Below, in pieces: positions 1 through 36,861 of a DNA stretch of 36,861 nt. A program made the translations under genes and the position numbers. The DNA comes from an uncultured Bdellovibrionales bacterium (GTDB lineage Bacteria > Bdellovibrionota > Bdellovibrionia > Bdellovibrionales > UBA1609), in assembly GCA_937936325.1 (NCBI GenBank), contig CALGWV010000039.1:1-36861 (forward strand), in the 5' to 3' direction. Numbering within the stretch: the stretch's first letter is position 1; the number at the start of each line of letters is the position of its first letter. The notes beneath the pieces were generated by a model. It made no database searches. It saw only the letters and a program-made list of their open reading frames with translations, and was not told the origin of the DNA.

Positions 1-96
1 GATCGGTTAAGCTCAAGGAATTTTGAGGCTCAAGCCCAAGAGGCCATCATAAAAACTAAAATTTTAAACCTCTTCAAATGTCCGGCGGTTCTCTAG
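1..96 (+). CDS. Possible 3' end of an upstream gene (partial)
   Basis: Frame 1 is open from the window edge for 31 codons and stops at TAG 94-96; the other two forward frames hit stops within the first 25 bases. The peptide is alanine/lysine/leucine-rich and is not recognised. A stop 28 bases ahead of the next gene's start, with an AGGAGG ribosome site between them, would suit the tail of a co-directional gene. The open stretch is short enough to be chance. Confidence 0.25.
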   Translation, partial: DRLSSRNFEAQAQEAIIKTKILNLFKCPAVL

Positions 97-124
97 GATT
101 TATGATATTAAGTTAGGAGGGCCT

Positions 125-814
125 GTGTGCAACAACGCCTCACTGGATTATATGAATAAAAAGTGGCTTGGAATGTCACACACAGATCAAGCCAATTATA
201 TTTTTGATAAGTACACAAATTTATTGATCGCTCATTCTCAAAGTAATATTACTTTTTCACCAGAGCTTTTGACCTGCAAAGCCTTTCGCGAATCTATGAC
301 TTCGTGCGGAGTAAAGTACAATGGAAAAACTGTTAGGCAAAAAGGCTGCCGCACTCCCAAAAGAGACTTTTCGATTAATAAAAAATTTTTCAATCCTCAG
401 ATCAATAGTCCAGGTTCTAGCGCATATGGTGTGGGTCAAGTATTAAAAGGCACCGCTATTGATCTCTTCAAACGTGGTAAATGGTTTCGCCCTAAAACAC
501 CAGGATATACAGAGATAAAAGACGGCCTGACATATTACAATAAAATGTCAGATAATATGACAGCACAATTAGAGATTGGAGTGGCTGTTCTTCAACAAAA
601 AAAAATTGATAAAAGCTGTACCTCAGATGATTGTGCGTTAAGAGGATATTATGGAAGTGGAGATGATATAACTGAAGGTACCTACTCCACTCGTATTCTC
701 TGCTGTGAAAAGTGTACAAAACAAGAATCGAAACCAGAATCAGGATCAACAGTAAAGTTTAGTAATCGGTGTTTAGACAAAGCTCTGGGGAAAAGTAAAA
801 AATGTACAATATAA
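125..814 (+). CDS. Lytic-transglycosylase-like (SLT fold) protein, cysteine-rich, no signal peptide
   Basis: 229 residues. The order of motifs resembles the soluble lytic transglycosylase fold, which cleaves peptidoglycan glycan strands: FRES with a candidate catalytic Glu at residue 56, SSAYGVGQV at 98-106 (compare the S-x-x-GAxGLMQ motif), a helix LEIGVAVLQQK at 149-159, and ALRGYYGSGD at 171-180 followed by a Tyr (compare ALxxYNxG). The start is GTG 125, four bases after a strong AGGAGG; an in-frame ATG at 152 is the alternative, and the frame is closed upstream by TAA 65-67. No signal peptide is visible, which is odd for a periplasmic enzyme, and the tail is cysteine-rich (CCEKC at 193-197). 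The gene overlaps the next by 13 bases. Motif order supports the call; sequence identity to known enzymes cannot be judged here. Confidence 0.55.
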   Translation: MCNNASLDYMNKKWLGMSHTDQANYIFDKYTNLLIAHSQSNITFSPELLTCKAFRESMTSCGVKYNGKTVRQKGCRTPKRDFSINKKFFNPQINSPGSSAYGVGQVLKGTAIDLFKRGKWFRPKTPGYTEIKDGLTYYNKMSDNMTAQLEIGVAVLQQKKIDKSCTSDDCALRGYYGSGDDITEGTYSTRILCCEKCTKQESKPESGSTVKFSNRCLDKALGKSKKCTI

Positions 815-1341
815 AAATAATAATGACCTTGAGTTTATATTTTTCTGGACTGAACTTAATTTTTGCAGACTCAAGCAAAACTGAGTGGTCTATGACAAGC
901 CGATATGTAAAAGCCCACAATGATCATGTTATTAAATCCATTCTTGTTTTCCAAAAAGGGGACAAAGAGTGGATTTATAAGCCTGCAGCACAACCCTGGG
1001 GTTTTTGGGCTAGCTCTAAAACTATGATCAAATTCAAAGAGTATTTCATAACAAGCTGGGCTAATGGAGCTGTTGTCGTATACAGAGTCTTTGAGCCTGA
1101 GAGTCTCGGGGCAACACTAGTCTGTGAAGTTCATTCATTTTTAGAAACCACTACTCTAAAAAAAACGCCCGAAGGTTTAAGAATTCTTGTTCATGAAGAG
1201 CGAAACCCGGCTTTAAAAAAATGGGTGAGTTGCGATCCTGAAGTAAAAAGAAGAAGTGCCTCTTCAGTTAAAACAAAGAAAAAACCTAATAAAAAAAAGA
1301 AAATCATCACGAAAACAAAGTCATTAAAGAAAGTAAAGTGA
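802..1341 (+). CDS. Secreted protein of unknown function with lysine-rich tail
   Basis: 179 residues. The N-terminus looks like a Sec signal peptide: a hydrophobic run at about residues 5-20, then a likely cleavage after FADSS or nearby. The middle holds many Trp and Tyr residues (WIYKPAAQPWGFW) and ends with two Cys (about 108 and 144) that could form a disulfide. The last 30 residues are very rich in Lys and basic enough to bind nucleic acid, peptidoglycan or lipopolysaccharide phosphates. The start ATG 802 lies inside the end of the preceding transglycosylase-like gene, so the two are probably co-transcribed and translationally coupled; ATG 823 is an alternative start that keeps the hydrophobic segment. 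No family is recognised. Confidence 0.7.
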   Translation: MYNIKIIMTLSLYFSGLNLIFADSSKTEWSMTSRYVKAHNDHVIKSILVFQKGDKEWIYKPAAQPWGFWASSKTMIKFKEYFITSWANGAVVVYRVFEPESLGATLVCEVHSFLETTTLKKTPEGLRILVHEERNPALKKWVSCDPEVKRRSASSVKTKKKPNKKKKIITKTKSLKKVK

Positions 1342-1351
1342 GATTTTTTAA

Positions 1352-1740
1352 AAATGGCCTCCTACTCATAAACAACGTAGAGCTCTTTTAAAGAATTATA
1401 TTTTTACTGAAGAGGTTTGTCTAAAAAAATTAAAAGAGGCCTCATCTACCTACGTTTTATGCTAAAAAATGAGCAAAAACATCTTATCTAAATCCAGTCC
1501 TATTCTCTAAAACTTCAAGACAAGAGCAATTTATTAAAACTCTCCCAAGTGAAGCCCAAAAAATAGAGAAAATTTTACATCGGGACTTTTGTTCCTCATC
1601 TAGATGGCACAGACACTGGTTTCTTAAACTTTTATCGCGGAAGCTAGTAGAGCATCAGGATACATCCTGTGCTCAGCTCATCTTTGAATTGCCCCTAAGA
1701 GCTGCCTTGTCTCTAAGCCCTCATCACAAAAATCTTTAAA
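1352..1740 (+). pseudogene. Possible decayed gene within a 513-bp gap (1342-1854)
   Basis: No intact gene lies between 1341 and mfd at 1855. Two adjoining forward frames look protein-like: 1352-1465 (ALLKNYIFTEEVCLKKLKEA) and, in a different frame after a stop, 1473-1738 (FIKTLPSEAQKIEKILHRDF, then SSRWHRHWFLKLLSRKL). Neither has a proper start. Together they could be one frameshifted gene. The composition is plausible for protein, but no family is recognised and the frames could be chance. The last 115 bases before mfd probably contain its promoter; no clear -35/-10 pair was found. Confidence 0.25.
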
Positions 1741-1854
1741 ATTTGATCGTTGAAACGTTTGGAGGTGAGCTTGGTTTTATAGTATTGTGTCTCATTCAAA
1801 GCACACTCAGAAATTAATTTTTTAGGAATGCTATTAAACTAAGGACCAATAACC

Positions 1855-4800
1855 ATGAGGCATGAGTTTAAAACTCTTAAATCTTTGCTCAATCAAAAAA
1901 TCTCTCCGCAAAACTTGATTTTGGGTTTAGATTCTTTAAATGTGATTGCCTCTCTTTTGCAAGATCCGCCTCAAAGTCTTGCAGACTTGGCCCATGTTTT
2001 TTGCTGCAAAGATGATGATGAGATGCATAGGCTCCATCAAGAGCTTCAGAGAAATAGTATCACTAGCTATTTGCTGCCAGATTGGAGCTGTTCTCCTTAT
2101 TCTGGCATGAGCGTGAAGTCCTCTATTGAGGCTCAACGTTTAAATTGGCTCTATCATGCTCAGAATGCCCAAAAAGGAAAGATTTTTCTGACGCATTTTA
2201 AAGCTTTAGCTCAAAAGACCGTGCCTTTTGATTTTATATCTCAGAACCAATTTTTGATTCAAACATCTGAAAACTTCAATGAAACTACTTTTTCAAAATT
2301 AAGGAGCTTGGGTTATAAAGAAGTCAGCCTCGTGGAAGACCCTGGTCAGTTTTCCAACAAGGGAGGAATCGTTGACGTTTTTAGTCCCAGCGAAAAACTC
2401 CCTTTGCGGATCGAGCTCTTCGGTGATGAGATTGAATCCCTTCATCTTTTCTCCTCTGAATCTCAAAGACGTGTAGAGTTAGCTAAAAGTTACAGCGTCA
2501 TTCCGGCCAAAGAGACCCCTCTTAACGAACTCAACCAGAGTCAGGTCATAAAATATATCGTAACTCAGCAGCCCGTCATGAGTGATGAGCGCGAAAGCTT
2601 AGTTCATTCCGTTCGGAGTTTAAATGACTTTGATGGGCAGAGTTTTTTAATTGATGCCTTTCATACAAAATTAGAATCCCCTCTAGATCATTTCTGCCAA
2701 GATGTGGCCATTTGGGCGCCAAATTTAGAAATGCAAAAGCAGGATTTAGATTATTTTTTTAAACAACTTCATCAAGAAAAATCATCCAGTCAGAACCTCC
2801 TCCAAACCTCTGTCGAAAATCTCTACGAAACTCGTTTTGAAAAACTTCTAGGCACAAATAGTTTTGATTTAAGCACTGTTGAAATTGAAAATTTAGAAAA
2901 CACTGAAAAACTCAATCGCATAAAATACCGCACCTCTGAACTTTCTGATTTTAAAGCTCGTATTAAGAACGCTTATCTCAAAAAAGAAAATGCTATTGAG
3001 CTTATAAAAAACCAAATTCAAGATTGGATCTCTCAATCTTATGAAATTCACATGGGGTCCTCATCGGAGATAGGCCAATCTAAAATCAAGCAGCTCATTG
3101 AGGCCTGTGAAGACGACGCTCCGAAGGGGCATTTTCATTGTCACACCAAAGATGCCTATCAAACTCTCAAATGTGACCTGGATCATTGTTTGTTTTTAAA
3201 GTACTCCGATATTTTTGGCAGATCGTTTCAAAAAACAAACACTTCAGATTCCAAAGCCTATATTTCAAAACTGGAAGCCATAAAGTTCGGTGACCTGAGC
3301 GAAGGCGACTTTGTCGTTCATGTGGATCATGGTGTGGGTGAATTTTGTGGACTTAAAAGTATGGACGTTGGGGGCACAGCTCAAGACTTTATTGAGCTCT
3401 CTTATCAAGATAAGGATAAACTCTACCTACCTGTCTACAAACTAAATTTAATTAAAAAATATGCAGGTCCCAAGAAATCTGAATTTCTACACAAGCTCGG
3501 TGGAGCTCACTGGGAAAAAACTAAAGTTAAAGTTAAAAAACAACTTCAAGACATGACCTCTGAGCTTTTAAAAATGTACGCATTAAGAAGCAAAGCTACT
3601 CGTCCTCCTTACACTCCTAATTTAGATGAGCTTGAAAAATTTGAAAATCAATTTTTATTTGATGAAACAGAAGATCAAATTAAGTCTATAAATTCTATTT
3701 ACAAAGACTTGGCTTCTGAAAAGCCCATGGACAGGTTAATTTGTGGTGATGTGGGTTTTGGAAAAACTGAGGTGGCCATGAGAGCTGCTTTCTCAGTCTT
3801 AAGTTCTGGCAAACAAGTGGCTGTCTTAGCTCCAACTACAGTTTTAAGTTTTCAGCACTTAAGATCTTTTGAAAAACGTATTGGATCTTGGGGTTATAAC
3901 GTCAAAGGTCTCAATCGCTTTGTCAGCCCTAAAGAAACCAAAAGCACTCTTGCTGGCATTAATGGCGGGACTGTAGATCTTGCTATTGGAACCCACCGAA
4001 TATTAAGCCAAGACGTTAAGTTTAAAAACTTAGGACTTTTGATTGTCGATGAGGAACAAAAGTTCGGTGTTAAACATAAAGAAAAAATTAAAATGTTCAA
4101 AGAAGGCGTAGACACTCTGACTTTATCGGCCACTCCAATCCCGAGAACTTTAAACATGGGACTGCTTGGGCTTAAGGACCTCAGCCTGATCTCTACCCCT
4201 CCTGTTGATCGTCATCCTATAAAAACTTTTTTAACCAAAAAAAACAAAACTGTGATGAAACAAGCCATTGAGCAAGAAGTTAAACGTGGCGGACAGATTT
4301 ATTTTATTCATAACCGAGTGCAAAGCATACATCATTTATTCGAAGAGCTTTCAGAACTTTTGCCTGATGTTCGAATGGGCTTAGGCCATGGGCAAATGCC
4401 GGAAGATCATTTAGAAAAAGTGATGATTCAGTTTTTCAATCATGAAATCGATATGCTGGTCTCTACGACTATTGTGGAATCCGGAATGGATGTGTCTAAA
4501 GCCAATACTATTATCATTGATCAGGCCCAAAATTTTGGCCTTTCACAACTATATCAACTTCGTGGACGTGTGGGCCGGAGCCACGAAAAAGCCTTTTGCT
4601 ATTTGATGATTCCCCCTAATAGAAACTTGGATAAAGAAGCACTCGAAAAACTAAAAACCTTACAAGATAACTCAAAGCTAGGAAGTGGCGTCAAAGTGGC
4701 CCACTATGATCTTGAGATGCGAGGCGCTGGGAACCTACTTGGAAGAGAGCAATCCGGCCAAGGACATATGGTGGGTTACGAGCTTTACATGGAGCTCTTG

Positions 4801-5262
4801 GAAGAGACTCTAGGTGAGATGAAGGGCGAGCCTGTACAAAAATTTGAACCTGACATTCACATCCCACTTCCGGCCTTAATCCCAAGCTCCTGGATTGCAG
4901 ACATTCGCATTAGGCTGACTTACTATAATCAGCTCTCAAAAATCGATGAAGCTTCTGAAATTTTAGACATTGAAGACGAGCTTAGAGATCAATTTGGAAA
5001 ACTCCCAGAAGAAAGTTTAAACCTGCTCAGACTCATGGAGCTTAAGTGCCACTGCAGACACAAAAAAATACAAGAAATCAAAGCCGGCCCCAAAAACCTT
5101 TCACTGAGATTTGCTACAGACACACCCATTACAAATAAACGCATCGTAGAGCTCATCTCAAAGCAGTCCCAAAAATATAAACTCTCTAAAGACGGCCGCC
5201 TCATCATTAAACACAAAGAGCTAAAGTGGGACCAAATCCTTAAAGAAGTTGAAGCGATTTAA
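1855..5262 (+). CDS. mfd: Transcription-repair coupling factor Mfd
   Basis: 1135 residues, the usual length of Mfd. This ATP-driven DNA translocase removes RNA polymerase stalled at lesions and recruits UvrA for nucleotide excision repair. Visible from N- to C-terminus: a UvrB-like module (about 1-330), the RNA-polymerase-interaction domain with the VVHVDHGVG motif near 485, helicase motif I CGDVGFGKTE near 630, motif II DEEQ near 731, motif III LSATPIPRT near 758, motif VI QLRGRVGRS near 905, and the C-terminal TRCF domain (about 1000-1125) that masks UvrA binding in the resting protein. The start ATG 1855 has AAGGA about nine bases upstream. The gene stands alone, ending in a convergent arrangement with the regulator at 5356-6177. 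Confidence 0.97.
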   Translation: MRHEFKTLKSLLNQKISPQNLILGLDSLNVIASLLQDPPQSLADLAHVFCCKDDDEMHRLHQELQRNSITSYLLPDWSCSPYSGMSVKSSIEAQRLNWLYHAQNAQKGKIFLTHFKALAQKTVPFDFISQNQFLIQTSENFNETTFSKLRSLGYKEVSLVEDPGQFSNKGGIVDVFSPSEKLPLRIELFGDEIESLHLFSSESQRRVELAKSYSVIPAKETPLNELNQSQVIKYIVTQQPVMSDERESLVHSVRSLNDFDGQSFLIDAFHTKLESPLDHFCQDVAIWAPNLEMQKQDLDYFFKQLHQEKSSSQNLLQTSVENLYETRFEKLLGTNSFDLSTVEIENLENTEKLNRIKYRTSELSDFKARIKNAYLKKENAIELIKNQIQDWISQSYEIHMGSSSEIGQSKIKQLIEACEDDAPKGHFHCHTKDAYQTLKCDLDHCLFLKYSDIFGRSFQKTNTSDSKAYISKLEAIKFGDLSEGDFVVHVDHGVGEFCGLKSMDVGGTAQDFIELSYQDKDKLYLPVYKLNLIKKYAGPKKSEFLHKLGGAHWEKTKVKVKKQLQDMTSELLKMYALRSKATRPPYTPNLDELEKFENQFLFDETEDQIKSINSIYKDLASEKPMDRLICGDVGFGKTEVAMRAAFSVLSSGKQVAVLAPTTVLSFQHLRSFEKRIGSWGYNVKGLNRFVSPKETKSTLAGINGGTVDLAIGTHRILSQDVKFKNLGLLIVDEEQKFGVKHKEKIKMFKEGVDTLTLSATPIPRTLNMGLLGLKDLSLISTPPVDRHPIKTFLTKKNKTVMKQAIEQEVKRGGQIYFIHNRVQSIHHLFEELSELLPDVRMGLGHGQMPEDHLEKVMIQFFNHEIDMLVSTTIVESGMDVSKANTIIIDQAQNFGLSQLYQLRGRVGRSHEKAFCYLMIPPNRNLDKEALEKLKTLQDNSKLGSGVKVAHYDLEMRGAGNLLGREQSGQGHMVGYELYMELLEETLGEMKGEPVQKFEPDIHIPLPALIPSSWIADIRIRLTYYNQLSKIDEASEILDIEDELRDQFGKLPEESLNLLRLMELKCHCRHKKIQEIKAGPKNLSLRFATDTPITNKRIVELISKQSQKYKLSKDGRLIIKHKELKWDQILKEVEAI

Positions 5263-5278
5263 GCTTCTAACTGACGGC

Positions 5279-5310
5279 ACATTGCTAAATATCATCATAT
5301 TTAGCAATGT
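5279..5310. terminator. Perfect inverted repeat between convergent genes
   Basis: Arms ACATTGCTAAATA (5279-5291) and TATTTAGCAATGT (5298-5310) are exact complements around a six-base spacer, and one more T-A pair can close it to a four-base loop. It sits 17 bases past the mfd stop and 45 bases past the stop of the opposing regulator gene, the usual place for a bidirectional terminator. Neither side carries a clear T-run, so it may act with Rho or only protect 3' ends. Confidence 0.55.
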
Positions 5311-5355
5311 CGGGTCGATCTATCCTAAAACCCAGAATAAATTTTAGGTGACAAT

Positions 5356-6177
5356 TTATTTTAACCAAGGGAATAGATCAATATTGAGTTGATAGACTTC
5401 TTCTGACTTTGCGTCTTTCACATCTCCTTGGATTTCTTTAAGGGCTTCGAGAAGTTTATTTTTAATAATGTCTTTTGTTTTTCGCTCACAAGATAGGGTC
5501 ACAGAAAATGAGTATTTATTAGTTGGTTTTTGATTTGCTGTATGAGTAATGCTCAATTGCCTAAGGAGTGTTTGATGGCTCCATATAAGGGGATGATCTT
5601 CCGGGAGGTGAAAGCCCTTCTTCTTAATCTCTACACCCTCTTTATTGATTTCAAGCACACCGATCTCTTCTAGGATGGCTAAGGCCTTTTCGACCCTATG
5701 GATTGGAATGTCCAAGGCATCGACCAAAAGTTTTGGTGTTTTTCTGTATTTTGAAATAGCTAAGGCCACATGAATGACTTTAATATAAGGATCTGAATAG
5801 TATTTAACATAGAAATCTGTGGATTCAGCGGGGGCCTGGGCCCCTAGTTTTACCTCTGATTTTAAATTCTTTTTTTTAAACTCTTCGACTTTTTTAAGTA
5901 AGTGCTCTCGTCTCAGGTGGTCTGAACAGTCTTGAAGGTCACCCAATAAGAGTAAGTAATCCGTGGCCTCAGAGTCTAAGTTCATAACCCCAGCCACTCG
6001 AAATATCTGATCCTGATTCAAAGAGGCTTTGGACTTAAGGACATTTGAAAAATAAGACTCTTGAATTCCCGACAAACGCGCTAATTTTTTCTGTGTCCAT
6101 TTAGGGAAAGTCCCCTTTTTAGACTCCAAAAAGCTTTTGATAAAATCAGAATAGCTTAAGTACTTATAAATATTCAT
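5356..6177 (-). CDS. TIGR02147 family transcriptional regulator (DUF4423 C-terminal domain)
   Basis: 273 residues. The N-terminal third matches the TIGR02147 pattern: Y-x-x-YSDFIKSFLESKK, then a helix-turn-helix (WTQKKLARLSGIQESYFSNV, residues about 27-46) followed by LDSEATDYLLLLG. The C-terminal half (from YYSDPYIKVIHVAL, about 130) resembles the DUF4423 domain and includes a winged-helix-like stretch ending near KKKGFHLPED. Members are abundant in Bdellovibrio-type genomes and in Fibrobacter; their targets and ligands are mostly unknown. The start ATG 6177 is followed at once by family-conserved sequence. The gene is divergent from the secreted-protein gene at 6314, and a perfect palindrome lies 18 bases ahead of its start, suggesting autoregulation or control of the neighbour (inference). 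Confidence 0.85.
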   Translation of the reverse strand: MNIYKYLSYSDFIKSFLESKKGTFPKWTQKKLARLSGIQESYFSNVLKSKASLNQDQIFRVAGVMNLDSEATDYLLLLGDLQDCSDHLRREHLLKKVEEFKKKNLKSEVKLGAQAPAESTDFYVKYYSDPYIKVIHVALAISKYRKTPKLLVDALDIPIHRVEKALAILEEIGVLEINKEGVEIKKKGFHLPEDHPLIWSHQTLLRQLSITHTANQKPTNKYSFSVTLSCERKTKDIIKNKLLEALKEIQGDVKDAKSEEVYQLNIDLFPWLK

Positions 6178-6194
6178 TAAAATATTAATCGGAC

Positions 6195-6210
6195 ATTAAT
6201 TATAATTAAT
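6195..6210. promoter_or_regulatory. 16-bp perfect palindrome, candidate operator
   Basis: ATTAATTATAATTAAT equals its own reverse complement. It lies in the 136-bp divergent space between the TIGR02147 regulator (start 6177) and the secreted-protein gene (start 6314), close to the regulator's start codon, where an autorepressor operator would be expected. It is pure A+T, so it may also arise by chance or contain a -10 element. Confidence 0.4.
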
Positions 6211-6303
6211 AAAATTACTTAATTTTTAATGGATTTGAGCAGCAGACCTCAGTATAGTGCGACTTGTCATACCTGCTAACTTAATGAGCTAACTCCAAAA
6301 AAA

Positions 6304-6323
6304 ATGAAAATAAATGAAAATAA
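6304..6323 (+). repeat. Tandem 10-bp repeat carrying duplicate start codons
   Basis: ATGAAAATAA occurs twice head to tail (6304-6313, 6314-6323) and a third partial copy begins at 6324. Each copy supplies an ATG. Only the second, 6314, opens the long frame of the downstream gene; the first is out of frame and ends after seven codons, and the third stops after two. No clear Shine-Dalgarno site precedes any copy. Confidence 0.6.
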
Positions 6324-7165
6324 ATGAAATAAAAAATAAATTAATAACTGTTTTAATACTACTCTCTTCTCAAAACATATTTGCTTTGAGCCAGGATTAT
6401 GTAGATTGTGCAATGTCCATTACAGATCTTAATTTTAATATGATGCCTTCGGCACCCACTCACAAAACTATTTTTGAATACAATATGATAGCTACTCCAC
6501 ATGCATTTGGAGAGAACAGAAGATCCATTCATTTTACGGGTACTGAAGCCAAACCAGAAATAGTTCTCTTTGAAAATGGAAAAATATACAAAACAGATAA
6601 CGTGACTATTTTTAGGCTTTCATTCAATAACGTCGACGCCTCTAACGTCATTGCTGTGAAGAGTTCTCACCAAGATCAATACACTATCTACGAAGTAGAT
6701 CATTACCCACGAATCTACACGGGAATCCTAGATGCTCATAATGTGAGTGCAAAGCTCCTCGCATATGTTGAAAAAAATGCAGTCCATCTAGACTTAGATA
6801 AGCTAGAAATAAAAAATCCGGTAGAAATAACGAAATACGAAGCTATACTCTTAGACTCTCTAGAGAAAAATATTCATGGAATAACTATGGGTATAGCAAT
6901 GAGGGCAAAACTGAGGTCACTCATTATTTTAGAGCCAAACGCATCGGCATTTGATAATCCCAACTATGATGTAAACATTCATGACCTAGCATACTTAAAA
7001 GATGTCGCTTGTAGTTGTAGCAAAGTACCAGGCTTAGCGGATACTCTGAGTTACTTTAAAAAAAGATTAGTGACTCAGCTTCCAGAAGATGTAAGTAGCA
7101 TTATAGTCAGGAATGGACCACAAAGTTTCTCTAACTTAACAGAAGACGCTTTCATGTGTGAGTAA
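6314..7165 (+). CDS. Secreted protein of unknown function
   Basis: 283 residues. An N-terminal Sec signal peptide is clear: lysine-rich start, hydrophobic core LITVLILLSS (10-19), likely cleavage after NIFA (22-25). The mature part has a few Cys (CAMS near 32, CSCS near 233-236, one at the end) but no motif I recognise. The start ATG 6314 lies in a tandem repeat of near-identical ATG contexts. It is followed 51 bases later by another exported unknown on the same strand, so the two may form an operon. The possible control site in the divergent region upstream is described separately. Confidence 0.7.
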   Translation: MKINEIKNKLITVLILLSSQNIFALSQDYVDCAMSITDLNFNMMPSAPTHKTIFEYNMIATPHAFGENRRSIHFTGTEAKPEIVLFENGKIYKTDNVTIFRLSFNNVDASNVIAVKSSHQDQYTIYEVDHYPRIYTGILDAHNVSAKLLAYVEKNAVHLDLDKLEIKNPVEITKYEAILLDSLEKNIHGITMGIAMRAKLRSLIILEPNASAFDNPNYDVNIHDLAYLKDVACSCSKVPGLADTLSYFKKRLVTQLPEDVSSIIVRNGPQSFSNLTEDAFMCE

Positions 7166-7216
7166 TCAATTTGTGAATGGTTTCAAAATTGCAAGTCACA
7201 TTAACAGACTATTGAG

Positions 7217-8992
7217 GTGGCTTTGAATTTATTTAAATCTTTAAAGATGACATTTTTTGTCACTTTCTTTTTTTGCATGACACTCTTATTGAGCACTGGG
7301 TGTCAAGATAAAACAACTGACCTTCCTTTCACTTTCACACCAAAAAATATTCCAATTAGCCTTCAAGGAGAATGGGAAAGTAGTGGTGGAGATATTGTTG
7401 AATGTGAAGAAAAAAATTATATTCTTGATTATTGGGAGTACTATGTGGCTCCCAATAATCATACCCCCAAAAATATTACAGACACTCCTCCTCCTGCAAC
7501 ACTCAAAGAGTTTTTTGAAAGAAGATACTACGAAGCTCATGAGTTTGAATTAGATAAGAGCTTAGAGTCAAAAAGTGCGAGCAAGACCCTTGATGAAGTT
7601 CTACTGCGCATTTGGACAGCGTCACCACTTTTTGGCGATCAGGTTTACGAAGCCTATAAACAATCTAAATTCTCAACTTGGAAGCCCAGCAATAAACTTA
7701 TAAATATTGATGACAGCACCCCAAGGTTTGAAATCCCAGGCACTTGCGCCCTCACTCAACTCGTCAATCGATACTCTGTAGACAATGCAGAAAAAGTTCC
7801 AGAACTTGAGTACCATTACAACCCCATATTATTTGATCCCTTACCTGAAGTGCAAAAAGCAATGATGGTTCTACATGAAGTTTTTTATTTAATCGCAAAA
7901 AAAGACACTCATACCAATTCAAATCATATTAGAAAATTAGTCGCTTTCGCGTTTTCAAAAGAATTTACTCTCTACTCAGGAAAATTAAAAAATATAGACA
8001 CAGATCAAAAATCTTCTCGAAATCTAAATCCTCTAAATGTTAAGCAAAATCTGTTTTTAGTTTTCAAACAAATCTTATCCTATCCTTTTGGAGATTATGT
8101 AAAATTTTTTATTAGAGAAAATAATTTTTTAAAAAGTGAAAACCCTTATTATGACTCACTCATCTCTTTAATGAAAAAATTGCGCTATGCTAAATCTCAA
8201 TGCATAAAATCTGGTAAAACCCCTAACGAATGTCTTCATTTTGTCCACAACTCCAGAGCCATCCAATATAGCCTTAGTCCTTCAGAATCCCTGGTTTATG
8301 CTGCCAGATTTATATTTGATATGGGATTTAGCGGCCAAGATTTTTCATCAGAATACTTATCCAGCATCAATAAAGCATTACTAAAAAAATCTAGTTTTGA
8401 CAAAAGAACTTATCTTAAAAAACTCTGCTTTTTTATCAATTCAAAAGACAGAAAAGATCATCTTATTCTTGGTGAATCTGCAAAACAACAATGTCGACTT
8501 GAAGACATCGAAGTGACATTGATTAAGGAGAGACCCTCTTGGACTGAATTTAACTGCCATTCCTCAGACGATACTGTAAGGATCATTTATAAAGAGCCAA
8601 AAACAGAAACTGCTCAAACTCGAGTTAGATTAATTTCCGAGCACATTAATGGCACTCCTATATTTCCCGCCTACACTGGAAATTTCAACATTCAAAACCT
8701 AAAAGAGAGAAAAATCACTAGAGATTTTATTTTCGACTCTAAAGAATTTGATGGAAGCTTAGATGTAGTTTTGAATCTCACAGGAGTAGAAGACCCAGAA
8801 CAAAAAAACCTTATTTATCATTTTTTAAAGAAATCAAATTTGGACCTTGGGATCACATTAGAAAATAAAAAAATCAGTCGTCTTAAAGCTCGAAAACTTC
8901 TTGAAAATCAATCTCCAATTCAAATTAGTGTTCCAATGGACAAGTGCACAATCCGAGAAGCCAAAGCCCAGCCCTCTCTCTTTTTTTATTAA
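7217..8992 (+). CDS. Predicted lipoprotein of unknown function, 591 residues
   Basis: The N-terminus is a lipoprotein signal: basic start, hydrophobic run of Phe/Leu, then LSTGC with the lipid-carrying Cys at residue 29. The mature protein is largely hydrophilic with scattered Cys and a final Cys-containing segment (MDKCTIREAK, about 574-583). No catalytic motif or known domain is evident. The start is uncertain: GTG 7217 is overlapped by the only purine-rich site (GAGGTGG), while ATG 7247 gives a compact 19-residue signal peptide before the lipobox Cys. It probably shares a transcript with the secreted protein just upstream and faces the small lipoprotein gene ending at 9055. Confidence 0.7.
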   Translation: MALNLFKSLKMTFFVTFFFCMTLLLSTGCQDKTTDLPFTFTPKNIPISLQGEWESSGGDIVECEEKNYILDYWEYYVAPNNHTPKNITDTPPPATLKEFFERRYYEAHEFELDKSLESKSASKTLDEVLLRIWTASPLFGDQVYEAYKQSKFSTWKPSNKLINIDDSTPRFEIPGTCALTQLVNRYSVDNAEKVPELEYHYNPILFDPLPEVQKAMMVLHEVFYLIAKKDTHTNSNHIRKLVAFAFSKEFTLYSGKLKNIDTDQKSSRNLNPLNVKQNLFLVFKQILSYPFGDYVKFFIRENNFLKSENPYYDSLISLMKKLRYAKSQCIKSGKTPNECLHFVHNSRAIQYSLSPSESLVYAARFIFDMGFSGQDFSSEYLSSINKALLKKSSFDKRTYLKKLCFFINSKDRKDHLILGESAKQQCRLEDIEVTLIKERPSWTEFNCHSSDDTVRIIYKEPKTETAQTRVRLISEHINGTPIFPAYTGNFNIQNLKERKITRDFIFDSKEFDGSLDVVLNLTGVEDPEQKNLIYHFLKKSNLDLGITLENKKISRLKARKLLENQSPIQISVPMDKCTIREAKAQPSLFFY

Positions 8993-9035
8993 ATTAATGA
9001 GGAGTTTGTTTTTCAAGACTCTAAACTTTAGAAAT

Positions 9036-9054
9036 AGCCTTATTGCTATAAGCT
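9036..9054. terminator. Small hairpin between convergent genes
   Basis: AGC-C-TTAT pairs with ATAAGCT across a four-base loop (one bulged C), seven base pairs in all. It lies in the 62-bp space between two genes that end facing each other. It is weak and lacks a clear T-run, so a terminator role is only suggested by position. Confidence 0.3.
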
Positions 9055-9441
9055 CTAATTATTTAAAATATAGGGGTCTTTTTTTAAATCTTTAAGACTG
9101 CCTTCGTGCTCAGCATAAATTACAAAAGCTGGAACTAAGCCCTCACCATTAATTATTCTAGTTTTTTCAGCCGTTCTAAAATTTAAATAATATGTGCTGG
9201 ATTTTGTTTTGAATACGGAGGCCACTTCACGCTGTGGTTTACTTTCAGTATACTCTTGGCCAATACTCGATTTGTTTTGGCTCCATAAAACCACATTTGT
9301 ATTTGTGTCGTAAATAGACTCTATATTGTCTTTTTTAAGTTCCTCTATGTCATTCCAAACTAATGATTGGTCCTCAAGCTGAAGCCCTCTGTGTGCACAG
9401 CTTACTGACATAAGACAAATAACTACAAGTAAAAACTTCAT
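9055..9441 (-). CDS. Small predicted lipoprotein, last gene of the giant-lipoprotein operon
   Basis: 128 residues. The signal peptide MKFLLVVICLMSVSC carries a lipobox-like VSC with the lipidated Cys at residue 15. The mature part is hydrophilic, Glu/Lys/Asn-rich, with one further hydrophobic patch (LVPAFVIYA, about 101-109) and no recognised domain. Its ATG overlaps the TGA of the OmpA-domain gene in the four-base ATGA arrangement, so it is translationally coupled to it. Co-expression with an OmpA-type protein and the giant lipoprotein suggests a periplasmic or outer-membrane accessory role (inference). Confidence 0.7.
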   Translation of the reverse strand: MKFLLVVICLMSVSCAHRGLQLEDQSLVWNDIEELKKDNIESIYDTNTNVVLWSQNKSSIGQEYTESKPQREVASVFKTKSSTYYLNFRTAEKTRIINGEGLVPAFVIYAEHEGSLKDLKKDPYILNN

Positions 9442-10949
9442 AATGCTGCTCCTATCACTTCATTAGTGCACATCTCAACACCCTGTTTTGGTTTTACTAG
9501 AATTTCGACTCTTCTGTTTATCTTATCAGCTAAAGCCGAATCATCATCTGATAACGGTATTGTCTCACCTGCAACTTGAGTTTGAATTGGTAAATCTGCT
9601 ATCTCAGAATTTGATAGAAGCTCTGCAACTTTATTTAATCTGCGTGTGGCTAAGTTTAGGTTATACTCATTAGACCCTGGTTTAGAAGTGTGTCCAGATA
9701 ATATTAAACTCTCAACTATATCCCTGCGAGAGCTTAAAACCTGAATAAGTTGATTTATTTGTGCATGTTCAGATTTTAACTCCGCACGATCATGCATAAA
9801 CCTTATGACTACAGCATTAGATTCTCCGAAAACTGGAGGCTCACATTCTTTTTGGCTTTGCACTCCTTTTAAGACTTGAACGGCTCCTTTTTTATTGACT
9901 CTTGTTATTGGTATTTTGTGTGGCTCAAAATGAATATTGTATTTTATACCTAGACTTCCACGAAAATCATTTCCGTCATCGGTAGTTAAAAGGTTTCCAA
10001 CACCTACTCCCGCAAAAGCATGGAGATGTCGGCTTAAAGCCCCGCTAGCTCCAATAAACAATTCATTTGGATCTATATCATTTTCAAAAAAAGGCTGCGA
10101 CCATTGACGTAAGTATTCTAAATTTATTCCCCAAGATCTTTGGATTGGAATATAGAAACCTAACGCCGCTGTTAACCGGTTACGAAGATCTATAGCAATT
10201 TGATTTGGTGTAGATCCATTTTGGTAATCCACAGCTTTATCAGCATATCTATAACCTACATTTCCAACCACTTGAAAATACTTAAAAATGTACTCATAAA
10301 CAAGCTTGAGACCAAACCCAAATGACTCATCACTGAGAGCCGTAAGCTGACTTCCTGAAACTCCAAATGGAGCTTGGTTAGAAACCGTAAAACTGCCAGC
10401 GTATGTTGGTATAAAGAACTGAGGGATAACGGCTAATCCTGATTTTTCTGTACTATGCAACCTAAGCTTTAGGCTCAGCACTATATCTGAAAATCCACTA
10501 TGGCCCAAATTAGAGTCATCATTAAAAAACGAGTATCCCGTATTCACACCTGCTAAGAGCCAGGGCTTCATAAACCAACTCAAACCAAGATGTATTGTCT
10601 GCATGTCATCAATGATAGTATACAATTGCTGACTGTTGGCCGCATCTTTAGCTACCAGGGGCTCATCAACAAAAGAGTAGCCTAAATGAAATAATAAATC
10701 ATAGTCATTGTAAACATGACTTGTAGCTGTCCTTGCATCTTCAATTTTTTCAAAGGTTAAAGAATGACTTCTATGAAACTGCTGATAATTTACTGCAAAA
10801 GCATTTGTAGATAAAAAAAATAATATAAATAAAACTAGTTTATAGTTTTTCAACTGCTTTAAAAAGAAACTTTTAAGCAATTGAAAAAGTTTATCTTTAA
10901 GTAGTGTTAATAAAAGTCTAAACCTGCCTGATGTGTCATTATATTTCAT
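9438..10949 (-). CDS. Outer membrane protein: predicted beta-barrel with C-terminal OmpA peptidoglycan-binding domain
   Basis: 503 residues from ATG 10949, which has AGGA five bases upstream; ATG 10955 overlaps that ribosome site and is unlikely. A long cytoplasmic-looking leader (about 36 residues, rich in Lys/Leu) precedes the hydrophobic signal core YKLVLFILFFLS and an AFA cleavage site near residue 52. Residues about 65-345 show alternating aromatic/hydrophobic strands typical of a transmembrane barrel. The C-terminus (about 378-488) is an OmpA/MotB domain: FMHDRAELK, LILSGHTSKPGSNEYN with the Asp-equivalent position changed to Ser, and the closing NRRVEI whose Arg binds meso-diaminopimelate in the family. 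It would anchor the outer membrane to the wall. It lies 20 bases after the giant lipoprotein gene and overlaps the next by four. Confidence 0.87.
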   Translation of the reverse strand: MKYNDTSGRFRLLLTLLKDKLFQLLKSFFLKQLKNYKLVLFILFFLSTNAFAVNYQQFHRSHSLTFEKIEDARTATSHVYNDYDLLFHLGYSFVDEPLVAKDAANSQQLYTIIDDMQTIHLGLSWFMKPWLLAGVNTGYSFFNDDSNLGHSGFSDIVLSLKLRLHSTEKSGLAVIPQFFIPTYAGSFTVSNQAPFGVSGSQLTALSDESFGFGLKLVYEYIFKYFQVVGNVGYRYADKAVDYQNGSTPNQIAIDLRNRLTAALGFYIPIQRSWGINLEYLRQWSQPFFENDIDPNELFIGASGALSRHLHAFAGVGVGNLLTTDDGNDFRGSLGIKYNIHFEPHKIPITRVNKKGAVQVLKGVQSQKECEPPVFGESNAVVIRFMHDRAELKSEHAQINQLIQVLSSRRDIVESLILSGHTSKPGSNEYNLNLATRRLNKVAELLSNSEIADLPIQTQVAGETIPLSDDDSALADKINRRVEILVKPKQGVEMCTNEVIGAAL

Positions 10950-10969
10950 AATCATCCTAATTATTTATT

Positions 10970-13900
10970 TTAAAAACTGACATAATCTAAAAATATGACA
11001 TTTGGAGTGTTTCCGGAATGTCGTCCGGTACAATAACCACGGTCATTTGCATCAACAACACAGACGTCATGTCTATAAGTCACTAAACCCACAGCAGGAA
11101 CAGCTGCGGCTCCACCCCACTGAACTGGCGTCGTTTCATATCCTATATACCCAGCAGTCGTATTATCCACCCCAAGAGCAGAGTCATTGACACTGACATT
11201 ATGCCCCCAGCAATATACTTTTCCACCTAAAGTTGGATTTTCAAGAGCACAACTAATATCCCAACCTACATCAACAAGAACGATATCGCTTCCTACCGGT
11301 AAAGCTTGAACTGCTGTACCCGTTGAGCTTACTGTTGTTCCATTACCCAGCTGACCGAAACTGTTATTTCCCCAACACCATACAGATCCATCATCTCTGC
11401 TCGCACAGGTATGTCTATAACCACCACTCAAACTGAGAACGTTATCAAGTGGGTTCCCAGAAGTATCTGTCACCAGAGTAGGCACTGGCCCGAAACCCTG
11501 CCCCCAACAATATACAGATGTACTAACAAGAGCACACAAGGCTGAAGTACTTACATTTGATTGTCGCTCCACTTTGGTTGGAGTTCCAATCTCCGCTAGG
11601 CTCGATCCTGGAAGACCACTCGGCGCAACTACTTTTGTATAAACTCGTGAGTCTGGGCCTGCTATACCATTTCCTAATTGCCCTAATGCATTTTCACCAG
11701 AGCAATAAGTATCTCCAGTTGAAGCTGTATAACAATGTACATTTCCGGCAGCAAAAGCTCGAATGGCATTTTTAATTTTCTTGCTTGGGTCTTCTGGATC
11801 TATGGGCTGAACTGGTGTTCGAATCACACCTGGATAAATGCTCCCAGTTCCCACTTCTCCTGAAGAGTTTTGTCCCCAGGCCCAAAGTTCACCATTGTCT
11901 AAGATGGCCATACCATCTGTATGATCCATTGTAATTTGACTGACAATCCTATCATCGAAATTCCAACCTTCATGCAGGTCAAAAGAAACGTAACCTGGAG
12001 CTGTATATCCGGAAACAAAATCTGATCGCCCCAAAGCTTGATGAGCCCCTAACCCCCAGGCAATCATTTTACCTGTTTCTGTTATTGCAAAAGAATGAGA
12101 TTCTGTAGGGAGTACAGAATATACATTTCCTAAAGGATAAATTGACGTCATCTCAATTAGAGCACCACGTGCTTGCCCTGAAGCTCCATGTAAAACTCCA
12201 CTGTTTGCACGTGACCAACAAAATATTCTGTCTGCATCGCCTTTAGCACATAGACCCACAGATCCATCTTCTGAATATCTACCTGCAGTTTTACCTAACA
12301 TTTGTTTGGCTTTAGTAAGAACTTCTACTTCAGCCTGACAAGATCCGACAAGTGTTGTTGAAGATATGTCTATAGGCACTACAGCGTCTTGGTAAGTTCC
12401 ATCATAAAGACTCGATCCAAATAAGCCTCCATCATAATTAAGTGGCACCCTTAGCTGGTCTTCTGTACCGTCCAATGTGACAGTGTAAGTATCTCCCCCT
12501 GGTGCTCCAGCGGTAAAACCTTTTTCGTTTATTGTGACATCCACAGTGACCCCTGCGACAGAGTCTTTTATTGGAAGAAACACTGCTCCAGGAAAAGGAG
12601 CGACAGATGTTGAGGCTAAACTGACTCCATCTTCAAAATCACCAAAAGCTAAAAGAGTCGCTCCACAATTAAACCTGACGGGTAGTTGCGAAGTTTCCGA
12701 GTCACTAGCCACTTGCCCTAACGAATCTTCAATCGAAGCAACAATAACAGGGCTTCCCCCATTTGGACCTTGTCCATTAAAGACCACTGTCCCACAACTG
12801 AAACTCCCATTGTTGCACGCACATTCAACACTGTTTGGCGACATATCAGATGAGCTCAACTTAACGGTCCCGTCTACACCGCAGCTCCCAGAAAGTGTTG
12901 TAGGCTCTCCCTTATCAATTGCAGGTATAGCCGCAAGGTCAATAAATGGTGCTATTATTGCAGCAGTTTGTGCAGTCGATGTGATACCTGATGTCGGCTC
13001 TGTATTAGTAGCAGAAATTAAAGGCTGGCTCCCATTTAAACCTTTACCATCAAAAGTGGCAGGCCCACACGAGTATGTTCCCAAAGTACAATCGCAGCTT
13101 ACGCTACCTTCAACCATATCTGGTGAAGCAACAGTAATAACTCCTGCCCCGTCAGGGTCACAAGTTCCTGTAATTGTTTGAGGTGACATAGAATCAATAA
13201 GGGCAATGGGATCAATTGAAATGTCAGGGCCTATCAAGCTGTCAGTATCTGAAGCTGTTTTACTAGTTTGTGGGTCTGAAATAATAGCGGTTACCTGTGG
13301 GTTGGACCCATTCGGTCCTTCACCACTAAAGGCAACGCTTCCACAACTATAAGTTCCCCCAATAACACAAGGACAAGTTTGTGGAGAGGGAGTCATGTCT
13401 GGGCTCGTAAGTGTTACAGACCCACCAACTGGAAAACAATTTCCAGTGAGATCTATTGGCTCTCCAAAACTAATCACAGCAGGTAAAGTTTGTTCGATAG
13501 AAGGCAGTATAATCCCCACCTCTGAGTCTGAAGTGCTTGCTGAGCCGGCCAGCAAGCTAGCATTAAACATAGGTTCAGTTCCATTAATCCCAGAACCAGA
13601 ACTCACCACAGGGCCACAACTAAAATTACCTTGAGTATCACAGGGGCAACTCACTGATGAGGTCTCGAAGTCTGACGGAGTGGTGAAACTTTCAACTGTT
13701 ACCGTTGAGCCGGTTGGAAAACATGTTCCAGTTAAAAGAAACTCATCTCCAGCCTCAATGTTTTTAGGAGCATTTAAATCAATTGCCGGTATCTGGGTCT
13801 GAGCTGTATCTGACGCTGTATTTCCTAAGCTGTCAGTTATAGATGCAATCACATTTGGAACTGCACCGCCAGGGCCCGATCCACTAAAAATAACTGGTGA

Positions 13901-16900
13901 GGCAGAGCAATCGATAGCTCCGTTTACACAGTTACATTGAATCAAATTTGGACTCATATCAGGCGATGACAAACTCACTGCTGCGCCATCAGGAGTACAA
14001 CTTCCTCCACTTAAGTCTACGGCTGTACCAGGGTTTACAAAAGGATCTAAAGCAAGATCAACACTGGGTAAAAGAGTTTTAGTATCTGTATCTGTTGCTA
14101 TAACCCCTAGATTATTAGATAGAACTGTTTCAAATGTTGGATCTCCACTACCGATATAGCTAACCTCACCACAATTAAAAATTCCTTGGAAACAATCACA
14201 TGTGACTGGGCTTGGAGACATATTTACAGATGTTACCGTCACGCCATTTGGACTTTGAGCCTCTGGACTGCATTCACCTGAAATCACAATAGGCAAACTC
14301 GTATCAATAGGACTTGGAATTATGAGGTCTACTGTAGGAGTTCCAACAGTTGTTGCAACTGGACCGTTTGTGGCGCCACCAGGATCTGTAATGACTGCGG
14401 TAAAAGTAGGCGTTGTGTTTGCACACGAAACCACTTCCACGTCACAACCATAGAAACCCGTATGACAATCACAAGTGACTGGACTCGTCGCTAAAACACC
14501 TGGGTCTGCAGAAACACGAACAACTCCAATTCCATCTGGGAAACAAGTTCCATAAACTGTTTGGTCTCCGACAACACAAGCCTCAGCCACATTTATAGTT
14601 ACATCAGGACTTAAGCTGACAGGCTCTGTGTCTGTAGAGGTTTGTCCGGTTGCATCTGTTATTGTTCCGAGTATATCAAACATATTTACACTTGGGTCTA
14701 CTGCTGGAAAACTTACTGATCCACAACTGAAGGCATTACCAGGTTGGCACTGACATGAGATAAGACTTGGCACCATAAGCTCATCTGTAATTTCAATATT
14801 TGAACCGACAGGTGTGCAAGTTCCAGTGATTGGAATGACATCATCCTTTGTGATTGGCCCTGCAATCGGCGTCACATCAATGCTTGGCAATAAGACTGTG
14901 GAGTCTTTATCAGAGGCTAATGGATTCACTCCATCATTTACAAAAGCAGAAATGATAGGGAAATTTGAATTCGAGCCTGTGCCGTCTACAAGAACAGGGC
15001 CACAACTAAAAGCCCCCCCTGAACAAGGGCATGTAATAGGTGGCGCCGGAGACACGATATCACGACTCACGATTTCAATATTGGCCCCTTCTGAAACACA
15101 AGCTCCCATAACTAAAAAGGGTTCAGGCATTCCAGAAGCATCGAGTGGCACAGCAGCTGGTAACTCTAATTTTACTTCTGGAAGAATATTTCCAGTACCT
15201 GAATCAGCTGCTGTTCTTCCTGTCCCATCATCAATGATTCCACTAATTTCAGGTTGTGGCCCACCTGGCCCCGAACCATCAAAACTCACTAACCCACAAC
15301 TAAAGCTTCCGCCAAAACAGGAGCAGTTGACCATATTCGGATTCATATCCGGAGAGCTTAAATCAACACTTCCTCCATCTGGAATACAGCTCCCTGTAAG
15401 GTAGACTGGAACTCCAGGTTCAAAATTTTCTGGTATGAAAATATTTATAGCAGGCACAAGTCCTGAGTTTTGATCTGAAGCTACATTTGCATTTGTATCT
15501 GTAATTACAGCCGTAACTAGTGGCGATGAACCATTTGGTCCTTCTCCATCAAACGAAACACTCCCGCAACTAAATGTTCCTCCATTACATGGACATGTTA
15601 TTAAAGAGGGGATCATATCTAATGAATTCAGCTCAATAGTTCCATCAGAACCACAGGTTCCAGTTAAGTTGATGCTGTCCCCTGGAGAAAAGCTTGGGAA
15701 AGGATCTAGCTCCACAGTAGGTAATACTATGGCTTCTACGTTGGCCACCTGAGTTTCACTTGTAAGAGGATCAGTAATTTCTCCTATAAATTGCGGATCG
15801 TTTCCATTAGGACCGGCCCCATCAACGACAACAGGTGAAGCTGAACAATCCATCAGTCCAGAAACACAGTCACAAGTGATTGAACTTGGAGCCATGTCTA
15901 TAGAATCGACCACGATGTTTCCTACACCATCTGGTTCACATGTCCCCTTAAGAGTGATCGGCGTTTTGGGGTCAATGTTACCTGGAGAGTCTATGTTTAA
16001 GTTAGGACCGCCTAAAACGTCAGAGTCATACCCTGATAAGCCCGTCGCAGAATCAGTATTTTGTGCCACAATATGAGGGTGTGACCCATTTGGACCTTCT
16101 CCATCAAAGTGTGTTGGACCACAATTATAGACACCACCAGAGCAAGGACAAACTATAGGTGTAGGACTCATGTCTTCAGAATTCAGCGTCACTTCTGTCC
16201 CGTCTGGCCCACATGTTCCTGTTAAAGTTACGGGAGAAGAATCAAGGGGTAAATCTACGGACAAATCAATGTCTACTTCAGGAACTATAGCCGTCTGACC
16301 TATATCTGTTACAGTTGAAACACCACTTGGGTCCGTCAGTTCAGCTAAAAATACAGGTTGGGACTCACTGCTTCCAGATCCGTCAGAGCTTATTGGTCCA
16401 CATTCAAAACTACCTTCATAGCTACAAACACAAGCAACAGGTTGTGGCGTGAAATCGGAAGGACTCCCTCCAGATTGAATAATCACATCGGAACCACCTG
16501 GAGCGCAAATTCCCGTTAATTTATAGTTCTCTCCAGAAAGTACTTTTTGTGGAGTATTTAACTTTATAAAAGGTAAAGAAGTCGTATCTAAATCAGTAGC
16601 TGTATTCCCTTCAGGGTCAGTAATGTTTGCCACCACAGAAGGGTAAGCGCCATTAGGCCCTTCAGAAGTAAAAGTGACAGGTGATGCAGAACAATCTGTA
16701 ACCCCACTTACACAATCACAGCTCACAGATTGAGGCAGCATATCAGGAGAGGCGAAGTTTACGTTGTCTACCCCATTAGGAAAACAAGCCACTCCAGATA
16801 AAACTATGGGTTCATTGGGAGTGATCACATTAGGCAGAACAAGATTTATTGATGGTGCTAATGTCAAGGTATCCACATCAGGAGCTGAAGCCACTCCCAA

Positions 16901-18931
16901 ATTATCTAATAAAACTGTCGTAAAAGTAGGATCACCAGAGCCGGTATAACTCACTAACCCACAATCAAATTGGCCCTGTACACATGGGCAAGAAACTGGT
17001 GAGGGGAGCATATTTGGCGAACTCACACTCACTCCATTGGGCTCGACTGCATCGGGGGAGCAGCTTCCAACCAAAGAGAGAGCTTGAGAAGGGTCAAGTG
17101 GACCTGATAAACTAAGGTCCACTTGAGGTGTCCCAACAACAGCTTGATCAGAAGCTGTATTTGCTCCATCTGTTATTGTTGCTGTTAAATCAGGGGATCC
17201 ACCACCAGAACCACTACAGGTTAAATTAACATTACAGCTGTATTCTGAGCCTACGCAATCACAACTCACTGGTTCAGGGTCAATATCCCCACTGCCTGGC
17301 GACGTCGTGCCTATCGAAATATTCCCTGAAGCATTTGGAAAACATACTCCAGAAATTACTTGTGTTCCAGGTGTGCAGCTTTGTGGGACATTTATAGATA
17401 CATTAGGGTTTACAACAAAAGTTTCTGTAACAGGAGGTAGAGTCTGCCCTTTTGGATCTTTTATCTCAGCACTAAACTCTGGAGATGACCCACCGGGCCC
17501 AACTCCTGTGACAGTAAAAGCTCCACAATTATAAACGCCATCAACGCACGCACAATCAGCAGACTTAGGCTCAGTATCAACAGAGCTTACAGTCACTATA
17601 GAACCGTTTGCAGAACAGGATCCAGAAACTACAACAGGCTCCTTAAGTTCAATGGATGTGGCAGGAAGAGTTATTGTAAGGGTCGGGGGCAAACTTGTTG
17701 TACTTGTTTGAAGGATTGCGGGACTGACCCCATCATCTAAAGTCGCCATAATTACAGGGAAATTTCCACCAGGACCTGAAGCATCGAAATCTACATCAGC
17801 CGGACATGAAATGGATCCAGAAACACAATCGCAAAGAAGAGGTAAACTCTGGGTTGGAGTCGTCGATGTGATATCATCTGATTCAATTGAAATGGTCCCC
17901 ACACCATCAGTACTACAACTTCCAGTGACGGCAATAGCAACCCCTGGGGTATGGATATCAGGTAAGCTTAATTTTAATCTAGGTTGAATGATGCCCGTGT
18001 CGTTATCTACTGCTGCATCACCATCAGAGGTTGTGAGCGTGGAAACAAACTCAGGCTCTGGCCCCTCTGCAGCCACTAGTGAAACAAGACCACAATCAAA
18101 GCTGCCATTAATACAATCGCAAACGGCTGGACTTGAACTTAATGAACGACTCTCAATAGTCACAGCCCCAACACCATCTGGACTACATGTTCCAGATAAG
18201 TACATGGGGTCACTCACCCTTAACTCGTCAGGAAGGATGAGATCAATTGCTGGAATTACTGGCGTCGCTTCATCAGATGCTGCTTCCCCAGAACTATCAA
18301 TAATTTCTCCTTCTATTAGAGGCGAATTATTTGGCTGAGAAGGGTCCGGAGTAAAATCAACAAGTATAGCAGAACAATCGATCACCCCCAAAGTAAAAGG
18401 AGAAGCGGAACCACCAGAACAATCACACGTAACTGAACTCGGAGTCATGTTACTACTTGAGATCTCCACATTCCCAGTACCTATGGGATAGCATTCACCA
18501 CCGCTTAAATCATTGCCTGGCCCTGGATCTACATTATCCCCAACATCAATAACAACCACGGGATTAATATGAGGTGTTTCGGTATTTGAAACTTGCTGGT
18601 TTCCGTTAGGTGAAGAGAGTTGAACTAAAACTATTGGATCTTCAGCGTTGGGTCCATAACCAGAAAATACTCCAGTTCCACAATCAAATTCTCCACTAAC
18701 ACAAGGACATGTTACGCTGGCTGGAACCATATCATCAGAACTAAGTTCTACACTTGAACCACTAGGCACACAGGAGCCTGTGAGAGGCATAGTAATGCCC
18801 GGCTCTAAACCACTTAATGAGGTTAAGTTGACTTTAAGAGGTTCAGTGGTCAAATGAAAGTTTGCACCACAAGATGTAAATAAAATTACTAAACTTAAAC
18901 GACAAGCAATTCTTAAGAAAACAGTAAACAT
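10970..18931 (-). CDS. Giant lipoprotein: 22 cysteine-rich repeats plus RCC1-like C-terminal domain
   Basis: 2653 residues. The N-terminus (hydrophobic to LFTSC) is a lipoprotein signal with Cys at residue 21; Phe at -3 is unusual. Residues about 40-2084 hold 22 units of 90-98 residues. A unit reads: LTGSC-x-PDG, SSxDMxPxxVxCxC, GxFxCG, DGxGPNGS, then IxD and a final PxIxLxLP strand; each has four conserved Cys. The first Cys of the units are at 54, 147, 249, 339, 439, 530, 624, 716, 809, 907, 998, 1093, 1182, 1278, 1372, 1463, 1554, 1645, 1737, 1832, 1924 and 2017. A non-repeat linker (about 2085-2205) leads to RCC1-like repeats (about 2215-2653) with WGQNSSGEVGTG, CSGENALGQLGNG, CWGNNSFGQLGNG and CWGHN. 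This is an exported, probably disulfide-stabilised rod ending in a propeller. Function is unknown; adhesion or cell-envelope scaffolding is inference. AGG lies ten bases before ATG 18931. Confidence 0.9.
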   Translation of the reverse strand: MFTVFLRIACRLSLVILFTSCGANFHLTTEPLKVNLTSLSGLEPGITMPLTGSCVPSGSSVELSSDDMVPASVTCPCVSGEFDCGTGVFSGYGPNAEDPIVLVQLSSPNGNQQVSNTETPHINPVVVIDVGDNVDPGPGNDLSGGECYPIGTGNVEISSSNMTPSSVTCDCSGGSASPFTLGVIDCSAILVDFTPDPSQPNNSPLIEGEIIDSSGEAASDEATPVIPAIDLILPDELRVSDPMYLSGTCSPDGVGAVTIESRSLSSSPAVCDCINGSFDCGLVSLVAAEGPEPEFVSTLTTSDGDAAVDNDTGIIQPRLKLSLPDIHTPGVAIAVTGSCSTDGVGTISIESDDITSTTPTQSLPLLCDCVSGSISCPADVDFDASGPGGNFPVIMATLDDGVSPAILQTSTTSLPPTLTITLPATSIELKEPVVVSGSCSANGSIVTVSSVDTEPKSADCACVDGVYNCGAFTVTGVGPGGSSPEFSAEIKDPKGQTLPPVTETFVVNPNVSINVPQSCTPGTQVISGVCFPNASGNISIGTTSPGSGDIDPEPVSCDCVGSEYSCNVNLTCSGSGGGSPDLTATITDGANTASDQAVVGTPQVDLSLSGPLDPSQALSLVGSCSPDAVEPNGVSVSSPNMLPSPVSCPCVQGQFDCGLVSYTGSGDPTFTTVLLDNLGVASAPDVDTLTLAPSINLVLPNVITPNEPIVLSGVACFPNGVDNVNFASPDMLPQSVSCDCVSGVTDCSASPVTFTSEGPNGAYPSVVANITDPEGNTATDLDTTSLPFIKLNTPQKVLSGENYKLTGICAPGGSDVIIQSGGSPSDFTPQPVACVCSYEGSFECGPISSDGSGSSESQPVFLAELTDPSGVSTVTDIGQTAIVPEVDIDLSVDLPLDSSPVTLTGTCGPDGTEVTLNSEDMSPTPIVCPCSGGVYNCGPTHFDGEGPNGSHPHIVAQNTDSATGLSGYDSDVLGGPNLNIDSPGNIDPKTPITLKGTCEPDGVGNIVVDSIDMAPSSITCDCVSGLMDCSASPVVVDGAGPNGNDPQFIGEITDPLTSETQVANVEAIVLPTVELDPFPSFSPGDSINLTGTCGSDGTIELNSLDMIPSLITCPCNGGTFSCGSVSFDGEGPNGSSPLVTAVITDTNANVASDQNSGLVPAINIFIPENFEPGVPVYLTGSCIPDGGSVDLSSPDMNPNMVNCSCFGGSFSCGLVSFDGSGPGGPQPEISGIIDDGTGRTAADSGTGNILPEVKLELPAAVPLDASGMPEPFLVMGACVSEGANIEIVSRDIVSPAPPITCPCSGGAFSCGPVLVDGTGSNSNFPIISAFVNDGVNPLASDKDSTVLLPSIDVTPIAGPITKDDVIPITGTCTPVGSNIEITDELMVPSLISCQCQPGNAFSCGSVSFPAVDPSVNMFDILGTITDATGQTSTDTEPVSLSPDVTINVAEACVVGDQTVYGTCFPDGIGVVRVSADPGVLATSPVTCDCHTGFYGCDVEVVSCANTTPTFTAVITDPGGATNGPVATTVGTPTVDLIIPSPIDTSLPIVISGECSPEAQSPNGVTVTSVNMSPSPVTCDCFQGIFNCGEVSYIGSGDPTFETVLSNNLGVIATDTDTKTLLPSVDLALDPFVNPGTAVDLSGGSCTPDGAAVSLSSPDMSPNLIQCNCVNGAIDCSASPVIFSGSGPGGAVPNVIASITDSLGNTASDTAQTQIPAIDLNAPKNIEAGDEFLLTGTCFPTGSTVTVESFTTPSDFETSSVSCPCDTQGNFSCGPVVSSGSGINGTEPMFNASLLAGSASTSDSEVGIILPSIEQTLPAVISFGEPIDLTGNCFPVGGSVTLTSPDMTPSPQTCPCVIGGTYSCGSVAFSGEGPNGSNPQVTAIISDPQTSKTASDTDSLIGPDISIDPIALIDSMSPQTITGTCDPDGAGVITVASPDMVEGSVSCDCTLGTYSCGPATFDGKGLNGSQPLISATNTEPTSGITSTAQTAAIIAPFIDLAAIPAIDKGEPTTLSGSCGVDGTVKLSSSDMSPNSVECACNNGSFSCGTVVFNGQGPNGGSPVIVASIEDSLGQVASDSETSQLPVRFNCGATLLAFGDFEDGVSLASTSVAPFPGAVFLPIKDSVAGVTVDVTINEKGFTAGAPGGDTYTVTLDGTEDQLRVPLNYDGGLFGSSLYDGTYQDAVVPIDISSTTLVGSCQAEVEVLTKAKQMLGKTAGRYSEDGSVGLCAKGDADRIFCWSRANSGVLHGASGQARGALIEMTSIYPLGNVYSVLPTESHSFAITETGKMIAWGLGAHQALGRSDFVSGYTAPGYVSFDLHEGWNFDDRIVSQITMDHTDGMAILDNGELWAWGQNSSGEVGTGSIYPGVIRTPVQPIDPEDPSKKIKNAIRAFAAGNVHCYTASTGDTYCSGENALGQLGNGIAGPDSRVYTKVVAPSGLPGSSLAEIGTPTKVERQSNVSTSALCALVSTSVYCWGQGFGPVPTLVTDTSGNPLDNVLSLSGGYRHTCASRDDGSVWCWGNNSFGQLGNGTTVSSTGTAVQALPVGSDIVLVDVGWDISCALENPTLGGKVYCWGHNVSVNDSALGVDNTTAGYIGYETTPVQWGGAAAVPAVGLVTYRHDVCVVDANDRGYCTGRHSGNTPNVIFLDYVSF
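12680..18814 (-). repeat. 22 tandem coding repeats of about 280 bp, with a ten-unit block duplication
   Basis: The repeats encode the rod of the giant lipoprotein. Units average 93.5 residues. Units 13-22 (about 12680-15448) resemble units 3-12 (about 15449-18238) in register: paired first cysteines are 924-939 residues apart in every case checked. Idiosyncrasies are shared by matched pairs, such as extra Cys in 6 and 16, a four-residue insert with SGDPTF in 7 and 17, DCSASPV in 8 and 18, PSDF in 9 and 19, and NFP with DDGV/NDGV in 4 and 14. Copies have diverged widely, so the duplication is old. Confidence 0.85.
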
Positions 18932-19312
18932 TATTTTATGCCTTTTGAATGGTATAGAGGTTTTATTTAAAATAGTTTTATTTACTATGAGTTAAAACTT
19001 TAAAATTTTTCATAGAAAATAAAAAATCTCTTCAATAGTCTTTTACTAGGGACTGTGGAAGATTCGCTTATTCACTTCAAAAGACATTTCAAGCCAAAAC
19101 TAGGGTGAGGACAGATAAAATTAAACTCGACCGAGTCACAACTTAGCCCTCATTTAACTTTGTCAGTACGCAATTTAGTTTCTCATGAACTGTTTTTCTC
19201 GCTTGGACATACGAATCTTCCCAACCCCTAGGGTTCAGATTCTCATAATAAAAAATGAAAAACCACAGAGTGCGAAAAAACAGGACCTTTGTTTTTTACA
19301 TTTAAAAATTAT
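18932..19312. other. 381-bp AT-rich intergenic region
   Basis: No supported gene. It must hold the promoter of the giant-lipoprotein operon (reading left from 18931) and the end of the HAD phosphatase transcript (reading left to 19313). The first 90 bases beside 18931 are very AT-rich. A short palindromic CCCCTAGGGTT core lies near 19226. I found no convincing -35/-10 pair, tRNA or terminator with a T-run. Confidence 0.5.
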
Positions 19313-20119
19313 TTATTCACAAAAAGACATGAGCTCAACAGCTAGCTCCATAAAGCCTGCGGCACTTTCATCTTCTGTCATGAATTTTGGAGGATGAATG
19401 AGATCTTCGAGAAACTCACCAATGTTGGCGACAGCTACTGAGTTTTGAAAAGCCTCAAACAAGGGTTCATCATTTGGGGAGTCTCCTATAAAAACACAGG
19501 CTTTTTGTGTCGACTCTAAGCTAAGATCTAGACTTAGCTCTTCTTTAAGATACCTCTTTGCCATCTTGGCTTTATTAAACTGGCCATACCATGTGTTGAT
19601 ATGTATGGAGCTGACCTTCACCGACGCCCCCTCAGCTTCACAAATGGAAACTATGGAACGCACCTCTTCTTTTGAAAGTGAAGGTTCAATGTCTTCACAA
19701 ATATCAATGGCTAAATCGAGCTGTCTGCAAAACTGGTCTGAGGCTAACTCTATTCTTGAATGAGATTTTTTAATTTTTTGTTGAAGATTTTTGAGTTTTA
19801 TAAGGTTTTCTTCTCGAATAGGAGCACTTTGATCGTACACTCTTTTCATATTTTCATCGGTTTTTCGAAAATAAAAGCCACCGTTTTCACCAATGACCCC
19901 ATGGACGGGCCACATCCTGGCGATCATTTCACACCAACCCGCTGGACGACCTGTGACGGGGATGACTTTATACCCAGCGTCATACAGTCTCCAAAGGGCT
20001 GCATAAGAGTGACTGGGAAGCTCTCCATCGGCTGTCAGGGTGTCATCTATGTCTGAAAAGAGGTATTCCACCTGACTAAAGTCAGAGTCTTCCAAGCCTT
20101 TTGGTTTTTTGCTGTGCAT
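19313..20119 (-). CDS. HAD-superfamily hydrolase (type IIB-like sugar-phosphate phosphatase)
   Basis: 268 residues from ATG 20119, preceded by GAGG eleven bases away; a TTG at 20170 in the same frame would add 17 residues but has no ribosome site. HAD motifs are in order: DIDDTLT at about 23-29 (nucleophile Asp and acid/base Asp), VTGR at about 55-58 supplying the motif II Thr, a Lys in the cap-to-core return (FNKAKMAKRYL, about 183-193), and GDSPNDEPLF at about 218-227 with the Mg-binding acidic residues. The cap inserted between motifs II and III places it with the Cof/mannosyl-phosphoglycerate phosphatase type. Substrate is probably a small phosphorylated metabolite but cannot be named. 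It is divergent from topA, 68 bases apart. Confidence 0.87.
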   Translation of the reverse strand: MHSKKPKGLEDSDFSQVEYLFSDIDDTLTADGELPSHSYAALWRLYDAGYKVIPVTGRPAGWCEMIARMWPVHGVIGENGGFYFRKTDENMKRVYDQSAPIREENLIKLKNLQQKIKKSHSRIELASDQFCRQLDLAIDICEDIEPSLSKEEVRSIVSICEAEGASVKVSSIHINTWYGQFNKAKMAKRYLKEELSLDLSLESTQKACVFIGDSPNDEPLFEAFQNSVAVANIGEFLEDLIHPPKFMTEDESAAGFMELAVELMSFCE

Positions 20120-20187
20120 AATTTGATTTGCCTCTTTTAATAGAAAAGTTTCATTATGGACTCCAATCAAAGATAGGATAAAACAAA

Positions 20188-22749
20188 ATGGCTACAAAAT
20201 CAGCTGAATTAAAAACCCTTGTGATTGTGGAATCACCCACAAAAGCCCGTACTATTCGTAAATTTCTCCCCAAGCACTTTGTTGTGGAGTCATGCATGGG
20301 ACATGTCCGTGACCTGCCTCAATCGGCAAAAGATATTCCAGCTAAATATAAGAAGGAGAGCTGGTCTCGCCTCGGGGTGAATGTCGAAAAAAACTTTGAT
20401 CCTATCTATTTAGTACCTAAGAAAAAGACTAAAACAGTGACGGCACTCAAAAAACTCATGAAAGATGCCGGGGAATTAATTCTCGCAACCGATGAAGATA
20501 GAGAGGGAGAGAGCATCAGTTGGCATTTACTGGAACTCCTCAAACCCAAAATACCAGTAAAAAGAATGGTCTTCCATGAGATCACAAAAGAAGCCATCCA
20601 AGAGTCTTTAAATCATTTTAGAGAGCTCGACACCAATATGGTACGAGCCCAAGAAGCCCGCCGTATCCTGGATCGTCTGGTGGGCTACACCTTATCGCCT
20701 TTACTATGGAAGAAGGTGGCTTATGGGCTTTCAGCAGGAAGAGTTCAATCAGTGGCTGTCACATTAATTTCTGCCAGAGAGCATGAGCGTTTAAAATTTG
20801 TTCCTTCTGAGTACATCAATCTGACTGCAGATATGGATAAAGATAAACAGGCCTTCCAATCTCGACTTTCAAGAGTGGATGAAAAACGCATCGCCCTCGG
20901 AAAAGACTTTGACGAAAATACAGGTCAGATCCGTGAAGACAAAAAAAAGGATGTTGTTGTTTTGAACCCAAAACAAGGGCAAGAACTTTTAGACAAACTT
21001 AAAACTGAAAAATTCAAAGTCACTGATGTGACTGAAAAGCCCATCAGCCGTAAGCCTCCCGCTCCTTTTATTACCTCAACTTTACAGCAGGAGGCCAACA
21101 GAAAACTCGGACTTTCTTCTAGAGAGTCCATGCAGGTGGCTCAAAAACTTTATGAGCGTGGTTTCATCACTTATATGAGAACAGATTCTACCTTTTTATC
21201 TAGCCAAGCTTTAAAAGCATCCCGTGAATGTATCGAAGCTTTATATGGCAAAGAGTATGTCCCGGATGAGCCGAGAGATTATAGTAAGAAAAAATCTAAG
21301 GGCGCCCAAGAGGCCCATGAAGCTATACGTCCAGCTGGTACTGAATTTAAGAAACCTGCAGACTCAGGTTTATCGGGGCCACAATTAGCTTTATACGATC
21401 TCATATGGAAAAGAACCATAGCCTCACAAATGAAAAATGCGGATCAGTTGCAACTCAGTGTGAAGCTATCAGCTCTGAATACTATATGGTCTGCTTCTGG
21501 AATACGCGTGGTCTTTCCAGGTTTTTTTAAAGCTTATGTCGAAGGCTCAGATGATCCTAACAAAGCCCTTGAAAATAAAGATGTTCCTTTGCCAGAACTC
21601 AAAGTGGGTGAAGAGATCACCGCTCAAGACATTAAGCTCACTCAACATACGACAAAACCACCAGCCAGATACACAGAGGCCAGCCTGGTTCAAAAGTTAG
21701 AAAAAGAAGGGGTGGGCCGTCCGTCGACTTACGCCAGTATTATTGGGACCATTCAAGATCGTGGATATGTACGAAAAGTAGGCAACCAGCTTCAACCTAC
21801 ATTGACCGCTTTGATTGTTTCTAAACTCTTAAGCCAGCACTTACCTGATTATGTGGATTTAAATTTCACATCTTCTATGGAGGAGTCTTTAGATCAAATT
21901 GCCGCAGGTGAATTGGATTCGGTAGACTACTTAAAACAAGTTTACTCTGGCCCTAAAGGGATCTCTGAAAGAGTGTCTCAAAAAGAATCAGAAATCGATG
22001 CAGAAAAGAGTCGCTCTATAGTTCTGCAAGGCTTAAGTGACTACTCATTTAGAGTCGGTCGCTATGGTGCCTATGTTTGCAAGAAATTTGAAGAAAACGA
22101 AGTCTGTGCTTCACTGCCTGAAGAAATAGCACCAGCAGATTTCACATCCGATATTGCTGATGAACTCATTGAACTTAAAATCAACGGCGCCGACAGCATT
22201 GGTCAAGATCCAGAGACCCAGCTCCCTATCTATATTTTAACCGGCCGCTATGGGCCTTATGTTCAGCTAGGAGACACAGACGGTAACCCTGAAGACAAAC
22301 CCAAGCGCATGTCCATCCCACCTCAAATGGACTACAAGCAGCTCACTTTGCCTGAAGCCATCCAGCTCATTAACTTACCTAAAAGTTTAGGTCATCATCC
22401 TGAGATTGAAAAAGAGATCAAAGCTTCCATAGGTCGTTTTGGACCCTATGTGGTTTGTGATGGGGACTTCAGAAGCATCCCTAAAGACTTAGATCTTTTT
22501 ACCATCACTTTTGAACAAGCCATGGATCTTTTGTCACAGCCTAAAAAAGGCCGTGGGCGTGCCGCACCTTTAAAAAATCTTGGAAAGCATCCCAAGCTTG
22601 AAGAAGAAATCCAAGTGATGAACGGGAAATATGGCCCCTATATCAAATGCGGAAAAACAAATGTGTCCTTACCTGAGGGGACTGATCCCAAAGATGTCAC
22701 ATTAGAAAAGGCTTTGGAGCTTATTACGGCTAAGCTTGAGGATTCGTAA
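20188..22749 (+). CDS. topA: DNA topoisomerase I (type IA)
   Basis: 853 residues. Type IA topoisomerase relaxes negative supercoils through a covalent 5'-phosphotyrosine intermediate. The TOPRIM domain begins at once (LVIVESPTKAR, about 10-20, with the catalytic Glu) and carries ATDEDREGE near 96 for Mg binding. The active-site Tyr is Y329 in GFITYMRTDS. Later segments RYTEASLVQKLEKEGVGRPS (near 491) and IQDRGYV are typical. The C-terminus carries four repeats with the core GRYGAYV, GRYGPYV, GRFGPYV and GKYGPYI near residues 622, 686, 749 and 812, in place of the CxxC zinc ribbons of the E. coli enzyme. The start ATG 20188 has AGGA about ten bases upstream. It stands alone, followed by a hairpin. 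Confidence 0.97.
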   Translation: MATKSAELKTLVIVESPTKARTIRKFLPKHFVVESCMGHVRDLPQSAKDIPAKYKKESWSRLGVNVEKNFDPIYLVPKKKTKTVTALKKLMKDAGELILATDEDREGESISWHLLELLKPKIPVKRMVFHEITKEAIQESLNHFRELDTNMVRAQEARRILDRLVGYTLSPLLWKKVAYGLSAGRVQSVAVTLISAREHERLKFVPSEYINLTADMDKDKQAFQSRLSRVDEKRIALGKDFDENTGQIREDKKKDVVVLNPKQGQELLDKLKTEKFKVTDVTEKPISRKPPAPFITSTLQQEANRKLGLSSRESMQVAQKLYERGFITYMRTDSTFLSSQALKASRECIEALYGKEYVPDEPRDYSKKKSKGAQEAHEAIRPAGTEFKKPADSGLSGPQLALYDLIWKRTIASQMKNADQLQLSVKLSALNTIWSASGIRVVFPGFFKAYVEGSDDPNKALENKDVPLPELKVGEEITAQDIKLTQHTTKPPARYTEASLVQKLEKEGVGRPSTYASIIGTIQDRGYVRKVGNQLQPTLTALIVSKLLSQHLPDYVDLNFTSSMEESLDQIAAGELDSVDYLKQVYSGPKGISERVSQKESEIDAEKSRSIVLQGLSDYSFRVGRYGAYVCKKFEENEVCASLPEEIAPADFTSDIADELIELKINGADSIGQDPETQLPIYILTGRYGPYVQLGDTDGNPEDKPKRMSIPPQMDYKQLTLPEAIQLINLPKSLGHHPEIEKEIKASIGRFGPYVVCDGDFRSIPKDLDLFTITFEQAMDLLSQPKKGRGRAAPLKNLGKHPKLEEEIQVMNGKYGPYIKCGKTNVSLPEGTDPKDVTLEKALELITAKLEDS

Positions 22750-22770
22750 CTCCTTAAACTCATGACTCAT

Positions 22771-22800
22771 CTGTAGGCCCGACCTAAGGCGTGCCTACAG
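22771..22800 (+). terminator. Hairpin after topA
   Basis: CTGTAGGC (22771-22778) pairs with GCCTACAG (22793-22800) across a 14-base loop, 22 bases after the topA stop. There is no run of T after it (ATTCTGATTCTC), so intrinsic termination would be weak. The position between topA and the protease gene fits a transcript end. Confidence 0.45.
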
Positions 22801-22913
22801 ATTCTGATTCTCACTTTATGCACATCTTCGAATTTTTTCGAGTGCAGAGATCACAAAGATTCTCCGATAGGTTATATTATATATTGGTATAAATCCTTAC
22901 CCCTGGAGAATGA

Positions 22914-24971
22914 ATGAGCACAAGGTTTTTTCAAAAAGTATTCGTTTTAGCAGCAACAACATTAGGCTTTTCACTGACCTCTGCAGCCGCACCAAAAAGT
23001 CTGACTCCCCGTAGCCTCTCTTGTAAATATCTACCCCAAATCCAAGATGGATTTTCAAACCAGCATTTTTTACACAAAAAACTCACTCCGAGTTTAAAGA
23101 AAAAAGTGATTGATCAATATATTAAAAATTTAGATCCACTCAAACTTTATTTCACAACAAGTGATGAAAAACATATTCGCAAACTCATGACAGGGATCAC
23201 GCTTAAAGTTTCCGCTGGAGACTGTGACCCCATTCATGAAGCTCACCAGTTTTTACTTAAAAAAGTGGACGAGCGCATGGCTTTTGTTAAGAAACAACTT
23301 GGTCCAAAATATGTTTTTACAAATAAAGTAAAAATCCAAATGGACCCTAAAGAAAGAAAGCGAGCCGACAGCGTTAAAGAGCTCAATGCCTTTCATGCTA
23401 AATATCTTCACTTTCAGGTTTCAAACTATTTAGCCTCTGACATGAAGCTCACTAAAGCTAAAGAGAAAGTTTTAAAGAGCTACGACCGTGTTAAAAAAAG
23501 AATGACAGATCTTAAAATAGTAGACCAATTAGATGTGTACCTAGACTCCTACGCTAGAGCCTATGACCCCCATTCTACTTATTTTTCCAACAAAGATTTA
23601 AAAGCTTTTCAAATTTCAATGACTTTATCCTTAGAAGGTATCGGCGCCACTCTTATGTCTAAAGATGGCTACACTATTGTAGAAAGCCTTGTTGCTGGAG
23701 GAGCTGCTGACAAAAATGGCCTCCTAAAGCCTAAAGACAAAATTTTATTTGTAGGACAAAAAAAGAATGAAGACCCCGTTGATGTTGTCGACATGGATTT
23801 ATCAGATGTCGTTGAAAAAATCCGTGGAAAAAAAGGAACAACAGTTTATCTCACTGTCTTAAGAAAAACCAAGACTTCTACAATAAGAAAAGTCATTCCT
23901 ATTGTCAGAGACAAAGTGAACTTAGAAAGCCAAGCAGCTTCAGTCAGCTACCACAACAAACAGGTTGGAAAACAAACACAGAAAATTGCCTTAATACAAC
24001 TTCCCTCATTTTATTCTGATGGACGCTTAGGGGGAAAGACGGCCACTAAAGATTTAAAAAAACTTCTTCTAGAAGCCCGAACAAAAGGGACTGATGCTGT
24101 GGTTTTAGATTTATCTAATAATGGTGGCGGAGCCTTAGTCGATGCAGTCAATATTACGGGCTTGTTTTTTAAAACAGGAGCAGTGGTAAAACAATCTTTT
24201 AGAGATGAAAATCGCCCTGCTGAAGCCTTAACAGATAAAGACCCTAGTGTCGTCTATAACGGCCCATTAGTTGTTCTCACAAGTAGACTCTCCGCCAGTG
24301 CTTCTGAAATTGTGGCGGGAGCTTTAAAAGATTACAGGCGTGCCGTGATTGTTGGAAACGATCATACTTTTGGAAAAGGAACCATTCAAAACGTCAGTCG
24401 TTTAGACGGCAATAAAGGAGCCCTTAAAACCACTATAGGAATGTTCTACACAGCCGGCGGAAAATCTACCCAGCACATTGGTGTAGAGTCTGATGTTGTT
24501 TTACCCAGTGTCCTAGCCAGCGAAGACATAGGCGAAAAAACTTATGATTATTCCATCCCTCCAAGCAAACTCAACTCTTTTGTCTCTAATGGAGCTTATG
24601 TCCACAAAGGACCCTACAAATGGTATGTGCTGAGCCCACAAATAATTAAAAACTTAAATAAAAATTCTTCAAAAAGAGTAAAGCAGAATAAAAAGTTTGC
24701 AGAAATACGTGAAGAGATTAAAAAAATTGGATCACGTAAAGGCAAACTTATAGACCTTGCTGAGCTTATGAAAGAAAAATCAGACGCTGAGAAAAAAGAA
24801 GACAAAGAAGAAGACCTCGCCTCAAACTCCAAAAAAGCCAGAGAAAAAAGGTATTTTGAAAGAGCCGATGTTATTGAAGCTATAAATGTAGCCGCGGACC
24901 TCATCCAAGAAATCAAAAAAGAAGAAGCTTCGAACAGAGACTTAGCCGTCTCATCAAAAACTGTTTTATAA
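22914..24971 (+). CDS. prc: Carboxy-terminal processing (tail-specific) protease, S41 family, Prc type
   Basis: 685 residues, the same size as E. coli Prc. It is a periplasmic serine protease that trims or degrades proteins from the C-terminus and, in relatives, controls peptidoglycan endopeptidases. Visible: signal peptide ending SAAA (about 23-26); N-terminal helical domain with DPHSTYFS near 218-225; a PDZ domain about 237-325 (LEGIGATL, ILFVGQ); the S41 core with SNNGGGALVDAV (401-412) and SASASEI (460-466). By alignment to E. coli Prc the Ser-Lys dyad is S462 and K488 (TFGKGTIQ). A Lys/Glu-rich C-terminal helical region resembles DUF3340. The start ATG 22914 has GGAG five bases upstream; an out-of-frame ATG at 22910 lies next to it. 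Convergent with coaX. Confidence 0.95.
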   Translation: MSTRFFQKVFVLAATTLGFSLTSAAAPKSLTPRSLSCKYLPQIQDGFSNQHFLHKKLTPSLKKKVIDQYIKNLDPLKLYFTTSDEKHIRKLMTGITLKVSAGDCDPIHEAHQFLLKKVDERMAFVKKQLGPKYVFTNKVKIQMDPKERKRADSVKELNAFHAKYLHFQVSNYLASDMKLTKAKEKVLKSYDRVKKRMTDLKIVDQLDVYLDSYARAYDPHSTYFSNKDLKAFQISMTLSLEGIGATLMSKDGYTIVESLVAGGAADKNGLLKPKDKILFVGQKKNEDPVDVVDMDLSDVVEKIRGKKGTTVYLTVLRKTKTSTIRKVIPIVRDKVNLESQAASVSYHNKQVGKQTQKIALIQLPSFYSDGRLGGKTATKDLKKLLLEARTKGTDAVVLDLSNNGGGALVDAVNITGLFFKTGAVVKQSFRDENRPAEALTDKDPSVVYNGPLVVLTSRLSASASEIVAGALKDYRRAVIVGNDHTFGKGTIQNVSRLDGNKGALKTTIGMFYTAGGKSTQHIGVESDVVLPSVLASEDIGEKTYDYSIPPSKLNSFVSNGAYVHKGPYKWYVLSPQIIKNLNKNSSKRVKQNKKFAEIREEIKKIGSRKGKLIDLAELMKEKSDAEKKEDKEEDLASNSKKAREKRYFERADVIEAINVAADLIQEIKKEEASNRDLAVSSKTVL

Positions 24972-24987
24972 AAATAATTCTCACACT

Positions 24988-25722
24988 CTAGTTACAGAGC
25001 CCCTTAAAAATAAGATAGGGCTCGTGATGATCAAAAATTTTTTCTTTTTTATACAGAAGGCTTAGACCTCCTGTTCCAATGATTTTAAATTCTTTTTTTG
25101 GATACTCTTCTTCAATCAGATTTATTAAACCTTTGAACTGCATGAGGTGTCCGTAGTACAGACCGGCCTGCAAGCAGCTATGAGTGTCCACACCAATTTT
25201 TACTAATGGCTTTTTTACTTCGACTTTAGGCAGCTGAGCGGTTTTGGAGGCTAAGGCTTCATTCATTAAATTCAGGCCCGCAAGAATATATCCCCCCAAG
25301 TATTCTTTGTTTTTCGTAACCACTTCTATCGTCGTGGCTGTTCCCATATCTATAATGATGAGATCACTATTGGGTACGACTTGAAGTCCCCCCAAACTAG
25401 CTGCGATACGGTCAGCCCCCAAGCTATGAGGATCCTTAATTTTTATATCTAAAACTTTTTGATTTTTAAAATTTAAATAATGAACAGGAAGTTGGAAGTT
25501 CTCAAATAAAAAACTTTCTAAATCTGAATTGATATCAGGAACGACTGAAGCAATATGAATACTCTTGAGTGGGGCACTCTTTAAACCGAGTTTGATTTTA
25601 TGCACCAAGCTTTCCAAAGCATCTTTAGAAGTTCTGACTGATGTGTCCAGATAAACTTCAAAAGGCGCTTCTGTCAACAAAGCTTGGATCTTCGTGTTTC
25701 CCACATCAATGAGCAACTTCAA
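24988..25722 (-). CDS. coaX: Type III pantothenate kinase
   Basis: 244 residues. CoaX phosphorylates pantothenate with ATP, the first committed step to coenzyme A, and is unrelated to CoaA. It shows the ASKHA-fold motifs: LIDVGNTKIQ at 3-12 (phosphate 1), GADRIAASLGG near 102-112, and IDMGTATTIEVV near 124-135 (phosphate 2). Family members need a monovalent cation and resist feedback by CoA. The start is TTG 25722, supported by GGGAG six bases upstream and by a TTGA overlap with the coaBC stop. It is the last gene of the minus-strand pan/coa operon, ending 16 bases from the convergent protease gene. Confidence 0.95.
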   Translation of the reverse strand: MKLLIDVGNTKIQALLTEAPFEVYLDTSVRTSKDALESLVHKIKLGLKSAPLKSIHIASVVPDINSDLESFLFENFQLPVHYLNFKNQKVLDIKIKDPHSLGADRIAASLGGLQVVPNSDLIIIDMGTATTIEVVTKNKEYLGGYILAGLNLMNEALASKTAQLPKVEVKKPLVKIGVDTHSCLQAGLYYGHLMQFKGLINLIEEEYPKKEFKIIGTGGLSLLYKKEKIFDHHEPYLIFKGLCN

Positions 25723-26921
25723 GAAGAACTCCCGTGCGAGTGAGCCATAATATTTATTAAAGACTGAGCCATGTCTGACTTTGTCTTACCTCTGTCAATA
25801 ACAGCTAAACTTGAGTTATAGATTTCAAATTGATGCGAAACCTCAGAAATACCAGACACATCATTATGAACTACAAAATCACTATACTCTGCCACCTTAC
25901 TGATTTTAGCCATGGGCTTTGGATTTTTAGCTGTAAGCTTAAACCCAATGACTTGTACACCCGGCTGCCACTTTTTAAGAAAGGGTAGAATTTTAAAATT
26001 AGATTTGAGTTCAATTTTCAAACTGCTCATATCAGAAGAGATTTTTGAATTTTCAGTGCTTCCAACACCTTCAATATGATGAACAGAATAATCACTCACT
26101 GCCGGCATAAATATAATAGACCTGTACTTATTTGAAGTGAGTTTTTCTTCCATCAATGCATTTAAACTTTTAAAGTCCGTAAAAAAAGATTTATTCTCGT
26201 TTGAGACAAAATTTAAATCTCTTTTTAAATAATTTGAAGCACACAGATCCAGATTAAAGTGATGCCTGAGGTCTTTATAAATTTGCAGCCCTGTCTGGCC
26301 TGAGCTTGAGTTCCCAATAGACCTTACAGAGTCCAATGCTTCTCTCGTCCCCCCAAAAACCAAAAGGACTTTTTTATCCGAGGTCGAACGAAGCTCGTGC
26401 AAAATTAAATCACTCATCGCCTCTGGCTCAAGCAGCCTCCCCGCTCCTGCATGCCCACAGGCTTGATGTCCAAGTCCAGGCTCATAAACCTGAATGTTCT
26501 TCATGGCCCTAAGTTTCTGCACAGCTTGCTGACACGGAGAAGATTCCCACATGCGGTGATTCATCGCTGGAAAAATAAGATATTTTTTATTAGGATCACG
26601 GGCTTGAAATAGGGCTCCGACTAAATCATCAGCAAATCCCAAACTCATCTTAACTAAAGTGTTTAAAGATGCTGGAGCTAAAATCTGCATCTCATTTTTG
26701 TCCACTTCATGAATATGAGCCATCATGGAACCCGGCTCAAAAGTATCAGATAAAACTTTTTTCCCAGTTAAGCCTTCGAGACTGGCTGCACCAATAAATT
26801 TTTGAGATGAAACTGTTTGCACAGTTTGGACCTCATGACCCGCTTTCACCATTTCTGAAACTACAAATAAAGCCTTATAGGCTGCAATAGAACCGGAGAA
26901 ATTAAAAAGAATTTTAGCCAT
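25719..26921 (-). CDS. coaBC: Bifunctional phosphopantothenoylcysteine decarboxylase / phosphopantothenate-cysteine ligase
   Basis: 400 residues, normal length. It joins cysteine to 4'-phosphopantothenate (CoaB) and decarboxylates the product to 4'-phosphopantetheine (CoaC, flavin dependent). The N-terminal CoaC part has GSIAAYKA at 9-16, APASLNTLVK near 81-90, PAMNHRMW near 117-124 and ACGHAGAGRL near 150-159 with the conserved Cys. The CoaB part has FGGTREALDSVR near 188-199, NSSSGQTG near 203-210 and PAVSDY near 275-280. The start is ATG 26921 with GGGAG eight bases upstream; a TTG 15 bases earlier would sit on that site's 5' side inside panC. It starts one base after the panC stop and overlaps coaX by four. 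Confidence 0.95.
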   Translation of the reverse strand: MAKILFNFSGSIAAYKALFVVSEMVKAGHEVQTVQTVSSQKFIGAASLEGLTGKKVLSDTFEPGSMMAHIHEVDKNEMQILAPASLNTLVKMSLGFADDLVGALFQARDPNKKYLIFPAMNHRMWESSPCQQAVQKLRAMKNIQVYEPGLGHQACGHAGAGRLLEPEAMSDLILHELRSTSDKKVLLVFGGTREALDSVRSIGNSSSGQTGLQIYKDLRHHFNLDLCASNYLKRDLNFVSNENKSFFTDFKSLNALMEEKLTSNKYRSIIFMPAVSDYSVHHIEGVGSTENSKISSDMSSLKIELKSNFKILPFLKKWQPGVQVIGFKLTAKNPKPMAKISKVAEYSDFVVHNDVSGISEVSHQFEIYNSSLAVIDRGKTKSDMAQSLINIMAHSHGSSS

Positions 26922-26922
26922 A

Positions 26923-27696
26923 TTAAAGACTCCCAATTTGGTTTAATTCTTGATGATCTATGAGTCGCACCCCTTCAATAAAAACAGCTGCAAAGCGATT
27001 TTTAAAATGCTCTTCGAGATAATCAATTTCAATATTATGACTTATGAGTTCTTTTTCTAAACCTGATATATCACTCACAGACCTCAAAAGCTCTGCAAAC
27101 AGAACTGCTTTTTTGTAGCCTTCGGGTGAGAGCTTTGAGTTTCTTGTGGAATAGGCCACGCCCTCTTTTGTTCTATGGGTGGGCACCTCAATAATTTCTG
27201 TTTGTAAATAAAAATCATGGACCATGTCTTCAATGAGTCTTAACTGCAAAAAATCTTTTTCACCAAAATATGCTTTGTTAGGCTTTAAAGCCAAAAGCAG
27301 CTTAAGCACAATGGTTAAAACACCATCAAGATGTCCAGGACGAGCCTTGGCACAAAGGATCTCTCTGTACTCCTGGTGCTGAACTATAAATTGGGGCTTG
27401 GTCTTGGGATATATTTCATCCACACCTGGCGTCCAAACTTTATGCACACCCAGTTTTTTTAAAAATTTAAGATCTGCCTCTAAAGTTCCGGGGTAACTTT
27501 CTAAATCTTTTTTTGAATCAAACTGAATTGGATTTAAAAATAAAGACACTACCACTTCGTCGTTTTCAACTAAAGCCTGCTCAATCAATTTTTGATGTCC
27601 TTGATGGAGCCCGCCAAGGCTGGGCACAAAACCCAAGCTCCCAGAATAGGTACGCCCCAATTCTATGGCCTCAGCAAGTGAACTCAATTTGATCAT
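26923..27696 (-). CDS. panC: Pantothenate synthetase
   Basis: 257 residues, slightly shorter than the usual 280. It condenses pantoate and beta-alanine with ATP through a pantoyl-adenylate. The nucleotidyltransferase HxGH is LHQGH, with H31 and H34, within GFVPSLGGLHQGH (the family norm is PTMGALHEGH). FLNPIQF follows near 52, and FGEKDFLQL near 140-148 binds ATP and pantoate. YSTRNSKLSPEG near 172-183 corresponds to the second ATP-contact loop (MSSRN in the family). ATG 27696 overlaps the panB stop in an ATGA arrangement. Beta-alanine must come from an aspartate decarboxylase encoded elsewhere. Confidence 0.95.
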   Translation of the reverse strand: MIKLSSLAEAIELGRTYSGSLGFVPSLGGLHQGHQKLIEQALVENDEVVVSLFLNPIQFDSKKDLESYPGTLEADLKFLKKLGVHKVWTPGVDEIYPKTKPQFIVQHQEYREILCAKARPGHLDGVLTIVLKLLLALKPNKAYFGEKDFLQLRLIEDMVHDFYLQTEIIEVPTHRTKEGVAYSTRNSKLSPEGYKKAVLFAELLRSVSDISGLEKELISHNIEIDYLEEHFKNRFAAVFIEGVRLIDHQELNQIGSL

Positions 27697-28487
27697 GAAC
27701 TATAGCTCTCATCTTTTGAGGGAAATATCCCTTTTTGAACTTCATCACAATATTGGTCTAAAGCTTCTTTAAACAGATGAGCCCCACCAGAGAAGGCTTT
27801 CACAAACTTCGCTTTAAAATCAGGGGTCAGACCTAGCAGATCTTGCCATACTAAAATTTGGCCATCAGTCCCAGGCCCGGCACCTATACCAATAGTTGGA
27901 ATACTCAGCGCCCCAGTCACTTGCTTGCCTAACTCTGTTGGAACACACTCAAGAACAATAGAAAAGCATCCTAACTCTTGAGCTATTAAAGCCTCTTCTT
28001 TTATAAACTCGGATTGCTCTTGCTCCCGGCCTTGAACCTTATAACCCCCAACCAAATGAGTATGTTGTGGCATCAAACCCGTATGGGCCATCACCGGCAC
28101 ACCCGAGCTTATACAAGTTTGAATAAACTCTTTATTCGAAGCCACCCCTTCTACTTTAACAGCTTGGGCGCCTGCTTTAAAAAGTTGTTCAACAACACTC
28201 ATACTTTCTGATTTATTTTTCGTCGTCGTTAGAAACGCGAGATCAGAAACAATAAATTTTTCCGGCGCCCCACGTCGAACCGCCAGTGTAGCCCACTTTA
28301 TCCACTGGTTTTCACAACCTAAAGTTGTTGATTCACCCATCATAGTCATAGCTATCGAGTCCCCTACTAGAACTGCATCAATAGGTGAAGTCGCTAATAT
28401 TTTTGCCGAAGTAAAATCATAACAAGTGACCATAGTGATTTTTTCTTGAGACTTTTTTTTCTTATCCCACTCTATAATATTTTTCAT
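27693..28487 (-). CDS. panB: 3-methyl-2-oxobutanoate (ketopantoate) hydroxymethyltransferase
   Basis: 264 residues, full length. It transfers a hydroxymethyl group from methylene-tetrahydrofolate to 2-oxoisovalerate, making ketopantoate; the enzyme is a cytosolic Mg-dependent TIM barrel. Typical segments are VTCYDFTSAK near 20, VLVGDSIAMTMMG near 40-52 with the metal-binding Asp, MAHTGLMPQH near 131-140, VGGYKVQGR near 145-153, VLECVP with the catalytic Glu near 178-183, and IGIGAGPGTDGQILVWQD near 199-216. Its ATG overlaps the stop of the DUF2520 gene by four bases, and its own stop overlaps panC by four. Confidence 0.96.
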   Translation of the reverse strand: MKNIIEWDKKKKSQEKITMVTCYDFTSAKILATSPIDAVLVGDSIAMTMMGESTTLGCENQWIKWATLAVRRGAPEKFIVSDLAFLTTTKNKSESMSVVEQLFKAGAQAVKVEGVASNKEFIQTCISSGVPVMAHTGLMPQHTHLVGGYKVQGREQEQSEFIKEEALIAQELGCFSIVLECVPTELGKQVTGALSIPTIGIGAGPGTDGQILVWQDLLGLTPDFKAKFVKAFSGGAHLFKEALDQYCDEVQKGIFPSKDESYSS

Positions 28488-29200
28488 TTTAATCTCTTAA
28501 TTTGGTTGTCATACATGTTCACAAAGGACTCATAAAACTCTAATAAATCTTTATCGTTTTTGATACTTTTTTTATGGAGCTCAATAGTTTTAAGGTCTCC
28601 ACGAACCACAGGTCCAGTAAGACGCTCCAAAACTCCAACATCACTCAACATATTTTCTAAAGATTGCTCATATATTTTTTTAAAGTCTGACACTTCAACA
28701 TATTTTCCAAGTTCATCATTTTTGAGTTTTAAACTCAAGGCTTGAACTAGGTTTCCAAAGAGACAAGCCATTAAATGATATTTGGATTTTAATTCAGGCG
28801 GAATGAGCTTTAAATCAGGGAGAATTCCTTTTAAAGCTAAGTACGCCTTTTTGGAATCGATAAACAAAGGGACCTGCTGAGATTCAACATCCTGTGCAAA
28901 ACTACCTAAGGGATGAACTCCAGTAATGTCTGGGGAATAAACAGCTCCGGAAAGATGAACACAAAAAGCCTCGGTCTTATTTTTTAAATTTAAATTATAA
29001 AAGTCTAAAATAGCTTCATCGCTGATAGCTAAAAAAATAACATCTGCAGATTTGATGAACTGACTCAAGTCTTCTTTGGAATGAGTGTCTCGATCCCAAA
29101 AAACAAATTCATCACACCAAGCTGCAAATAACCCCGGAACATGCCCAGATATTTTACCTGATCCTATAACTAGAGCTTTTGAATGAGTTTTAATTATAAT
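28484..29200 (-). CDS. Rossmann-fold / DUF2520 protein, probable dehydrogenase; likely ATT start
   Basis: 238 residues from ATT 29200. The family has an N-terminal NAD(P)-binding Rossmann fold and a C-terminal helical DUF2520 domain like that of ketopantoate reductase. The dinucleotide motif LVIGSGKIS lies at about 10-18, ADVIFLAISD at about 52-61, HLSGAVYSPDITGVHPLGSF at about 82-101, and GPVVRGD further on. There is no ATG, GTG or TTG between the in-frame stop near 29213 and the motif; the first such codon is TTG 29068, which would remove the nucleotide-binding loop. AAGGA lies six bases before ATT 29200, so a rare ATT start (or ATA/ATT just after) is inferred. It overlaps the upstream gene by 11 bases and panB by four. 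Its place beside panB makes a ketopantoate reductase role plausible. Confidence 0.75.
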   Translation of the reverse strand: MIIKTHSKALVIGSGKISGHVPGLFAAWCDEFVFWDRDTHSKEDLSQFIKSADVIFLAISDEAILDFYNLNLKNKTEAFCVHLSGAVYSPDITGVHPLGSFAQDVESQQVPLFIDSKKAYLALKGILPDLKLIPPELKSKYHLMACLFGNLVQALSLKLKNDELGKYVEVSDFKKIYEQSLENMLSDVGVLERLTGPVVRGDLKTIELHKKSIKNDKDLLEFYESFVNMYDNQIKRLK

Positions 29201-29537
29201 ACGGAGTCCTTTTTAATTTTTTTATATTTCGATAATATTTTTCAATTTCATCTTTGTAAACTTCAAGAACTTTGCTCTTTTTTGCTAGAATTTCATCCTC
29301 AAAAAACAAGCGATGAAACCATCGACGATACCTTTGATCTCTCTTGGTCTTTATTTTTTGTTCATAGACCCAAACCTTATAACCCGCTTCTGCCTCAATA
29401 TGATCTGGCGGCCCAAGCTGAGACAGGACCTGCTCTTGGGTCACGCCTATAGGGAAACTCTTAATTTTCTTCCCTAGGTTGGTACAGGATACCGCCAGAA
29501 TACTTATGAGGAGACATTTTAAAATTGTGTTCAGCAT
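29190..29537 (-). CDS. Small lipoprotein with a BamE/SmpA-like fold
   Basis: 115 residues. The signal peptide ends in LAVSC with the lipidated Cys at residue 18. The mature part has the BamE/OmlA signature of a G-V-T-x-E-Q-V turn and helix followed by LGPPDHIEAEAGYKVWVYEQ (about 42-61); in this fold such motifs precede paired strands. Known BamE assists outer-membrane protein assembly, but many lipoproteins share the fold, so BamE itself is not claimed. It is the first gene of the pan/coa run on the minus strand, and its last codons overlap the proposed start of the DUF2520 gene. It has no obvious link to CoA synthesis. Confidence 0.7.
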   Translation of the reverse strand: MLNTILKCLLISILAVSCTNLGKKIKSFPIGVTQEQVLSQLGPPDHIEAEAGYKVWVYEQKIKTKRDQRYRRWFHRLFFEDEILAKKSKVLEVYKDEIEKYYRNIKKLKRTPYYN

Positions 29538-29602
29538 AATGGGATCAACTTCACAAAAGTGACAAGTAGGTTTAAGATTTCATGGGACATTTAATATACC
29601 CC

Positions 29603-29608
29603 TATAAT
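29603..29608 (+). promoter_or_regulatory. Candidate -10 box for the cytochrome oxidase operon
   Basis: A perfect TATAAT lies in the 221-bp divergent space between the BamE-like lipoprotein and the oxidase operon. The best -35 at suitable spacing (TTCATG, 29579-29584) is poor. It would give a 5' untranslated leader of about 145 bases before 29759. Nothing else gene-like was seen in 29538-29758. Confidence 0.35.
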
Positions 29609-29758
29609 AGAACAGTCCTTAAAAGATATAAACCTAAAAGCTTTCTAGTGAATTCGTCTTGCAGATGGGCAAGATCATGAGCCTAGAGTTTACTTTTTAT
29701 GGCTTTGGTGAGACTTTTGCTTTGTCCCGTAAATCGAAATTGAAACTCGGAGAAATCA

Positions 29759-30280
29759 ATGTCATTAACAGACGAAAAACAGGAACAACTCGGTTTTAAA
29801 TTTTTTATAGCCTCTATGGTCGCTTCCCTGGGCCTCTTGATCTATCTTTCTTTTTTTGGCCCTGGAGTCAACTCATTGGATCAAATAGCTGAGCTCCAAG
29901 AAGAGACAGGAGTTCCTGAGTTTGATGTCGAAGAAGTTGAAAAGCCCTGGCTGGCTTCACCGGAGATGGTTCTTGAAGGGAAAGCTGTGTATGCTGGCGC
30001 AGGGACTTGCGCATCATGTCATGGCGTTAAAGGCGAAGCAGGAATCCCTGGAATTGCAGCCCGCAACCTGATTGAAGGTCAATGGAGAAACGGGGGTTCT
30101 TCAATTGCTCTTTTTAATACTCTTGTGGACGGAATCAGTGGCACATCTATGGTCTCTTTTAAAGACTCCTTATCTGTAAACCAACGCTGGGCTCTTGTTC
30201 ATTTTATTAGATCTATCACTAAAAATAGGCCCGATGACAATCCTGCTGAACTCTCTGCCTTTGGAGAGCAAAACCTTTAA
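29759..30280 (+). CDS. Membrane-anchored class I cytochrome c
   Basis: 173 residues. A single N-terminal membrane segment (about 14-33) leaves the rest in the periplasm. One haem site is present: C84, C87 and H88 in GTCASCHG, with M131 in GTSMVSF as the probable sixth ligand. The ending RWALVHFIRS is the usual C-terminal helix of the fold. It starts with ATG 29759, preceded by GGAG seven bases away, and heads the oxidase operon with five bases to the next gene. It may carry electrons from a quinol:cytochrome c reductase or another donor to the oxidase, whose subunit II has its own cytochrome domain. Confidence 0.88.
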   Translation: MSLTDEKQEQLGFKFFIASMVASLGLLIYLSFFGPGVNSLDQIAELQEETGVPEFDVEEVEKPWLASPEMVLEGKAVYAGAGTCASCHGVKGEAGIPGIAARNLIEGQWRNGGSSIALFNTLVDGISGTSMVSFKDSLSVNQRWALVHFIRSITKNRPDDNPAELSAFGEQNL

Positions 30281-30285
30281 AATAC

Positions 30286-31110
30286 ATGTATAAACACCTT
30301 CTTGTTCTCTTTACTGTCTTTCTTCAAGGTTGGACTTCACAAGCCTCTAACGTCCCTGCGGGCAAGGCCTCGCATGTTCTTCCTCGAGAAGTTGCTGGGA
30401 CAGATATTACAGGTCGTCCCGGGGATAAGATTGACCTTAATCTAGAGTTTAAAGACCGTTTCGGTGAAACCAGGAAGCTTCAAGATTTTTTTATTAAAGA
30501 TCGCCCCGTTTTCATCTCTATGGTTTACTTTAACTGCCCTGGTCTCTGTAATATTCATATGAACGGCGTTTTCGAAGCTCTAGACAGCCCCTTTTTCACA
30601 CTCACTCCTGGTGAAGAATACACTTGGCTCAGTATCAGCATTGATCCAAAAGAAACACCTGATTTAGCAGCTCAAAAAATTACAAGCTATCAAAAAATTG
30701 CAAAAAGACCAGAGGCTATTGAGAAAGCCTGGCATTTTTTAACGGGTCAGCCCAGCAGTATTAAGTCTATCACTCAACAACTTGGATTTAATTACAAATG
30801 GGACGAAATCACAAAACAGTATGTTCATGCTGCTGCAGTCTATAGCTTAACTCCCGATGGTGTTGTCTCCCAGGTCCATAGTAATGTGAGTTTTAGCCCT
30901 AGAACCCTTAAACTTTCTGCCATTGAGGCCTCTAAGGGAGCTGTTGGAAACTACAAAGATTTGTTTCTTTATTATTGTTACGAACTAAACCCGAATACAG
31001 GGCAGTATACTTTGGTGGCGACAACTCTAATGAAATTTGGAGGTCTCATCACTCTTATACTTTTAGCCTTATTTTTAGGACCTGTTTGGCTTAAAGAATT
31101 TAAAAAATAA
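30286..31110 (+). CDS. SCO1/SenC-family copper chaperone
   Basis: 274 residues. SCO proteins deliver copper to, or reduce, the CuA site of oxidase subunit II. There is a signal peptide (cleavage near QASN, about 19-22) and a thioredoxin-like fold with the copper ligands C84 and C88 (CPGLC) and H181 (YVHAAAVYSL). IDPKETPDLAAQK near 120-131 is a family segment. A C-terminal membrane helix (about 247-266) is an addition to the commonest architecture, where the anchor is N-terminal. It lies directly before the gene for its expected client, CoxB. No good Shine-Dalgarno site precedes ATG 30286, so translation may be coupled to the upstream cytochrome gene. Confidence 0.92.
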   Translation: MYKHLLVLFTVFLQGWTSQASNVPAGKASHVLPREVAGTDITGRPGDKIDLNLEFKDRFGETRKLQDFFIKDRPVFISMVYFNCPGLCNIHMNGVFEALDSPFFTLTPGEEYTWLSISIDPKETPDLAAQKITSYQKIAKRPEAIEKAWHFLTGQPSSIKSITQQLGFNYKWDEITKQYVHAAAVYSLTPDGVVSQVHSNVSFSPRTLKLSAIEASKGAVGNYKDLFLYYCYELNPNTGQYTLVATTLMKFGGLITLILLALFLGPVWLKEFKK

Positions 31111-31145
31111 AACTATTGAAATTGAATTTTAAGGAGTACACGTAC

Positions 31146-32111
31146 ATGTCTGTTTTTTTACTTTTAATTCAGTCCGCTTTTGCTGAGCGCTTTATGCCTT
31201 ATCAAGGGACTGCAATTGCCGCAGAGATAGATTATCTCTATAGCTTTCTTCTTATAGTCAGTCTCATTGCCTTCGTCATTTTAATTGGAGGCATGCTTTA
31301 TTTTGCCCTTAAATATAGACGAAAAGCAGACAATGAGCCCACCCCTAGAATCACACACAACACTGCTCTTGAGTTTTTGTGGAGTGGAATCCCTTTTATC
31401 ATTTTTATGATTGCATTTGCCTGGGGCCTTATCATACATAAAAAAATGGTGGACTTTCCTGATAAAGCCTTTGAGGTGCATGTTACAGGATATCGATGGG
31501 CTTGGGACTTTCAATATAAAAGTGGTAAAAAAATCACGAATGAACTTTATGTGCCTGCTGGTGAACCGGTGAAATTAATTATGACATCAAAAGATGTGAT
31601 TCATAGTTTTTTCATCCCAGCCTTTAGAGTGAAACAAGATGTGGTGCCTGGGCGATATACGGCGCTTTGGTTTGAAGCTAAAACCCCAGGTGTTTATCAA
31701 GTGTTTTGTACAGAATATTGCGGAACAAACCACTCAAGGATGTTAGCGAAACTCCACGTCCTCCCAAAGAAAAAATTTGAGAAATGGCTGTCTGACAATC
31801 CTTATAAAGGACTGAGTTTGGCTCAAAGGGGTGAAAAAATCTTAAAAGGTTCATGCGCCGCCTGCCACGGCCTTTCTAACGCTAGAAAAATTGGTCCTGG
31901 GTTCCAGGGGCTTTGGGGTAAGGAACGAGTTTTAGAAGATGGTACAACAGTTGTGGCCGATGCTGAGTACATCAGAAACTCCATCTTATATCCACAAAAA
32001 CAAATCGTAAAATCATACAATCAAGTCAAAATGAATTCGTACCAAGGGCAACTGAGCGAGGACGAACTCACCTATATTATTGAATATTTTAAAAATGAAA
32101 AAGGGAATTAA
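31146..32111 (+). CDS. coxB: Cytochrome c oxidase subunit II with fused cytochrome c domain (caa3 type)
   Basis: 321 residues. It starts at ATG 31146 with AAGGAG nine bases upstream; a TTG at 31116 would add ten residues that include the ribosome site. After a short signal peptide (QSAFA) come two membrane helices (about 30-52 and 72-92) and the cupredoxin domain. CuA ligands are H153, C188, E190 (backbone), C192, H196 and M199 in the pattern [13 protein letters not shown] cytochrome c domain follows, with C237, C240 and H241 (CAACH) and a Met in VKMNSYQG as the likely sixth ligand. This fusion defines caa3 oxidases, which accept electrons through their own haem c. It is two bases before coxA. 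Confidence 0.96.
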
Positions 32112-32113
32112 TT

Positions 32114-33703
32114 ATGGCTCATGACTCACAGGTCTCTTACCTTAAATATGGAAATCAAACAGGGCTCTGGTCTTGGCTGACAACGTTGGATCATAAAAAA
32201 ATTGGAATCATGTACTTTATTTCAATTTTTATATTCTTTTTTATTGGTGGCATGTTCGCACTTTTAATGAGACTCGAACTTCTCCACCCAGAACCTTTAT
32301 TTTCTGCTGACCAATACAACCAAATGATGACCTACCATGGAGCGATTATGACCTTTATGGTGATCATCCCAGGTGTGCCTGCTTTTCTAGGTAACTTCCT
32401 CCTGCCACTTATGATTGGAGCTAAGGATGTGGCCTTCCCTCGTGTGAACCTCATGAGTTGGTACTGCTTAATGATTGGGGCGGCGATCTCCTTTGCTACT
32501 ATTTTCTTTGGTGGTGTGGATACAGGTTGGACGTTTTACACACCTTATAGTTTAGAAACCTCGGGCAATACCATCATGATGGTCCTAGGGGCTTTTGTGA
32601 TGGGATTTTCATCTATCTTAACGGGTGTGAACTTCATTGTGACCATCCATAGACTGAGAGCTCCAGGGATGGGTTTCTTCCAGATGCCGCTTATGGTTTG
32701 GGCTCTTTACTCAACAGCCATAATTCAGGTTGTAGCGACTCCGGTTCTAGCTATCACTCTGCTTCTACTGGCTTTAGAAAAAGTTTTTGGAGTGGGGATT
32801 TTTGATCCTAAGCTAGGAGGCGACCCTGTATTGTTCCAGCATTATTTTTGGTTTTACTCTCACCCCGCTGTTTATATTATGATCCTGCCCTCAATGGGAA
32901 TCATCAGTGAGCTGATTACGACATTTTCAAGAAAAATTATTTTTGGTTACCGTGCCATCGTATACTCTACTTTTGGAATTGCCTCAGTCAGCTTTTTCGT
33001 TTGGGGTCACCATATGTTTGTCAGTGGCCAGTCTTATTGGACAGGATGGATCTTTTCACTTCTCACAATGCTTGTCGGTGTACCCACAGCTATTAAAGCT
33101 TTTAACTGGGTTGCCACAATGTACAGAGGCTCTATCAGCTTTAAGGCGCCAATGCTTTTTGCTTTTGGGTACCTGTTTTTATTTTCAATCGGTGGAATCA
33201 CAGGAATCTACTTAGCCGTTATCCCTATAGACGTTCACTTTCATGACACTTATTTTGTTGTGGCCCATTTCCACTATGTGATGGTTGGAGGAACACTTCT
33301 TGCTTTGACTGGCGGGCTCTATTATTGGTTTCCAAAAATGTTTGGAAAAATATGTAGTGAACTAGGGTCACAGATTTCTTTTTTCCTTATTTTTGTAGGT
33401 TTTAATGTGACGTTTTTTCCTCAGTTTGTTTTAGGACATATGGGAATGCCAAGACGTTATCACACCTATCTTCCTGAATTTGAGACTCTCAACATTATCT
33501 CAACTGTTGGATCTTGGATGATTGCTTCTGGTTTCTTTGTTACTTTAGGTGTTGTCATTTACGCCCTTCTCAAAGGGCCGAAATCTGGAGATAATCCTTG
33601 GGGTGGAACAACATTGGAATGGAAGACAAGCTCTCCACCTCCCCATGAGAACTTTGAAACAATTCCGACTGTAACTGGAGGTCCTTATGAGTATGGCAGT
33701 TGA
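32114..33703 (+). CDS. coxA: Cytochrome c oxidase subunit I, A2-type haem-copper oxidase
   Basis: 529 residues, twelve predicted membrane helices. It reduces O2 to water and pumps protons. Ligands are all present: H75 and H387 (low-spin haem a), H385 (haem a3), and H250, H299 and H300 (CuB), with Y254 as the cross-linked tyrosine. The helix VI sequence is YSHPAVY (248-254) in place of GHPEVY; the missing Glu and the Tyr-Ser pair are markers of the A2 subfamily, as in Rhodothermus and Thermus caa3 oxidases. ATG 32114 lies two bases after coxB, and the stop overlaps coxC by 17 bases. Haem A synthesis genes are not in this window. Confidence 0.97.
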
Positions 33704-34331
33704 TCATTTAAACGGTGAAGCATTACACCATTTTCCAGATGCACACACAGAGTTTGAAGCCAGCAAGCTGGGTATTTGGCTTTTTTTATGCACAGAAATT
33801 TTAATGTTTGGTGGACTTTTTGTAGCATACTTTATCTTCCATGGTCTTTACCCTGAGGCTTTTGTCGAAGGGGCTAAATATACGGATTGGAAATTAGGGG
33901 CAGCAAACACAGTTGTTCTTTTGTTTAGTTCTCTCACAATTGCTTTGGCCGTTCATTTCTTACAGAAAGATAATATTAAAGCTGCAGCAGTAAATTTAGC
34001 TATCACTTTTGGTTGTGCCGCTCTTTTTATGCTGATTAAAGGCATTGAGTACAGTCATAAGATACATGAAGGTTTGCTTCCCGGGCGCTGGTTTTCACAT
34101 GCTAAAGAGGCCCAAGAGCTGCCCACCTATTTTGCGATTTACTTCACAACAACAGGGATTCATGGGCTTCACGTACTCATTGGTATGGCTTTGATCATTT
34201 GGGTTTTTATACGCACAATTAGAGGTGGCTTTAATAGTCGTTATTATACTGCTGTTGAGGGTGTGGCTTTGTATTGGCATTTAGTCGATTTAGTTTGGAT
34301 TTTTCTTTTTCCTTTACTTTATTTAGTATAG
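33687..34331 (+). CDS. coxC: Cytochrome c oxidase subunit III
   Basis: 214 residues. It has five predicted membrane helices, the short form that lacks the first two helices of the seven-helix mitochondrial protein. Typical segments are [20 protein letters not shown] (near 24-43) and [15 protein letters not shown] (near 154-168), then [18 protein letters not shown] at the end. The subunit stabilises subunit I and helps proton uptake. The start ATG 33687 lies inside the end of coxA, with a second in-frame ATG at 33693. The 17-base overlap points to coupled translation. Confidence 0.95.
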
Positions 34332-34353
34332 TTTTCTTGCGGAGATAGTTTAT

Positions 34354-34659
34354 ATGTCAGATCACAAACATCATATTATGCCACTCAAAGTTTATGTTTC
34401 AGTTTTTGCATGTCTTTTAGTGCTCACGGTAGTGACCGTCTGGGTTTCTTTATTTGATTTCGGAAAACTCAACATGTGGATCGCCATGTTCGTGGCCTCC
34501 ATTAAAGCTGGACTCGTTGCCATGTATTTTATGCAACTGAAGTACGATAACAGACTTTATTTATACATATTACTCGCTGGCTTTGCTTTCTTGGCCCTGC
34601 TCCTTGGTGTCACTGTTTTTGACATCTCTACGAGAGTGATGCAAAGTTCCACGCTTTAA
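34354..34659 (+). CDS. coxD: Cytochrome c oxidase subunit IV
   Basis: 101 residues with three predicted membrane helices (about 11-31, 37-60 and 67-90). It belongs to the small bacterial subunit IV family: MWIAMFVASIKAGLVAMYFM is the family signature, with a Lys in the membrane. The N-terminus is His-rich (MSDHKHH). Its job in relatives is assembly or stability of the CuB site. GGAG lies about ten bases before ATG 34354, 22 bases after coxC. It is the last gene of the oxidase operon, followed by a hairpin terminator. Confidence 0.93.
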   Translation: MSDHKHHIMPLKVYVSVFACLLVLTVVTVWVSLFDFGKLNMWIAMFVASIKAGLVAMYFMQLKYDNRLYLYILLAGFAFLALLLGVTVFDISTRVMQSSTL

Positions 34660-34693
34660 ACTTATTGAAATCACTCAATTGCTCCGCAATTTA

Positions 34694-34730
34694 AATCTAG
34701 TTTGAAATTATTTTAAACTAGATTGCTCTT
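34694..34730 (+). terminator. Intrinsic terminator of the oxidase operon
   Basis: AATCTAGTTT (34694-34703) pairs with AAACTAGATT (34715-34724), and three more pairs close the loop to about five bases. It is followed by GCTCTTTTC, a T-rich tail, 35 bases past the coxD stop. It also lies between convergent genes and could serve the LysR gene ending at 34774. Confidence 0.65.
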
Positions 34731-34773
34731 TTCTATGGCCTCTCTCAACTAGGGTGCTTCTTGAATTAGATGT

Positions 34774-35595
34774 TTATGTTTTATTTTTAGTCTGCTTGAT
34801 CAGATTTATAATATGTTTGAACGCATTATTTTTTGGCATATCCGCGCGGTAGACAACAAAGCAGTTTGATGTTTTTAGCTTGGTGATCAACTTTATTTTT
34901 TTTTCATCTTCTACTATTGTGTTGGGCAAAATGCCCATGAATTTTGAAGACTGTTTTAAAAGTGAGTAGATAAGATTGTAGTTATTGATTTTTTTTGGAG
35001 TAGCTTTAACTTGCCCCAACATCCAAACAATTTCTACGGTCTGATGATTATACAAAATTTCTTTTTGCTTCAAACCCGATTTTGAGTATAACCCCAAATA
35101 CTCTGACCATAATTTTTTAATGACAAGATCAGGAAACGGAATTGGATCTATGGCTACTGCTACATCAACAACACCGTCTCGCACAGCTTCAACGGCTTTT
35201 CTTGAGGTCGACAGTTCAACTTCAATATCAATACCAGTACTTGAGAGCTCTTTTAGTAATTTAGGCAAAAAAGTATTGGCAATGACGGGATGACACTGAA
35301 GCTTAAACTTACCGCTAAGCTCTTTAGAATTTTTATCAAATTCTTGCAGAGCTTTTAATGAAGTGTCTCGAACGCTTAGGGCATGTTTTAAGTATATCTC
35401 ACCATAAGAGGTCAGCCTTAAACTTCTGGCACTCCTCACAAAGAGTTTGTGGCCGAGTTCAATCTCCAATTTTTTAATACTTTTTGATAGGCCAGATTGC
35501 ATTACCCGTGATCGATCAGCGGCCTTGGAAAAACTTTTCTCATGGGCCACATTGATAAAATCTAAAGTCTCTTTCTTTAAGTATAAATCAGTCAT
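34774..35595 (-). CDS. LysR-family transcriptional regulator
   Basis: 273 residues from ATG 35595; a TTG at 35649 would add 18 residues before the conserved domain. The N-terminal winged helix-turn-helix is typical: FINVAHEKSFSKAADRS, then VMQSGLSKSIKKLEIELGHK and LFVRSARSLRLTSYGEIYL. A linker helix leads to a periplasmic-binding-like effector domain (about 75-265) that is a little shorter than average; FKLQCHPVIANTFLPKLLKE begins it. The ligand is unknown. It is divergent from the small secreted-protein gene at 35836, the classic LysR layout, and the space between holds several dyads. It is not obviously tied to the oxidase operon, which it faces. Confidence 0.92.
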   Translation of the reverse strand: MTDLYLKKETLDFINVAHEKSFSKAADRSRVMQSGLSKSIKKLEIELGHKLFVRSARSLRLTSYGEIYLKHALSVRDTSLKALQEFDKNSKELSGKFKLQCHPVIANTFLPKLLKELSSTGIDIEVELSTSRKAVEAVRDGVVDVAVAIDPIPFPDLVIKKLWSEYLGLYSKSGLKQKEILYNHQTVEIVWMLGQVKATPKKINNYNLIYSLLKQSSKFMGILPNTIVEDEKKIKLITKLKTSNCFVVYRADMPKNNAFKHIINLIKQTKNKT

Positions 35596-35702
35596 AGTCC
35601 ATTTCAGAATAGCTGCTATATCTAAAAAAGTATAGATAAAGGTCACCAAAAGAATTAAATTGTATAAGTACTTAACAAAAACTTAAAGTACTAAAGACTT
35701 AA

Positions 35703-35746
35703 CTAGAAAGGATGGCTTCTAGATAAATTTATAAACTTCTTAAGAA
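35703..35746. promoter_or_regulatory. Two dyad-symmetric sites between LysR and its divergent neighbour
   Basis: CTAGAA (35703-35708) and TTCTAG (35717-35722) form a 20-bp dyad with an eight-base centre. TTCTTAAGAA (35737-35746) is a perfect palindrome and shares the TTCT...AGAA half-sites with the palindrome at 35807. They are candidate regulator sites by position and symmetry only. AT-rich sequence makes chance matches common. Confidence 0.35.
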
Positions 35747-35806
35747 ACTTTACAAGTTTACTATTTGGCTCTTTTTCTTTGTGCTGTTTTTAATTAACAA
35801 CTATTT

Positions 35807-35825
35807 TTAAGTTCTAAGAACTTAA
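35807..35825. promoter_or_regulatory. 19-bp palindrome abutting a ribosome-binding site
   Basis: TTAAGTTCT and AGAACTTAA are exact complements around one central A. The GGGAG ribosome site of the 35836 gene starts at the next base (35826). In DNA it would be an operator; in mRNA it would fold as a seven-pair hairpin beside the Shine-Dalgarno site and could modulate translation. Which of the two applies cannot be told from the sequence. Confidence 0.5.
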
Positions 35826-35835
35826 GGGAGACAAA

Positions 35836-36366
35836 ATGCTCACTAAAATGACATCTATCTTATGTGTATTAATTTTTAGCCAAGTCAGTTTTGCTGGCGG
35901 TGGCAATGGTTCCTCAGGATGCAGCAGTGGGAATGTAAAGAGCTTAGACCTCAAGCTAACCAGGGTTAAAGATCGTATAGGTACACCTATTAAAATCAAA
36001 GCCTATACAAAGAAATGTATTAATAGCCAGACAGATCATTTTGTAGACATTATAATACCTGGCAACCCTTTAGCAGACATCAGCTTAAAAAACTCCTTAC
36101 GCCACCATTATTTGATAAGTCATCTAGATGAAACAGGAATACCTACTGCTTTTATTGCTCAAGACGCAGGCTTTCCAATTAGAACTGAGGACAGAGACCC
36201 ACGTAAAGACAGAACATTGAGTTTTAACCATTTCTTTGCAAATAGAAAATCTGCAGAATCCATTATTGGCTCCAGATCTGATTTTTATATTATACGTCAA
36301 AGTGAAATCGTGCCTGGTAAATTCATTACTTCTCAAGTGTTAAAAGTTGAATTTCCAAAAGATTAA
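35836..36366 (+). CDS. Small secreted protein of unknown function
   Basis: 176 residues. The signal peptide runs to VSFAG (about 17-21), followed by a glycine/serine-rich stretch with two Cys (GGGNGSSGCSSG, 21-32, plus C61) and a mixed domain with no motif I recognise. ATG 35836 has GGGAG five bases upstream. It is divergent from the LysR gene, so it is the most likely target of that regulator (inference). No other gene follows it on the strand in this window. Confidence 0.75.
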   Translation: MLTKMTSILCVLIFSQVSFAGGGNGSSGCSSGNVKSLDLKLTRVKDRIGTPIKIKAYTKKCINSQTDHFVDIIIPGNPLADISLKNSLRHHYLISHLDETGIPTAFIAQDAGFPIRTEDRDPRKDRTLSFNHFFANRKSAESIIGSRSDFYIIRQSEIVPGKFITSQVLKVEFPKD

Positions 36367-36439
36367 AGTTGAAACCATGCTACTTAGAGTCAACGACCTC
36401 GGCATTTCTTCAAGAGCATCTCAATATTTATATGCATTC

Positions 36440-36601
36440 ATAACTCAAATCCGCTGATAGGCAGCGAGGGAAAACCCCTCAAACGTGCTTTACAACAGAG
36501 TCCAGCGCAAAAACTTTCCCTAGCATCGCGCTCGAGAGCACGATGCTAGGGAGGTGCGTTTTAGGGGTTTTCACTGCAGCCTATCCGAGGATCAGGGTTA
36601 T
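36440..36601. repeat. Long imperfect inverted repeat with strong inner hairpin
   Basis: Nested complementary segments: ATAAC/GTTAT (36440-36444, 36597-36601), GATAGGC/GCCTATC (36456-36462, 36579-36585), and AAAACCCCT/AGGGGTTTT (36471-36479, 36563-36571). All three pairs share a centre near 36521. Inside lies CCCTAGCATCG/CGATGCTAGGG (36518-36528, 36541-36551), continued by GCTC/GAGC. A further pair ACTTAGAGT/ACTCTAAGT (36382-36390, 36640-36648) shares roughly the same centre (about 36515). This is too extended for a simple terminator; a structured RNA or a fold-back repeat element is likelier. The rest of 36367-36861 holds no gene I can support. Confidence 0.65.
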
Positions 36602-36861
36602 AATTGGCTCCATTTTAATTCATCCGCTCACGAAGTCCTACTCTAAGTTAAATAAACCAGCAATTCCCGTCAAGAGTTGATTCTAGTTCCTCAAAGTGCA
36701 GTTAAGCCTTGAGGCTAGTGAATCTTGGGATTTGGATAAAGAAATGCCTATCAGACTATCAGATTGAGAGTCTGCAAAACAACTGATTCAAAAGATCTTC
36801 GAGCCTTGCTTTGGACATGGACTTATAAGAAATTTGTTTTAAGATGAGTTGATTTCATCCC

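Follow-up and report, generated by a model that had tools for sequence, protein, structure and literature searches.

A large mosaic lipoprotein of Bdellovibrionota in a three-gene outer-membrane cassette: a candidate surface-display system

The routes by which lipoproteins reach the bacterial surface are known for few lineages, among them those that rely on Slam, an outer-membrane protein dedicated to lipoproteins of the surface (PMC5449769, PMC9090332), and the Bacteroidetes, where a short motif near the lipidated cysteine (the ‘LES’) directs lipoproteins to the surface (PMC5080379). Four further systems invite comparison: FapF, a transporter of functional amyloid in Pseudomonas that carries FapC through the outer membrane (PMC5137466); RcsF, described as threaded through barrels (PMC4942254), for which E. 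coli OmpA has been reported not to be the path to the surface (PMC7553776); TraA/TraB, in which a surface protein with cysteine-rich tandem repeats shares an operon with a partner composed of an N-terminal part of ~400 aa and an OmpA tail (PMC3325183); and the MAT fibre proteins of Bdellovibrio bacteriovorus, in which a conserved fibre part bears exchanged tips (PMC10769870).

The locus described here lies in a window of 36,861 nucleotides (the whole stretch of DNA analysed) from an uncultured Bdellovibrionales bacterium, and consists of a large lipoprotein gene, the first of a tight three-gene cassette, followed by the gene for an outer-membrane barrel and then by that for a small lipoprotein. 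Slam offers the parallel of a dedicated outer-membrane protein, but the cassette barrel, as modelled, most resembles FapF and ends in an OmpA tail. FapF is indeed the best fold match of the barrel (in a model of moderate quality), and in both systems a barrel and a secreted (here putatively secreted) cargo are encoded together; however, FapF has a helical or disordered region before its barrel (PMC5137466), whereas the model of the cassette barrel has no helix before it and an OmpA tail after it, and the FapF cargo is an amyloid, whereas that of the cassette is a lipoprotein, with lipoprotein genes rather than fap-type genes as neighbours. The large lipoprotein and its partner resemble TraA/TraB in their cysteine-rich repeats, OmpA tail and operon, but the large lipoprotein has no PA14 domain, and carries a predicted N-terminal lipid anchor in place of a C-terminal sorting tag; since it lacks any NCBIfam match, it also lacks TIGR04201 and MYXO-CTERM. 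The TraB model (NF033763) reaches only 37.5 bits on the barrel, against a cut-off of 700, and does so over the OmpA part only. The LES reads K-(D/E)2 or Q-A-(D/E)2, whereas the signature of the cassette lipoproteins contains an invariant Asn and His and is linked to a barrel. Membership of the cassette in the LES or TraAB systems was considered, and is ruled out by the signature residues and the NCBIfam results. MAT fibres differ in being trimeric beta-helices, and RCC1, OmpA and lipoprotein are absent from the main text of their description (PMC10769870). A search of open full texts found nothing joining Bdellovibrio, RCC1 and lipoprotein, nor any account of a cassette with this signature; the three-gene cassette with its signature has apparently not been described before.

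The large mosaic lipoprotein

The large gene (10970-18931; this and all features below lie on the minus strand unless otherwise stated) is one uninterrupted open reading frame with an ATG start, encoding 2653 aa with 108 cysteines. Its N-terminus (MFTVFLRIACRLSLVILFTSC) comprises a hydrophobic signal and then a lipobox-like FTSC, the signal peptide and lipobox (...LFTSC) being assigned to residues 1-21 (18869-18931) from the sequence and an alignment with relatives; the Phe at -3 is atypical, and the relatives have a comparable ...[SAG]C. Cys21 is the predicted lipidation site, and the +2 residue is Gly, which under the E. coli sorting rule destines the lipoprotein for the outer membrane. The lipoprotein signal that an earlier note had read from this DNA is thus borne out by an outer-membrane-type signal and lipobox-like motif, and the remaining layout that it described (a 2653-residue frame with lipobox, 22 units, a linker and C-terminal RCC1 repeats) is confirmed throughout. 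Beyond that note go the ten-unit periodicity and the extra cysteine pair described below, the N-terminal signature and the two linked downstream genes. Promoter and terminator scans gave signals that did not clearly exceed those of shuffled sequence.

Residues 30-2084 (12680-18844) form an array of 22 four-cysteine units, recognised by motif count, profile, AlphaFold and Foldseek. The protein contains exactly 22 C-x-C motifs, each within a unit of the form C-x20-28-C-x-C-x6-14-C; the units average ~93 residues with a mean pairwise identity of 33%, and a profile made from them recovers 22/22 at E<=1e-16. Because the closest pair is only 58% identical at the DNA level, assembly is unlikely to have produced the length of the array, whether by collapse or by expansion; the array is old. 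Units ten positions apart are 40% identical, compared with 33% overall (permutation p=0.0064 over lags 1-16), with 62% amino acid identity between U7 and U17 and 49% between U8 and U18, and units U6 and U16 have in common an extra pair of cysteines. This likeness at lag 10 and the shared cysteine pair make approximately units 3-12 (15461-18259) and 13-22 (12680-15460) look like the two copies of an ancient tandem duplication, whose exact breakpoint is uncertain.

Outside the RCC1 region the protein has no Pfam match at E<=1 and the units have none in NCBIfam; no curated Big/Ig model matched them either. An AlphaFold model of units 11-13, computed from an alignment with eight other non-overlapping unit triplets, is all-beta with a pLDDT of 90.5. 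Foldseek places an ice-binding bacterial adhesin first, with its tandem Ig-like extender domains, and then titin, neural Ig chains and phage Ig/BIG2 proteins, so that the matches are overwhelmingly Ig-like chains. The global TM values of these matches stay low, at 0.2-0.4, probably owing to differing angles between the domains, and the Ig-like assignment rests on the E-values and the kind of proteins matched. As modelled, the units form a chain of Ig-like beta-sandwiches, and the rod of repeated domains suggested beforehand is supported by this three-unit prediction and its structural matches. The four-cysteine Ig-like unit would represent a new building block, expandable from 0 to 22 copies.

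The array is followed by a linker domain of ~130 aa (12287-12679), which is Ig-like, has a conserved cysteine pair, and is homologous in four RCC1-bearing relatives. The C-terminal head (residues 2216-2653; 10973-12286), a predicted beta-propeller with conserved cysteine pairs spaced 9-13, is matched in Pfam by RCC1_2 (E=1.9e-17, 63 bits; cut-off 22), by RCC1 (E=5.5e-16, 59.3 bits; cut-off 21.7) and, under its curated cut-off, by WD40_RLD (E=1.5e-34). The head also matches the PDB sequence of UVR8 (E=2e-12, aligned over ~250 residues), and profile and PDB searches agree in this respect with the RCC1-like C-terminus first proposed. In three RCC1-bearing relatives the linker and head are 34-36% identical to those of the large lipoprotein, with most cysteine pairs kept.

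The earlier note knew of no described family that pairs such a stalk with an RCC1 head; in that form the claim is not supported: lipobox proteins of other Bdellovibrionales, at loci L158 and L162, combine RCC1 with domains of the Big_1, Big_5, Big_12 and fn3 types. Since lipoproteins with Ig-like domains and RCC1 occur elsewhere in the order, the pairing alone is not new. The L158 and L162 proteins resemble the large lipoprotein in their lipobox, Ig-like domains and RCC1 repeats with cysteine pairs, but differ from it in that their Ig-like domains are of known Pfam types and in having neither four-cysteine units nor an N-x-H at the lipobox. Elsewhere in the order, RCC1-rich lipoprotein-like proteins were noted at L158 (2687-10426), L159 (2214-6194) and L162 (3710-7270), two of them with Ig-like domains.

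VKOR- and DsbA-type oxidases were found in the host genome, and DsbB was not. Matches to VKOR and DsbA are near neighbours in 424-aa frames of a single contig (G000:C129:31510-32661), which probably represent a VKOR-DsbA fusion, and there is another DsbA match besides. These enzymes could make the disulfides of the large lipoprotein, which is compatible with the ‘disulfide-braced’ rod that had been envisaged.

Partner genes, signature and distribution of the cassette

The barrel gene (9438-10955; 505 aa) begins 14 bp downstream of the large gene, and encodes an outer-membrane beta-barrel with a C-terminal OmpA peptidoglycan-binding domain (residues 386-480; 9516-9800; Pfam PF00691, E=2.9e-9, 37.6 bits, cut-off 27.2). 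Its AlphaFold model is of moderate quality (pLDDT 76, pTM 0.59); the top PDB matches in Foldseek are FapF structures (5o68/5o65/5o67, TM by target 0.59-0.71), further matches are to FadL, TodX, CymD and COG4313 channels, and the tail matches the OmpA domains of OprF/Pal. The FapF-like fold is also that of the FadL/COG4313 small-molecule channels, and so is no proof of polypeptide transport; at the Pfam level, no sequence relation to FapF was found outside the OmpA domain. No phage relatives of the barrel were found. The third gene (9055-9441), overlapping the barrel gene by 4 bp, encodes a lipoprotein of 128 aa (SCAHRG...) that belongs to a C[AST]xRG family and has no Pfam match. Small lipoproteins of the cassettes range from 93 to over 200 aa (L036, 1056-1652; L038, 10713-11291), and that of L036 matches LysM below the threshold (E 0.0022).

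Directly at the mature N-terminus of the large cassette lipoproteins stands a short signature, C-x(1-3)-N-x-H-[ILV], which in the window reads CGANFHL (residues 21-27; 18851-18871). Its Asn and His are invariant in 15/15 aligned sequences, and a pattern search found them in 24 non-identical proteins, in addition to L032 with a longer spacer; at cysteines beyond residue 80 in the same ORF sets the pattern occurred in 0/1562 cases. In the host genome, a 24-residue profile of the signature matched just two proteins convincingly (E 6e-11 and 6e-9; the next, 0.08), and both lie in cassettes, adjoining barrels. Across 141 genomes of the order it gave 14 matches at E<=3e-6, all in six genomes with a barrel at E<1e-120; 12 lie beside a barrel or barrel fragment and 2 at contig ends. 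This co-occurrence of signature and barrel (p=3e-9, a value that ignores relatedness) is partly circular, because the profile was made mostly from neighbours of barrels. Support free of that circularity comes, at the level of sequence, from loci that were found by the barrel alone and proved to have the signature. A lipobox-based enrichment test (Fisher p=0.047) was set aside as contaminated by signature-fetched loci and contig ends.

Of the searches with the barrel only, which used no information on lipoproteins, one yielded 20 close barrel loci (with one further, L073, cut at a contig end), and another came upon the same handful of genomes in which a separate search with the large protein had found four-cysteine proteins. 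A signature lipoprotein lies within a few genes of the barrel in 15 of these 20 loci, and a small C[AST]xRG lipoprotein nearby in 17; barrel, small lipoprotein and large signature lipoprotein together make up the repeated cassette. Those homologous loci that have a named origin are from Bdellovibrionales, Bacteriovoracaceae, a single Oligoflexales MAG and a MAG carrying the label Rickettsiales (which may be wrong). More distantly, in two genomes of another family, barrels matched at E ~1e-38 adjoin an SCSENAHLT lipoprotein. Barrels left out of the family (distant L057-L059, L090 and L091, and the weak L156) have no signature partner. In the Bacteriovoracaceae, L078, L088 and L089 have a barrel and small lipoprotein but lack signature cargo, which is present at L082, where the surroundings are similar.

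The host genome itself contains two close barrels, only 36% identical, each paired with one of its two signature lipoproteins. The second host cassette (locus L038; G000:C46 9311-12967), which runs off its contig, consists of a barrel, a small lipoprotein and a DUF11-array lipoprotein bearing CGENHHIT and one four-cysteine unit. A third, weak barrel homologue of the host (L156; G000:C127:10418-10807, E 2.6e-9, 485 aa) has no signature partner.

Exchange of cargo

What the signature lipoproteins carry behind the signature varies from locus to locus. RCC1 cargo is found in the large lipoprotein of the window and at L032, L034 and L035; DUF11 arrays at L038, L036, L083, L084, L085 and L087; ALK-type glycine-rich cargo in the second gene of L035 and at L054 and L080; GLUG at L053 and, by resemblance to it, at L055; and Big_9 at L149, while the cargo of L056, L082 and L152 contains no known domain. 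These classes were assigned by alignment or by eye, rather than by Pfam, for L034, the first gene of L035, L036, L055, L083 and L085. The large lipoprotein has 22 four-cysteine units and L032 has 8; many others have one or a few, and the RCC1 proteins at L034 and L035 have 0. The barrels of L034 and L054 are sisters, 75% identical (support 100/99), and their cargos are RCC1 and glycine-rich, respectively. On the barrel tree, in which the position of the window's own barrel is unsure, DUF11 cargo forms one clade and RCC1 cargo requires three changes.

As judged from sequence, the cassettes have a conserved carrier with exchangeable cargo, and the RCC1 head is not the defining part of the signature-lipoprotein family: lipoproteins related to the large one, and adjacent to the same barrel, have DUF11, glycine-rich or GLUG cargo in its place. 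The idea of 22 units and RCC1 as one fixed architecture was accordingly rejected, as relatives keep the signature and the barrel and not the units or the head. One relative (G038; contigs C76, C166, C255, C101, C189 and C92) encodes six or more signature lipoproteins whose cargos differ; barrels that are complete or nearly so accompany three of them, and fragments of barrels, at the ends of contigs, accompany two.

Possible roles of the cassette

In the reading preferred here, the large lipoprotein would be a Sec substrate that receives its lipid on Cys21, and its Ig-like and propeller domains would fold with disulfides supplied by DsbA/VKOR. The partner barrel, a putative pore of the FapF/COG4313 kind with an OmpA tail that binds peptidoglycan, would recognise the C-G-x-N-x-H-h residues that follow the lipid-bearing cysteine, perhaps assisted by the small lipoprotein, and would tie the lipoprotein to the wall and pass it, or hold it, through the outer membrane. 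The rod of 22 units might then serve as a long spacer off the cell, with the RCC1 propeller at its tip to bind proteins or glycans. We infer contact between barrel and lipoprotein, export, a surface location and binding by the tip; that the signature acts as a signal is argued by analogy. That the large lipoprotein is the cargo of a three-gene outer-membrane cassette, anchored or exported by the barrel and with its tip displayed, seems an evenly balanced proposition. The wider proposal, of a previously undescribed display (and possibly export) system of Bdellovibrionota in which a barrel reads a tag and shows interchangeable disulfide-rich lipoprotein cargos on the surface, is more tentative, and its chances are judged somewhat below even. 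Against the preferred reading stand the size of the disulfide-rich domains, which once folded are too big for a narrow single-chain barrel, the four close Bacteriovoracaceae barrel loci with a small lipoprotein and no signature cargo nearby, and the finding that E. coli OmpA is not the surface carrier of RcsF (PMC7553776). If the proposal is true, the combination of tag and barrel with swappable tips would be a concrete candidate for surface display in a phylum with predatory bacteria among its members, with a motif of two residues (N and H) open to mutation. A role in prey attachment, as the earlier note suggested, would be conjecture, as would a predatory habit of this MAG lineage.

The first alternative, unlikely though the strongest of the rivals, is a complex that serves for anchoring only: from within the periplasm the signature would bind the OmpA tail or the barrel, while the lipoprotein would surface by a general route or stay in the periplasm as a spacer. 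Against this, 22 Ig-like units in line, when extended, would greatly exceed the width of the periplasm, and variable, adhesin-like tips fit contact with the outside. The OmpA tail and the weak LysM match of one small lipoprotein nonetheless point toward the wall, and E. coli RcsF does bind the periplasmic tail of OmpA (PMC7553776).

Two other readings are improbable, and equally so. The FadL, TodX, CymD and COG4313 channels among the Foldseek matches would suit a nutrient channel with the lipoprotein as its capture subunit at the mouth, in the manner of SusC/SusD, but diverse cargo beside closely related barrels is hard to square with one substrate, and no metabolic genes occur in those cassettes that were read. 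A variable, cysteine-rich surface protein working with its OmpA partner in kin recognition or outer-membrane exchange would follow the general layout of myxobacterial TraA/TraB, with cysteine-rich repeats and an OmpA-domain partner in one operon (PMC3325183); against it stand the lack of any NCBIfam match to the large protein and a TraB model that reaches the barrel only over its OmpA domain.

Least credible, and very improbable, is that this is an ordinary giant adhesin beside an ompA gene, with linkage and signature inherited and no functional coupling: membership confined to one phylum or nearly so, with most loci in related MAGs, would allow it, but the linkage persists down to barrels 34-40% identical, gene order and orientation vary (L032, L037 and L056 have the large gene divergent from the barrel gene, others have the two co-directional), and the cargo is swapped while signature and barrel stay.

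On the plus strand of the window (7217-8992), an ORF without a Pfam match encodes a further lipoprotein-like product of 591 aa (LLLSTGCQDKTTD).
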